Below, one piece after another: positions 1 to 49,887 of a DNA stretch of 49,887 nt (its first letter is position 1; each line of letters opens with the position of its first letter). The notes below the pieces were generated by a model. It was not told where the DNA came from. It did not search any database and worked only from the letters and a program-made list of their open reading frames with translations. The translations under genes and the position numbers were made by a program. Origin of the DNA: a virus; IMG/VR virus record IMGVR_UViG_3300038701_000394, positions 1 through 49,887 of that record, one strand, 5' to 3'.

Positions 1-94
1 GAACCGCTTCACACAATGTTTCCCTGGTTAGGTTTATTAACCCGCTTTCTCTTGCGAGACTTAGTGCGACTTCTTTAATCTCTTCTGGTGTCAT
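1..94 (-). CDS. Partial second copy of the double TetR-type DNA-binding protein gene (N-terminus only)
   Basis: ATG at 94-92 begins MTPEEIKEVALSLARESG and continues to the window edge. It duplicates the first 30 or so codons of the gene at 49348-49851 because the contig ends overlap. It is not a separate gene; in the circular genome the two are one. Confidence 0.85.
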   Translation of the reverse strand, partial: MTPEEIKEVALSLARESGLINLTRETLCEAV

Positions 95-130
95 TTTATT
101 AATCCTGGAGTTGGTTATACATTGATAGAC
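3..130. repeat. Left copy of contig terminal direct repeat
   Basis: Bases 3-128 are identical to 49760-49885. The copies differ at base 2 versus 49759 and base 129 versus 49886. The repeat lies in the 5' part and leader of the TetR-like gene at the right end. This shows a circular or terminally redundant molecule of about 49,757 bp. It could be an assembly overlap (a length near a common k-mer size) or a true terminal repeat. Confidence 0.9.
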
Positions 131-157
131 ATTAACGCATAATAACGTAAGTGTCAA
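129..157 (-). promoter_or_regulatory. Sigma70-type promoter for the TetR-like/primase operon
   Basis: On the minus strand, -35 TTGACA (157-152), a 17-base spacer and -10 TAATGT (134-129). The spacer carries CGTTATTATGCGT, matching 9 of 13 positions of the element shared with promoters at 5859, 36155, 38613 and 47048. The gene start at 94 follows about 28 bases after the expected transcript start. Confidence 0.6.
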
Positions 158-313
158 TTACAGTCGGTTCAATCGTAAATTTTCAGCAAGCGCACCCCAT
201 GTATAGCCTGACGCATGAAGTAATATTACAAGCATGTAATTATCTCCGGTTGATAACTCAATGAATAAAGTCGCGGTTAAACCCACGCACAGTAGAAGGG
301 TTAAATGTTTCAT
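158..313 (-). CDS. Small hydrophobic protein (51 aa), probably membrane-associated
   Basis: ATG at 313-311 overlaps the TGA stop of the VRR-NUC gene (ATGA coupling). The reading frame starts MKHLTLLLCVGLTATLFIE and stops with TAA at 160-158. The first 18 residues form one hydrophobic helix that could be a signal anchor; a second hydrophobic stretch (YMLVILLHA) follows. No family is recognised. It closes the leftward replication operon just before the promoter at 129-157. Its small size means it could be missed by length-filtered gene callers. Translational coupling and an uninterrupted frame support it as real. Confidence 0.55.
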   Translation of the reverse strand: MKHLTLLLCVGLTATLFIELSTGDNYMLVILLHASGYTWGALAENLRLNRL

Positions 314-783
314 GTTGCGCTCCCGTCATTAGCAAATTTAGCATCGCCGCCAAGCGATACCACAAGTTCAATGAATCGTGCTTGGGCTTCTTCACGGGCT
401 GACCCACTGTATCGCCAGTTACCCGCTTTGACTTCCCTGGCAACGAATTGACCAATGACTGTACCTACGTGGTGCGGTTCTATGGTCACAGGTTTAATGC
501 CGATCAGGTCCGATGATTTAATTGTCTGGTTCATTTTCTTCGAGTCGTTGCACAACCCGTACCTGATGAATCGACCGTCTTCCGTCTCAACCGCACCTAC
601 GTTATTTCGCCACAGTCTCATGCCTTTCCGTGTGGCATCTAACCGTATGTTCGCCTGTATTGCCGCTTCCGATAAACCGTTTGCCGGTGGCGGATCAGTG
701 TTAACCTGTCCCATCATGGTACGCAATTCCGTGATTGCAGCCGGTGGTATATTCCATCGGTTTGCCCACTCGTATAAATTCAT
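310..783 (-). CDS. VRR-NUC family nuclease (PD-(D/E)XK fold)
   Basis: A 157-residue protein with the VRR-NUC pattern: RNNVGAVETEDGR, then YGLCNDSKK, SSDLIGI (the catalytic Asp of the PD motif), VAREVKAGNWRY (the E-x-K pair) and a C-terminal EEAQARFIELVVSLGGDA. VRR-NUC proteins are structure-specific DNA nucleases; phage versions are stand-alone and probably act on branched or replicating DNA. I chose ATG 783 because it follows GGAGCGATTT at good spacing; a start at 795 would lie inside the upstream gene. It overlaps the preceding methyltransferase-like gene by 4 bases (ATGA), so the two are translationally coupled. Family assignment is by motif reading only. Confidence 0.82.
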   Translation of the reverse strand: MNLYEWANRWNIPPAAITELRTMMGQVNTDPPPANGLSEAAIQANIRLDATRKGMRLWRNNVGAVETEDGRFIRYGLCNDSKKMNQTIKSSDLIGIKPVTIEPHHVGTVIGQFVAREVKAGNWRYSGSAREEAQARFIELVVSLGGDAKFANDGSAT

Positions 784-1376
784 AAATCGCTCCATTGTTC
801 AGCCATTGCGTCAGCCCATCCCTGATAAGTTTTTGCTCTTTCTTTCCATCTATCAGGCGATGGTGTTAATTTGTTCTGTCCAGAATCGGTTTGATTCCCC
901 CATCTACGTCTACCGTCTACTATTCTAGGTTCAATATGATATGTAGGTTTCAATGTTGGTAAATTCTTCAACCATAGACCAGTTTTCTTACTTGCGTCAT
1001 GACCATACTCGTAAGGCTGAATGTATTGATCTGGTTTTCTAAGTCTCTTTGACATTACACCGACCGGATTTTCAATAGCGATATGTTTTATTGGTGCATT
1101 CCATAACCGCATGAAGAAATTAACGGCGTCTTCCGTTAGTTGCGGATCACGCAACCCCCGTGTTGTCCAGTGCATACCACTTGAACACAAATAAGTGCAA
1201 TCGGGGTGTGCAATTAGTAAATCCCAACCGTCATGTAGAACATCCATGACATCACCTTCATAGTGATTACCTGGCGATTCTGTGGGTAATAAATCACAGG
1301 ACCAGGCATAGTGTCCTTTTCTTGTGAACGCATTCCTCACCGTCCCGCTAAATTCACAGGCAACTAATACCATCAT
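780..1376 (-). CDS. C5-cytosine methyltransferase-like protein
   Basis: A 198-residue protein. VLVACEFSGTVRNAF resembles the SAM-binding motif I, DLLPTE and GDV follow as motifs II/III, IAHPDCTYL occupies the position of the motif IV catalytic cysteine (normally PC), and IAIENPVG resembles motif VI (ENV). It then has the family's conserved QPYEYGHDASKKTGLWLKNL stretch. Phage proteins of this family are usually annotated as DNA cytosine methylases, but they lack a clear target-recognition domain, so specificity or even activity is uncertain. Start ATG 1376 is preceded by GGAGCGATTT; the 15-base junction TGGAGCGATTTATGA is identical to that at the next gene. It overlaps the helicase stop codon. 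Confidence 0.65.
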   Translation of the reverse strand: MMVLVACEFSGTVRNAFTRKGHYAWSCDLLPTESPGNHYEGDVMDVLHDGWDLLIAHPDCTYLCSSGMHWTTRGLRDPQLTEDAVNFFMRLWNAPIKHIAIENPVGVMSKRLRKPDQYIQPYEYGHDASKKTGLWLKNLPTLKPTYHIEPRIVDGRRRWGNQTDSGQNKLTPSPDRWKERAKTYQGWADAMAEQWSDL

Positions 1377-4300
1377 AAATCGCTCCAAACTTTCTCAGCT
1401 AATGTTAATGCTTCTTTTGCTGGTAACGTCTGCGCTGTGAGCACGTCTGTACCGTATTTAAAATAAAATCGCCGGTAAACTTCACTGTCACTCATCCCCT
1501 GTGATCTACGTGCGCCACACCAATGAGCCAGTGCTTGCCGTAAAGCTTCGTTCACTTGCAGCCGTTCACGTTGACGTTTCATTGCCGCTTTAACGCCAAT
1601 TTCCGGTGCGTGTTTCGCCTGTAATTCAGCAGCAACCTCCATCGGTGTACGGTTAGCAATTTCTATATCCCCACGCATCTGTGCCAGTGTTGCAGCGTCT
1701 AATTCGATAAGATCACCGTCAACCTGTTCAGGGAGTGAACGACCTTGTGGGGGATTCTCGAAGCCGCACTCAGGACATATTTTGTGGATACGCTCATAAA
1801 CAGCGGTACAGTGGACACATGCTTTCACAGGAATCACATCATCTGGTGTACCGCTTGATCGTTTTTCACGCCGGTCAAGAGTCCATTCTTTCGGTGAATC
1901 TGGTAAACCATGACGAACCACGTTACCCACATGATCAATAATGAGCGCGAATAATTTCCCGTCCAATGGTCTGAGAGAACGACCGAATTGCTGGACGTAG
2001 AGACCGTAAGACTGCGTGGGTCGTGCCATGCTGACAACTTCTATGGCTGGTAAATCGAACCCTTCACCGAAGAGATCAACATTGACCAACTGTAATAATT
2101 CACGGTTGCGGAATCGTCTGATGATCGCTGTACGGTCACGGTCCGGCGTCTTAGCGCTCACAACCTCGGCAGGTACGCCAGCATCATTAAACTGTGCGGC
2201 AATTTCCGTAGCTGTTTCAACGTCTGTGGCAAACGTAACACCGAGTTTACCGTTAGCTATACGCTTATAATGCTGGACAACATCACCGACAATGTGAGAT
2301 TTCCGTACCGCTGTGGTCAATTTATTCTTACTGTAATCACCTGTTGCGGTGCTAATAGTAACGTTATGCAAATCAATATCGTTTGGTGGCGCAAATATCC
2401 TGTATTCTGTTAGGAATTTATCGTTAATCAGGTCGCGCATTGAGGGACCAATGACCATCGTGTCGAACACACCGTCAGCGTGTCGCCCTAAACCTTTACC
2501 ATCGGCACGAAGCGGTGTTGCCGTCACCCCCAATCCTTTAGCGTTGGGGAACATTTTCACAGCTTGACCCCATTTATTGAACATTTCGATACCGCTCTTG
2601 CTGATGTGATGGCAATTATGGACAGTGATTCCGTTTGCTACATAGGTGTGCAACCCTTCAACTTCAATATTGTAGACATAATCACTTGTTTTATTTTCGC
2701 TGGTTCGGTCAATATCTCTTCGTTCGAGAATCGAAACACTTTCCAACCCGCACCAGTAAGCAGACGGTCTTTGCGTTGATCTTGTTCTTGTCTTTTTATC
2801 GTCCCATGACTGTTCCCGTCTGCTTCTATCGCTATTTTTAACCCTGTGTGACCACAGTCTATTTTGTAATGATTGGGGCAGCCAAGTGAGCGACCATCCG
2901 ATCCTGTTTTTACTATTAGTTGATTCACGAAACCAATATCTCCAAGCATCTCGTAGAGTTTTAATTCTGCTTCGGTAGGAGGTCTCCCGTTTCCACCTCT
3001 TACTTTCGGTTTGTGACCCATCTTTTTCAATGTCGTTGAGACTTTCTTCCTTGTTTCCGCATCTCTCATTGGGTTGTTTTTCTTCATTCGTTCTGAGGCG
3101 TATTTTTTGTTGGTCTTTGCCATTGTCTCCGAAGATACCCGCCTTCTGTATTCGTTTGAGCAATCCAGTGAGCAGTATGCTCGACCTGTTTCCTGCAAGC
3201 GTTTTATTTTCCATTTTTCGATTATTACTATCGCTTTTTGACAAATTGTACATTTCGCTGTTGTGAGCATGAATCAATACCTCATCGTCGAGTGTTAAAT
3301 TACCTGCGTCTACCCACCCTCTTTTAGTCCAGAAAGGGTGTCCTTTCGTCGATGTTATTACATGGTGTCCTTTTGTTTCTAGTCGCACCATGTGATTCGG
3401 ACTTGGATTTTTAAATAATCGGTTGATTCTACGTAACTCGTAATCGCCAGTTTCTTCATTGAACGCTGTTACTTTCTGACCTACTTTAAGTTTTTCAATT
3501 GGTGTCCCGTCCACTAATGTACCAGCGGGGAAACACTCATCGATCACCCACAACGTCACGGTATTTGCCCATTCTTTTAACTCACGATCACGTCTAACGA
3601 GTGTGTCCACACCAGCAACTGCACAACTGGCAGAAGGGTTGTAAAACGATTTGCCGCATTCCTGGTAATGGATGTCGCAGCAGAATTTGACCACGCTTTT
3701 AGGTCCGATTATTTTGTGTGGTACTTCCTCTCGGTTCAACGCTAGACTTATTTGCCCAACTAATTCCTGTCGGTGAGCGATGACAACACTAGGTTCATTG
3801 TGTCGGTGGATAGTGTTGGCGAACAGGACTGTATTATGAGTTACTGTGAAGTCACCTAACATGAACAAGTGGTCTTGGTCTATGGTGAACCCGTAATATT
3901 TACCGATGCCAACCTGCTCCACTTTTATGCCTGTAGTCAACACACTTTTGGCTTGTTTTCGGGGTGATGCTTTCAATCGTTTTAATATCACGGGTATGTC
4001 TTCCATTCCCTCCCCTGATATGGATATTCTATAGTATGTATTTGATACACCATTGTTGTAACATGTCTTCGTGCATTTTTTGACGTATGCTGCAAACCCT
4101 AATGATCTAGCAATGTAAGCTATGTCATCAGCCAGTGTTTTAATTTTCTGAATAATGTCGTAATAATTGTGATTCAAATACCCGTCACTATCTATCAGTC
4201 CAGCGAGTAATTCCAGCCTTTGTTCATTTGATCCCGTTTTATAAATCAGAGGGATATGCTTGTTGCAGATTAAGTCGTATTTCTTTAATTGCGTCAGAGT

Positions 4301-4954
4301 TTTACCTCTTTTCCAATCATTACTTATGGAATAAGTTGAGCACCTATTTTCGGTGCTTGTATCTTTAATTTGTTGTCCGGTTTGTTTAGCGAATTCATAC
4401 AGGTATTCCACTATCTCACTATCAGCGGTTGTAATGTGCGGGTGTCTCTTCGTGCCGTCACCCAACCATAGACCGAGAAAGTAAGGTGGTAGAAACTCAC
4501 TGTATTTTTTCTCGCTGAATGAACGACCGCACCTCCAACCCTTGTGAATATGTTTGAAGTATTTAGTCTTACTCATGTAATCACGAACGGAAATATTTAC
4601 TATTTCTCCTTTTCTTAGGTCGTTTCTATGCTCCCCTGTTCTTTTAAGGCTTAATATATGACTCTCATTCACCACATAAGGATCGCCCTTTATAGGTGTC
4701 ACTTTATATAGCATCTCGTGACCAGTGCATATACTCAATACCTTTCTCGGTTTGTCGTCTGGTCCACTTAGCAAGTCACCAGTTTTAATATTTTCCACGG
4801 GAGTTATTTCGCCGTTGTACATGAGTATCGGAGTACCTTCACCTAAGCATTTACCTGATCCGGTGGGCGATACAACACACACATTGCGCATCCCCTGTGA
4901 CCACGCTTCGTAAGTTTCATCCTGTACTTGTTGTTGGTATGGCCTGAGTTTCAT
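1373..4954 (-). CDS. SF2 DEAD/DEAH-type helicase precursor interrupted by two inteins
   Basis: The 1193-residue precursor reduces to a helicase of about 547 residues after removal of two inteins. Extein motifs in order: LRPYQQ (Q-motif-like), Walker A SPTGSGK/T, Ia VVIAHRQEL, II VIDE/CHH (DECH box), III VTATPLR, a second RecA-like domain, and VI QQFGRSLRP. A CxxC...CPEC zinc ribbon and a helical C-terminus follow. It resembles phage replicative or recombination helicases of the UvsW/SSL2-like group. Intein 1 splits Walker A after Lys; intein 2 splits DECH before Cys. Start ATG 4954 overlaps the upstream stop (ATGA) and has GGAG seven bases upstream; a start at 4975 is less likely. Activity requires both splicing events. 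Confidence 0.88.
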   Translation of the reverse strand: MKLRPYQQQVQDETYEAWSQGMRNVCVVSPTGSGKCLGEGTPILMYNGEITPVENIKTGDLLSGPDDKPRKVLSICTGHEMLYKVTPIKGDPYVVNESHILSLKRTGEHRNDLRKGEIVNISVRDYMSKTKYFKHIHKGWRCGRSFSEKKYSEFLPPYFLGLWLGDGTKRHPHITTADSEIVEYLYEFAKQTGQQIKDTSTENRCSTYSISNDWKRGKTLTQLKKYDLICNKHIPLIYKTGSNEQRLELLAGLIDSDGYLNHNYYDIIQKIKTLADDIAYIARSLGFAAYVKKCTKTCYNNGVSNTYYRISISGEGMEDIPVILKRLKASPRKQAKSVLTTGIKVEQVGIGKYYGFTIDQDHLFMLGDFTVTHNTVLFANTIHRHNEPSVVIAHRQELVGQISLALNREEVPHKIIGPKSVVKFCCDIHYQECGKSFYNPSASCAVAGVDTLVRRDRELKEWANTVTLWVIDECFPAGTLVDGTPIEKLKVGQKVTAFNEETGDYELRRINRLFKNPSPNHMVRLETKGHHVITSTKGHPFWTKRGWVDAGNLTLDDEVLIHAHNSEMYNLSKSDSNNRKMENKTLAGNRSSILLTGLLKRIQKAGIFGDNGKDQQKIRLRTNEEKQPNERCGNKEESLNDIEKDGSQTESKRWKRETSYRSRIKTLRDAWRYWFRESTNSKNRIGWSLTWLPQSLQNRLWSHRVKNSDRSRREQSWDDKKTRTRSTQRPSAYWCGLESVSILERRDIDRTSENKTSDYVYNIEVEGLHTYVANGITVHNCHHISKSGIEMFNKWGQAVKMFPNAKGLGVTATPLRADGKGLGRHADGVFDTMVIGPSMRDLINDKFLTEYRIFAPPNDIDLHNVTISTATGDYSKNKLTTAVRKSHIVGDVVQHYKRIANGKLGVTFATDVETATEIAAQFNDAGVPAEVVSAKTPDRDRTAIIRRFRNRELLQLVNVDLFGEGFDLPAIEVVSMARPTQSYGLYVQQFGRSLRPLDGKLFALIIDHVGNVVRHGLPDSPKEWTLDRREKRSSGTPDDVIPVKACVHCTAVYERIHKICPECGFENPPQGRSLPEQVDGDLIELDAATLAQMRGDIEIANRTPMEVAAELQAKHAPEIGVKAAMKRQRERLQVNEALRQALAHWCGARRSQGMSDSEVYRRFYFKYGTDVLTAQTLPAKEALTLAEKVWSDL
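2615..3535 (-). other. Intein 2 (307 aa), mini-intein splicing domain with an out-of-frame endonuclease gene inside, inserted in the DECH box
   Basis: It begins with Cys1 (CFPAGTLVDGTPIEKL) directly after VIDE and ends ANGITVHN before Cys+1 of CHH. Block B is ITSTKGHPFWT and block F/G is VEGLHTYVANGITVHN, so all splicing residues are present. Between them, about 195 residues in the intein frame are hydrophilic, rich in Arg, Lys, Ser and Asn, and show no endonuclease motif. That stretch coincides with the gene at 2638-3270 in another frame. The intein frame has no stop across it, so splicing could still work with this stretch as a passive insert. Confidence 0.88.
2638..3270 (-). CDS. EDxHD (Vsr-like) homing endonuclease nested out of frame inside intein 2
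   Basis: A 210-residue protein on the same strand as the helicase, in a different frame. The N-terminus has a CTIC...YCSLDC zinc-finger-like module, followed by NUMOD3-like DNA-binding helices (ASERMKKNNPM, ETRKKVSTTLKKMG). The C-terminus has the Vsr/DUF559-like nuclease core: IAIEADGNSHG, EQDQRKDRLL and GWKVFRFSNEEI, giving the E-D-x-H-D residues. GAGG lies nine bases before the ATG, so independent translation is plausible. The stop TAG falls within the intein's final splicing block. The family is known from phage introns and fractured intein genes; here the gene is wholly overprinted on the intein frame. Confidence 0.85.
   Translation of the reverse strand: MLTTAKCTICQKAIVIIEKWKIKRLQETGRAYCSLDCSNEYRRRVSSETMAKTNKKYASERMKKNNPMRDAETRKKVSTTLKKMGHKPKVRGGNGRPPTEAELKLYEMLGDIGFVNQLIVKTGSDGRSLGCPNHYKIDCGHTGLKIAIEADGNSHGTIKRQEQDQRKDRLLTGAGWKVFRFSNEEILTEPAKIKQVIMSTILKLKGCTPM
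3833..4849 (-). other. Intein 1 (339 aa) with LAGLIDADG homing endonuclease, inserted in Walker A
   Basis: It begins with Cys1 (CLGEGTPILMYNG) right after SPTGSGK and ends FTVTHN before Thr+1 of the helicase. Splicing block A is CLGEGTPI, block B is VNESHILSLK, block F is YYGFTIDQDHLFML and block G is FTVTHN. The centre has two LAGLIDADG-type motifs, FLGLWLGDGT and LLAGLIDSDGYL, as in full-length DOD-type inteins. The +1 nucleophile is Thr. The reading frame is continuous with the extein, so the endonuclease is probably made as part of the intein. Confidence 0.9.
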
Positions 4955-5841
4955 TCGTCCGCTCCTATCTCGCACGATTCGCCACAGGCGCTTCCAGTGT
5001 CTAAAGCGGGGTCAAAATCTATTCCATGTTCATACGGATCGTCAACGTACTCAGTGAACTCAGTGTCACGCGATGTTGCTATAATGTCATCAACCGTTAA
5101 ATGTTTTCTAAACCAGTATCTTCTACCTTCGTGTGCGGCTTTCGTATGACCATTCACATGGCTGTATTCTTCTTCCATTCTTTTAGGAAAATCGAATATA
5201 GAAGGGTCTTGCTTGGCAAGTGTTAAATGTTTTCTCATTGTTTTCTTCCAGCACCAGACACAATTCCCATACGCATCATTCGGTATTTGTAAATCAAAAG
5301 ACCATTTCTTAATTTCTAACGCTATATCCCGTTTTGTCATCTCCCAATCAACCAATGGATAAATGAACCCTAACTCCTCTCGTCTAGCACTCACCCTGTC
5401 CATTTCGTCTGCTCTAATACCTATTGCGGTAAAATAATTTCGCTTTTTACCTCTGATAAAACCCTGTGATTTAACATACGACTCCATAACATCCGTCTTT
5501 AAACGAGCGGTACACGCAGGACTTGTCATGTTGAAAATACCGTACTTTTTAACCACCTCTTCAAATGGTTCACCATTGCGCGATGCTGTTTCATAATTTA
5601 CGATTTTATGTTTCACTCCTTGACCACGTTCTGGATTGACCACGGTTTCTAACCACACAACGGGCCAATTGAAGTGGGTCTCACATTCATGCACGAAATC
5701 TAAAGTTGCAGGGTGTTCGCACCCAGTGTTAGCAAATGTAATTCTTATGTCGTGCGTATCTTTATGGTAGTCCCATAGCATTTTTGTCATCACTGCGCTT
5801 GTTCTGCCACCACTAAAAGATATTAATAGTTTAGGTTTCAT
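4951..5841 (-). CDS. PAPS-reductase-family PP-loop protein
   Basis: A 296-residue protein with the PP-loop near its start (LISFSGGRTSAVM), then FANTGCEHPATLDFV, CTARLKTD and IGIRADE, all typical of the phosphoadenosine phosphosulfate reductase/adenine nucleotide alpha hydrolase superfamily. Later cysteines (NCVWCWKK and SACGESC) could bind metal or take part in sulfur transfer. Such genes are common in phages, but their substrate is unknown: sulfate activation, nucleotide or base modification, and phosphorothioate-like chemistry are all possible. It is first in the leftward operon, transcribed from the overlapping divergent promoter at 5873-5900, and is coupled to the helicase by an ATGA overlap. 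Confidence 0.8.
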   Translation of the reverse strand: MKPKLLISFSGGRTSAVMTKMLWDYHKDTHDIRITFANTGCEHPATLDFVHECETHFNWPVVWLETVVNPERGQGVKHKIVNYETASRNGEPFEEVVKKYGIFNMTSPACTARLKTDVMESYVKSQGFIRGKKRNYFTAIGIRADEMDRVSARREELGFIYPLVDWEMTKRDIALEIKKWSFDLQIPNDAYGNCVWCWKKTMRKHLTLAKQDPSIFDFPKRMEEEYSHVNGHTKAAHEGRRYWFRKHLTVDDIIATSRDTEFTEYVDDPYEHGIDFDPALDTGSACGESCEIGADE

Positions 5842-5858
5842 TTATTTCTCACTTACTG

Positions 5859-5887
5859 TTGACAATGACGTTACTATACCATAATAT
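5859..5887 (+). promoter_or_regulatory. Rightward early promoter
   Basis: -35 TTGACA (5859-5864), a 17-base spacer and -10 TAATAT (5882-5887). The spacer carries CGTTACTATACCA, which aligns with the shared element of other phage promoters. It drives the 5923 operon. Its bases overlap the leftward promoter 5873-5900, so RNA polymerase cannot occupy both at once. Confidence 0.7.
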
Positions 5888-5900
5888 CTCAATACGTCAA
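5873..5900 (-). promoter_or_regulatory. Leftward promoter of the PAPS-reductase-like/helicase operon
   Basis: On the minus strand, -35 TTGACG (5900-5895), a 16-base spacer and -10 TATAGT (5878-5873). It faces away from and overlaps the rightward promoter 5859-5887. GTTGAC and GTCAAC flank the whole block symmetrically. Confidence 0.6.
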
Positions 5901-5922
5901 CAACAAACAACGAGGAACGAAG

Positions 5923-6585
5923 ATGGACTTAACGCTGAAAGATTTAACACCCGAACAGGTTATCGAGATCGCTAAATACGTGAAGACGCAGGGCGATGTA
6001 CCGGCACCAGTGGAACCGCAAGTGGTCGCACCAGCACCAGCACCAGCACCAGCACCAGCACCAGCACCAGTGGAACCAGAACCTACACAAGAGGAAGTAT
6101 TAGAAGCAACCAGTAAGATACCAATGGTGACACACGAAGAGTTAACAGCAAAAGAAGGTTTGGATGCAGCGGGTATTCCTTGGGATGAGCGTATTCACAG
6201 TAGCGGAGGTGGTAAAACTGCGCGTGGTGTCTGGAAGAAACGTAAGAATGTGCCAGCGTATGTGTATGATCAAGTAATGACAGAATTGAAAGGTGGTTCA
6301 GTACCTACGGCTGACGTGCAAGCGGCACCAGCACCTACGGCTGACGTGCAAGCGGCACCAGCACCTACGGCTGCGGAAGTGTTCGCCACACCTGATAACG
6401 TAGTTGCTATCGCACCAGAACCAGAACTCAGCTTACCGGAAATTATGCTGGCAGTTACCAGTGGTCAAGTTGATCAGACGTTGGTATTAAACACGCTCAA
6501 TAAACACGGGCTTAAATCCATCGCTATGTTGGGTGGTCGTCCTGATCTGAAACCCATAATCATCAAGGAGTTAGGTTTATCATGA
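5923..6585 (+). CDS. Hypothetical early protein with Ala-Pro linker repeats and PWDERI motif
   Basis: A 220-residue protein. A helical N-terminus (DLTPEQVIEIAKYVKTQ) is followed by an (AP)n tract (residues about 35-50), a short domain containing LDAAGIPWDERIHSS and GVWKKRKNVP, two copies of a PTADVQAAPA repeat encoded by 30-base direct repeats, and a helical C-terminus. The PWDERI domain is seen in other phage replication proteins and recurs at the C-terminus of this phage's DNA polymerase, suggesting a shared docking or DNA-binding role (inference). It is first in the rightward early operon, with a GAGGA ribosome binding site, and overlaps the DUF2800 gene by 4 bases. No catalytic motif is visible. 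Confidence 0.7.
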   Translation: MDLTLKDLTPEQVIEIAKYVKTQGDVPAPVEPQVVAPAPAPAPAPAPAPVEPEPTQEEVLEATSKIPMVTHEELTAKEGLDAAGIPWDERIHSSGGGKTARGVWKKRKNVPAYVYDQVMTELKGGSVPTADVQAAPAPTADVQAAPAPTAAEVFATPDNVVAIAPEPELSLPEIMLAVTSGQVDQTLVLNTLNKHGLKSIAMLGGRPDLKPIIIKELGLS

Positions 6586-7673
6586 GCGAACACTCCATCT
6601 TACCACCGTCCGGTGCTTCCGCATGGGTTGAATGCGCTGGATGGGTAACAACGAACCAAATGTATCCTGAACCGGATACTGACGCTTCGACCGAGGGTGA
6701 TAAAGCCCATGAGTTAGCTGCGGGATTAATTGCCGATGCTGCAAAAGGTGTTTACCAGCCTTCCGACAATGAAGCGGTGAACATGTATGTCGAGTATGTG
6801 CGTGATCTGATGCAGTCAACGGGAGTATTCACGCCACACATTGAAGAACGTGTGCGAATGCCGAACATTAATGAGTTGATGTGGGGTACGGTGGATTGTT
6901 GGTTGTTCGATAAAAAAACCGTGACACTTCACGTAATCGACTTTAAGCATGGTCACGGGTTAGTTGAAGCGTTCGAGAACTGGCAGTTGATGTCATACGT
7001 GTTTGGCATATTTAATGACCTTGATGTGAACGGCGTTGATGATCAGTACATTAACGTGTGTATGACGATTGTTCAGCCCAACGGATTCCACAAAAAGGGT
7101 CCGATCCGCACATGGGAAACGAAAGCAAGTAACTTGCGTGGTTATGCTAATCGGTTAATTGCAGCAGCAGGCGCAGCGTTGATGCCCGACCCTGATACTA
7201 AGACGGGTCCACATTGCAAATATTGTCCTGCACGTCTCCATTGCGAAGCGGCGTTACGTGCTGGCAATGATTTGTATGAAGCTACTGGTAAGATTAATCC
7301 GATAGATTTATCACCGGCACAGATGGGTACTCAGTTAGCGCTTGTGAATCGTGCCATAGCTCACTTGTCATCGTTACAAACCGCACTGAATTCACAGGTC
7401 GAAAACACGATCAAACAGGGGAAAGTTGTACCAGGATTCATCACCGAACAGTCTTACGGTCGCCAGAATTGGAGCAAACCATTTGAAGAGGTGGTTATGC
7501 TTGGTGAAATGTACGATGTGAAGGTGACGAAAGACACTTTAGTTACGCCAAAACAGGCTCAGAAATTAGGTATTGACGAGTCCGTCATTATGGCATATAG
7601 TGAAAAGAAATCGACAGGCGTTAAAGTCGTTGAAGATAAAACAAATAAAGCAAAAGAGGTTTTCACACAATGA
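6582..7673 (+). CDS. DUF2800 protein, RecB-like PD-(D/E)XK nuclease
   Basis: A 363-residue protein with the DUF2800 layout. The N-terminal LPPSGASAWVECAGW (a conserved Cys in the N-terminal part) is followed by EGDKAHELAAG, the catalytic region MWGTVDCWLFD...LHVIDFKHGHG (D and E/D-x-K) and a QLMSYVFG helix. A C-terminal cysteine pair, HCKYCPARLHCEAA, would complete an AddB/Cas4-like Fe-S or zinc cluster with the N-terminal Cys. DUF2800 proteins sit beside DUF2815 single-strand-binding proteins in many phages and are thought to be recombination exonucleases, as here. It starts ATGA-coupled to the preceding gene and overlaps the next by 4 bases. Confidence 0.85.
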   Translation: MSEHSILPPSGASAWVECAGWVTTNQMYPEPDTDASTEGDKAHELAAGLIADAAKGVYQPSDNEAVNMYVEYVRDLMQSTGVFTPHIEERVRMPNINELMWGTVDCWLFDKKTVTLHVIDFKHGHGLVEAFENWQLMSYVFGIFNDLDVNGVDDQYINVCMTIVQPNGFHKKGPIRTWETKASNLRGYANRLIAAAGAALMPDPDTKTGPHCKYCPARLHCEAALRAGNDLYEATGKINPIDLSPAQMGTQLALVNRAIAHLSSLQTALNSQVENTIKQGKVVPGFITEQSYGRQNWSKPFEEVVMLGEMYDVKVTKDTLVTPKQAQKLGIDESVIMAYSEKKSTGVKVVEDKTNKAKEVFTQ

Positions 7674-8560
7674 GCGATATTTTAATTACAGGTAGATTAG
7701 TTGGTGGTCATCCAATGAGCGGTCACGCATTAGTCGATGATCGTACTAAACAACCGAAGATGCAAGCTGACGGCACTACACCACGGGTTCAATTTTACGT
7801 TGGTGTGGCAATTGCTAAAGCTGGTGAACAACACTGGAATCAAACTGAATGGGGTGCTCAAATTTGGGCGATTGGTCAAGCTGATTTCCCTAATGGTGAG
7901 TTTAACGCACCTACGTTCGCATGGAAGATCGTTGACGGTGATTCTGCGATACCAAATAAAAACGGTAATAAGCCATGTGACCGTGAAGGCTATCCTGGTC
8001 ATTGGGTGATTAATTGTGCAACCGAATTACCGATCAATTGTTTTCATGCTGGTAAATATAACCCACATGAGCAAATACAGGACAAGAACGCGATTAAACC
8101 AGGCGATTACTGTCGTGTGTTAGTGAATGTTAAAGGTAATAATCCATCACCATCACCAGGCGTTTACATGAACCCAACGATGTTTGAACTGAGTCGTGCG
8201 GGTATCGCCATCCAGTTAAGTTCTGGACCAGACGCAGCAAGCGTGTTTGGTGGTACTCAGGCGGTATTGCCACAAAACGCAGCTATCGACCCTAACGCTG
8301 GTATTGCACCAGCGGCTCCGGTTGCACCAGCGGCTCCGGTTGCACCAGCGGCTCCGGTTGCACCAGCGGCACCAGCGGCACCAGCGGCACCAGCGGCACC
8401 AGCGGCACCAGCGGCACCAGCGGCACCAGCGGCACCAGCGGCACCAGCGTACGATATGGTCACGCCTCCCAAGACTTATGATGTTGGTGGTACGCAATAC
8501 ACCGCTGAACAATTGAAAGCGGTCGGATGGACTGACGAACAGATTGCAGCGTTGGGTTAA
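7670..8560 (+). CDS. DUF2815 single-stranded DNA-binding protein with long Ala-Pro linker
   Basis: A 296-residue protein. The N-terminal 190 or so residues match DUF2815 phage SSB-like proteins (MSDILITGRLVGGHPM, VQFYVGVAIAK, GHWVINCATELPINCF, GDYCRVLVNVKGN, PGVYMNPTMFEL). A repetitive linker of APAAP units spans about residues 213-260, encoded by 9-base tandem repeats. The C-terminal tail, TYDVGGTQYTAEQLKAVGW followed by TDEQIAAL, is a typical end of phage SSBs and may contact partners. It should coat ssDNA during replication and recombination with the neighbouring DUF2800 nuclease. Linker length may vary by repeat slippage. Confidence 0.82.
   Translation: MSDILITGRLVGGHPMSGHALVDDRTKQPKMQADGTTPRVQFYVGVAIAKAGEQHWNQTEWGAQIWAIGQADFPNGEFNAPTFAWKIVDGDSAIPNKNGNKPCDREGYPGHWVINCATELPINCFHAGKYNPHEQIQDKNAIKPGDYCRVLVNVKGNNPSPSPGVYMNPTMFELSRAGIAIQLSSGPDAASVFGGTQAVLPQNAAIDPNAGIAPAAPVAPAAPVAPAAPVAPAAPAAPAAPAAPAAPAAPAAPAAPAAPAYDMVTPPKTYDVGGTQYTAEQLKAVGWTDEQIAALG
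8306..8449 (+). repeat. Tandem 9-base and 18-base repeats coding for APA linker
   Basis: Units GCACCAGCG with interspersed GCTCCGGTT (three copies), then about ten uninterrupted GCACCAGCG units. All are in frame in the SSB gene and encode Ala-Pro-Ala. The opposite strand and other frames stay open across it only because of the repeat. Confidence 0.9.
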
Positions 8561-8623
8561 TGTGGTACGGACGGGGTGACGTCCGTCCAACTCGCAATAA
8601 TGTCAAAGAGGAGTGAGTTAAAA

Positions 8624-8899
8624 ATGGTGGACGAAACTGAATTTGGCATCATGGACGCAGACCACGAATCGAGGCTGGACGATAGCAAGAATGGTCGTCA
8701 AAAAATAACAATTTGGTGGGCTACAAAAATCGGGTACAGACGTGAGATAGAAGGTACGAAAGAAGAAATCAACCAGATAATTCACGACATAACAGAAAGT
8801 GACTCACAAGAAGAACACTTATTTGATTTGTGCGAACGTAATTACGAAGAAGATTTTGACGCTGACTTAGATTGTTTTGACGTTGAAGATTTAGACTAA
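8624..8899 (+). CDS. Hypothetical acidic protein (91 aa)
   Basis: Start ATG 8624 is chosen because AGGAG lies ten bases upstream; an in-frame ATG at 8600 has no such site. The protein has a central IWWATKIGYRREIEGTK segment and a strongly acidic C-terminus (EEDFDADLDCFDVEDLD). No family is recognised. The acidic tail could mimic nucleic acid or bind a basic partner, but that is speculation. It is the first gene of the accessory insert between SSB and MazG-like genes and follows the first of three AATAATGTC leader boxes. Confidence 0.65.
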   Translation: MVDETEFGIMDADHESRLDDSKNGRQKITIWWATKIGYRREIEGTKEEINQIIHDITESDSQEEHLFDLCERNYEEDFDADLDCFDVEDLD

Positions 8900-8919
8900 A
8901 TAATGTCGGAGGTTAAATT

Positions 8920-9195
8920 TTGAGAGTCTTATCTGAAAGTAAGCCAGTTGCGAAAAAAGATTACCAATGCGATGCGTGCAACTGGCTTATTGAAGTCGGG
9001 GTTAATGACATCGGATTAACTTTTGCAGAGTACCGGCAAGTTGTGAAAGCAAAGCGGAACGGGTGGAAAATCCGAAAAGGTGAACATTACTACAAGCAAG
9101 CGCAAATATTCGATGGCGAGTTTTGCGTCTTTAAAGGCATACCGGCAATCGTTGATATTTGTCAAAAGTATAAGCTTTTTGATGGTTGTTATTAA
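8920..9195 (+). CDS. Hypothetical small zinc-binding-type protein (91 aa)
   Basis: Probable TTG start at 8920, preceded by GGAGG at seven bases. The N-terminal KKDYQCDACNWLI has a CxxC pair; further cysteines lie in EFCVF, DICQKY and DGCY, enough for a small zinc site. The segment KIRKGEHYYKQAQIFDGEF is typical of small phage proteins with this fold. Function unknown. It lies between two similar leader sequences in the accessory insert. Confidence 0.65.
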   Translation: MRVLSESKPVAKKDYQCDACNWLIEVGVNDIGLTFAEYRQVVKAKRNGWKIRKGEHYYKQAQIFDGEFCVFKGIPAIVDICQKYKLFDGCY

Positions 9196-9225
9196 TCGTA
9201 ATAATGTCGTATAGGAGTGAGTTAG

Positions 9226-9480
9226 ATGATACGAAAAACAGTAACTATGCCAAGCGAATTGAGCGGCGAAAATGGCGGCAAATACCTAATGATTGGCGAG
9301 TTCTTTGAGGAGGTTTCTGTCAGGTGTGAAGAATGTGACGATGGATGCAACGAATGCGGATTTGGCGGGTATCGCAAAGAAAAAATACCCGTGTCATGGG
9401 AAACGATAAAACAGATTTACAAAAAAGCAGTTGACCATTTTGCAGAGCAAGAAGCTCAAATGTCGGTAGTTAACTATTAG
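9226..9480 (+). CDS. Hypothetical protein with Cys-rich knuckle (84 aa)
   Basis: The ATG follows AGGAG at ten bases. A central cysteine cluster, VRCEECDDGCNECGFGGY, has the CxxC spacing of a DnaJ-type or rubredoxin-like zinc knuckle. The C-terminus is helical (SWETIKQIYKKAVDHFAEQ). No family recognised. It is third in a row of small genes that share the AATAATGTC...GGAGTGAGTTA leader. Confidence 0.65.
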   Translation: MIRKTVTMPSELSGENGGKYLMIGEFFEEVSVRCEECDDGCNECGFGGYRKEKIPVSWETIKQIYKKAVDHFAEQEAQMSVVNY

Positions 9481-9490
9481 GAATGCAAAC

Positions 9491-9733
9491 ATGAATGAAG
9501 TAAACGTAATAAGTATGTCAGGCGGCAAAGACTCTACAGCAATGGCTTTGCTTGCTGTAGAGCGCGAAACGCCAAAAATGAATCATGAGGAAGTTCTAGC
9601 GTTTGCCAGAATGAATAAGGATAAAATTTCGCTAAAGCCAGACGCTGTTATAGCCGAGCTAAAAGAGCTAACCAAGCGATATATCGAGCGCTTTGGGACG
9701 CGGCGTGAACGATTAGAGATTCTTAACACATAA
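9491..9733 (+). CDS. Truncated PP-loop protein (80 aa), probable remnant or recombinant
   Basis: The N-terminus MNEVNVISMSGGKDSTAMAL is a perfect PP-loop of the PAPS-reductase/DndC type. After about residue 24 the expected FADTG region is absent, replaced by a helical, charged tail (HEEVLAFARMNKDKISL, ELKELTKRYIERFG). At 80 residues it is far shorter than any enzyme of the family, so ATP-pyrophosphatase activity is doubtful. AGGA lies eight bases before the ATG. The stop TAA lies inside the first arm of the attC-like structure, a typical place for a gene-cassette stop codon. Confidence 0.6.
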   Translation: MNEVNVISMSGGKDSTAMALLAVERETPKMNHEEVLAFARMNKDKISLKPDAVIAELKELTKRYIERFGTRRERLEILNT

Positions 9734-9787
9734 CCCGTAAATAAACGGCTGTGCTTTTTACAGTCCGTTTGATTTTGTTGTTATGTG
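9727..9787. repeat. attC-like imperfect palindrome (integron cassette site candidate)
   Basis: Outer arms CACATAAC (9727-9734) and GTTATGTG (9780-9787) are perfect inverted repeats. Inner arms AAACGG+CTGT (9743-9752) and ACAG+CCGTTT (9760-9763, 9765-9770) pair perfectly apart from one extra T at 9764. This is the R''/L''/L'/R' layout with an extrahelical base seen in attC sites; 61 bases is within their size range. ACATAAC/GTTATGT deviates at one position from RYYYAAC/GTTRRRY. It lacks the 3' T-run of an intrinsic terminator. Confidence 0.45.
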
Positions 9788-9812
9788 ATTTATTTATTAA
9801 GAAGGAAATATT

Positions 9813-9878
9813 ATGGAATTGCCAATGATAGTTTTTATGATTTGTTTTTTAGGTTTAGTTTATGCGGCTTCTAGGTGA
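9813..9878 (+). CDS. Micropeptide (21 aa), single membrane helix
   Basis: ATG 9813 is preceded by AAGGAA. The peptide is MELPMIVFMICFLGLVYAAS plus one Arg, almost entirely hydrophobic, consistent with one transmembrane helix. It ends three bases before the next start codon (ATG 9882). Too short for family assignment; one of several hydrophobic micropeptides in this genome. Confidence 0.4.
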   Translation: MELPMIVFMICFLGLVYAASR

Positions 9879-9881
9879 TTT

Positions 9882-10076
9882 ATGAGCATTATTGCAACAG
9901 TTTCAGGATGTACACAGGTGGGTCAAGACACATATAGAGACCGGCACGTTAGCCGAGAGTTTGACGAAAAGCGCAGTATTGCAGACATATTAAGTTGGGC
10001 TAAAAATGAGCTTGGACGAGACCATGTTAGCATTTGTGAGATACAACTTAGCGAATATACAGGCAAGAGCTTGTAA
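9882..10076 (+). CDS. Hypothetical protein (64 aa)
   Basis: A soluble 64-residue protein, MSIIATVSGCTQVGQDTYRD..., with a helical middle (IADILSWAKNEL) and VSICEIQLSEYTG at the end. No family is recognised. With the micropeptide it forms a unit bounded by the attC-like site (9727-9787) and a half-copy of the same site (10077-10099), so it looks like the content of a mobile cassette. Confidence 0.55.
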   Translation: MSIIATVSGCTQVGQDTYRDRHVSREFDEKRSIADILSWAKNELGRDHVSICEIQLSEYTGKSL

Positions 10077-10099
10077 CACATAACCCCAAGCACAACGGC
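10077..10099. repeat. Half attC-like repeat (left arm only)
   Basis: CACATAACCC at 10077 and AACGGC at 10094-10099 match the R'' and L'' part of the 9727 site at identical spacing (23 bases, about 17 matching). No GTTATGTG arm follows. A different hairpin, GTAGCGC...GCGCTAC, comes next. It may be a truncated cassette boundary. Confidence 0.4.
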
Positions 10100-10164
10100 A
10101 AGCGTAGCGCGTCCACTGATGCTAGTTTTTATGCGCTACATTACCTACAAAGTGAGAAATTAGA

Positions 10165-10461
10165 ATGACTGAACAAGCTATTGAAAAAGAGATTCAAGAA
10201 AAGAACTTAAACGCACCACGTTTAACTCCTGACTTGATTGATGCAGCGATTAAAGACGAGGATTACCATGTATTTGAAAAGACCTGCTTGACAGTGTGCT
10301 GTTTGACATTGCGCAATGGCTTTACTGTAACGGGTGAAAGCGCGTGTGCAAGCCCTGAAAATTTTGATGCCGAAATAGGCAGAAAGATTGCGCGTGAAAA
10401 TGCTCGTAATAAGATTTGGATGCTTGAAGGCTACCTGCTTAAAGAAAAACTAGCAGCCTAG
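10165..10461 (+). CDS. N4 gp49 / Sf6 gp66-like family protein
   Basis: A 98-residue protein: TPDLIDAAIKDEDYHVFEKT, LTVCCLTLRNGFTVTGESAC, SPENFDAEIGRKIARENARN and IWMLEGYLLKEKLA. This is the conserved layout of the phage N4 gp49/Sf6 gp66 family, present in many gammaproteobacterial phages and prophages and of unknown function. It is the last gene of the accessory insert. The family is complete in length here. Confidence 0.8.
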   Translation: MTEQAIEKEIQEKNLNAPRLTPDLIDAAIKDEDYHVFEKTCLTVCCLTLRNGFTVTGESACASPENFDAEIGRKIARENARNKIWMLEGYLLKEKLAA

Positions 10462-10668
10462 CTTTGCGCTGCTTACATAGGGCGCATAACACTGCATTAG
10501 AAGGAATCCGCATAACACCCTAAAAAGCGGATTCCGTATAAATCTAATTGCTGTCGAAAAAGAGAGTAAGAATTATGAAGCTAGTAGACTAAAGGTGCGC
10601 ACCGAAGGTAGGTCACTGTATAACGGTAGTGCGGGTTCGCTTCTTCCATTAACTAACAGGAGTTAAAT
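10462..10668 (+). other. Intergenic region with hairpin and palindrome
   Basis: No gene seen. GGAATCCGC (10503-10511) and GCGGATTCC (10527-10535) form a 9-base-pair hairpin without a T-run, and GCATAAC occurs twice nearby. A perfect palindrome GGTGCGCACC lies at 10594-10603. AGGAG just before 10669 is the ribosome binding site of the MazG-like gene. It marks the right edge of the accessory insert. Confidence 0.5.
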
Positions 10669-11040
10669 ATGAACAAATTAAAATCAGCAGTAACATCATT
10701 AATCGGCGCTTGTCATGATGCAGCAGTGCGTGGCAACTGGTGGCACGATATTGAAACAGGCGAACCACTTGAACGTAATAAAGGTGAATTATTGTGTCTA
10801 ATTCACAGTGAGATTTCAGAGACGATGGAAGGTGCTCGTAAGGGTCGAATGGACGATCATCTGACTCATCGTAAGCAGGAAGAAGTTGAACTGGCTGACA
10901 CACTTATTCGTATCTTCGATTACGCTGGTGGGTTCGGATTAGACGTTGCTGGTGCGTTAGTTGAGAAACTTGAATACAACGCTAAACGTGCTGACCATGA
11001 CCCAGCTAACCGCATGAAGGATGGAGGTAAGAAGTTTTGA
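10669..11040 (+). CDS. MazG-like nucleotide pyrophosphohydrolase
   Basis: A 123-residue all-alpha NTP-PPase. LLCLIHSEISETMEGARKG carries the first metal-binding E-x-x-E helix and EEVELADTLIRIFDYAGG the second E-x-x-x-D helix; LVEKLEYNAKRADHDPANR closes the domain. Enzymes of this group hydrolyse dNTPs, (p)ppGpp-like or modified nucleotides and are common in phages, where they may adjust the nucleotide pool or the host stringent response. A clear AGGAG precedes the ATG. It is followed, with a 4-base overlap, by DUF3310 and the DNA polymerase. Confidence 0.85.
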   Translation: MNKLKSAVTSLIGACHDAAVRGNWWHDIETGEPLERNKGELLCLIHSEISETMEGARKGRMDDHLTHRKQEEVELADTLIRIFDYAGGFGLDVAGALVEKLEYNAKRADHDPANRMKDGGKKF

Positions 11041-11246
11041 CAGTCGATAACGTGAACCATCCTGAACATTATCAATCTGACAATGGGATTGAATGTATTG
11101 ACGCTATTGAAGCGGCATTAACACCCGAAGAATTCAGAGGGTATTGCAAGGGTAACGCTTTGAAATATGTGTGGCGTGAGCGTAAGAAAGGCGGTGATGA
11201 ATCATTACAGAAAGCTAACTGGTATCTGAATCGGGTGAAAAAATGA
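11037..11246 (+). CDS. DUF3310 family protein
   Basis: A 69-residue protein with the DUF3310 pattern: VNHPEHYQSDNGIECIDAI, EEFRGYCKGNALKYVWRERK and SLQKANWYLNRV. The start is TTG 11037, overlapping the previous stop, with GGAGG at a suitable distance. DUF3310 proteins are frequent in phage nucleotide and replication modules (sometimes labelled nucleotide kinase, without good support). It overlaps the polymerase start by 4 bases, so all three genes are coupled. Confidence 0.88.
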   Translation: MTVDNVNHPEHYQSDNGIECIDAIEAALTPEEFRGYCKGNALKYVWRERKKGGDESLQKANWYLNRVKK

Positions 11247-13339
11247 TCAAAGGTCGTAATAAATGCAGCGGGTGTGGTCACATGTACGATCAACACCTCG
11301 ATAAATGTCCGAAGTGCGATGCAATGCAGTGCTTTAGCGACTTCGTTCAATATGATGGCCGTGATTGGATATACGACATTGAGACATATCCCAACGTATT
11401 TACAGCGGCTTTTAAGCATGTGGCGACCGGCACCAGACGCATATTTGAAGTTAGCGAACGTCAAAACGATACCGAAGCCCTTTGTGAATTCCTTGTGATA
11501 CTGCGTGACGCCGGTTGTCGAATGGTAGGTTATAACAACATCAACTTCGATTACCCTGTGCTGCACTACATCATGAACAACCTTTACGGTATGACGGTTA
11601 ATTATATCTACCAAAAAGCGATGGACATTATCACTGGCGAACGATTTGCACACATCGTATGGGATAGTGAAATACTCATACCGCAAATCGACCTGTATAA
11701 AATTCATCACTTCGATAACCAGGCACGTAGCACCGGCTTGAAGATGCTTGAATTCAACATGAGGTCACAGTCCATCGAGGACTTGCCTTTCGAGGTCGGT
11801 ACGGAATTAACGCCAGAGCAAATACCTGTGCTGATTAAATATAACTGGCACGATGTTGATGAAACCGAAGCGTTCTATCTCAAATCGTTGGATCGTATCG
11901 AATTCCGTGAAGAGTTGTCCACGAAGTACAACAAGAATTTCATGAATCACAACGATACAAAGATAGGCAAAGATTATTTCATCATGGAACTAGAGCGGTT
12001 AATGCCTGGTTCATGCTACGACCGTTCAAGTGGTAGGCGCGAGATACGCCAAACGTGGCGTAACAGTATTCCATTGCGTGACGTTATCTTACCGTATATT
12101 AAATTCGAGCAACCTGAATTCACACGGATACTTGAATGGTTCAAGGCTCAAACAATCGTTGAAACGAAGGGTGTGTTTACCGACCTGTGCGCCACCATCG
12201 ACGGGTTTCAATATGATTTCGGTGTGGGTGGTATTCACGGTTCTGTTGAGTCGCAAACCGTTAGAAGCGATGATGAATTTGTCATTGAATCAAGAGATGT
12301 AAAGTCGTATTATCCTAACCTTGCGATAGCTAACGGGTTGTACCCCGAACATTTATCTGAGAATTTCTGTGATATATACAAGGATGTGTATGACCAGCGT
12401 CAGCGACACGCAAAGGGCACAGCGGAAAATGCCATGTTAAAGCTTGCGCTCAATGGTGTATATGGTGACTCAAACAACAAGTACAGTCCATTTTATGACC
12501 CTGCGTTCACCATGTCGATAACAATCAATGGGCAATTACTGTTGTGTATGTTGGCTGAACAACTAATCAAAGTACCAGGATTGAAAATGCTAATGATAAA
12601 TACGGATGGACTCGAATATATTGCACCAAAGTGCTTTGTTGACCACATAAATCTCGTATGTCATTGGTGGGAAAAATTAACCAAACTTACGTTAGAACAC
12701 ATAGATTACTCAGTAATGTATATTCGTGATGTGAATAACTACATTGCTGTGGGTGATGACGGTTCTATAAAACGCAAGGGTGCTTATGAATATAAACTTG
12801 ACTGGCATCAAAATTTCAGTCAGTTAGTGGTTCCGAAAGCAGTTGAGGCGTATTTATTGAAAGGTACACCCGTTGAACAATTTATCCGCAACCATCCCGA
12901 TGATCACGATTTCACTTTGCGTACTAAAATACCTCGTTCAGACCAGTTGATGTTTAACGATACTGAACCGCTTCAACGAATCACACGGTACATTGTGAGC
13001 ACGAACGGTGGAACTTTGACGAAAGTCGCACCACCGAAAAAAGGTTTTCAAGTTGGACAATGGAAACGTGCAAACGGATTGACGGACGGGTTTTATACTG
13101 GTGTAATTGCCGAACTGAACTCACAGAATCACACGGGGGACGTTGATGTTACGGGTCTACCATGGGATGAACGCATAAATACTAAGAATCGCAGTAAATA
13201 TGAGATACGGAAGACAGGCATTGAAGTGGGCAAACGGGTTACTATTTGTAATAATATGCGTGACTTTGATCGAGATAGCTTGGATTATAACCACTACATA
13301 AACGAAGCGATGAAACTAATTAAACCATTGGAGGGTTGA
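11243..13339 (+). CDS. Family B DNA polymerase with 3'-5' exonuclease
   Basis: A 698-residue protein. An N-terminal zinc ribbon (CSGCG...CPKCD, residues 8-26) precedes the exonuclease domain: ExoI IYDIETYPN (D45, E47), ExoII YNNINFDYPVLHY and ExoIII YNWHDVDET. Polymerase motif A is RDVKSYYPNL (D352), motif B is LKLALNGVYGDSNN and motif C is MINTDGLEY, with Asn where DTD polymerases have Asp; this NTDG form is common in small phage B-type polymerases. GAYEYKLDWHQN follows. The C-terminal extension (about 640-690) has GLPWDERINTKNRSKYEIRK, related to the 5923 protein. It presumably replicates the phage genome with the primase-helicase and SSB encoded here. Confidence 0.88.
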   Translation: MIKGRNKCSGCGHMYDQHLDKCPKCDAMQCFSDFVQYDGRDWIYDIETYPNVFTAAFKHVATGTRRIFEVSERQNDTEALCEFLVILRDAGCRMVGYNNINFDYPVLHYIMNNLYGMTVNYIYQKAMDIITGERFAHIVWDSEILIPQIDLYKIHHFDNQARSTGLKMLEFNMRSQSIEDLPFEVGTELTPEQIPVLIKYNWHDVDETEAFYLKSLDRIEFREELSTKYNKNFMNHNDTKIGKDYFIMELERLMPGSCYDRSSGRREIRQTWRNSIPLRDVILPYIKFEQPEFTRILEWFKAQTIVETKGVFTDLCATIDGFQYDFGVGGIHGSVESQTVRSDDEFVIESRDVKSYYPNLAIANGLYPEHLSENFCDIYKDVYDQRQRHAKGTAENAMLKLALNGVYGDSNNKYSPFYDPAFTMSITINGQLLLCMLAEQLIKVPGLKMLMINTDGLEYIAPKCFVDHINLVCHWWEKLTKLTLEHIDYSVMYIRDVNNYIAVGDDGSIKRKGAYEYKLDWHQNFSQLVVPKAVEAYLLKGTPVEQFIRNHPDDHDFTLRTKIPRSDQLMFNDTEPLQRITRYIVSTNGGTLTKVAPPKKGFQVGQWKRANGLTDGFYTGVIAELNSQNHTGDVDVTGLPWDERINTKNRSKYEIRKTGIEVGKRVTICNNMRDFDRDSLDYNHYINEAMKLIKPLEG

Positions 13340-13341
13340 CC

Positions 13342-13431
13342 GTGAGAAAGAGTGACGAAGGGTGTCTATGCGCAGTAACCGCATTCATATTTTTATTTAG
13401 CGTGTATATGGTGTTTGAATCATTTCTCTAA
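13342..13431 (+). CDS. Small membrane protein (29 aa)
   Basis: GTG start 13342 follows GGAGGG at a good distance, two bases after the polymerase stop. The sequence is MRKSDEGCLCAV followed by a hydrophobic helix TAFIFLFSVYMVFESFL. It is the last rightward early gene; its 3' end overlaps the last codons of the opposing late gene at 13420. No family. Confidence 0.45.
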   Translation: MRKSDEGCLCAVTAFIFLFSVYMVFESFL

Positions 13432-13824
13432 TCTATCAGCAAAAATACCAATCAAGCGATCAAGTCTAGCATTCATTTCTTTAGTCTGATCGCGTTGAGC
13501 GGCTTCCATGCTGTTAAGTATTGTCATGATATTAATTAGATCACGATCCAAATCCACACGTTTGACATAGGTGTCTTTCACATCGTCAATCCTTTTATGC
13601 ACGTTAGTCAATGAGTCGTTATAATCATCATGTCGTTCAATGACACGTCTTTCTACTTCATCATGTCGTTCCTGTGAACGTCTTTCTACTTCGGTAGCTT
13701 TTTCGTCAATCTTTTCACTGATGCGGTTGTGATTATTAATCACCCATCTGACCACACCAACTAACGCGCTACTAAAGGTAAACATTATCCCGAAGAACGT
13801 AATTATATCGTTAGAAATCGTCAT
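13420..13824 (-). CDS. Membrane-anchored coiled-coil protein, candidate lysis-associated (holin/spanin-like or DUF2730-like)
   Basis: A 134-residue protein. An N-terminal transmembrane segment (IITFFGIMFTFSSALVGVV) is followed by a long, highly charged helix rich in Glu, Arg and His (residues about 35-95), with repeats like ERRSQERHDEVERRVIERHD, and a C-terminal helical tail. One membrane anchor plus coiled coil matches many phage proteins near lysis genes; function is inferred from position at the end of the late operon beside DUF1353. ATG 13824 is preferred over TTG 13833, as it is better spaced from GAGG. Confidence 0.6.
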   Translation of the reverse strand: MTISNDIITFFGIMFTFSSALVGVVRWVINNHNRISEKIDEKATEVERRSQERHDEVERRVIERHDDYNDSLTNVHKRIDDVKDTYVKRVDLDRDLINIMTILNSMEAAQRDQTKEMNARLDRLIGIFADRLEK

Positions 13825-13826
13825 GC

Positions 13827-14186
13827 TTACCAATTACCTCTCGTCCAACCACCAGCACGAACACCAGCCCAATACATCCATGCTTTCCACTTGGACACGC
13901 CTAAATCAATAAGCATCTGATGAAACATATCGTCACATTCTTTTCTTGTTTTCCATTTATTATGATACATGTGATCATGAAAGACAGCGGCTTTTCTACT
14001 CTTGCCAGTTTTAGAAAAGAACGGGCGTAAAATAGCTGGAATACTCGCTAGATCAGTTTCGAACCCAGCTTCCACGCTGTAATGTATCAGTTTTGGTCCT
14101 GAGTAAGATACTTCATCGACAACACAGAAGAACCCTGGTTTATCGTCCAAGACATCCAACCGTAAATTAGTGAATATACCTTTCAT
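13827..14186 (-). CDS. DUF1353 family protein
   Basis: A 119-residue protein matching DUF1353: YSVEAGFETDLASIPAILRP, RKAAVFHDHMYHN, ECDDMFHQMLIDLGVSKW and MYWAGVRAGGW. The His/Asp pattern suggests a metal-dependent hydrolase, and the family sits near lysis or tail genes in many phages; its function is unproven. Start ATG 14186 overlaps the stop of the preceding gene; a longer form from 14216 is possible but would overlap by 34 bases. Confidence 0.8.
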   Translation of the reverse strand: MKGIFTNLRLDVLDDKPGFFCVVDEVSYSGPKLIHYSVEAGFETDLASIPAILRPFFSKTGKSRKAAVFHDHMYHNKWKTRKECDDMFHQMLIDLGVSKWKAWMYWAGVRAGGWTRGNW

Positions 14187-14617
14187 ATTCTCCACCCTAA
14201 TTTTCTTGCATACCACAAATCACGTTGAGTTATTCTGCTAGTCTTTATGGTCGTCTTCAACACACCGGCTTTCATTAAAGCACACGCTACCAACTCAGAA
14301 CAGAACCACTTCTCATCGTTCTGCCAATTTTTTCTGAATGGTAATGCTGCGAGGGCTGAAAAATCGTAAGGTTTACCCACTTGGCGATTCAACCAAGTCT
14401 CGGCAATGTCCTTATTCTGATCGTCCACTATCACTGACTCATGATCAGGATACCGTTTGTCGAATTGTGCAAAGGTTGATCGCGTAACCCCATGTTCGAA
14501 AGTCGCTTCATAAACATGATGATTAACCATAATAGCCACATGGCTGAACTGGCTGAATGTCGCAAACTTAATCGCCTCAGCAGCGAGGTTCTTACCTCTG
14601 CAAAAATATACGATCAT
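14183..14617 (-). CDS. Permuted papain-fold (NlpC/P60- or YiiX-like) cysteine hydrolase
   Basis: A 144-residue protein with a circularly permuted NlpC/P60-like order: the catalytic His comes first (FSHVAIM, H26), then YEATFEHGV, and the nucleophile Cys comes later in EKWFCSELVACAL (C106). GKPYDFSALAALPF is a typical family segment. Such enzymes cleave amide bonds in peptidoglycan, proteins or lipids; in a late phage operon beside probable lysis genes it is the best candidate here for an endolysin-like or tail-associated hydrolase. It overlaps both neighbours by 4 bases. Confidence 0.65.
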   Translation of the reverse strand: MIVYFCRGKNLAAEAIKFATFSQFSHVAIMVNHHVYEATFEHGVTRSTFAQFDKRYPDHESVIVDDQNKDIAETWLNRQVGKPYDFSALAALPFRKNWQNDEKWFCSELVACALMKAGVLKTTIKTSRITQRDLWYARKLGWRI

Positions 14618-14997
14618 ATTCCTAGCGCCTGTTTCACAGTGGTAAGTTCATTCAGTGTGGTACATGCTTCGATCTGTGCATCACCGACAATACGTTGACC
14701 CATTAAGTCGCCAGAAGCGGAACTGAATGCTGTAGCGTTAGTAATGACCGTTGGCGCTAACTCGTCCTTAGTCATACCTGACGATGCACATGTGCTGTCC
14801 ATCATAGGTGTTGATGTCAATGGGTCGGCAAGATACGCTTCGGCCTCAGCGGTAAGCACAGGCCAAGTGAGGCGTTCGTTATCAGGGTACTTCTCGGACA
14901 ATGCCGCCATTTGACGGTTGATCTTACCCTTCCAAACCAACAACGCTTCGGGAATGGCTATGTCTGCCAGTATTTGTGCTTCGGTGCGTCTAGCCAT
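14614..14997 (-). CDS. Tail fibre assembly-like protein (DUF4376-like C-terminus)
   Basis: A 127-residue protein with the layout of tail-fibre accessory proteins: a helix (KGKINRQMAALSEKY), then LTWPVLTAEAEAYLADP, TSTPMMDSTCASSGMTKDE and a C-terminal AFSSASGDLMGQRIVGDAQI. It lies directly after the beta-propeller fibre gene and overlaps it by one base (TAATG), as fibre chaperones usually do. Its role as a chaperone or cap of the fibre is inferred from this. Confidence 0.6.
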   Translation of the reverse strand: MARRTEAQILADIAIPEALLVWKGKINRQMAALSEKYPDNERLTWPVLTAEAEAYLADPLTSTPMMDSTCASSGMTKDELAPTVITNATAFSSASGDLMGQRIVGDAQIEACTTLNELTTVKQALGI

Positions 14998-17828
14998 TAT
15001 ATGACCCTCACTTTAAAGTTTCCGTCAACCAGTGCTTTGAATTCCACGTTTTGGGTGTCTGGTGCGTTCCATTCGTAGTCTGTGCCGATTATAGCACCTT
15101 GGTCAGTTGCGTTAGCATCATAATCAATTGTAGCACCGGCATAATTAAACCCACTACCATTCACCGCGAACATAGTCACAGCTATATCGTAAGTCGTAGT
15201 TACAGCAGGGAATACTGTTGCAGCCTCGAGTTGGTCACGGTCCATTTGGTTCTGTGCCTCTGTTTGGGCATCACTCAAAGCCCCCGACAAAGTATTCACA
15301 CTCGCCGCTGTCCAAGTTTCTAAAGCGTAATCACCGTTACTGTTATATTCCCAAGTTCCACCATTATCTCGGACGATATTACGTGCGCCTTGAGTACCAT
15401 TAACAATATGGAAAGTCACACGGTCATCATTGCTCAAACTGTAATAAATCTCATTGCCATTAAGTGTAGAAGCTTCAACAATACTGTTAATCTCTGTCCA
15501 AAATTGGGTATCAATTTGACCACTGGCGTTGGTTACAGCGGTTAAGAATATATTACGGTAGGGGTAGAAGGTTAGTTGATAAGTGCTGCCAAGAGTATAT
15601 TGGTAAACCTCTTCTGGGGTAGCGTCTGAAATAAACAGGCTCACACCATCTGATGAGAAATTTGCCCCGTAAGCGGTGCCAGTTAATCCCGTATAAAAAC
15701 TTTCTGATGTATAAGAAGCTGTAGATATGTCCCATCCCGTTGATAGTTCATACTGATATGCGATTTTATCTGTAGTATTTATACATATCACATTCGTACC
15801 ATCAGGACTAACGGCCATAGCGTATGGGGAGTCAACCTCAGTAGTAATACTGAAAGACTTAGTGTCATAAGATGCTGTTGATATGTCCCAAGCTGTGCCA
15901 AGAGTATATTGGAATATGGTGTCGTTGGTTTTCCCTAGCACAAATAACGTAACCCCTGTCGGGTCAAAGGCTATTTCGATGGGGGCTGTATCTTGAGCAT
16001 TCACACTAAAGGATTTACTTGCGTAAGAACCAGTAGATATATCAAATGGGGTACTGAGAGTATATTGATAAATGGTTCTATTAGTTGTGCCGACAACGTA
16101 TGCCTTAGTCCCATCTACGCTGAGGGCTATACCGAATGGATTAGTCTCTTGTGCAACCACACTTAACGTTTTACTCGCATACGTGGCTGTGGATATATCG
16201 TTTGCTACGGATAAAGTGTATTGAAAGATACTATCTGTACCAGCATCAAGAACATACAAAGTTAGCCCATCTACAGTAAGATGGATACTTGACATAGTTG
16301 TTGTTTGGGTTGATGTATCTAATAATTTACCGTCATCATTGTATGCAGCAGTGCTCAAGTCCCAACCAGTAGATAGGTCATAATTATAAACGGTGTCATT
16401 ACCGAAAGATGATAAAAATAAGCCTTCCCCATCTGGTGTGAAATATATACCGAATGAAGTGGACACTTCTGGAACCACACCAAAATCGAAATTAACCGAG
16501 TCATAGGAAGCGGTGCTTACATCCCAAGGCGTACCAAGAGTATATTGATAAACTGTATCATTTGCAGTATTAACAACATACATCTTAGCACCATCAGATT
16601 TTATATACATTCCTCTAGGAGAAGTTGCCTGTGCTGCAATTGAGTGACTATTACCGGAGTAACTAGCAGTGGAAAAATCAAACGCAATAGCTAAATCGTA
16701 TTCAAAAACCGTGTCAGTGTTATCACCTACCATGTAGAACTTAGTACCATCAGGAGATAGCGTGAATCCAAAACCAGAAGAGTTTTCCGTAGAAGTATCG
16801 AAATTAACCGAGTCATAGGATGCTGTGGAAACATCCCAAGCGACACTAAGAGTGTATTGAAAAGCGCCATTTTGCTGGTCATAAATGAATAATTTTAATC
16901 CATCAGGACTTAACGACATGCCGGTAGTTTGGGTTGTTTCAGCGGGAGTGTACTCATCAGCGAGAAAAGATGACGCCATGTTAAACGCATCAGTCAATTT
17001 GTACCAGTATATTGTATCACTGTCATAACCACACGCATACATGTTGTAGCCATCAGATGAGAACCATACTCCTGTTGGTGAAGTTTCAACATCGCCAACA
17101 TACTTACTCACCGTATTGTAATAAGCATCTTGACGTTCATCTACATCGACGGTAATAGCACCCGCTTCAATCAACATACCCGTATCTAAATCATAATCAG
17201 AACCACCAACATCAACATTCCAGTTGCTATTCGCTTCACCAACTTGGGCAACTTCTTTAGTCACGCTTACAACTGGTGTGGTCGTAGCACTGCTCAACAA
17301 TATTGTTCTGATTTCATCTGCCAGCATCGACTTGCTAAATTCAGCTAAAGATGCACCACCGCTTGGTGCCCATTGAGGGTTAGCCGTAGAAGGTTCCGTC
17401 AAGGTTATATCAGCCACATCAACTAGCAACTGCCAGTATGCACCACTATGGTAAACGCTGTACGGTACATTAGCCGCTCCGGTTTGATCAGACCAGTTAC
17501 CTTTAAAATTAACATTACTGGATACGTTATCCGCAGCAGCTTCGGCACGATCCGCTTCCGTCTCTGAACGGTCGGCTTCTGTGGTTGCTAACGCAACTTG
17601 TGCAGCACCGTTATTCGTGGCGTCTATAGCCGACTGCGCAGCTTCATTAGCCTTCGTCTCCGACACAACCGCATTATCATACGTGTCACTGGCCAGTTGA
17701 TTAGCTTCATCTGTCCAAGGGGTTAATGCCGCAACATGTGCATCAGCCTTGGTCACAAAGTTATCTGGATCATCCTGACGTTGAGGTGCATCTGGTAACG
17801 GACTGATCGGAGTTGGTGTAGTAGCCAT
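14997..17828 (-). CDS. Tail fibre with ten-fold beta-propeller-like repeats
   Basis: A 943-residue protein. The N-terminus ([19 protein letters not shown]) is a common attachment start of phage tail fibres, followed by an Ala/Glu-rich coiled-coil ([19 protein letters not shown]) and [10 protein letters not shown]. Residues about 235-750 hold ten repeats of about 50 residues with the pattern [20 protein letters not shown] plus [12 protein letters not shown], like SdiA/YVTN/NHL-type beta-propeller blades. The C-terminus has a small beta domain. It probably binds the host surface; ten blades suggest one large or two smaller propellers. The late-operon position and the fibre chaperone downstream support this. 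Confidence 0.75.
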
Positions 17829-18754
17829 TATGTTAAACCTTCCACTTCAATTGTTGCGGGTGAACTTACGGGATCACGGAATACTAAATCGAAATCTCGA
17901 TAGTAACCGTAGACGATTGTCGCACCGTATTCTTCTGACCCAATCCACGTCACGGGCGTTGTGCGTAAATTGGCTAATAAATTCTGTATATAACTAATTC
18001 TATTCGTCTGCACATGGACATCATAGCTTGCAATCTTACTATAACCACGCTGGACCACAATCGGTCTACCGTATGCGTCAAGTTCCTTACGACTATAGTC
18101 AAGTATACCAACACCTGAACCATTTTCTGCGATACCTAACACCCGTTGATAACCAAGCGTTAATAAACCACATGCCGCTGTACCGGCTGGTGCGTTAATG
18201 GTCACAATGACATCGGCTGTGCTGTACGCCGGTAAATCGAGTAACGCTATGTCAGACTTAGTTTCAATCGGATTAAAATAATATTCATACCAGTCGTTGA
18301 TGCCTTCGTTACTATTCAGCGATACAGTGGTGTCATAAACAATCCCATCAATAGGATCATCCATCTGCACTTGCACCTCAATACCAGCGAGGTTAAACAA
18401 CGCGATGCCGTTAATCACTTCACCAGGCGTTATCGTCACGGTGATTGAAGTTGCTTGTTCGGTACGGTCGCTGATCTGATCTGAGAACATCGCCCATGTA
18501 TTCGTAGCACTAACCCTGATCCAGTACGCGCCTATGCCAGTATTCGGATCAACATCGACGGTCGGTTTATTATTCGCGTCACTGGTGTGAGCCTGAACAC
18601 ACTCATACAATGTATGCACGTTCGGTGTCGTTATCTGACGTTGATTACCCACGCTGTAAGACTGCGATAATGCCCAATCTGGATTATCAGTTTCAGGTAC
18701 ATCGGTAGCCGTGAGCGTTGTATCGTCTATCAGCGTAGGTACAATAATTTTCAT
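17828..18754 (-). CDS. Tail tip protein with carbohydrate-binding-like N-terminus
   Basis: A 308-residue protein placed between the tape measure and the fibre, the usual position of distal tail or baseplate proteins. The N-terminal [20 protein letters not shown]...GAYWIRVS resembles the small carbohydrate-binding modules in phage tail proteins (Y..G..V.......Y). The middle is beta-rich with [18 protein letters not shown]. The C-terminus ([16 protein letters not shown]) resembles siphophage minor tail proteins. It overlaps neighbours by one base on each side (TAATG), indicating coupled translation. Confidence 0.6.
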
Positions 18755-21700
18755 TACACAACCTCAACGTCTTGCGTGTCACGTAGATTAGGTAAACCAT
18801 CACCTTCCCAACGATCAAGGCGTTTCGCAGTCTTATTACTACTACGTGCGATAGCTAACAACACCTGGTTCATCTCGTTTCGTAACTGTGAAATTTGATC
18901 TGCCACTGAATCACCCGACAACGCACTCATTAAATCATTATTATTGATTATACGCGATGGTCCGGTTAATTCTAGTTCTGGTCCTTCTTCACCCACAATC
19001 CGCATACCACCAGAGTGAGTACCACCATCTGCGAAAGTGGCGATTTGATCCGCTTTAGGTACACCAATGCCGCCCAAGCCGGTTGTATCAATATTCAATC
19101 CGTATGGATTCGTTGGGTCAGTGACCACAGGTTCAGATGCCGGTGCGGGTGCCAACAACTGCATGGACGCGCTCATTGCGTCAGACTGCGCGGTGTCCAC
19201 AGGTTCTTCACTAGGTATTTCAACAACCTCAGTGTTGGACTCTGCAATTTGTTGCTCTAATGCTTGTCTCGCTTGACGTTCGGCATTCAACGCAGAACCA
19301 AACGCACTCACCGCATTCTCAACCGATTGCACACTGGTGTCGATACCGCGCAATGCGTTCAACTGATCTTCTGCATTTTGAAGTATGAGATCAAGACGAG
19401 CCATTTCTTCATTGAACTCTTGCTCCATCTTAGCAAGTTCGTTCTCAGCACGTAGCTCAGCAGCCGCTATTGATCGCTCAACATTCGTATCATTCGCTGC
19501 AATCGCTCGATCAGTGTCATCCTTAGCTTCGTCTATCGCTCGTTTAGCTTCGTCTTTAATCGCCTGCGTTTGCTCAGTTAACCGCTCAATTGTGATTTCA
19601 GCATCGGTTTTCTGACTCTCGCCTGAGTCTTCCAACTGATCAAGTACAGAACGAGTGACACCGACTTGTCGCCTGTAATCTTCACCAGTGGCGAAATCTT
19701 CCATCGTGAAGTTAGACGCAACACCAGCCGCATCGCCCGTACCAGTGAGATCACCAGTCACAAGGGCGTTTTGTAGCATTGCTAACGCTGTTGCACGTCT
19801 TCTTTCGCCGCTGACAGCCTTCTCGTTCATGTCTTCGAGCGTAGCAGTGATGCCGTTCAACTCTTTGGTAATCGCTTTAAGACCGTCTTTCGCAGCGTTT
19901 AACGCAATCTTATTAGCGTTTAGACGTGCTTTCTCTTCATCTTTAATTGCGGTGATACGATCAGCACCAGCGGACTTAATCGCTGTTGCCCTGGATTTAC
20001 CAGCCGCTTTAATGTCGATGATTTCATTCTTGAGTTGTTCTTTACGCTCGCTCGTGGCGATGTCATATTCTTCCTTGATACCAGCACGTTCAGCTTCAAC
20101 ACTCGAACGAACACCGGCAAGTGCAGAATCAGCCGCACTCGCAGCCGCATCCAACGCACGTTGCGCAATCGTTTCAAGGTGTGAATAGTATTGATCAGCC
20201 ATTGAAGTAACGCTTATGAACGTGTCAATCGCTTCACGACCTGATTCAGTGTTGGCATCTAACGTACCAGCAAGCGCCCACATTTCATTGCGTGTGTTAG
20301 GCAACGTGATACCAACCTCACCAAGCGATTCAGCGAGATCATTAGATAGCATCTCAAACTGCGCAACTTCCGGTGCAAACGCCTGGATGAATCCACTGGC
20401 GCGATCCGCAAGTGTTTCAAACCATTCACCGAGGTCTTCAACCGCATCAGTTGCTTCTTCAGTGGACTCTTTGGTCGAATCAAGAAGATTAATGTATTCA
20501 AGCATTGGACCCTGAATATCTAGCAGAGTAGCAATATTCTCTCTACCCGCTTCATCCAGTGCTTCCATCTCTGCCATTAAGTTAGCGAACTCTTGGCGTG
20601 TCGTTGGCAACGTGTCAGTGATGCCACTTAGTGCGTCCGTTAATCGCGCACCTTGTAGGTCAAGTTGATCAGCAGCGGTTAAGAAGTTCTTCTCAAAGAA
20701 TGACATTTTTTGCGTAAATGCTTCAATGCCGCCTGACTTCTGAACCAGATCGTCAGCCGCTTGTACAAGTAACTCAGTGGGTACGGTCATTCTCGCAATC
20801 GCGTCACCTAACGGGTGTATCGCTACTAATGCGGGACCCCACACTTCACCCATTGTTTCAGCAACTTCAAACCCTAAGACATTGAACGCTTCTTTACCTA
20901 GCTCAAAACTTGTAGCTAATCTGGTCAACGCTTCCGCTGGTTCTTCACCAGCCTGCACAAGTTCATCAAGATAAGGGACAACATTACCAGCAAGATCATT
21001 AAATACTTCACTGAACAACGCCTGGAACTCAGCCGTCATTTCGTCAGCATCCATGTCTTGCAGACTAAGCTTCTGACCTTCAATCAAGGTGCTACTGATC
21101 GCTTCTTGTATGGCTGACTGATCAATACCTAACGCCTCAGCACCAGCCGTAACAGTAGTCACAATGCCGTCTAGGACGTTCGCAAAGTCATCATTCAAAT
21201 CTTGACCTAGATCAACTCCTATACTTGTAAACTCGTCTGAACCGAATGATCGACGTTTCTGCACGTCAACAAACGCACCGATCATCGTATCATCAATTAT
21301 TTCACCCAGTGGTCCACCAAGTAATTCAATACCCTTATCAACAACTCGCGTCCTACCGGCACCCACATCAGCAAATACTTGTTGCGCGATGTCATCAAAC
21401 AGATCATTACCACTCGGAATATCTAAGTCAAAACCAAGTATAGTAGTCCTGCCTCTTAATTCCTCTGAGTCAAAATCCATCAACTCAGAGAAAGTACCCT
21501 TCAAGAATTCTGTACTGAACCCTGTGATCGACTCCGTAACACCTTCCAACGCTCGCAACATGCTTGTGTTGATATTCACAAGGGTGTCTGTCGCACTTGC
21601 TATCATCTCATTCGATGTGACTATTGAATCAGCTTTCTCATTGATACTACCAAGTACATCACCAGTACCTTGATCTTCCTGTCTTTCGTCTGCCAGGTTG

Positions 21701-24105
21701 ATGAACTTATCTTCACTCGCTAACCCGCCAAGTAATCCACCAGCTAATCCACCCACCAAACTACCTAACGGACCAGCAAACGCACCCAAACCGGACAATG
21801 CTGTTTCCATGCCGGTTGATACCATCTCACCAATGGACGAAGACACTTTACCGCCAATCTCGCGACCAACACCATCCCAGTCACCCGTTGCGAGGGCTTC
21901 ACCAAGCGTAGAACCGATTTCATCAAAGCCCTTAATGAATTCCTCGGAGAAATCTTCACCAGCGTCTTCACCTTTGTTTTTAAGGTTCTCAATCAATTCA
22001 TCAAGGTATTCAGCTACGGTGTCAAATTGATCACCTGTAATATCACCAGCAATCAACGCCTTGTTAAGCAACCGATATGATGCTGCGATTTCTTTCATCC
22101 CAGCAGCCACAGGATCGGCTTTCTTAATCAACCCTTCCAGTGACTTCTCGTATGCTTCCTGAGATTTTATCGCTTCTTCCGTGGCTTTCTTTTGTTTCTT
22201 GAGTGCTTCGGTTTCGTCAAACAATGCACCGGCTTCTTTAGCGAGTGCAGCAGCATTGACATGTGTTGAATCTATACCGGCTTTTTTCAGAGTGTTGTAT
22301 ATGAATTGTTCACGGGAATCGCGCTTCAACGCTTCGCGTTCTTCATGGATAGACACTACAACTTTACCGAGCTGTATTGCCTGTTTATCCGCTAACGCAA
22401 TAGCTTCTTCACGCAGCCTTATCACCTTCTTTCTGGCTTCCGCTTCTAAAAGCAAGTTCTCAATCTCAATGAGGTCAATCGCATTGGCCCCCATTTTTGC
22501 CGCCTTCTCAAGTTCAACAGCAATAGCGGATTTACCAATCATGCCAACACTGAATTTAAGTGCGTCAGTATATTCTTTAACGCTTTCTATCTTTTTATCA
22601 ATGTCGTCATCATCACTGAAAACAGGCTGATTCAACTCTTCACGTTGTTGCTGTAGAACCATCAACGCTTCTTGCAGTTTATTTAATTCACCTCGTTTCA
22701 CCAATTCGAGGTTAGGCGTTACTTTTATTTCATCTTGAATGGCTTTTATTCTACGCTCGGCCTCTTGCATTTTAGAGTTTAGTTCGCGTAGTTGTACTGA
22801 CTTCAACCCTTGGAAAACAGACTCTAATTCGTCTTTCAATTCCTTGGTTTTATTCTTCAAACCATCCATTTTGTCAGTAGCGCCGGTCAAAGCAGTGATT
22901 AAAGTACCTCCGACCGCAGCACCTATCGCAATGAAAGCACCGACAATAGCACCAGTAGGACCAAACGCAGCCGCAATTTGAGAACCTTGCTGACCGAGTA
23001 TGATCATAGAATCAGTACCCATTTGCATTTGAACGGCAATATCCTGAACCTGGTGCCCAAGGTTTCCAGCCGCACCACGCAATCTACGCATGGACTTACC
23101 GGCAATATTAGCTTGTTGAGTTAATAATGTAGTTCTTTCCTGGACCTGCTTTAACGACTCTTTATATTGAGCAAGTGTTATGACACCAGCTTGAAAAGCA
23201 TCCTTCAATGCTCTTATGCTTCTAGATTGCTGATTAGTCGCAGCGAACAATGGGTCAAGCGTGCGTTTTAACTCAATATATCCTTGTTTGGCTCGATGTA
23301 TTTCTCCGTTAGCCTCGGACGTTGCGGTGGTCGTACCTTTAATTCTCTCAGCAAGCGATGAATGCCTGTTCTTTAGTTGTGACATCGCAGCGTCATATTG
23401 CTTCTGATCAATAACACCTTCTTTGAAAGCACGATTTAAAGTCTTGACGCCTTCTTTAGTCTGATTAGTCACTGCTCGCAATGGGTCAAGCGCCATCATT
23501 AGACGCTCGTATTCACTGGCTGTTTTAGAGATTTCAGCCTCAGACTGTTTTGTTGCCGCAGTTAATTTCTTAGTTTCAGTTGTGAGAGTTTCATATCTAT
23601 TCTCGACCTGAACCAACGTCTGCGCATACTGCTCTTGTGTGATCACGCCTCTTTCAAGGGCATTATCGAGTGTTGCGACACTTTGTTCATACTGCTTTGT
23701 TGCAGCGAACAGCGGATCAAGAGATGACTTGAGAGATGTGAATTCTTGTGTGGATTGCTCTATTGCGGCATTAGTTCTACGCAATGCCTCAGCAGTACCA
23801 TCGGCTTCAGCAATGGCAGAACCGTATCGCTGTTGAACTTTAGCGAGCATATCAGCGTATTCATCACCGGCCAATTCACCTTTCTTCATTTCGTTGGTGA
23901 TGGTGGTAATGTTACGGTCTAACTTTTGCTGTGCAGCAAATACAGGATCAAACGAGGACTTCAAGTCTTTATATGACCCTGACAGTCCATCGGTAGCACG
24001 TTCGGCACGTTTGGCAGCGGTCTCTAAATCCTTGAGTTTAAGACCTGACTTCTCAACATCAGTAGAGTCGATCTTTATACCTAAGACAACGGTTTCATCT
24101 GCCAT
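18754..24105 (-). CDS. Tape measure protein
   Basis: A 1783-residue protein, the longest in the genome. The N-terminal 340 or so residues hold four copies of a roughly 70-residue repeat (SLDPLFAATKQYEQSVATLD...GVITQEQYAQTL), a known feature of siphophage tape measures. Hydrophobic segments (IVGAFIAIGAAVGGTLITAL; LGSLVGGLAGGLLGGLA) could form the pore through the host membrane. Long coiled coils follow, including a charged segment near residues 1320-1560. Length of this protein sets tail length. It starts inside the end of the upstream GT reading frame, with GAGGG before the ATG. Confidence 0.93.
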   Translation of the reverse strand: MADETVVLGIKIDSTDVEKSGLKLKDLETAAKRAERATDGLSGSYKDLKSSFDPVFAAQQKLDRNITTITNEMKKGELAGDEYADMLAKVQQRYGSAIAEADGTAEALRRTNAAIEQSTQEFTSLKSSLDPLFAATKQYEQSVATLDNALERGVITQEQYAQTLVQVENRYETLTTETKKLTAATKQSEAEISKTASEYERLMMALDPLRAVTNQTKEGVKTLNRAFKEGVIDQKQYDAAMSQLKNRHSSLAERIKGTTTATSEANGEIHRAKQGYIELKRTLDPLFAATNQQSRSIRALKDAFQAGVITLAQYKESLKQVQERTTLLTQQANIAGKSMRRLRGAAGNLGHQVQDIAVQMQMGTDSMIILGQQGSQIAAAFGPTGAIVGAFIAIGAAVGGTLITALTGATDKMDGLKNKTKELKDELESVFQGLKSVQLRELNSKMQEAERRIKAIQDEIKVTPNLELVKRGELNKLQEALMVLQQQREELNQPVFSDDDDIDKKIESVKEYTDALKFSVGMIGKSAIAVELEKAAKMGANAIDLIEIENLLLEAEARKKVIRLREEAIALADKQAIQLGKVVVSIHEEREALKRDSREQFIYNTLKKAGIDSTHVNAAALAKEAGALFDETEALKKQKKATEEAIKSQEAYEKSLEGLIKKADPVAAGMKEIAASYRLLNKALIAGDITGDQFDTVAEYLDELIENLKNKGEDAGEDFSEEFIKGFDEIGSTLGEALATGDWDGVGREIGGKVSSSIGEMVSTGMETALSGLGAFAGPLGSLVGGLAGGLLGGLASEDKFINLADERQEDQGTGDVLGSINEKADSIVTSNEMIASATDTLVNINTSMLRALEGVTESITGFSTEFLKGTFSELMDFDSEELRGRTTILGFDLDIPSGNDLFDDIAQQVFADVGAGRTRVVDKGIELLGGPLGEIIDDTMIGAFVDVQKRRSFGSDEFTSIGVDLGQDLNDDFANVLDGIVTTVTAGAEALGIDQSAIQEAISSTLIEGQKLSLQDMDADEMTAEFQALFSEVFNDLAGNVVPYLDELVQAGEEPAEALTRLATSFELGKEAFNVLGFEVAETMGEVWGPALVAIHPLGDAIARMTVPTELLVQAADDLVQKSGGIEAFTQKMSFFEKNFLTAADQLDLQGARLTDALSGITDTLPTTRQEFANLMAEMEALDEAGRENIATLLDIQGPMLEYINLLDSTKESTEEATDAVEDLGEWFETLADRASGFIQAFAPEVAQFEMLSNDLAESLGEVGITLPNTRNEMWALAGTLDANTESGREAIDTFISVTSMADQYYSHLETIAQRALDAAASAADSALAGVRSSVEAERAGIKEEYDIATSERKEQLKNEIIDIKAAGKSRATAIKSAGADRITAIKDEEKARLNANKIALNAAKDGLKAITKELNGITATLEDMNEKAVSGERRRATALAMLQNALVTGDLTGTGDAAGVASNFTMEDFATGEDYRRQVGVTRSVLDQLEDSGESQKTDAEITIERLTEQTQAIKDEAKRAIDEAKDDTDRAIAANDTNVERSIAAAELRAENELAKMEQEFNEEMARLDLILQNAEDQLNALRGIDTSVQSVENAVSAFGSALNAERQARQALEQQIAESNTEVVEIPSEEPVDTAQSDAMSASMQLLAPAPASEPVVTDPTNPYGLNIDTTGLGGIGVPKADQIATFADGGTHSGGMRIVGEEGPELELTGPSRIINNNDLMSALSGDSVADQISQLRNEMNQVLLAIARSSNKTAKRLDRWEGDGLPNLRDTQDVEVV

Positions 24106-24538
24106 TTAACGACCCTCTTATCCTGTGATCAGCTACTTTTCTTCTTGCTGCATGTATATCTTCACCAGTTTCATACGGTGCCGGTGTCATCGGTTCCTTG
24201 TATTCATTGAGACAACCGCAATACAACTTGGATAACTCAATTATAAATCGAGATTCCCATGTTTCTAAGCAAGTATGGGTCATATTCACCCATGATTCAA
24301 TATCGCACCACTCCAAAGCCGTGTGACCATGAAAACCAGACTTAGCAATCCCCAATTCATTAAGATGATTAATCACATGGTTGAAATTCGTGATTTCTGG
24401 AAACTGTGGCTTATAACCAGCACCGTCATAGATTTCTTGCCTGGTCTTACGATCTTTCTTATTGTTGTCGTCATCTGGCACAGCATGGAGCCACGCCAGT
24501 TGACGGACATAAGTTTTTAATGATGCTTTGGAGCCTGT
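24095..24538 (-). CDS. T-type extension of the tail assembly chaperone, read by -1 frameshift (GT product)
   Basis: The frame has no good start of its own; only GTG 24481 without a ribosome site is available. It is open back to the slippery heptamer at 24538-24544 and continues the upstream gene in the -1 frame (TGSKASLKTYVRQLAWLHAV, then PDDDNNKKDRKTRQEIYDGA). Combined G+T length is about 268 residues. In lambda-like phages G and GT help the tail tube protein assemble around the tape measure, and the tape measure gene follows directly here, overlapping this frame by 11 bases. Confidence 0.8.
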   Translation of the reverse strand, partial: TGSKASLKTYVRQLAWLHAVPDDDNNKKDRKTRQEIYDGAGYKPQFPEITNFNHVINHLNELGIAKSGFHGHTALEWCDIESWVNMTHTCLETWESRFIIELSKLYCGCLNEYKEPMTPAPYETGEDIHAARRKVADHRIRGSLNGR

Positions 24539-24900
24539 AAAAAATTTTCTAGATTAGTGATCTCAGAATCAATCTGCTCACGAATCCAAAACGCATTTTC
24601 CAAACATCCAACAATGTCGTTAGGGTCAAGAAGTTTACCGTCAGCATATTCAATCTCAAGATTGTTGAACTGCTTAATGCAAGACGCCAATAATTCATCA
24701 CCTTGTCGTCTCGTCTCGTCTGACGTTAATTCTTTACCTGTACGCTTCTTAAACATCGCATTCACGGCATTTTTATACACGCTTGTGTGCTTGCCGTAAA
24801 TCTCAACTGTCATCGGTTTACCTTTGGCATTCTCCAATGGCTCATCATTTACAGGATGTTTAAGTTGATATTCATTAGTTTCATCAAAAATAATCTTCAT
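24517..24900 (-). CDS. Tail assembly chaperone, G-type
   Basis: A 127-residue protein in the invariant place between tail tube and tape measure. MKIIFDETNEYQLKHPV, TVEIYGKHTSVYKNAVNAM and ELLASCIKQFNNLEIEYADG resemble siphophage G-type chaperones. The last codons include T TTT TTA (24544-24538), a canonical -1 slip site, after which normal termination gives G and slippage gives GT. AGAGAGG precedes the ATG. Confidence 0.82.
   Translation of the reverse strand: MKIIFDETNEYQLKHPVNDEPLENAKGKPMTVEIYGKHTSVYKNAVNAMFKKRTGKELTSDETRRQGDELLASCIKQFNNLEIEYADGKLLDPNDIVGCLENAFWIREQIDSEITNLENFLQAPKHH
24538..24544 (-). promoter_or_regulatory. Programmed -1 frameshift heptamer T TTT TTA
   Basis: In the zero frame the codons are AAT TTT TTA CAG, giving X XXY YYZ = T TTT TTA, six codons before the G stop. 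The -1 frame beyond is open to 24095. The same heptamer is used in other known -1 frameshift genes. Confidence 0.75.
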
Positions 24901-24927
24901 AATAGCCTCTCTATCAGCAAGGTAAGA

Positions 24928-24981
24928 TGATCGGAAGGGGATGAAGAGTCCCTTTTCAGCCAGTACCAGCCTATCCGATCA
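24928..24981 (-). other. Intergenic hairpin between tail tube and chaperone genes
   Basis: TGATCGGA (24928-24935) and TCCGATCA (24974-24981) are perfect inverted repeats, with an inner AAGGGGA/TCCCTT stem. A run of eight G (24989-24996; C on the transcript) lies just upstream. It probably limits read-through from the tail tube gene or protects its mRNA 3' end. There is no long T-run, so it is not a classical terminator. Confidence 0.55.
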
Positions 24982-24999
24982 AACGGGAGGGGGGGGAAA

Positions 25000-25716
25000 T
25001 TAAGCTACGCTATCAACATCAATAACCGCAGCAACAGTTTCAGTGTGACCAGTCGGTGCATCAATAGTCACAGTGTCGCCAGCCGCATAGCCGGAACCTG
25101 TCTTACTAATGTAAACAGCGGTTACAGTGGTGCCGTCAGTGGTAACGACAAACTCAACACCAGTACCAGCACCGGAAGTAGACGCTTGACCAACGGTATA
25201 ATCGCCAGCAACGCCACCAGTGTAAGTACCAGCGGTGTTAATGCTTGAAGTCAATGCGCCGGTCGATAATACGTTCAACGTATCCAAGCAAAGTACCAAA
25301 GTACCATTTGCGAAGATGATGTTGTCGATAGTACCGATTGCAGTTGAATAACCATTAACCATTGCTTGAAAATAATCAATATCACCATTCTGATATGTGA
25401 TTCGCATAGCGTAGTAGTTATCACTGTTATTGGCTGCGCTTAACAATTGCTGACCTGCGTCAGTAATGTCACGACCAACGCTAAAGCTACGTTCGCCTTG
25501 AGAGTATGAACCCTTTCGACGCTGCACTTCACGTTCACCAAGCGGAGAGTAATCAACAATGTTGAACTCTTTACCGGCTTCACCTAAATCGACAACTTCT
25601 GCCACATCGGTGTAACTTAACGCAGCGAAAGCATCAATAGTATGGGCAGCAGGCAATGTCGCACTAATCGCAAGTTGCGCCCCTGCCGCCGTAATTACAT
25701 TTGAATTTGCAGACAT
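25000..25716 (-). CDS. Major tail (tube) protein
   Basis: A 238-residue protein at the expected position between tail completion proteins and chaperones. The N-terminal domain (AHTIDAFAALSYTDVAEVVDL, GEREVQRRKGSYSQGERSFS, YAMRITYQNGDIDYFQAMV) has the features of siphophage tube proteins. A C-terminal beta domain (YTGGVAGDYTVGQAST, SKTGSGYAAGDTVTI) may be a surface-exposed decoration; similar GSGYxxGD modules recur in phage structural proteins. GGAGG precedes the ATG and strong structure follows the gene, consistent with high expression. Confidence 0.82.
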   Translation of the reverse strand: MSANSNVITAAGAQLAISATLPAAHTIDAFAALSYTDVAEVVDLGEAGKEFNIVDYSPLGEREVQRRKGSYSQGERSFSVGRDITDAGQQLLSAANNSDNYYAMRITYQNGDIDYFQAMVNGYSTAIGTIDNIIFANGTLVLCLDTLNVLSTGALTSSINTAGTYTGGVAGDYTVGQASTSGAGTGVEFVVTTDGTTVTAVYISKTGSGYAAGDTVTIDAPTGHTETVAAVIDVDSVA

Positions 25717-25728
25717 TAGACCTGCCTC

Positions 25729-26112
25729 CTATGAAAAGTTTCTATAACGAATACTTACTGGTGTAATTTGCCAGTTAGCATCATAAAATGACGGGCCAAT
25801 ACTGCCTGACCTGTCGATACACACATTGTCAAGTTGCAGGTTGCGGGGGAACCCTTCAAGGATAGTCTTAGCGTAATCCAACGCCAAAATTTCACCGGAC
25901 CCTTTCTCGACAAATATCGAAACCTGGAAGATTCCAGATTCCTTGTCTGTGGTCCGAAGACCTACAGGCATTGTGTCACTTGGTAAAACGTGCGGTACGA
26001 TATGTTCATCAGTCGGGGTACTCGCACCAACATTCGGATAATAGATCACAGGGAGTCCGACAAGGGACTTCAAACGATCTAACAGCGATATTTTAATGTC
26101 ATTAAGAGCCAT
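25729..26112 (-). CDS. DUF4128-like tail terminator protein
   Basis: A 127-residue protein starting at MALNDIKISLLDRLKSLVG (ATG 26112); the longer frame to 26202 would lie inside the previous gene. VIYYPNVGASTPTDEHIVPH, GIFQVSIFVEKGSGE and DRSGSIGPSFYDANWQITPV match the DUF4128/tail-terminator type found just before the tail tube. It would cap the tail tube and join it to the head. Confidence 0.7.
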   Translation of the reverse strand: MALNDIKISLLDRLKSLVGLPVIYYPNVGASTPTDEHIVPHVLPSDTMPVGLRTTDKESGIFQVSIFVEKGSGEILALDYAKTILEGFPRNLQLDNVCIDRSGSIGPSFYDANWQITPVSIRYRNFS

Positions 26113-26584
26113 TAAGCGCAATCCTGAAAATGTCTTTAAATATATTCGTATTAATCCTGACCATTCCAGCCGGTGCCTGTGTCGAATGAGCACCAAACTC
26201 AATCATATTAGCGTAGGGTGTAGGATTAGCGAACCATGCAACTTTACCCGCCGCTTCATCTGCAATGAGTCTAACCTGTGCCAACGATGTCGCACCACTG
26301 GTGTTCGGCTCTCTCGGTGATAACCCCGCAGGAATATCGCCGCCAACCCCACTGAACCAACTATTGACTAACGTACCAGGGACATAATTCGGCTTATAAT
26401 CCTGAATACTCTCGACTTTACCAGCCGCAACTGCTTTTTTCGCGCTAGTCCACAGTGACTTATCGCCTACCGGCGTATCATCAATGATCTTAGTGCATAA
26501 ATTTGTAAACGTCTTAGACACTGCTTTTCGCATTCTCGCATCTAACTTAGACGTTGCAGCTTGCATATCATTACCGAAACTCAC
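26102..26584 (-). CDS. HK97 gp10-like tail completion protein
   Basis: A 160-residue protein. KLDARMRKAVSKTFTNLCTK, IIDDTPVGDKSLWTSAK, LVNSWFSG, VAWFANPTPYANMIEFGAHS and APAGMVRINTNIFKDIF follow the gp10/neck pattern (T-P-V-D/G...G-x-L-x-x-S/W...N...P-Y-A...E-x-G). It sits in the connector cluster and overlaps the next gene start by 11 bases. It likely completes the head-tail joint. Confidence 0.75.
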   Translation of the reverse strand: MSFGNDMQAATSKLDARMRKAVSKTFTNLCTKIIDDTPVGDKSLWTSAKKAVAAGKVESIQDYKPNYVPGTLVNSWFSGVGGDIPAGLSPREPNTSGATSLAQVRLIADEAAGKVAWFANPTPYANMIEFGAHSTQAPAGMVRINTNIFKDIFRIALNGS

Positions 26585-26919
26585 TATGACCTACCTTGTG
26601 CGACATACATCAACACTTCGGATTGTGGCCCAACCTCTTCGAGACTGACCAGTCGATAAGTAACACCGTTGTCAATGACCACCCCTTCCTTCGAGATCGG
26701 TGTGTCGCTGGCTATCGCAATTTTTCTATCGCCGTGTTGAATGATACCGTCACGCTCTTTGACATTGAAATTAAATATTGCAGCCTTCACAGTAATATCA
26801 ACGGGTGTTCTAGTCGGCTGATAATCGGTTCCAGAATTCACATACTCACGGTAGATCACGTCTCTACCCAAACGTGAGATCATTGATTTAATGTGAGTCT
26901 TGAAACCTTCCAAAGCCAT
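26584..26919 (-). CDS. Head-tail stopper/neck protein
   Basis: A 111-residue protein starting at MALEGFKTHIKSMISRLG (ATG 26919, overlapping the previous TAA). DVIYREYVNSGTDYQPTRTP, AAIFNFNVKERDGIIQHGDR and VVIDNGVTYRLVSLEEVGPQ have the small beta-barrel character of head-closure proteins. Assignment rests mainly on position between the connector and gp10-like genes. Confidence 0.6.
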   Translation of the reverse strand: MALEGFKTHIKSMISRLGRDVIYREYVNSGTDYQPTRTPVDITVKAAIFNFNVKERDGIIQHGDRKIAIASDTPISKEGVVIDNGVTYRLVSLEEVGPQSEVLMYVAQGRS

Positions 26920-27299
26920 TAGATGCACCCTAACCCATGAAAGCTTGGTTGTATCTTATCAAGGTTAACCAAACAACCCCCTGATAACATATTAGCTGTT
27001 TCGCCAAATGGCGTAGACAATATGCCAGTACCACCCTTGGACACAATATACTCAACTTCATACTCGTTGAGCAACATTTCACGCTTCAATGGTGCGCTAT
27101 CTTTACCAATATTTGAAGACACGAGTAAATGAGCGGATAAATACGCCTCAGTCTGATCATAACAATCACCTTCTGAGAAACCCATGCAATCGGTTACTCG
27201 ACCCAATAAACAACCCGCCGCTGTAATGAAAGGTTGAATTTCATCGTCAGTCAACGTACTACCTGTGATCGCTCTAACCTCATCTGGTGTAATCGCCAT
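26919..27299 (-). CDS. Head-tail connector (gp6/DUF4054-like)
   Basis: A 126-residue, mostly helical protein: MAITPDEVRAITGSTLTDDE, IQPFITAAGCLLGRVTDCM, DQTEAYLSAHLLVSSNIGKD. This is the pattern of head completion adaptors with an N-terminal helical bundle; the C-terminal GILSTPFGETANMLSGG is typical of the DUF4054 form. It lies first in the connector cluster downstream of the capsid genes. Overlap with the next gene supports coupled translation. Confidence 0.7.
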   Translation of the reverse strand: MAITPDEVRAITGSTLTDDEIQPFITAAGCLLGRVTDCMGFSEGDCYDQTEAYLSAHLLVSSNIGKDSAPLKREMLLNEYEVEYIVSKGGTGILSTPFGETANMLSGGCLVNLDKIQPSFHGLGCI

Positions 27300-27300
27300 C

Positions 27301-28104
27301 TTAACTCACCTGTGCCTTGTCATACATTATGGTGCGAATGGTCAACCCGCCGGTATTCGGTACAATGTTATACAACCACCACGTCAGATCATTTAATATA
27401 ACATTGTGAATGGTCTTATCACTCGCTTCAACAAATGTTTCGATGTCAGTCTTATTAGCTTTAAGCCAATCTCTACCAAGCTGTAAAATTTCTTCGTCAG
27501 TCTTGCCGGTGACGGTCATCTGCAACATCCCAATCAGAGTCAGACTTAAATCATTAACGATATTCTGTCTTCTGCGTCTACCTTCCTCGATTGACTCTTG
27601 TTCATTATAGTATTTAATCAAGTCTTTTGTTTCTTCGGCAATAGAACCATCATTAAGATAATAAGCAATTTTACTATCACGTCTGAGACAGAAACCACTT
27701 GAATCCCGATACCATGTGAACGACACCTCTAACACTGGCGTATCGTAATTAACACCGTCACTGTTCGCATGATATACGGTCTTCTTTAATTCACCACGAA
27801 CGATTGTGTGGACTGGATGAAGACGAGCTATTAAACCAGTCTTATAATTGATAAACCCTGGGAAAACTGTCTCATCAAACGTATCAGCCACATGGTCATA
27901 AATACGGTAGGTTCTAATAGTTGCATCGTGAGTAGCCACAATGTCATCGAAGAGATTGCGGTCAGCAGTGGAAAAACCTTCGGTGAAAACGGCAACGGTT
28001 CTATCAGAAGTAACAATAACGCCTTCGAACGTGTCAGGGAATGATAATTCAAGCGCCCTATGCAACTCTTCGGGGTTTATTTCTCGTTCGATTAAGTATT
28101 CCAT
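27301..28104 (-). CDS. Hypothetical structural-region protein (267 aa)
   Basis: No family recognised. The first 60 residues are beta-rich (FEGVIVTSDRTVAVFTEGFS), the middle has YHANSDGVNYDTPVLEVSFT and WYRDSSGFCLRRDSKIAYYL, and the C-terminus is helical (DLIKYYNEQESIEEGRRRR; TDEEILQLGRDWLKANKTDI). Because it lies between capsid-decoration-type genes and connectors, it is probably a minor virion or assembly protein. It overlaps the previous gene by 13 bases. Confidence 0.6.
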   Translation of the reverse strand: MEYLIEREINPEELHRALELSFPDTFEGVIVTSDRTVAVFTEGFSTADRNLFDDIVATHDATIRTYRIYDHVADTFDETVFPGFINYKTGLIARLHPVHTIVRGELKKTVYHANSDGVNYDTPVLEVSFTWYRDSSGFCLRRDSKIAYYLNDGSIAEETKDLIKYYNEQESIEEGRRRRQNIVNDLSLTLIGMLQMTVTGKTDEEILQLGRDWLKANKTDIETFVEASDKTIHNVILNDLTWWLYNIVPNTGGLTIRTIMYDKAQVS

Positions 28105-28697
28105 CGTTCTACCGTGATACCCGCTGACTGAATGGTTGCCTTCTTTTTCTTTTTGATTGTTGCGAACTTCAATTCAACCTTATTCACACCTTTCAACAAG
28201 GGTAATACTAGATCAGGGTATGACTGTATCAACTTCTGATCTTTTGAATCTTTAGGCTCTTGAACATGTTCCCAACACACCACATCATTAACTAATAATT
28301 GAGCCATGAAACTAGAACGGGTTGTTTTCAAGTCCCAAATATATGTAGCACTTATTTTATAACTGGCATCATGCTTTGCTTCAAAATCCAACTCCAGATA
28401 TGTTATTAAATTAGTTAACGTGGTGGTCATTGGTGTTAAAGTGGCCACGGAATGTCGATCTAAATAATTCTCAATTGTGACTGGTGAAGGGGAACCAATG
28501 TTACCTCCTTCGCCACCCCAGTCTGTTTCAACTTCAGTTTGCTTAACAAACGTGCCTTGAGAACTAAGACAGATAGAGCCAACTGGTGAATCTTTTCCTG
28601 CAATATTAGGGTCATCGTCAGTCGCGACAATGTGTATCTCCTTACCACTTTTCGTAGTAAGGGCGATTACATCAAACTCTACCTCATCCTTAGCCAC
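28092..28697 (-). CDS. Hypothetical structural-region protein (201 aa)
   Basis: GTG start 28697, with GGAG upstream. The N-terminus is beta-rich (EFDVIALTTKSGKEIHIVAT, GSICLSSQGTFVKQTE). The C-terminal half forms a jelly-roll-like series of strands (YLELDFEAKHDASYKISATY, SFMAQLLVNDVVCWEHVQEP, LPLLKGVNKVELKFATIKKK). It may be a capsid-surface or fibre-tip protein following the coiled-coil fibre gene; this is inference from order. Confidence 0.6.
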   Translation of the reverse strand: MAKDEVEFDVIALTTKSGKEIHIVATDDDPNIAGKDSPVGSICLSSQGTFVKQTEVETDWGGEGGNIGSPSPVTIENYLDRHSVATLTPMTTTLTNLITYLELDFEAKHDASYKISATYIWDLKTTRSSFMAQLLVNDVVCWEHVQEPKDSKDQKLIQSYPDLVLPLLKGVNKVELKFATIKKKKKATIQSAGITVERWNT

Positions 28698-28702
28698 TTA
28701 TA

Positions 28703-30136
28703 TTAAGCTCCAGTAAATGAACCAACCGAGGCAAATACATCACTCAAGTTGTTAGTATTGATAGTCAAGCTCATTGTCTGTGCAGCACCAGTACCAGTGA
28801 GAACTGCGTCAATAGTAAGACCATTAACCTTGCCACCGATTTTATACTTAGCTGATTCAATGTGAACGATACTAGACGCATCGGCACCTGAATGCCCGTT
28901 ATGACCAGCGTCAACAATCAACACTTCAACGCGACCAGTGGTGGTATCTCTAACACGTACTTCATAAACGGCAGAACCAATGTCATCTACTAGCAATGAA
29001 CCTACTGCCGTATGTGAAGTAGCACCGATGCTCTCAAATTGCTTGTTAGCACCACCCTGCAACGCTGTGATATTAGTTGCATTCGTACCAACTTGAGTAT
29101 CAAGAGTGGTAAGAGCCACAGTGTTATCTGTCGCGCTGTCTAAGTAGTTAGTACCAGACAAGCCGTTCCAAGTGCCGTCAGCATTAACCTGACTACCTAG
29201 AGAGGTTTCAAGAGCGTCAACCTCGGTTTGCAGGTTACTAAAGTTCGTGCCTAAGTTATCAATCGCAGTGTCTAACTTAACATCTGCATCGGTCATGCTT
29301 GTGGCAGCATCTAGGTAATTTGTACCGGAATAACCGTTGAACGTGCCATCAGCATTAACCGCTGTACCCAATGAAGTCTGTGTAGCGTTAACTTCTGTTT
29401 GAAGCGTTGAAATGGTGCTCGATAGACTGGTGATAGCAGAAGCATTGGTGCCAACCTGACCATCCAATGTTCCAATTGCTAATTCAAGAGAATCGCCATT
29501 CGAAACGTAATTGGTGTTGCTGTACGTCGGTAATTCATTACCATCAGCATCTTTACCAATAAACGCTTGGATGAAACCGAGTTCAGTCAATGAACCAGAA
29601 CCGGATTGGACCCATGCTGCGCCGTTGTATGAGAATTGCTTACCGGCGTCAGTACCTTCCTGAACGTAAAGAGCGTCGCCCGTAGTTTCAGTATTAGTAT
29701 CTTCAACAAGGGTAGCACCAGCACCAGGAGTGCCAGTTACAATGAATACATTCTCAGCAGAGCCAGTGATTCCAGTGAATAGAATTCTGGTAGTATCAAC
29801 AACCGTCTCACCGTCAATCGTACCGGTGTTAACAGCAGTTTCAGCAGTGGCTAAATCAGCGTAAACAGTGTCGTCTTTGACTAATACTGGTTCACGCCAT
29901 GATTGACCAGAAGCAACAGAGTCAACGTATTCTTTACTCGCACCTTCTACCCACTTATCGGCACCTGCACCACCTGTTTTCTTGCGGTAGGTTGCGCCCG
30001 TGTCCGAGAATGCAATCGAACCAGCCGGTGCTGCGTCTTCTTTCGCTGTACCTGAAGGTGCGCCGCTGATGTCAAAGACAACCGCGCCACCATCAAATTC
30101 TAAACCGTATCCAATACCTGTATAATCTAAAGCCAT
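28703..30136 (-). CDS. Head-fibre-like virion protein with coiled-coil repeats
   Basis: A 477-residue protein starting MALDYTGIGYGLEFDGGAVV (ATG 30136). The N-terminal GSIAFSDTGATYRKKTGGAG and DKWVEGASKEYVDSVASGQS are followed by heptad-like repeats with the recurring unit NADGTFNGYSGTNYLDAATS (about residues 225-360) and a C-terminal beta domain ending in IGGKVNGLTIDAVLTGTG. Such proteins occur just downstream of capsid genes as head or collar fibres. Function in virion decoration or adsorption is inferred. Confidence 0.6.
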   Translation of the reverse strand: MALDYTGIGYGLEFDGGAVVFDISGAPSGTAKEDAAPAGSIAFSDTGATYRKKTGGAGADKWVEGASKEYVDSVASGQSWREPVLVKDDTVYADLATAETAVNTGTIDGETVVDTTRILFTGITGSAENVFIVTGTPGAGATLVEDTNTETTGDALYVQEGTDAGKQFSYNGAAWVQSGSGSLTELGFIQAFIGKDADGNELPTYSNTNYVSNGDSLELAIGTLDGQVGTNASAITSLSSTISTLQTEVNATQTSLGTAVNADGTFNGYSGTNYLDAATSMTDADVKLDTAIDNLGTNFSNLQTEVDALETSLGSQVNADGTWNGLSGTNYLDSATDNTVALTTLDTQVGTNATNITALQGGANKQFESIGATSHTAVGSLLVDDIGSAVYEVRVRDTTTGRVEVLIVDAGHNGHSGADASSIVHIESAKYKIGGKVNGLTIDAVLTGTGAAQTMSLTINTNNLSDVFASVGSFTGA

Positions 30137-30140
30137 TTTT

Positions 30141-30500
30141 CTATACCTCAGTGGCAAATTGTAATGCGCGAATCATTATGTTCGCACCGTGATTATTGTC
30201 GATCAGTAGTTCTAAATCACCACTGTTAACCTGTACATCCACTGTGAATTTAACATCCTTCCCGTTTCGTGATTCTATGTGTGTAGCCGAACCACCTGAA
30301 ACAGTAGCGTGGATAATCTTCTGTGCCGATAAACCTACACCATCTGTCGCAGTAATTATCCAACTCGCCGCGATATACCCACCAACCGACAAACTACTAA
30401 CCACATCACCAATCGCCCCCGTAGCAACCGCTTCTGTAATCTGAGTGCCAATACCGCCACCACCGGCACTCGCTGGTAAATCTGGATAAAAACCAGTCAT
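30141..30500 (-). CDS. Hypothetical virion-region protein (119 aa)
   Basis: A Gly-rich start (LPASAGGGGIGTQITEAVAT) is followed by a beta-rich body (GYIAASWIITATDGVGLSAQ; DVKFTVDVQVNSGDLELLID). There is no recognised family. It starts TAATG-coupled to the upstream gene. Position among head-associated genes suggests a small virion component. Confidence 0.55.
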   Translation of the reverse strand: MTGFYPDLPASAGGGGIGTQITEAVATGAIGDVVSSLSVGGYIAASWIITATDGVGLSAQKIIHATVSGGSATHIESRNGKDVKFTVDVQVNSGDLELLIDNNHGANIMIRALQFATEV

Positions 30501-30778
30501 TAAACTGGCCTCACATTTATCTTCCCTTTATTGTTTGGACACATTGCCCAAGCACCGGAATCACCTGAATCGTTTCTGAGTCTTACACCGTTATCACGTT
30601 GGACGATATTATACGCATCGTAATCAATCGGTGGCTCGCCAGTGAGAACGGTCAGATAGACATCGCTCACACCAATATTTTGCACTGAAATCGCTGTACC
30701 TACAGTGATACCTGTTGCCGCATATATATCAACCCATGTGTTGATCGGCAAATTGATATTCTGTAAGGTATCAGCCAT
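30500..30778 (-). CDS. Hypothetical virion-region protein (92 aa)
   Basis: A beta-rich small protein, MADTLQNINLPINTWVDIYA, with SVQNIGVSDVYLTVLTGEPP and a C-terminal NDSGDSGAWAMCPNNKGKI. This form is often seen next to fibre-type genes in marine phages. It is the first gene after the terminator at 30792-30823. Function unknown. Confidence 0.55.
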   Translation of the reverse strand: MADTLQNINLPINTWVDIYAATGITVGTAISVQNIGVSDVYLTVLTGEPPIDYDAYNIVQRDNGVRLRNDSGDSGAWAMCPNNKGKINVRPV

Positions 30779-30791
30779 TTCTCAAATCTCG

Positions 30792-30823
30792 TAAAAAGAC
30801 CCGTCAGCACGAAGCATGACGGG
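30792..30823 (-). terminator. Rho-independent terminator after the capsid genes
   Basis: On the minus strand, CCCGTCA (complement of 30823-30817) pairs with TGACGGG (complement of 30806-30800) around a 10-base loop, followed by TCTTTTTA. It ends or attenuates the transcript after the capsid block; virion genes further down need read-through or another promoter. Confidence 0.8.
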
Positions 30824-30838
30824 CTTAGACTACAGTGG

Positions 30839-31024
30839 TTATTCTTCGTCAGCATCTTCTTTCTTAATGCGTTCAATCATACCACGCTTTTCCATCTTCT
30901 CAGCTTGCTTGGCACTCAAAGTCAATTGTGTGCCTCTTGGCTTCAACTCAGGACGACCATCGCCGCCCTTAAAGTATAGGCCATCATGTGTCACCACATG
31001 AGTCGGTTTCTTTGCAGCAGCCAT
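30839..31024 (-). CDS. Small hypothetical head protein (61 aa)
   Basis: The ATG follows AGGAGG. The protein is MAAAKKPTHVVTHDGLYFKG with PRGTQLTLSAKQAEKMEKRG and an acidic end. It lies between the major capsid gene and the terminator. Small proteins of this type (N-terminal basic stretch, central beta-hairpin, C-terminal helix) occur in this place in many phages; function unknown. Confidence 0.65.
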   Translation of the reverse strand: MAAAKKPTHVVTHDGLYFKGGDGRPELKPRGTQLTLSAKQAEKMEKRGMIERIKKEDADEE

Positions 31025-31036
31025 GACAGCCTCCTA

Positions 31037-32104
31037 TTAACCCAAGTCTTGGGCGAATAACGCACACTTGTTACCGAAGTAATCTGAGCGTACTTCAAAA
31101 CCGATAGCACCCCAAACCGCAAACTCATAGTTAGAGTTATAAACCGGACGAGGCATAGCCACAGTGTTAACAGCCATACCAACAATTGGACGAACCAAGT
31201 TGTCAGATAGCGGAACTGCCATGAACTCGTTACCGCTCAACTTAGAACTGATCTTAATTGAAGCAACGCCGTTCAACTGTGCAAGACGGTTTGTGATCTT
31301 CTCAGAGCTGTAAGACTCAGAAGAATTACGCTCGAAGTTAGACGCCATCTCGCGAGAGATATAGTAAGTCGCTTCTTTCTCACACTTGTTAGTGATCCAA
31401 AGAATATCGCGAACCAACTTAAACGCAGCTTCGATTTCAGCATAAGTCTTAGTCGTGTCTGTGAAGTCAAAATTGATACCAGAAGCACCAATGTTAGCTT
31501 GTGCAACACGGTTATCATTACGCATACCAGCCCAACTAATACCGTCAATCGTAATCAATTGACCTTTAGCGTCACGGTGTCCGTCAAGGAACTGATCAAT
31601 AACGTGGCGTCTGATAGATGCAACACATTCGCGCTGATCATCAATCAATGCGTCAAAACCTTCGGAGCTTTGGGCATTCCACTCACGCCAGTTGCGACCG
31701 AAACCAGTGTCATGAATAGGTACGATCGACCCATCATAATCAAACTCGGTTTGATCCATCTTGACGCCAATTTGACCCGTCATGCTGGTTTGAACTTTAC
31801 CTGCATCAGATGCACGTCTGAACTTGTGAGTCAGCTTACCGATACTCACAGAACGAGACAAAGGCAACAAATCATTCAGGATGGTATCACCATCGTCTGA
31901 TCTGAAACGCTGGACTGTCACGTTGTCGAACTCTTGGTAAACGTCTTGAGGGATTAAACCTTCGTTACCGACCATACCAGATCGACGCAATACGTCAGCG
32001 TGTGCTTCTTCATTAAACATGTAACCGTCACGCGCACGAACAACTTCCTGCCACTGTTCTTTGCCTGCGCGACTATTACCGATAATAGCTTCTTGGAAAA
32101 TCAT
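31037..32104 (-). CDS. Major capsid protein (HK97-fold type)
   Basis: A 355-residue protein directly downstream of a decoration-type protein and the protease-scaffold. DGYMFNEEAHADVLRRSGMV, PQDVYQEFDNVTVQRFRSDD, GFGRNWREWNAQSSEGFDAL and a C-terminal FAVWGAIGFEVRSDYFGNKC follow the pattern of DUF6260-like/HK97-fold capsid proteins. Length is normal for unprocessed versions. AGGAG precedes the ATG. Identification rests on motifs and on gene order (portal, morphogenesis, protease/scaffold, decoration, capsid). Confidence 0.82.
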   Translation of the reverse strand: MIFQEAIIGNSRAGKEQWQEVVRARDGYMFNEEAHADVLRRSGMVGNEGLIPQDVYQEFDNVTVQRFRSDDGDTILNDLLPLSRSVSIGKLTHKFRRASDAGKVQTSMTGQIGVKMDQTEFDYDGSIVPIHDTGFGRNWREWNAQSSEGFDALIDDQRECVASIRRHVIDQFLDGHRDAKGQLITIDGISWAGMRNDNRVAQANIGASGINFDFTDTTKTYAEIEAAFKLVRDILWITNKCEKEATYYISREMASNFERNSSESYSSEKITNRLAQLNGVASIKISSKLSGNEFMAVPLSDNLVRPIVGMAVNTVAMPRPVYNSNYEFAVWGAIGFEVRSDYFGNKCALFAQDLG

Positions 32105-32116
32105 CTTTAATACTCC

Positions 32117-32569
32117 TTACGCAACACGTACAGCGACAAGTTCAGCCGCAGCGGTCGTCACAGCTTCGTCAGCGTAGCACAAAATCTCTTCCGTACCATC
32201 TGTCACAGCCTTCTTCAATGTACCATCGGCATTACTCGATAGTGCATCACCAACTGCCAGCGTTTGACCAGTAGCGACCAACACGTTAGCAAACTCGCCA
32301 GAACGCAAAGCGATACCGACCATGTTTTCGTTCTGAGTCCATGCTGTATCAATAGACTTAGTACGTTGCTGATCTTTATCAGCCACGATCAACTGTTGAC
32401 CGAAAACTGTTGCAGCAATATCACTCGCGTCTAAACCAGTGGCAACATTTTTCAACAATGAGCCTGGTAAGATCGCTGCGCCTACTGCCATACCTTCGAC
32501 ATTAAGCGGTTTGTGATTTGAATTGTCAGCAGGACCGACATAAATAACTCTTTTACCGATTGTAGACAT
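32117..32569 (-). CDS. Capsid decoration-like protein
   Basis: A 150-residue beta-rich protein: GMAVGAAILPGSLLKNVATG, NMVGIALRSGEFANVLVATG, QTLAVGDALSSNADGTLKKA. These Ala/Gly-rich strand repeats resemble the DUF2190/gpD-like capsid stabilising proteins encoded just before major capsid genes. It probably binds the mature capsid surface. A GAGGG ribosome site precedes the ATG. Confidence 0.7.
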   Translation of the reverse strand: MSTIGKRVIYVGPADNSNHKPLNVEGMAVGAAILPGSLLKNVATGLDASDIAATVFGQQLIVADKDQQRTKSIDTAWTQNENMVGIALRSGEFANVLVATGQTLAVGDALSSNADGTLKKAVTDGTEEILCYADEAVTTAAAELVAVRVA

Positions 32570-32582
32570 TGTTCAATCCCTC

Positions 32583-33011
32583 TTATTTAGGCATTTCGGT
32601 AGGTGCTCTCAACGCAGCGTTCGCGTCAGCATCACCGTGATTGACCAATGGCAAACCGTAAGACTGTCCACAGTTGCCTGCCATCTCTTTCAGTTTTTCA
32701 ACTGGGAGCATTTTAGCACTGTCGGCATCAAGACCAGTATACTTACCGCTATTAACGATCACATCAACATATTGTTGCTTCTCGTTTTCAGCATTGGCAT
32801 TCAATTGTGTTTTCAAACTAGCCACTTCGTCGGACAACGGTTTCACAGCATTAGCGACGATTTCAGCCAAATCGTCACCTTTAGCGCCTGCATCGTCGCC
32901 TTTCGATTGGTTAGCTTGAAGTTTGTTGTATTCGCTTAACAACTGATCATCGGTAAGACCTTCCGTCTTAACACCAGCGTCAGCTAAAGCGTTGAGTAAC
33001 AACTCTTTCAT
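32583..33011 (-). CDS. Internal in-frame scaffold protein (nested start)
   Basis: The ATG at 33011-33009 begins MKELLLNALADAGVKTEGLT in the frame of the protease gene. AGAAGG is seven bases upstream, a better ribosome site than most genes here have. The product of 142 residues would be the coiled-coil scaffold alone, like Nu3 made inside lambda C. Predicted, not proven. Confidence 0.5.
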   Translation of the reverse strand: MKELLLNALADAGVKTEGLTDDQLLSEYNKLQANQSKGDDAGAKGDDLAEIVANAVKPLSDEVASLKTQLNANAENEKQQYVDVIVNSGKYTGLDADSAKMLPVEKLKEMAGNCGQSYGLPLVNHGDADANAALRAPTEMPK

Positions 33012-33905
33012 AGCATCACCTTCTTTACTATTTACTTTCGGGGTATATGTCACAGTCTTATCTACAGAGATAGGAATGCCGACAATTCTTGCTTGATCCC
33101 CGTCCAACCGGAAGGGAACCGTATAATATCCTTGATTAGTCTCGAATATACACTGGCTGCCTTGTAAATCAACAATGTTGATCCATTCAGCACCAATGAC
33201 TTCGTTTAACTGCTTGGTTAACTGCTCATATACTGCGTTAACCGATGGTGTTGCCGATGGTGCGGGATCAGCCATCTCGACATGCTCAATCTCGACCTTA
33301 TCACCCTCGGCATTCACAGCCATACCAACACCTTGATGTGGTTGCGCAGCACCTACGTTATCTAACAGTATAGCATCATGGTCAAATACCATGTTTCTAG
33401 CTATCCAATCGTACTTCTCGCCTTCTGCGTTCGTCTGAATACCGTCGGTAGACTCAATCTCTAACCACACGCCTGTGCTGGTGTGAATCGGTCGTGGATC
33501 ATCATTCGTTTCTAGCTCTTCGATACGATCCAGCAAACGTTTACCGCGCTCAGACTTCAATGCTTCCTGTACGTTAATATGTTTTTCAATATGTACACGG
33601 TTATCTTCACGAGTGACATTAACATTGAAAGCACCAGCATGGTAATTATGAATAGCATGGGGATCAGAAGCAGAAATAAAGTTGCCATCTTCATCTTTAG
33701 GGTGTTCGACGGGTGCGAGCGTTCGCTCCAAGGTCTTATAGGATTTTTCAATCTCTTCACCAGGATACAAGCCCCCATTCATCACCACATCATTAGGTAG
33801 CGTATAAGAACTCACAATAATGTGTTCAACGCCATTGATAGTTTCGCGCTTAACAGCGTCTTTCTTCACCGAGGAAGAACATAAAATCAGTTTACGCTTG
33901 CTCAT
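32583..33905 (-). CDS. DUF2213 prohead protease with fused scaffold
   Basis: A 440-residue protein. The N-terminal 250 or so residues are DUF2213 (LPNDVVMNGGLYPGEEIEKS, LAPVEHPKDEDGNFI, HTSTGVWLEIE), a U9/S78-like protease domain; the His in EHP and Ser in TSTGV are candidate catalytic residues. The C-terminal 140 residues are a helical, Lys/Glu-rich scaffold with a coiled coil (AEIVANAVKPLSDEVASLKT). An in-frame ATG at 33011 has an AGAAGG site seven bases upstream, so a free scaffold can probably be made. Confidence 0.78.
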   Translation of the reverse strand: MSKRKLILCSSSVKKDAVKRETINGVEHIIVSSYTLPNDVVMNGGLYPGEEIEKSYKTLERTLAPVEHPKDEDGNFISASDPHAIHNYHAGAFNVNVTREDNRVHIEKHINVQEALKSERGKRLLDRIEELETNDDPRPIHTSTGVWLEIESTDGIQTNAEGEKYDWIARNMVFDHDAILLDNVGAAQPHQGVGMAVNAEGDKVEIEHVEMADPAPSATPSVNAVYEQLTKQLNEVIGAEWINIVDLQGSQCIFETNQGYYTVPFRLDGDQARIVGIPISVDKTVTYTPKVNSKEGDAMKELLLNALADAGVKTEGLTDDQLLSEYNKLQANQSKGDDAGAKGDDLAEIVANAVKPLSDEVASLKTQLNANAENEKQQYVDVIVNSGKYTGLDADSAKMLPVEKLKEMAGNCGQSYGLPLVNHGDADANAALRAPTEMPK

Positions 33906-34758
33906 TTCTAGCGTCCTTAAATTGTTTCCGCTGACGTGGATCAGCTATTTCACCATCTTCATTAAATACAATACTTCGGATCGAACAGTAACAATTAATT
34001 TTGTTCGCACCAGTATTCCACCATTTTCGCTGTTGCTGAACAGTGTACACCTTATTATGACGTGCTGCATGATGTCGCCTGGTCGTGGGTATCAACGCAG
34101 ACTTATGCACCACCCCCATACCAACACCTGACAAACCTTCCAACTGCTCAACCGTGTTCAATCGAGCGTCAGTGTATGCCCTATTAACTTCTGTTCGAGC
34201 TATCCGCTTTGCGTTGCTCTCAGACACGCCGAACCTGTCTTTAATATTCTGCTTAATCTCGGTGGGCGTCAACGCACCCTTCATACCGTCATTAATCACC
34301 TGGAATACCGACTTAGCCGTATCTTGTCCAAGTGTCTTAATCAAACCGTAATTAACCGACTGTGCATCTCTCAGGCCGCTCAAATATTGCGGCGAATATA
34401 AAATCGGCTGCACTGTCACGGGTTCTTTAACAATTCTGTTGAAATCAGTGATTTCATCCAACACACCTTGTCGCCAAGGTAACTCAATCTGTGACTTATA
34501 CCACCAATCATGCGGCATCGTCTGTGACATCGTGCCTAATTCACCTTGCATGATGTCCAATATCGTCAACCATAGAAAATCGACATCATACTGATAAGCG
34601 TAGAACTTCTCACGAGCGTTCACAGCCGTCACAGGTATTGCTTTAAATTCTCGCAGAACCCGTTGCTGTGATCGTCTCAGACGCTTCCGTAACTTAGCGG
34701 TGGTATTCCGCACGTTACCGCGCTGACCATTCGGATCAGCTTTCGTCTTCCGACCCAT
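33892..34758 (-). CDS. Phage head morphogenesis protein (SPP1 gp7 / Mu gpF-like)
   Basis: A 288-residue protein starting MGRKTKADPNGQRGNVRNTT. A basic N-terminus is followed by a helical region and the family's C-terminal domain: AKRIARTEVNRAYTDARLNT, HKSALIPTTRRHHAARHNKV, then NCYCSIRSI (the conserved cysteine pair). This protein usually sits between portal and scaffold and is a minor internal head protein. Its start overlaps the portal end by 23 bases. Confidence 0.82.
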   Translation of the reverse strand: MGRKTKADPNGQRGNVRNTTAKLRKRLRRSQQRVLREFKAIPVTAVNAREKFYAYQYDVDFLWLTILDIMQGELGTMSQTMPHDWWYKSQIELPWRQGVLDEITDFNRIVKEPVTVQPILYSPQYLSGLRDAQSVNYGLIKTLGQDTAKSVFQVINDGMKGALTPTEIKQNIKDRFGVSESNAKRIARTEVNRAYTDARLNTVEQLEGLSGVGMGVVHKSALIPTTRRHHAARHNKVYTVQQQRKWWNTGANKINCYCSIRSIVFNEDGEIADPRQRKQFKDARNEQA

Positions 34759-36103
34759 CGCTCTCATCATCTTCTGGTTCAGGTTCTAACTCATCATCCA
34801 TCAGATCAGGTTCTTCGTCCGGTAAATCTTCACCCTTGAAACCGGCCTGCACACGTATCTCTTCGGCACCAAATACCATCGCACCACCGGACTGATAATT
34901 CTCTCGATTGATGTCAGCCATCTTACGTGCGTTCTCTAATTTTTCAGTCTTGGACAACGCCATCAAGTCATCCCAGTAAACTTCATAGTCACTGGATGGC
35001 AAAATACCGTACATAATCAGCCAATCAATCACATCGGTGACTAATTCACTAATGAAATTACCTCGACGGGAGTTAACCATTGACAAAAACGAGCGGGAGT
35101 CTTCGTTACTGGCCAGTCGTCCGGTCTGTTGACCTATGAGAATCGTTGACGGGATATTTACAGCAGCGGCAATATCATTCAATGCCGACATAAAAAACTG
35201 CTCAGGGTTAATCATGCTCGCCTGTAACACTTTCGGGTCCAACCCTGGTGTCCACAGTCCTCGTCTCGATCTATCCTTCTGGAACTCATCGTACTTGTCG
35301 TTGAACTTATCCAACAATTCTTTATTTACGTTCGCACTAGCAATATCTTTCAACTCGAACACAATTGTCTGTGATGCGTTCTTATAAAATCCTTCACCAC
35401 CGGCACCGATGATCTTACGCAAGTCCATTAACGAGTTATAACCCGCTTCAAGCACTGGCGTTCCGTAAATCGACCCATCATCTGCACCTTCCGCAGCCAT
35501 GATCAACCGTGACGGATGAATACTGAATGAATTATTATCCTTCTCGTTACGATTACCAACACTACCACTATTAAACTGGTACATTGTGGGTTGACCGTAA
35601 GTCTCTGACATCGGGTCTTGGTCTGTTTCAAGTACCTTCAACTGACCTTCGTACAACGGTATCATCTGCACCAGCGACTTAGTACCGGACAATTTACCAG
35701 CAATCGGCTTATGTGGGGGCTTGTTATCACGTACTCGCATGAACATACCGGCATATCGACCGACACGCTGTCTGGTGTCCAGACCTTTCACACGATGCCA
35801 CAGGTTCGTTTCCCTGACTAACTCATCCAGTGCATTATTAAACGCCTCATTCTCACTCTCGACCACAGGGGGAGTCATCCATGACGCATCAACGGGGAGG
35901 TCAATAATATTTTTAGCAACACCGAAACGGCGATACATATTCCAGAAATGAGAGAATTGCAGAGAACCAGGATAACCGAAATCAGCATAGATATTGTGCA
36001 TTGTATCGGCGTAGTCATATCCACCGCTAATAGCAGATGCTATACGACTTCGGAGGGTATCAGCACTAGCGTTAGCGTTAACGCGAATTCGAGGTTTTGT
36101 CAT
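34736..36103 (-). CDS. Portal protein (DUF1073 type)
   Basis: A protein of about 455 residues. DADTMHNIYADFGYPGSLQF-type start (actual YADTMHNIYADFGYP), FSHFWNMYRRFGVAKNIIDL, ASWMTPPVVES, LVQMIPLYEGQLKVLE, IIGAGGEGFYKNASQTIVF, STILIGQQTGRLASNEDSRS and FISELVTDVIDWLIMYGILP match DUF1073/Mu gp29-like portal proteins. The acidic C-terminus (PDLMDDELEPEPEDDESD) is typical. The start could be ATG 36118 or 36103; neither has a clear ribosome site, and the promoter at 36114-36141 would give a very short leader. First gene of the leftward late operon. Confidence 0.83.
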   Translation of the reverse strand: MTKPRIRVNANASADTLRSRIASAISGGYDYADTMHNIYADFGYPGSLQFSHFWNMYRRFGVAKNIIDLPVDASWMTPPVVESENEAFNNALDELVRETNLWHRVKGLDTRQRVGRYAGMFMRVRDNKPPHKPIAGKLSGTKSLVQMIPLYEGQLKVLETDQDPMSETYGQPTMYQFNSGSVGNRNEKDNNSFSIHPSRLIMAAEGADDGSIYGTPVLEAGYNSLMDLRKIIGAGGEGFYKNASQTIVFELKDIASANVNKELLDKFNDKYDEFQKDRSRRGLWTPGLDPKVLQASMINPEQFFMSALNDIAAAVNIPSTILIGQQTGRLASNEDSRSFLSMVNSRRGNFISELVTDVIDWLIMYGILPSSDYEVYWDDLMALSKTEKLENARKMADINRENYQSGGAMVFGAEEIRVQAGFKGEDLPDEEPDLMDDELEPEPEDDESDGSEDES

Positions 36104-36113
36104 AATACTACGA

Positions 36114-36141
36114 ATCATAGCATGTACATGGTGGAATGCAA
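36114..36141 (-). promoter_or_regulatory. Candidate late leftward promoter
   Basis: On the minus strand, -35 TTGCAT (36141-36136), a 16-base spacer and -10 TATGAT (36119-36114). The transcript would begin about 36107, leaving an almost leaderless portal start at 36103. It is divergent from the rightward promoter at 36155. Confidence 0.4.
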
Positions 36142-36154
36142 CACACGATAACTG

Positions 36155-36183
36155 TTGACATAACCGTCAGCATAGAATAAACT
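36155..36183 (+). promoter_or_regulatory. Rightward promoter with shared spacer element
   Basis: -35 TTGACA (36155-36160), a 17-base spacer and -10 TAAACT (36178-36183). The spacer contains CGTCAGCATAGAA, a close match to the element at the 47048 and 38613 sites. It drives the 36218-38094 genes. Confidence 0.7.
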
Positions 36184-36217
36184 GTTTCGTACTGAATAAA
36201 TAAACGGGAGAACAGAT

Positions 36218-36277
36218 ATGACATTAGCAGTTTTAGGTTTCGCAATCGGTATCGTTATTGGAGTATATGGACGATGA
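36218..36277 (+). CDS. Micropeptide (19 aa), single membrane helix
   Basis: The ATG follows GGGAG at seven bases. The peptide MTLAVLGFAIGIVIGVYGR is a glycine-zipper-like hydrophobic helix. Its stop overlaps the next start (ATGA), so it is translationally coupled to the Ala-rich protein. It may also act as a leader peptide for that gene. Confidence 0.5.
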   Translation: MTLAVLGFAIGIVIGVYGR

Positions 36278-36876
36278 AACAGATAATGATTAGTACAAAC
36301 ATGATAGCAGTTCACGATCCTTGTGATGATTTTCAATTACTGCTTAACCATCTTGAGCAAGATGAACCTAACGATGAAATGTTTCCATTAGTTAATGCGC
36401 TAGAGTCAAATTCGCTTGATGATGTGTTATGGGCAACACAGTGTTTACCTGAATACAACATACTGTGGCAGCGTTATGCCTGGTGGTGTGCTAAGCAAGT
36501 TGAACATTTAACAGAAGACAGACGGGTTCATGATTGTCTTAATGTTGTCAATAAATATATCAGAGGCGAGGTGACAGACGAAGAACTGATTGATGCTTAT
36601 GCTGCTGCTCATGCCGCTCATGTTGCTGCTGCTCATGCTGCTGCTCATGCTGCTCGTGCTCGTGCTCGTGCTTATGCTGATGCTGCTGCTTATGCTGCTC
36701 GTGCTACTAATGATGCTGCTGATGCTGATGCTCATGCTGCTGCTCGTGCTGCTGCTCATGCTGCTGCTCATGCTGCTAATGATGCTGCTGCTCGTGCTGC
36801 TGCTTATGTTGCTGCTTATGCTGCTCAAAAAGAAAAACTAATACAAATCCTTAACGCAGGAGAGTGGGTAGAATAA
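36274..36876 (+). CDS. Immunity-protein-like phage protein with Ala-rich repeat tail
   Basis: A 200-residue protein. The first 110 residues (LLNHLEQDEPNDEMFPLVNA, DVLWATQCLPEYNILWQRYA, WWCAKQVEHLTED, RGEVTDEELIDAYAAA) match phage and bacterial proteins labelled putative immunity protein. Residues about 110-185 are a low-complexity Ala tract with His, Arg, Asp and Tyr (AAHAAHVAAAHAAAHAARA), made of GCT codon runs. A short helical end follows (KEKLIQILNAGEW). Function unknown; the repeat probably forms a long helix of variable length. Confidence 0.65.
   Translation: MKQIMISTNMIAVHDPCDDFQLLLNHLEQDEPNDEMFPLVNALESNSLDDVLWATQCLPEYNILWQRYAWWCAKQVEHLTEDRRVHDCLNVVNKYIRGEVTDEELIDAYAAAHAAHVAAAHAAAHAARARARAYADAAAYAARATNDAADADAHAAARAAAHAAAHAANDAAARAAAYVAAYAAQKEKLIQILNAGEWVE
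36590..36830 (+). repeat. GCT-rich trinucleotide repeat tract
   Basis: About 240 bases of imperfect GCT repeats interspersed with CAT, CGT, TAT and GAT codons, inside the 36274 gene. Third positions are almost all T. All six frames are open across part of it, creating long false frames (Met/Leu-rich and Ser/Ile-rich). Confidence 0.85.
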
Positions 36877-37142
36877 TGAGCAGATTAATACTGGACGGGA
36901 AAGAACTTCACCTTGAGATCACGCATATATCGGCTAAGTTTCCTTACTTCGAGTTACAAGCGTACATGCACGAAGAATGGGACAAACTGTTAGAATATTG
37001 TGCTGCACGAACGCTATTCGAAGACATTCATATCATTCATCCTGACGGTGATACCGTAATGCTGAACAATTGCCTCATCACAGGGGTTACGGTCACTGGT
37101 ACGCCGGCAGCTGTTTCAATTACATTGGAGATTGCACCATGA
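36876..37142 (+). CDS. Hypothetical protein (88 aa)
   Basis: ATG 36876 overlaps the previous stop (TAATG). It starts MSRLILDGKELHLEITHISA, then FPYFELQAYMHEEWDKLLEY, ending in VTVTGTPAAVSITLEIAP. It looks like a small alpha/beta protein; no family. Coupled on both sides in a run of four genes. Confidence 0.6.
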   Translation: MSRLILDGKELHLEITHISAKFPYFELQAYMHEEWDKLLEYCAARTLFEDIHIIHPDGDTVMLNNCLITGVTVTGTPAAVSITLEIAP

Positions 37143-37405
37143 CCGATGCACTTGACCTTGGTAAAGCAATTAAACAAACGGAGCGTAATATATATCTGGA
37201 AATCACGAACATCGTGGAGCGTGAACTGAACGATCTTCACAATCGTACAGGGTTAGAGATTGATGGCATGGGTGTTTCGCTCACGTACTCTCAGTCATTA
37301 GCTCAAAGACGCAGGGACTATAAATTATATGATGTTAATATCGATGTCTCGATCCCTAAACCCTTTATTACCAATACACTGGAGGAAGAACCGTATGCGT
37401 TCTAA
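37139..37405 (+). CDS. Hypothetical protein (88 aa)
   Basis: ATG 37139, with GGAG eight bases upstream, overlaps the previous gene. MTDALDLGKAIKQTERNIYL is followed by EITNIVERELNDLHNRTGLE and DYKLYDVNIDVSIPKPF. Length and spacing suggest an alpha/beta protein. No family recognised. Confidence 0.6.
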   Translation: MTDALDLGKAIKQTERNIYLEITNIVERELNDLHNRTGLEIDGMGVSLTYSQSLAQRRRDYKLYDVNIDVSIPKPFITNTLEEEPYAF

Positions 37406-37898
37406 ATTACTTGAGACTGTTGTTGGTGTGAGCGTGACTATCATACTTGCATGGACTGTTGCGGGTTCGGTACGTGCTGAACCTACCGGACGGGTGGAAC
37501 TCGTTCGGGTTTATGATGGTGATACATTCTATGTGAACGTGGACGGATGGCCTGACATTATCGGCACTAACATAGGTATCCGTATCAACGGTGTGGACAC
37601 ACCGGAACTCAGAGGTACCAAATGTGATCGTGAGCGGGAACTCGGTTACGTGGCCAGGGATTATGTTCACAGGCATCTGCGAGGTGCTGACCGTATCGAA
37701 CTACGTGATATGCAACGTGGTAAATATTTCCGTATCGTTGCTGACGTTCATGTTGATGGCGTCCGTGTGGCTGATTTACTTATCGGTCACGGTCTTGCTG
37801 TCCCTTATGATGGTGGTACTAAAACTCATGACTGGTGCATACCGCCAGTGCAACCACAGGAGACTCCACATGTCCCTCATTCGCAGCAGCAACGCTGA
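37395..37898 (+). CDS. Secreted staphylococcal-nuclease-like (SNase/TNase) protein
   Basis: A 167-residue protein starting at ATG 37395 (GGAGG nine bases upstream). Residues 1-28 are a signal peptide: basic start, hydrophobic VVGVSVTIILAWTVAG, cleavage probably after VRA. The mature part is an SNase domain: VRVYDGDTFYVNV (Asp pair), IRINGVDTPELRG (R63, D68, E71 equivalent to R35, D40, E43 of nuclease) and RGKYFRIVADV (second catalytic Arg). It would hydrolyse DNA or RNA in the periplasm or outside. Why a phage exports a nuclease is unclear: host DNA scavenging, exclusion of rival phage DNA, or virion use. Confidence 0.82.
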   Translation: MRSKLLETVVGVSVTIILAWTVAGSVRAEPTGRVELVRVYDGDTFYVNVDGWPDIIGTNIGIRINGVDTPELRGTKCDRERELGYVARDYVHRHLRGADRIELRDMQRGKYFRIVADVHVDGVRVADLLIGHGLAVPYDGGTKTHDWCIPPVQPQETPHVPHSQQQR

Positions 37899-38094
37899 TA
37901 AACGCTGTAATGCTTGTGGTGTGGTAAAACCACTTGATCAATTCTATCGAAACAACGCTACACTAGATGGACGGACCACTCGGTGCCGTGTATGTGTCCG
38001 TGGTGCAGCGTCACCGGACAGATCATTCAGTCCGGTGACGCTTCGTGCTGACCCTATTAACCGCTTTCTTACTGAACCACTAATCCAGCCTTGA
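37870..38094 (+). CDS. Small zinc-finger protein (74 aa)
   Basis: ATG 37870 with AGGAG seven bases upstream, overlapping the nuclease gene end. KRCNACGVVKPLDQFYRNN and TRCRVCVRG form a CxxC...CxxC zinc finger of the kind found alone or next to HNH domains in phages. The C-terminal tail is encoded across a 13-base-pair inverted repeat (38007-38042). Function unknown; DNA or RNA binding likely. Confidence 0.6.
   Translation: MSLIRSSNADKRCNACGVVKPLDQFYRNNATLDGRTTRCRVCVRGAASPDRSFSPVTLRADPINRFLTEPLIQP
38007..38042. other. Strong hairpin inside coding end
   Basis: AGCGTCACCGGAC (38007-38019) and GTCCGGTGACGCT (38030-38042) are perfect inverted repeats with a 10-base loop, 13 base pairs, mostly G+C. 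No T-run on either side. It sits near the ends of two converging genes, so it may stop or slow transcription from one or both sides. Confidence 0.6.
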
Positions 38095-38596
38095 GTTGAA
38101 ACAATTCATACCACTGAATGGGCATGTCCGCATGTCCCTTCTCCCAATCTGTCCACTGGGCCGCTGTACTATAAATCAAAGCACCAGCGGTATACGTGTC
38201 AATCTTCAACCCCTTTCTTACACTTGCTAACCAGCTTGCACTCGGACCACCGGCTAACCTGAGACCACGGTGATTCTTTTTCAGCATCATCAATTCAAAT
38301 ATCTGGTACGGCATCGCAGTCACGCCTCTCTCGACATCCTTATACGAACTCTGGCTGATATGTAATAACTTAGACAATTTAGCCACGCCGGTTCCCTGTG
38401 CTTCTCTCAGCTTGCTCACCTGGGCCGCTGTGGGTGTCAATGATTCCTGATATTCCATTGTGTAAAACGTACTGTGATACGACTCTAATGATCTACCGGC
38501 AGCTAACCATCGCATCCTTAATGTATACATATCTCTTACATTTGTTCGTGGTAAACCTTCGACATCATAACTGCCTGACGCTGTTGAAACCTTCAT
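38069..38596 (-). CDS. XRE-like regulator with two helix-turn-helix domains
   Basis: A 175-residue protein starting at ATG 38596 (GGAGG upstream). Two segments each look like an XRE-type HTH: TGVAKLSKLLHISQSSYKDV + ERGVTAMPYQIFELMML, and TYTAGALIYSTAAQWTDWEK + GHADMPIQWYELFQL. The shared end (MP-x-Q-x-x-x-L) shows they arose by duplication. No protease or dimerisation domain is visible. A tandem HTH protein would bind an asymmetric site, and two copies of an asymmetric 16-base element lie directly upstream (38619-38693), so autoregulation is likely (inference). Confidence 0.65.
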   Translation of the reverse strand: MKVSTASGSYDVEGLPRTNVRDMYTLRMRWLAAGRSLESYHSTFYTMEYQESLTPTAAQVSKLREAQGTGVAKLSKLLHISQSSYKDVERGVTAMPYQIFELMMLKKNHRGLRLAGGPSASWLASVRKGLKIDTYTAGALIYSTAAQWTDWEKGHADMPIQWYELFQLKAGLVVQ

Positions 38597-38612
38597 AATA
38601 ACCTCCAAACCG

Positions 38613-38640
38613 TTGACGAACCGTCAGTATGACATAACTT
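38613..38640 (+). promoter_or_regulatory. Promoter/operator with shared spacer element
   Basis: TTGACG (38613-38618), a 16-base spacer and TAACTT (38635-38640) on the plus strand, with CGTCAGTATGACA in the spacer. It overlaps the leader of the two-HTH gene on the other strand, so it may act as an operator for that gene, a rightward promoter, or both. Confidence 0.5.
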
Positions 38641-38677
38641 TTAAAACTCTTCCACCCCTCTTCAGATCTGTTGACTT

Positions 38678-38693
38678 ATGTTATGCTGACGAA
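38678..38693 (-). promoter_or_regulatory. Operator-like element upstream of the two-HTH gene
   Basis: The minus strand reads CGTCAGCATAACATAA, the best match to the shared element. In the register used by the other promoters, its -10 would be TAAGTC with a poor -35. A related half-site, CAGCATTTATG, lies near 38707-38717. It probably covers the promoter of the 38596 gene. Confidence 0.5.
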
Positions 38694-39184
38694 GGTAACT
38701 TTATAACATAAATGCTGATCTGCCCACACCCGAACCAAACCCGTTCGGGTACGAAGTACGGGTCCCCTTGTGGCAGTAAGGCCACAGAGCAATTGTTGCG
38801 CTTAAAATTCCCGAACCGAACCCATTCCGTTCCAGAATTGCCTTAAACCGTTTACTTTACACTATATATACCTCTTTTCTTTATTTTCTATTATAAAAGT
38901 AAGGGGAGTAAAGGAATAGTAAGTAAAATAAAGGAAAAACAATAACTTGTGGTGTCCCGCAAGTCCGGTACAAGTATGTTGAAGTGTGGGCATATCGGAA
39001 AAAACCTTTTAAAATCAACGCTAATGGTACAGGGAACCACCTTGTGACTGTTGTGGTGGTACTGTGAACTCACTTCGTGTTATCCTTGATTCTGCGGATA
39101 GGTTAGCTACTGAAAGCATTCGACACCCATCGAGTGTTTCCGCTTCAAATCAAACAATGGGTTCTCTGTGGGAGGAGATTTATC
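38694..39184. other. Structured intergenic region, no gene seen
   Basis: It contains hairpins ACCCGAAC...GTTCGGGT (about 38737-38759), TGTGGC...GCCACA (about 38770-38787) and ACCACC...GGTGGT (about 39036-39060). CCCGAACCRAACCC occurs twice. A very A+T-rich, purine-skewed stretch runs about 38855-38945. Short open frames on either strand have no ribosome site or known motif. Candidates: replication origin or non-coding RNA. Confidence 0.45.
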
Positions 39185-39601
39185 ATGCGTAGCGTTAATG
39201 GCGAGAGACATCCTGAACTGAATTTCCCTTTGTGTGTTTACTGTGGCGACCCTGCGTGTTCGAAAGACCATGTGCCGCCGATCAGCAGAGTCGATGATTA
39301 TCTATCGCTTGGCTTGCGCCGTGAAGTATTCATCAAAGTTCCGAGTTGCTTGTCATGTAACAAAATGCTCGGTGATTCTCTACAGGATAATTTCCTTGAT
39401 CGTGTTGAAGTGCTCAAAGGCAAAATGTTCGTCAAGTGGTGCAAGATGATTGGGTGGGTTGAATGGGATGATGACGAGCTTGAAGAACTCGGTGTAAATT
39501 TACGTTCTCATGTCGTTGTTTCACTCGATAAACAATACCATGTGATTAAGCGTTACGAATATTACTCAGGCGTGGACATCATTCTTGATATGATCGACTA
39601 A
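39185..39601 (+). CDS. HNH-endonuclease-like protein
   Basis: A 138-residue protein; ATG 39185 follows GGAGGAGA. LCVYCGDPACSKDHVPPISR holds the first CxxC and the DHxPP of an HNH-like beta-beta-alpha metal fold, and VPSCLSCNKMLGDSL the second CxxCN. The rest is helical. HNH-type proteins of this form are common free-standing phage genes; this one could be a homing or packaging-associated nuclease. A catalytic second His is not obvious, so activity is uncertain. Confidence 0.65.
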   Translation: MRSVNGERHPELNFPLCVYCGDPACSKDHVPPISRVDDYLSLGLRREVFIKVPSCLSCNKMLGDSLQDNFLDRVEVLKGKMFVKWCKMIGWVEWDDDELEELGVNLRSHVVVSLDKQYHVIKRYEYYSGVDIILDMID

Positions 39602-39906
39602 AGTGTTGACTTAACCATCTGGAAAAATTTGACGGAAATTTGCGGGGGAAACTCGGGGCTTCTGAGACCGATTTCCAGCGCGAACACCCTGGGGGTGCCA
39701 CCCCAAATCGAATTAGCTCGAAAAAGCCCGTGACAAGCTTCTCAGGAAGTCTCAGAGTATCGTTTGGCCATCATCATCGACACCAGTATTAAACGCTTGC
39801 AAATATCTTTACTTTTTGGGTATACTCTAATGAGACAAAAACGAGCCACCGTGAATACTGGCTCACAACACCACAAAAACCATGTACTGCTGAGGTCTAT
39901 ACCCTA
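39602..39906. other. Intergenic region with possible recombinase sites
   Basis: No gene. A GGGGT...ACCCC mini-hairpin lies near 39690-39705. TATACTCTAATGAGA (39821-39835) and TATACCCTAATGAGA (39898-39912) are direct repeats with one mismatch; the second contains the start codon of the serine recombinase. GAGCCA...TGGCTC (39843-39864) forms a hairpin between them. This layout could be a recombinase binding or crossover region. Confidence 0.5.
39797..39826 (+). promoter_or_regulatory. Promoter of the serine recombinase gene
   Basis: -35 TTGCAA (39797-39802), an 18-base spacer and -10 TATACT (39821-39826). The -10 lies in the first of the two direct repeats, so binding of the recombinase there would repress its own gene. 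Confidence 0.55.
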
Positions 39907-40479
39907 ATGAGAATCTACGCATATTGTCGAGTTAGCACAAAAACACAAAACATTGAGTCGCAAGTAGACGCAATTATGAAGCGTTGTCCAACTGCTATAA
40001 TTCAGGAAGAAAAGATAAGTGGTAAAAAGAAATACAGGGATCGGCCAGTGCTTGATAACTTGCTTAATCTGATGCAGTCAGGTGATAAATTGGTCGTGTA
40101 TAAACTCGATCGGCTCGCAAGGTCGTTAAACGATTTACTACAATTGACACAGTTATTTGATGAAAAAGGTATAGCACTTGAGATACTTGATCAATCAATC
40201 GACACGTCTTGTGCAAGTGGAAAAGCCTTTTTACAAATGCTTGGAGTGTTCGCCGAATTCGAAACAAATCTAAGGGGTGAGCGACAAGCGCAAGGTATTG
40301 AAAAAGCTAAACAAAACAACACGTATAAGGGACGTTCACCTAGCATAGATTACGAGAAAGTTATTGATTTATATGACGCGAACTTGACCATCGATTCCAT
40401 TGCCCTTGAGATGCGGGTGTGCAAGAGTAGTATATATCGGATATTAAACAAGTTTGATGTCAAAAGGAGAGCAGCATAA
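39907..40479 (+). CDS. Small serine recombinase (resolvase/invertase family)
   Basis: A 190-residue protein. MRIYAYCRVSTKTQNIESQV carries the catalytic Ser10 (RVST). YKLDRLARSLNDLL, GKAFLQMLGVFAEFETNLRG and ERQAQGIEKAKQNNTYKGRS are the conserved R-rich core, hinge helix and linker. A C-terminal HTH (TIDSIALEMRVCKSSIYRIL) binds DNA. Length is that of Tn3 resolvase/Hin invertase, not of large integrases. In a phage it may resolve multimers, invert a segment or mediate mosaicism; no invertible fibre segment is visible. There is no good ribosome site, only GAGG eleven bases upstream. Confidence 0.9.
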   Translation: MRIYAYCRVSTKTQNIESQVDAIMKRCPTAIIQEEKISGKKKYRDRPVLDNLLNLMQSGDKLVVYKLDRLARSLNDLLQLTQLFDEKGIALEILDQSIDTSCASGKAFLQMLGVFAEFETNLRGERQAQGIEKAKQNNTYKGRSPSIDYEKVIDLYDANLTIDSIALEMRVCKSSIYRILNKFDVKRRAA

Positions 40480-40799
40480 TGCTAGGTTCAAAACGTGGTG
40501 TCCAAGTATTAAGAAGTGAACAAAAGCAGATACTAAGACAAGCAGTGGAACAACGCAACGGACTAGATCATATAATCGACGTGATTGAAAGATTAGAATC
40601 GGACGTATTCGAACCTCAACAATTCATGCAAATTAAAGCCGCATTAGATGCACGACTGAAGCTATTGAATAAATACTTACCAGACTTAAAATCAGTGGGA
40701 CCAGCCGACCAGCCGACCGACCAGCCCACCCCTGTGGTTATAGATGCCGCAGACTATGAGAGAATGCGGCGACAAATGCTAGACATTGACGACTGTTAA
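40479..40799 (+). CDS. Candidate terminase small subunit
   Basis: A 106-residue helical protein, coupled by TAATG to the recombinase gene. QQFMQIKAALDARLKLLNKY and LPDLKSVGP resemble the C-terminal oligomerisation segment of several phage small terminases (ALxARxKLLxKxLPDLKS). The last 30 residues are Pro/Asp-rich. It lacks a clear N-terminal HTH, and it is not next to the large terminase, which starts 2.7 kb further on the same strand. Assignment is tentative. Confidence 0.45.
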   Translation: MLGSKRGVQVLRSEQKQILRQAVEQRNGLDHIIDVIERLESDVFEPQQFMQIKAALDARLKLLNKYLPDLKSVGPADQPTDQPTPVVIDAADYERMRRQMLDIDDC

Positions 40800-40805
40800 C
40801 CATGT

Positions 40806-41432
40806 CTAGTAAAAACACTCTCGTACATATACGTTAAAACGCATATCAAATTGACCAACATTAGTTATTTTGAAAACGTAATCACCAGTGATGCCGTCCG
40901 CGATCTGTTTAGGGTCATCATTTTGGCCAGGGTGGAACCCATTTTCGTATTGGTCAATCAATACATAACCATGTTCAAGTAATTGTTCATCAGTTATCCA
41001 GCCAGGCAACGCGCTATTGTGATCATTCTCGCATTCTTCTATCCATTCACTCACGTCGTCGTCAGGTGTTAAAACGTAACCATCACAGAATTTGATAGCG
41101 CATATCCAGTGGTGTGAGTCTGGAGAGGTGCGCCATGCTTTATCGTTGTCGTAATCGATATACCACTCGTCAGACCACTCGAGTTCATAGCCGTTATCAG
41201 TCAATAAATCTTGAATATCAGAATCAATATCATTCCAGTTTGCGAAAATGATCCCTTTTTCCGGTGAGTGATAACCTAGTTCGCCATAACCACTGCAATA
41301 TTCAGCATGATGAACTTCGCGCAACCATGTGATAATGTCGTCAATACTTGGTAGAGTGTAATCACTGCAAACCATGTATTGATCGGATTCAGCTTGAATA
41401 GCTGCAAATAATTCGATATTGCTAGCAACCAA
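40806..41432 (-). CDS. Hypothetical acidic protein (208 aa), start uncertain
   Basis: Very acidic and aromatic: DYTLPSIDDIITWLREVHHA, YHSPEKGIIFANWNDIDSDI, WSDEWYIDYDNDKAWRTSPD, ECENDHNSALPGWITDEQLL. No family recognised; it could be a DNA mimic or inhibitor. The only canonical start is TTG 41432, without a ribosome site. In frame upstream the sequence NNVYELPYRPAGALVASN reads like protein back to TAA at 41492, but its only ATG with a good GAGGGT site (41467) is in another frame. A small indel or an unusual start is possible. Confidence 0.6.
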   Translation of the reverse strand: MVASNIELFAAIQAESDQYMVCSDYTLPSIDDIITWLREVHHAEYCSGYGELGYHSPEKGIIFANWNDIDSDIQDLLTDNGYELEWSDEWYIDYDNDKAWRTSPDSHHWICAIKFCDGYVLTPDDDVSEWIEECENDHNSALPGWITDEQLLEHGYVLIDQYENGFHPGQNDDPKQIADGITGDYVFKITNVGQFDMRFNVYVRECFY

Positions 41433-41486
41433 CGCACCAGCGGGGCGATATGGAAGTTCATAAACATTGTTAATACCCTCGGTTAT

Positions 41487-41515
41487 TGATTAAGTAGCGG
41501 TAATTATGCGCTCAA
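41487..41515 (-). promoter_or_regulatory. Candidate leftward promoter within a repeated leader
   Basis: On the minus strand, TTGAGC (41515-41510), a 17-base spacer and TAATCA (41492-41487). The -35 lies in the 41-base repeat also found at 43089-43128, where TTGAGC and AAATCA have the same spacing. Confidence 0.45.
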
Positions 41516-41546
41516 AGTAAACGGTTTAACAGGTCATTTTCGGACA
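41506..41546. repeat. Composite 41-base repeat, copy 1
   Basis: ATGCGCTCAAAGTAAACGGT (41506-41525, plus T) and GGTCATTTTCGGACA (41532-41546) match 43089-43109 and 43114-43128, with five versus four bases between. On the coding strand, TGTCCGAAAATGACC includes the stop codon of the 41534 gene. A third copy of the 15-base part is at 43135-43149. Confidence 0.85.
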
Positions 41547-41893
41547 ATCATGTTGAATTGTTCAATTGTTAAACCACCGGCAATGCATTGATCACGTAAA
41601 TTGTTCAAGTGTTTACTGCGTTTACGATCTCTCAGATAACCGAGAGGGTTACGTGGTGTTAATGTGACCTCGGCTATTAAACGATTGTGTAAGTATACCC
41701 TAACAGCACTAGGATAACCCGCACGCCCCGAGGTATTACTAACGCGAACACCGGCAACGGATAATTCGTGATCACATCGACCGGCTTTAATAACCTGGTT
41801 CGCTTGCTCATTGGTCAGCCCGTAATGACTGGCGAAGCCCGTCACACTGATGAAGTTATTCACATAATCTAGATAAAGTTCTCGATTATTCAT
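41534..41893 (-). CDS. Hypothetical protein with possible HTH (119 aa)
   Basis: ISVTGFASHYGLTNEQANQV then IKAGRCDHELSV suggests an N-terminal HTH. The middle (VRVSNTSGRAGYPSAVRVYL, HNRLIAEVTLTPRNPLGYL) is beta-rich. No family. ATG 41893 overlaps the stop of the upstream small gene (ATGA). The stop codon lies in the shared 15-base repeat, so the end of the protein, MIVRK, is fixed by it. Confidence 0.6.
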   Translation of the reverse strand: MNNRELYLDYVNNFISVTGFASHYGLTNEQANQVIKAGRCDHELSVAGVRVSNTSGRAGYPSAVRVYLHNRLIAEVTLTPRNPLGYLRDRKRSKHLNNLRDQCIAGGLTIEQFNMIVRK

Positions 41894-42057
41894 TTGTTAA
41901 GCTCCCGTCTTTTAATTATTCGATAGCTACCGCGCTCATTTTCACGATAAGCTATTAAATCAGTCTTAACTTCCCGGTATGATTCGCTGGCTGTTAAGTC
42001 TTCCCAACCGTGGTCATATTGGCCTTGTAATACGTGCAAATAAATATATTTATTCAT
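41890..42057 (-). CDS. Small conserved phage protein (55 aa)
   Basis: ATG 42057 follows GAGGGG at eight bases. It starts MNKYIYLHVLQGQYDHGWED, with LTASESYREVKTDLIAYREN and SYRIIKRRELNK. The pattern Y-L-H-V-x-Q-G-x-Y...G-W-E-D-L...Y-R-E-N...Y-R-I-I-x-R-R is a recurrent small protein of proteobacterial phages and mobile elements with unknown function. ATGA-coupled on both sides. Confidence 0.7.
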   Translation of the reverse strand: MNKYIYLHVLQGQYDHGWEDLTASESYREVKTDLIAYRENERGSYRIIKRRELNK

Positions 42058-42152
42058 GCTATAAACCCCTCATCATTAAAATGATATTCGTTAGCTATTA
42101 ATGTTTCTTTGAGTTCTTCAAAAGTTTTGAGCGTTACTGTGATAGTTTTCAT
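42054..42152 (-). CDS. Small hypothetical protein (32 aa)
   Basis: ATG 42152 overlaps the previous stop (TAATG) with GAGGTGG upstream; the stop overlaps the next start. It starts MKTITVTLKTFEELKETLIA and ends with NEYHFNDEGFIA. Tight coupling on both sides and a good ribosome site argue that it is translated. No family. Confidence 0.5.
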   Translation of the reverse strand: MKTITVTLKTFEELKETLIANEYHFNDEGFIA

Positions 42153-42484
42153 TAGTCCACCTCATTAAATATAAAATATGCATAACATGGTTCCGCCATG
42201 TCGTCGATAGGTAGTTCAATATCTTTAAAATGTTTGCCTCGAAAACCTGACGCGTTGGTTAATCGTTTAATGCTTGTTTGAGCGGCTTTATACCATTGAT
42301 CAAAATCTTCGGTTTCAACGCTGTGTTCGTAGTGATCATAAGTCATAGATAGCTCATTCAATAGCGCCTCTTTGATCTCTTTTAGCCACATTGGCGCATA
42401 GATAGGAATCTGGATAACTGGGTTGTGATGACCACCGAAATAATCAGACAAGCAAGTATCGTAATGTTGTAGTTCGATTTTCAT
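42152..42484 (-). CDS. Hypothetical protein (110 aa)
   Basis: MKIELQHYDTCLSDYFGGHH, VIQIPIYAPMWLKEIKEALL, then YEHSVETEDFDQWYKAAQTS and a C-terminal CYAYFIFNEVD. It is acidic and mixed alpha/beta; similar small proteins occur in plasmids and phages without known function. AGGA lies nine bases before the ATG. Confidence 0.65.
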   Translation of the reverse strand: MKIELQHYDTCLSDYFGGHHNPVIQIPIYAPMWLKEIKEALLNELSMTYDHYEHSVETEDFDQWYKAAQTSIKRLTNASGFRGKHFKDIELPIDDMAEPCYAYFIFNEVD

Positions 42485-42486
42485 TT

Positions 42487-42966
42487 TTAATAGTCCTGTA
42501 AAAGTTCACGTATAATGCGCGGTATTACTTTGTACAATTTTTTAGCAATGTCGCAACATGACTGATAAGTTCTAAACGCACTCATACTGTCCGAATCATA
42601 TCCGTAATCACTGCACCAATTATCAAACGACTCGTCTAATGCGCTAGCATCTAATAACAAACAATGTAAAACGCTTGCCGGTGTTGGATATATAGCGCCG
42701 TTGGCAAAGGTTACACGGTCGCTAGTGTCAAGAATGGTTTTGATTTCATTTACTTGTTTTTTTGCCGTTTGCGTCAATCGACCATACTTATCAAGTTTAA
42801 CTCTGTGACCAATGCCGGTTTTATATTCAGACAATTCACCATTGAATTCACGCAACCACAAATCATGTGGCCACTCGCTATCGTCCCTAGCCGCTATAAA
42901 ACGAGGTGAATAATTAATGTTGTTTTTTCGTAGTAATTCGCTTACTTCCAATTCGATGTTATTCAT
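42487..42966 (-). CDS. Hypothetical conserved protein (159 aa)
   Basis: It contains YPTPASVLHCLLLDASALDE, SFDNWCSDYGYDSDSMSAFR and YQSCCDIAKKLYKV, a pattern seen in a widespread family of phage and integrative-element proteins with no assigned role. The N-terminus (DLWLREFNGELSEYKTGIGH) is family-typical too. A GGGAG ribosome site precedes the ATG. Part of the leftward small-gene operon controlled from near 43070-43098. Confidence 0.65.
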   Translation of the reverse strand: MNNIELEVSELLRKNNINYSPRFIAARDDSEWPHDLWLREFNGELSEYKTGIGHRVKLDKYGRLTQTAKKQVNEIKTILDTSDRVTFANGAIYPTPASVLHCLLLDASALDESFDNWCSDYGYDSDSMSAFRTYQSCCDIAKKLYKVIPRIIRELLQDY

Positions 42967-42971
42967 AATAA

Positions 42972-43052
42972 TTACACTCCCAAATGATTAGAAATACAGT
43001 GACCAACTTGGATACCAGCCAAAACACAAAGAGAGAAGATAAATAGTTCCAT
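42972..43052 (-). CDS. Micropeptide (26 aa), single membrane helix
   Basis: ATG 43052 with a weak GGGTGAT site. The sequence begins MELFIFSLCVLAGIQVGHCI, a single hydrophobic helix, and stops with TAA at 42974-42972, six bases before the next start. First frame of the leftward operon. Confidence 0.4.
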   Translation of the reverse strand: MELFIFSLCVLAGIQVGHCISNHLGV

Positions 43053-43069
43053 GTCGATCACCCGTTTAT

Positions 43070-43098
43070 TGATTTGATGGTTAACAGTATGCGCTCAA
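43070..43098 (-). promoter_or_regulatory. Candidate leftward promoter in repeat copy 2
   Basis: On the minus strand, TTGAGC (43098-43093), a 17-base spacer and AAATCA (43075-43070), at the same place in the repeat as the 41487-41515 candidate. It would drive the small leftward operon 43052-41534. Confidence 0.4.
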
Positions 43099-43149
43099 AG
43101 TAAACGGTTGTCTGGTCATTTTCGGACATTCATCGGTCATTTTCGGACA
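43089..43149. repeat. Composite repeat, copy 2, with extra 15-base unit
   Basis: ATGCGCTCAAAGTAAACGGT (43089-43108, plus T), GGTCATTTTCGGACA (43114-43128) and again GGTCATTTTCGGACA (43135-43149). These match the leader at 41506-41546. The 15-base unit in direct repeat at 21-base spacing (two helical turns) looks like an operator pair. Confidence 0.8.
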
Positions 43150-43222
43150 AATTACGCTTATAAGCATCTATATAAGTAGCGCACATATAAGTAATGTTAA
43201 ACCAGCCAGGTACAACTGGCAC

Positions 43223-43321
43223 GACCTGGACGACCTGGACGACCTGGACGACCTGGACGACCTGGACGACCGGCACGACCTGGACGACCGGCACCACCGG
43301 CACGACCTGGACGACCGGCAC
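43223..43321. repeat. Eleven tandem 9-base units upstream of the large terminase
   Basis: Seven units are GACCTGGAC and the others are GACCGGCAC or CACCGGCAC. The tract lies between a leftward operon and the large terminase, outside any convincing gene. Frames across it give only repeats (Thr-Trp-Thr, Pro-Gly-Arg, Val-Val-Gln). Confidence 0.85.
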
Positions 43322-43400
43322 CATAAGTCAATGGTTTACAGTGAGCGCACCAACGATCAATAACTTAGCAGCACCGGCAATACCGAATCAACAAGACCCC

Positions 43401-43449
43401 ACTTGCATCCTCGTGTACCACATAACCGGACTTGCATCCTCGTGTACCA
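43401..43449. repeat. 20-base direct repeat pair before the large terminase
   Basis: ACTTGCATCCTCGTGTACCA at 43401-43420 and 43430-43449, a 29-base period. It lies about 70 bases before the terminase start. With the 9-base tandem tract it makes the whole 43053-43517 gap repetitive and non-coding; it may hold the packaging (cos/pac) recognition site or a terminase operator. Confidence 0.75.
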
Positions 43450-43517
43450 GAAACCCCATGACCGGACCAGTAGCGTGCCAGTATCATACCGGCTATAATT
43501 ACCGCAGAGGTGACGGT

Positions 43518-44996
43518 ATGAGCAAACTAATAACAGCGCGAAAGCATGAATGTGAACACGATGGAATATACTTCAATCGGTTCTTCTTTAAGCAGATATT
43601 TGGTAGTAAGATGATCATCAACGATCATCATGAGGCCATGCAGTCTGCGCTTGATCGTACTATGCTGTCACCGTCCGACCCTGATTTCATACCTCGATTG
43701 ATCATAACCATACCGCCAGGTTACGGTAAGACGCTCCAATCCGTCATACATTACATGGCACGAGGTATGTCCGTTGATCCAAAGAACCGATTTCTGCACC
43801 TGTCCTACTCATCTACCCTTGCGATCCAGAACAGTGCCAGTGTCCGAGAACTGATAAAGTCCCGCGCGTTTCAAGAAATGTGGCCAGTGACTACAAAGGA
43901 AGATACAGATAGTAAGTCGCTATGGTGGACCGAAGAGATGGGTGGCGTCTATGCAACGTCAACCGCTGGTCAGGTCACAGGTTTTCGTGCTGGTCACATG
44001 AACGATACTAAATTTACCGGCGCGTTAATTATCGATGATCCGCTAAAACCGGACGATGCTTACTATGAAACAAAGCGTGAAGCGATCAACAACCGATTCA
44101 ACGAAACCATAGCATCACGTCTAGCCGTTGAAACTGTACCTATCATTGTAATTATGCAGCGTATTCACTGGCATGATCTGGTCGGTTATCTGTTGCGTGG
44201 TGGCTCCGGTGAGAAATGGCACCACCTGGACATGCCGGTCGTGGTGGATAATCAGTCATCATACCCAGACGAATACACCCATGGTATTCCACTCGCTCAC
44301 GGGCTACCTAACGGGTGGTTGTGGTCACTGAAGCACGATGATCGTAATGCTGTTGCTCTACGGTCGCACAGACGAAAATTCGCAGCCCAGTATATGCAAC
44401 GCCCCATGCGTAGGAATGAAGAGACAGCCCTATGGCGTGAAGAAATGTTGAATATGTGCAGGCTGGACGTGTTCGATACGGTGGAGCGCACGGTGGTAAG
44501 TGTTGACCCCGCCACTACTAATAATGACACCAGTGATATGCATGGAATCATGGTAGCGAGTCGCCACGGTGATAATATGTATACGGTGGACGCCGACTAT
44601 ACCCGACATGGTTCACCGCAAGATTGGGCCACCACAGCGATTCAGGCGTATAGTAACCACAGTGCAGACGCTATCGTGATAGAGACGAATCAGGGCGGCG
44701 ATATGTGTGAACAGACGTTACGAAACGCCGGTTTCACAGGTCGTATCATCCGTGTCCATGCAGCGAAAGGTAAAATTGCCAGGGCTGAACCAATTGCAGC
44801 ATTATATGAGCAAGGATTCGTTAAGCATCATCCAGGGTTAGAAGACCTAGAAACGGAAATGTTGGACCTCGACCCGATCAGTGGTAAATCCGGTGGTAAA
44901 TCCCCCAACCGTGTCGATGCGTTGGTATGGGGGATGACTAATTTATCACAAGGAATGGAAATGAACGAACTGTTGAAGTTAGTGGTGGGTACCTAA
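43518..44996 (+). CDS. Terminase large subunit
   Basis: A 492-residue protein. The ATPase domain has Walker A TIPPGYGKTLQS (about residues 64-74), HLSYSSTLAIQNSASVRELI, Walker B GALIIDDPLKPDD (D173, D174) and the coupling motif IVIMQRIHWHDLVGY. The nuclease domain begins VVSVDPATTNNDTSD, with AIVIETNQGGDMCEQTLRNA and a final NRVDALVWGM providing the acidic residues. Start ATG 43518 has AGAGG seven bases upstream; the frame extends to 43194 only through a repeat tract without a ribosome site. It is on the strand opposite the portal and capsid genes, 7 kb away. Confidence 0.92.
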   Translation: MSKLITARKHECEHDGIYFNRFFFKQIFGSKMIINDHHEAMQSALDRTMLSPSDPDFIPRLIITIPPGYGKTLQSVIHYMARGMSVDPKNRFLHLSYSSTLAIQNSASVRELIKSRAFQEMWPVTTKEDTDSKSLWWTEEMGGVYATSTAGQVTGFRAGHMNDTKFTGALIIDDPLKPDDAYYETKREAINNRFNETIASRLAVETVPIIVIMQRIHWHDLVGYLLRGGSGEKWHHLDMPVVVDNQSSYPDEYTHGIPLAHGLPNGWLWSLKHDDRNAVALRSHRRKFAAQYMQRPMRRNEETALWREEMLNMCRLDVFDTVERTVVSVDPATTNNDTSDMHGIMVASRHGDNMYTVDADYTRHGSPQDWATTAIQAYSNHSADAIVIETNQGGDMCEQTLRNAGFTGRIIRVHAAKGKIARAEPIAALYEQGFVKHHPGLEDLETEMLDLDPISGKSGGKSPNRVDALVWGMTNLSQGMEMNELLKLVVGT

Positions 44997-45007
44997 CACC
45001 CCCGACC

Positions 45008-45490
45008 CTATGCGCCGAGATCATTAAGTAATTCACATATCTCAACAGCAACATTACGATCAGGAAACTCAAAGCTGAATCGAGTTTCATAACCGCCAGT
45101 GCGCCGGTCAATCTGTTGCACATTCATGCAAATTTCAGGGTAATGTCGTTGCAACACTTCTAAGACTTGCAAGAACTTGTGTATTTTACGTTGTGCGGAT
45201 TCAGCCACAACTTGGCTATCCCGTGTGACTAACGGGTTAAGATGGTCCGTGTGTCTCTGGACGGGAGTCACAGTACCGGCACCGAACATGTATTTCTCGG
45301 TCGGGTAAATTTCCCAATCGGTTGCTGTAACGTCATCCCCGTCGAAACACGCCGAATGTCTTTCCGGCATGTGGACAATCTCTTCTGACGCGAAACCGAT
45401 CTCAGATGTAACGTATTGATCATCATCCCATTCAGCTCTTCTGATTTTCTTACCTTCTCGCATCGCCGTCAAAGCTTCTTCAAATTTCAT
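45008..45490 (-). CDS. Tad2-like (DUF2829) protein with C-terminal extension
   Basis: Residues 1-62 follow the DUF2829/Tad2 pattern: MKFEEALTAMREGKKIRRAE + WDD at the start and DVTATDWEIY at the end. Tad2 proteins form homotetramers that sequester cyclic ADP-ribose signals and block Thoeris defence; many related phage proteins have untested roles. A C-terminal 95-residue domain (AESAQRKIHKFLQVLEVLQR, YETRFSFEFPDRNVAVEICE) is extra. It overlaps the upstream paralogue and is the last gene of its operon, converging on the terminase. Confidence 0.6.
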   Translation of the reverse strand: MKFEEALTAMREGKKIRRAEWDDDQYVTSEIGFASEEIVHMPERHSACFDGDDVTATDWEIYPTEKYMFGAGTVTPVQRHTDHLNPLVTRDSQVVAESAQRKIHKFLQVLEVLQRHYPEICMNVQQIDRRTGGYETRFSFEFPDRNVAVEICELLNDLGA

Positions 45491-45894
45491 ACAAATACCG
45501 CCTCTTTCTTGTTTACCGCATCAACCATTCCACGTAATTCAGGTTCTAATATGCTAGGAAAATAAAGTGCGTTCATTGTCTTCGCCGAGTTACTGCTCGA
45601 TACGTGATAACCTGCACGATCTTGCACAATGTAAAAATTATTCGCACCCCATGTGAACTCATAACCATTATTAAGTTCAGTAAGGTCAAATTTCTTCGTT
45701 GGTTTACATCGTTGCCAGTTTGTTTGCATTAACTGAACACCCGATAACTGGAAGGGAATACATTCATCGTAATGACGCATCACAAGTAAACCGTGAGCAT
45801 TCACATAAATATAAGTCTCGTTCTCCCATTCACTCAACCTAAATTTAGCATCCCGTTCGTTGCGCATGATTTCCAACGCCTCTTCAAATCTCAT
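45487..45894 (-). CDS. Second Tad2-like (DUF2829) protein
   Basis: A 135-residue protein. MRFEEALEIMRNERDAKFRL + SEWENETYIYV opens as in DUF2829, and GVQLMQTNWQRC matches the domain's closing A-x-D-W segment in degenerate form. The C-terminal half (YEFTWGANNFYIVQDRAGYH) differs from its neighbour's. It is a paralogue of the next gene with low identity, so a mixed tetramer or separate ligands are possible. ATG 45894 (second Met of the frame) is preferred; AGGGG lies upstream. Confidence 0.5.
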   Translation of the reverse strand: MRFEEALEIMRNERDAKFRLSEWENETYIYVNAHGLLVMRHYDECIPFQLSGVQLMQTNWQRCKPTKKFDLTELNNGYEFTWGANNFYIVQDRAGYHVSSSNSAKTMNALYFPSILEPELRGMVDAVNKKEAVFV

Positions 45895-46099
45895 CAATGC
45901 TCACCCCTTTCAACCGTGTTATAGAAATTAAATCCATGTACCCATCGTCCAACCGCACCACAATCGCGTACGGTGCATCGTCAGCACCCCGCACGTATCC
46001 ATCGACATAACCAACGTCCCAAGGTTTGAACTTCGTACCGTGTGGGGGCTGTCTGACGATCTGAACACATGTTGCGCCGTTCGGTATACCTAACCTCAT
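45884..46099 (-). CDS. Small SH3-like hypothetical protein (71 aa)
   Basis: MRLGIPNGATCVQIVRQPPH, KFKPWDVGYVDGYVRGADDA and PYAIVVRLDDGYMDLISI read as a small beta-barrel (SH3-like). GGAGG precedes the ATG. It overlaps both neighbours in the operon. No family; may bind nucleic acid or a protein partner. Confidence 0.55.
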   Translation of the reverse strand: MRLGIPNGATCVQIVRQPPHGTKFKPWDVGYVDGYVRGADDAPYAIVVRLDDGYMDLISITRLKGVSIDEI

Positions 46100-46545
46100 C
46101 TGATCACCTCCAGTGTCACACGTAATCCACTGGCTAACGCTTCGTACACCCGTGGATATAAATCACGGTACGCTAATCGTGACCGTGTGATACGACCCCC
46201 ACGGTGGGTATCAATTAACCCCGTACCTACCAGAATACAACCGCTGGTATCATCGTCAGTATTACCCGTGTGGAAATACACCCACTCGAACCCTGGTACA
46301 CCTCGAATCCACAACATACCGTCATGATCAATGCATCGGTGCGCATCGTCATATCGTTTAGCCATCGGTGAACCACGTCTAAGCGTGATATCATACTCAC
46401 CAGCCGGTATACGTGTCTCATGTTGCACCTTGTCGTCCGGTTGCGCTTGGTCTTCTAACGTGAAGCATTCAAACTCATCATTGATGTATAACGCTCCCAT
46501 GCTGGATTCAAGACCGTTGTTAATCGTTGCCAGTGTTAGTTTCAT
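46096..46545 (-). CDS. DUF5675 family protein
   Basis: A 149-residue protein: GALYINDEFECFTLEDQAQP, RIPAGEYDITLRRGSPMAKR, WIRGVPGFEWVYFHTGNTDD and SGCILVGTGL match DUF5675. The conserved His (FHTGN) and Cys (SGCILVG) are arranged as in L,D-transpeptidase-like catalytic pairs, though I cannot show activity. Phage DUF5675 proteins are often near lysis or cell-wall genes. Coupled to neighbours by 4-base overlaps. Confidence 0.78.
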   Translation of the reverse strand: MKLTLATINNGLESSMGALYINDEFECFTLEDQAQPDDKVQHETRIPAGEYDITLRRGSPMAKRYDDAHRCIDHDGMLWIRGVPGFEWVYFHTGNTDDDTSGCILVGTGLIDTHRGGRITRSRLAYRDLYPRVYEALASGLRVTLEVIR

Positions 46546-46796
46546 AAGTCTGATACCTGTCCTGGTTTCAATGGATTTTCAATCCGTAACTTACAATCGT
46601 TACATATTTTTAGGTTCTGCGTGTTAATGCGGATCAACGGTCCACCACAATTAGGGCAGTTATCGCGTCTGGTGTGAGCGTACATCGAGCGACTGTCAGT
46701 GATACATTGTTTGCACACATGAGTCCCGTCAACTTTGTCACGCTGACCACACTTATCACATGGTTCAAGATGTCGGTTTCGTTCCCGTGATTTCAT
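46542..46796 (-). CDS. Zinc-ribbon protein (84 aa)
   Basis: Four CxxC pairs: PCDKCGQ, VCKQCI, NCPNCGG and ICNDCKL, forming two zinc ribbons, with basic surroundings (MKSRERNRHLE). It lies directly after the TrfB-like regulator. Probably nucleic-acid binding; possible transcription factor or host polymerase modulator (inference). Confidence 0.6.
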   Translation of the reverse strand: MKSRERNRHLEPCDKCGQRDKVDGTHVCKQCITDSRSMYAHTRRDNCPNCGGPLIRINTQNLKICNDCKLRIENPLKPGQVSDL

Positions 46797-46990
46797 TTCC
46801 CCATCACCTCCAATACTTGCTTGATTCTAGTGTGGGCACGTTGTTTCGTGACGCCAAGGCCTTTAATTCTCACGCCTTCTACTAGAAATCGAATAACTAG
46901 TAATTGATTCTCGTGAGTGATTCGTGTCTTAGCTAATGCAGCCATAACCGTCTCATGATCATACTGCCCACAATGTTGCGTTGTTCTCAT
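46793..46990 (-). CDS. TrfB/KorA-like HTH protein (65 aa)
   Basis: QLLVIRFLVEGVRIKGLGVT + KQRAHTRIKQVLEVM resembles the TrfB/KorA HTH (V-x-G-V-x...GVTxQxVHxxVxRV). It is first of its leftward operon, 29 bases from the promoter -10 at 47020-47025, with GGAGG before the ATG. KorA-type proteins repress plasmid genes; here it could regulate its own operon. Confidence 0.5.
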   Translation of the reverse strand: MRTTQHCGQYDHETVMAALAKTRITHENQLLVIRFLVEGVRIKGLGVTKQRAHTRIKQVLEVMGK

Positions 46991-47019
46991 GATGTACCTC
47001 CGTTATCAACATAGTAAAC

Positions 47020-47048
47020 AGTTTATGTCATGCTAACCCTGATGTCAA
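47020..47048 (-). promoter_or_regulatory. Leftward promoter with shared spacer element
   Basis: On the minus strand, -35 TTGACA (47048-47043), a 17-base spacer and -10 TAAACT (47025-47020). The spacer has GGTTAGCATGACA, aligning with the element at 36155 and 38613. The promoter overlaps the last codons of the primase-helicase gene and drives 46990 to 45008. Confidence 0.7.
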
Positions 47049-49343
47049 CATAGGATTAACACCTTGTGCGGCTTCATAAGCATTCAATACTTGGTCCACC
47101 GTTTGTAACTGCGTCACCGGATGATCGCGCTTTACATATAGCCGTGGTTTACCGCCGTCACAGTTAATATATCGAGGCGATCTACCTTCCTTGAGTGCAG
47201 GATGGTGGGTGTATCCGAGTGATGCCATCATTTCCTTGCGCTTATTCATCGGTAAACCCATGCTTCGGGGCAACGATTCGATCAGATCATTAAGTGCCAT
47301 GCTTGATACCCAGCCGCCACGGAATCCTTCGCGTGCTTCACCAATGGCTTCCATCACCTGTTGTTCAACGCCACCCAATGAATATGATATGGCTTCATCT
47401 GTACTACTGGTGCGTGGCGCACGATGGCAATGCGTTGCGGGATTGAATTCGTCTTTGATCTTGTAAGTCGCTAAAAATTCATGAATGTGTGCTGCACCAT
47501 TCTGATGTCTCAGCCAGTGATATTTCTCAGGGAAAAAATCACCCGTCATACCGTCTCTGATCAAGTCCTCAAACTCTTGTTGAGCGGTGTACATCATACC
47601 GTACCGTCGATCATTCGCAGTTTTCTTAACAGCATCCTTGTGATTACTGTTGAGGATAAAATTAGCGCAATTATCAGCCATGATCTGATCACGACCCTTG
47701 TGCTGTATCTCTAATTTATCATTACTGATCGTCGGCTTTAATATCTCTTGCACCTCAGCCTTGTGACCAGGCACATACATGTCCTCAAGGATGATCAATA
47801 GTTTGTGGTGCATCCACCCGTTGAACTGGTTAGTGAGGTCGTGAGCACTAGCAAAATGCGTATATTTCTGTCCGATGATCATAGACATGCAGTGCGAGAA
47901 AAACGTCTTACCGTTGCCCTCAACACCCTGTAGTAGCAAAGCCCACGCGAACTTAACACCCAAATGTTGAACGATTGCCGCTAGATAACATAGTAAAATT
48001 TCTCTGTCTCGTTCTACGGGTACGATTTTGTAAACCAACGTAAGGAAATGCTGAATATCCCCCTTCGCTCGCTTAGTGTTAACCGGAATGTAAGCATTAA
48101 CCAATTTACGACCATCATCTTCAATCAATGCACCAGCCGGTAACTGTGGTCTAAAGCATGTCGAATGAGCTATTGGTCGCCTTATTAGCTGCGATTCCGT
48201 GAATACCTCAAACGCTTTCTTAGTTGTCTTATTCTCGTAATCCATCGCAAACGAGTAACCACCGTATGTTGCGTTGAACTGTTCGGGTTTGAGTAACAAC
48301 CCTTGTGGTGTGAATATCCTGTGGGCATCCTGTACATAAAAACAACCCTTAAAGTGTTCTAGTTGTTGCGGAACCCCAAGGAATTGATACTCACTGACCA
48401 CTTGTGGTTCATCAACTGGCGGCGACACTGCATCAACACCTTGACCGTAAACACGGTCACACAATGCTACGGATTTTAATATCGTTCGATGCAGGTAATC
48501 TTTACGATCCCATTTATCACGCACCAAGCCGCTACGCTGCATAATCCGCTTAACACGCTCGCAATCTTTACCTGTCCAGAATGTAAGGTGTGACGCCATA
48601 GCAGCATCGGCACTCGACGCATCATTGTTGCAACCTGATATATCACCAGCCCATAAATCAGCGAACGATGACTTAGCGCCGAACGCAGCCGCAGCAGATT
48701 TACTTTCGAGCATCTTAGCGATTAACGCATCGTCTTCACGAATACCGTTCCATTCTGGTACTGGTTCAGTTGTCCACGCTGACATGTCGAACGCGCCATC
48801 CCGTACGGTGGACTCAAAATATGCCCCCACTACAGTTGACAGGTCGCTTACCACGTTACAATCACCCACAGCATTAATCCCTGTGAGTGCGATGAAACGA
48901 CCGCTGGTGTACATCTCAAGACCTAACGCAGTGTTTTTACAGCTATGCGATGGTGGCTCACCAGCATACTTACCAAAGATATGTAAACCTGACAACGATT
49001 GAGATACTTCTATTGCAGCACCAGGGACCATCGACATCACAGTGTTCGCTACTTCCGACCAGCCGTCACCAACACGACAATTATCTAAGTCTATGCAATA
49101 GAACGGATCGTCAGCAGTAAGTACGAAACCCACCCTGTATCGTTCTGATGGTAGTGCTGTTACTAACTCAGAAGCATCATTAAAATTTAGCCAGTTATTT
49201 GAATCATGTGCGCTCGAATCGGTTAATGTTACAGGGTTAAGTGGTATTTTATCCGTCTTGCCATTCGGTCGTGGTCTTAATTCGCAGACGATAAATTGCT
49301 TGTGCGCTGCAAGTGTCTGCAACGCATCCGGTAGTTGCTGCAT
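47028..49343 (-). CDS. Primase-helicase, NrS-1 polymerase-like (PrimPol plus D5-type SF3 helicase)
   Basis: A 771-residue protein. The N-terminal PrimPol domain has a DxD pair in FYCIDLDNC (D85, D87) and SGLHIFGKY (H121). A helical HBD-like segment (HLTFWTGKDCERVKRIMQRS) is as in phage NrS-1 polymerase. The C-terminal SF3/D5-like ATPase has Walker A LQGVEGNGKTFF (about 472-482), Walker B KLLIILEDMY (E520, D521) and sensor NFILNSNHKDA. It primes and unwinds DNA; with the family B polymerase it supplies most of a replisome. GGGG lies seven bases before the ATG. Confidence 0.85.
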   Translation of the reverse strand: MQQLPDALQTLAAHKQFIVCELRPRPNGKTDKIPLNPVTLTDSSAHDSNNWLNFNDASELVTALPSERYRVGFVLTADDPFYCIDLDNCRVGDGWSEVANTVMSMVPGAAIEVSQSLSGLHIFGKYAGEPPSHSCKNTALGLEMYTSGRFIALTGINAVGDCNVVSDLSTVVGAYFESTVRDGAFDMSAWTTEPVPEWNGIREDDALIAKMLESKSAAAAFGAKSSFADLWAGDISGCNNDASSADAAMASHLTFWTGKDCERVKRIMQRSGLVRDKWDRKDYLHRTILKSVALCDRVYGQGVDAVSPPVDEPQVVSEYQFLGVPQQLEHFKGCFYVQDAHRIFTPQGLLLKPEQFNATYGGYSFAMDYENKTTKKAFEVFTESQLIRRPIAHSTCFRPQLPAGALIEDDGRKLVNAYIPVNTKRAKGDIQHFLTLVYKIVPVERDREILLCYLAAIVQHLGVKFAWALLLQGVEGNGKTFFSHCMSMIIGQKYTHFASAHDLTNQFNGWMHHKLLIILEDMYVPGHKAEVQEILKPTISNDKLEIQHKGRDQIMADNCANFILNSNHKDAVKKTANDRRYGMMYTAQQEFEDLIRDGMTGDFFPEKYHWLRHQNGAAHIHEFLATYKIKDEFNPATHCHRAPRTSSTDEAISYSLGGVEQQVMEAIGEAREGFRGGWVSSMALNDLIESLPRSMGLPMNKRKEMMASLGYTHHPALKEGRSPRYINCDGGKPRLYVKRDHPVTQLQTVDQVLNAYEAAQGVNPMLTSGLA

Positions 49344-49347
49344 GGGA

Positions 49348-49851
49348 TTACCCCGCTAAGAATTTGAGTGCTTTATCTTTCACTTCTTGTTCTGCTTTTT
49401 TCGCCTGTTTGTCATTAGCCGCTAATCCTTGCGCCACGATTTCGTGAACCTCCTGTTTCACCGCTGCACGCATAATGTCGCGTTTCAGTTGAGTCATCGT
49501 GGAAAAATGCAAATTTATCGATCCTTCGCTCAACCCTGCTCTTTTTGCAATGGCTGATCTCGTTACGAACTGATAGCCTACATCCTTGGACAAGTCGAGC
49601 GCAACATTAAGAATCTGAATCTTACGCAGTGTGGAATTCGCTCGCTTAGTTGTGACAGTATGTCTAAACCCCGACTCACCAACCTCTGTGACAAGTTCGT
49701 TGATGAAATCCGTGAAATTACGCCCCATAATATTAGGAAATGAACCCACAGGGATTTGCACCGCTTCACACAATGTTTCCCTGGTTAGGTTTATTAACCC
49801 GCTTTCTCTTGCGAGACTTAGTGCGACTTCTTTAATCTCTTCTGGTGTCAT
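49348..49851 (-). CDS. DNA-binding protein with two tandem TetR-type HTH domains
   Basis: A 167-residue protein. Residues about 3-55 (IKEVALSLARESGLINLTRE, TLCEAVQIPVGSFPNIMG) and 75-130 (IQILNVALDLSKDVGYQFVT, RSAIAKRAGLSEGSINLHFS) each have the TetR N-terminal pattern of helix 1, G-x-x-x-x-T, A-x-x-A-G/P-x-S-x-G and F. The first is degenerate. There is no ligand-binding domain; a basic helical tail follows. It may regulate the operon or assist the primase-helicase encoded 5 bases later. The start lies in the contig repeat; its promoter is at 129-157. Confidence 0.65.
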   Translation of the reverse strand: MTPEEIKEVALSLARESGLINLTRETLCEAVQIPVGSFPNIMGRNFTDFINELVTEVGESGFRHTVTTKRANSTLRKIQILNVALDLSKDVGYQFVTRSAIAKRAGLSEGSINLHFSTMTQLKRDIMRAAVKQEVHEIVAQGLAANDKQAKKAEQEVKDKALKFLAG

Positions 49852-49887
49852 TTTATTAATCCTGGAGTTGGTTATACATTGATAGTC
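49760..49887. repeat. Right copy of contig terminal direct repeat
   Basis: Matches 3-130 with one mismatch near the end (49886 T versus 129 A). It contains the start codon and first 31 codons of the TetR-like gene plus part of its leader. Confidence 0.9.

Follow-up and report, generated by a model that had tools for sequence, protein, structure and literature searches.

The DNA analysed here, a viral contig 49,887 bases long, is called the window throughout. It encodes a terminase, a portal, a tape measure protein and a primase; the closest match to its polymerase is in Edwardsiella phage MSW-3 (55%), and its portal comes closest to those of Aeromonas phages (37-38%). Small genes on the plus strand are interspersed with two attC sites, 350 bp apart, whose top strands are both on the minus strand. 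Site 1 (9728-9786) is intact and is recognized by its fold, an attC grammar, a PSSM and covariance models; site 2 (10078-10134) is decayed, folds weakly, and is recognized by a covariance model and by homology to an attC at positions 4506-4582 of locus L002. An 80-aa ORF (9491-9733, plus strand) lies to the left of site 1 and ends on a TAA stop (9731-9733), formed by the R' core TTA read in reverse complement. The first 25-30 residues of this ORF are PAPS reductase-like (SGGKDSTAMALL) and are followed by unrelated sequence; it resembles a truncated reductase gene fused to another reading frame. Farther upstream, a low-complexity Ala-Pro-Ala repeat (8290-8450) occupies the C-terminal part of an ssDNA-binding protein gene (7670-8560).

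The 350-nt spacing of the sites, together with the G|TT rule (PMC9892861), delimits an inferred gene cassette of 350 bp from one R' cut to the next (cassette 1, 9734-10083, minus strand). It contains attC site 1 plus genes on the opposite, plus strand: a short ORF of 21 codons (9813-9878, MELPMIVFMICFLGLVYAASR), a possible membrane peptide for which the only support is a weak reading of the sequence, and a 64-aa ORF (9882-10076), for which searches returned no family and no confirmed relative. The gp49 gene (PF13876, N4 gp49/Sf6 gene 66; 10165-10461, plus strand) would be the payload of an inferred cassette 2 at about 10084-10490. The non-coding end of the gp49 segment (10465-10491, minus strand) is identical to that of another phage contig, G001, through a GCATAAC box (R' GTTATGC on the minus strand, 10491-10485); no complete attC and no covariance-model match were found in this part of the window.

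Read along its top (minus) strand, site 1 consists of R'' ACATAAC (9786-9780), L'', the loop, L' and R' GTTATGT (9734-9728). The R boxes are complementary at 7/7 pairs with the AAC and GTT cores present, unpaired spacers of 4 nt each separate them from the second, inner stem, and the L-stem geometry is that of bacterial attC, with 9/10 pairs formed. On the plus strand, the inner stem is broken by two extrahelical bases, T9764 and G9771; L'' has its extrahelical C opposite G9771. Because both of these bases are in the right arm of the plus strand, the attC top strand is assigned to minus. As single-stranded DNA, the segment 9724-9790 folds with -13.9 (plus) and -14.2 (minus) kcal/mol, a z-score of about -5 to -5.5, and 0/200 shuffles fold as well. 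R' GTTATGT is one base off the core form GTTRRRY, yet the ACATAAC/GTTATGT box is common in genuine attC sites of Vibrio, Pseudoalteromonas and Oceanimonas. Sites of the window type often have GG, not GC, preceding R'. By sequence and structure, site 1 is a genuine integron attC. Cleavage is inferred from the sequence to fall at G|TT, between 9734 and 9733, and the site is predicted to be still active.

The original prediction, made without database searches, placed an attC-like hairpin with ACATAAC/GTTATGT arms at 9727-9787, and the hairpin, its arms and its spacing held. Its single extrahelical base did not, there being two, and its deviating arm base held only in part, as a departure from the GTTRRRY consensus that is common in real attC sites. 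It also described a second left half after the next gene: the position held, but the incomplete half-site is in fact full-length and decayed.

Several detection methods with separate controls identify site 1. A strict attC grammar was defined as a 7-bp R stem with AAC/GTT, a spacer, and an L stem whose left arm, on the top strand, has a single extra base. Across both strands of the whole 50 kb, it gave a single match at a score of >=17, namely site 1 (score 22, top strand minus). No match at >=20 occurred in 60 dinucleotide shuffles of the window and none at >=22 in 690 kb of other phage DNA, where one reached 21.25; matches of >=18 in bacterial integron loci scored up to 24, and 16/21 were on the expected strand. 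A PSSM was built from 43 bacterial attC sites gathered from integrons located via their integrase. It oriented 43/43 sites correctly in leave-one-out, and its sole match in the window was site 1 (29.3 on minus vs 7.0 on plus). A combined score of >=22 was absent from 833 kb of control phage loci.

Two covariance models were constructed: R1 from 18 phage attC sites, the window excluded, and R2 from the trimmed common core of 30 bacterial sites. Poor alignment ruled out a model based on bacterial sites left untrimmed. R1 matches site 1 at 39.1 bits (E=1.2e-7) and site 2 at 26.8 bits (E=2.1e-4). Both matches are on minus, and the rest of the window gives none up to E=10; most sites of the training set outscore site 1. 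R2 matches site 1 alone in the window (E=1.1e-3 in 433 kb). R1 also recovers the attC sites of known bacterial integrons, 19/19 on the expected strand, and finds four sites in Pseudoalteromonas phage PH101. In 549 kb of control phage loci, its sole match was a gp49 phage contig, L007, which carries an array of its own. The phage training sites were initially chosen by patterns and scores, and R1 is thus not wholly independent of the attC idea; R2, and the crossover of R1 to bacterial integrons, are stronger tests than R1 on the window. The stems of the phage attC sites covary. A search with an attC covariance model had been the check proposed for the prediction, and the prediction passed it: models match at the two sites and at no other position of the window. 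Three other searches were negative: blastn of the attC query against plasmids and phages gave no match, the hairpin region matched no Rfam family, and the exact pattern of the repeated left half was not found in viral contigs.

Site 2 is a recognizable decayed attC, complete rather than half. Its alignment to the covariance model is full-length (10078-10134, minus strand). Its R' GTTATGT (10084-10078) is intact, and its R'' is mutated to GCATAAA (10134-10128), in which the AAC core is lost (AAA). The site looks decayed because it folds no better than shuffles; with the R'' core lost as well, it is probably impaired, though recombination was not tested. The stretch 10485-10541 was weighed as a third attC but rejected, since only the box remains, without a covariance-model match. 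Directly past the gp49 segment, at 10497-10541, is a strong inverted repeat, GGAATCCGC ... GCGGATTCC, with a CGCATAACACC box; it may be a remnant of another attC, or a terminator.

The chromosomal integrons of gammaproteobacteria (Vibrio, Shewanella, Pseudoalteromonas, Oceanimonas) have R boxes, spacer, L-stem geometry and extrahelical base as in the window. They differ in having an integrase at the head of the array and genes in the sense of the attC top strand. The gene next to R'' was on the top strand in 50/53 called genes of bacterial integrons and opposite in 3, whereas in phage arrays, including that of PH101, it is mostly on the strand opposite the attC top. Some gene calls in these counts are ambiguous short ORFs, and the exceptions among the phages are, in our judgement, mainly weak antisense ORFs. 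The window follows the phage arrangement: both attC tops are on minus and the neighboring genes on plus. It therefore fails the standard criterion for a bacterial cassette, by which the gene shares the strand of the attC top and precedes its own attC. Stop codons in or beside the left arms had been likened to those of gene cassettes; the attC polarity is actually opposite to that of the genes.

A cleaner test of polarity asked how often the TAA within NNNTAAC, the reverse complement of R', closes an ORF of >=40 codons, as it does for the ORF at 9491-9733. This was so at 19/41 phage sites and 1/44 bacterial sites; the other two reading phases gave 6 and 0 in phages. Reversed polarity is seen in arrays of a number of unrelated phages, among them the published PH101. 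It was not reported in the open-access literature searched, subscription papers and preprints being outside the scope.

The other phage arrays were reached by pattern scans of viral contigs for sites like site 1 and like those of G001, so their spread across phages is search-driven and not an unbiased census. A palindrome pattern matched four viral contigs, from which only G001 was taken forward as attC-bearing; the same scan gave a possible site in L085. R1 finds several sites each in G001 (hallmark gene head-tail adaptor phrog_332), G005/G006 (G005 with tail protein phrog_4271 and DnaB), G007 and G009 (portal phrog_21 with integrase) and G008 (portal phrog_156). Not all of these lineages are independent: G007 is closely related to G009, and tail genes are common to G007 and G001. 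Most other phage loci with gp49 or the pyrophosphatase lack an attC-like element. In the gp49 phage contig L007, an attC array (1884-1970 and 3463-3520) adjoins gp49 without bracketing it.

Evidence for cassette movement comes mainly from the sister phages G007 and G009. Their common flanks are 97.6%, 99% and 95% identical, and the cassettes between the flanks differ. One cassette of ~355 bp is 95.3% identical in the two phages and is placed in a different array in each. Its alignment begins at GTTAT and ends at GTTAT, and the sequence outside is unrelated. Homology thus breaks exactly at the cassette boundaries, at R' boxes, which is the outcome expected from a cut at G|TT of R'; recombination itself was not tested. 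The window and the otherwise unrelated G001 have a single protein, gp49 (86%), and a single DNA stretch (10179-10491 of the window) in common. The last 28 nt of this stretch are non-coding and identical and end at an R box, where homology stops. The left boundary of the gp49 exchange is unresolved because the attC sites upstream of the two copies differ. Searches with the pyrophosphatase gene for a close relative whose site is empty gave nothing syntenic, and no close relative of the window phage was identified in which the site is empty or swapped. Cassette movement is therefore shown in other phages and not in the window phage.

No match to an integron integrase (TIGR02249) was found in the window record, which may be incomplete. 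A pair of attC sites without an integron integrase makes the region a two-site CALIN in a tailed phage. Most likely it is a small integrase-less gene-cassette array in the early region of the genome, shuffled via a host integrase, the recombination being inferred. The proposed mechanism is as follows: i) in single-stranded phage DNA, the plus strand at site 1, which is the attC bottom strand, would fold; ii) an integron integrase supplied in trans by the host would bind the folded site and cut at G|TT of R'; iii) cassettes of about 200-500 bp would be inserted, lost or shuffled; and iv) the genes would be read from phage operon promoters and not from the usual integron promoter, because each gene is antisense to its attC. 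The first three cassette bases (TTA) would often double as the TAA stop of a gene.

Phages carrying integron cassettes had been called rare in the original prediction; CALINs in phages have already been published. In 2023, Qi et al. (PMC9892861) described 17 of them and found that 5/6 tested attC sites of virulent phages recombine with attI1 (IntI1-active), two of the assayed sites being from PH101. Like the window, PH101 is a tailed phage that lacks an integrase and has small hypothetical genes bounded by at least two attC sites; the PH101 sites score like site 1. The cassettes of PH101 and of Tetrasphaera phage TJE1 were described in that study as same-direction, typical of bacterial arrays. 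In the present strand analysis, the PH101 sites instead sit opposite to the annotated genes. TJE1, an actinobacterial phage whose CALIN is also found by R1, does differ from the window, with annotated genes on the attC top strand and hence bacterial polarity. Reversed gene polarity, R'-core stops and phage-to-phage cassette exchange, none of which was reported by Qi et al., are apparently new; the presence of CALINs in phages is not.

Three other explanations were considered. The best surviving is that the sites are an attC remnant: part of a host integron array, taken up a single time by illegitimate recombination, that is now an immobile fossil. This remains possible: site 2 folds poorly and lacks the R'' core, no complete attC accompanies the third box near 10485, and Qi et al. 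likewise propose illegitimate capture. Against it, site 1 is intact at all tested positions, captured bacterial cassettes should keep bacterial polarity whereas that of the window is reversed, and other phages with similar sites show cassette exchange. The second explanation, that phage recombinases swap the cassettes by ordinary homologous recombination at the repeated hairpins, without an integron integrase, is unlikely. G007 and G001 have near-identical tail genes, hence recombine, and the array repeats supply homology. However, the G007/G009 breakpoint lies beside differing attC sites with only about 5 nt (GTTAT) common on the outer side, and homologous recombination would tend to place breaks within longer common stretches. 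The third, that the hairpins are transcription terminators or intergenic RNA regulatory stems, draws on their position between co-directional genes, a weak terminator-like pattern at 9747-9765 and the view that attC sites are weak terminators (PMC9892861), but is very unlikely: no Rfam family was matched, the conserved boxes and extrahelical base agree with those of bacterial attC, the model also recovers sites in real integrons, the element is missing from most gp49 phages, and cassette-exact homology breaks would be left unexplained. The prediction would have been refuted had syntenic phages carried this hairpin as a plain terminator; this did not materialize, as most other phage loci with gp49 or the pyrophosphatase lack it. 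The attC interpretation is supported overall, with its polarity and second site corrected.

The preferred reading, a cassette array shuffled via host integrases, can be taken further. In a bolder form, which could as easily prove wrong as right, unrelated tailed phages keep a circulating pool of reverse-polarity cassettes that are shuffled in trans by host integron integrases. Bacterial integrons would then be a gene-swapping service for phages, with genes silent from the integron promoter. Phage attC sites were previously known from few genomes, and similar sites are now seen between small co-directional genes in several unrelated phages. The reversed genes, with at least one clean exchange between related phages, point to a distinct phage cassette pool. 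Such arrays offer a handle on two questions: where new cassettes originate and how phages gain fast-changing small genes.

Run across 369 genomes of the class of a Pseudoalteromonas genome, the phage attC model matched a single one, G212; the host was not identified. G212 (loci L220, L221) has an integron with a truncated integrase and attC sites that fit the phage model well, in ordinary polarity. A second repeat type, GTTCAACG...GATGAACG, occurs in G001, G007 and G009 in ambiguous orientation: the PSSM orients several copies with the genes, and the exchange breakpoints use the box on the other side. This second, attC-like repeat (GTTCAACG..GCGAGG..GATGAACGTAGTGTTAT) is the more conserved one and is found in G001 (27543-27604 and 31598-31659), G007 (25728-25789) and G009 (10437-10497 and 20792-20853); one copy is at the edge of a flank common to G007 and G009, and the repeat may serve as an array anchor. 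Duplicated cassette genes are present inside a single phage array in G005 (6989-7165 and 8310-8567) and in G008 (18074-18244 and 19473-19643).
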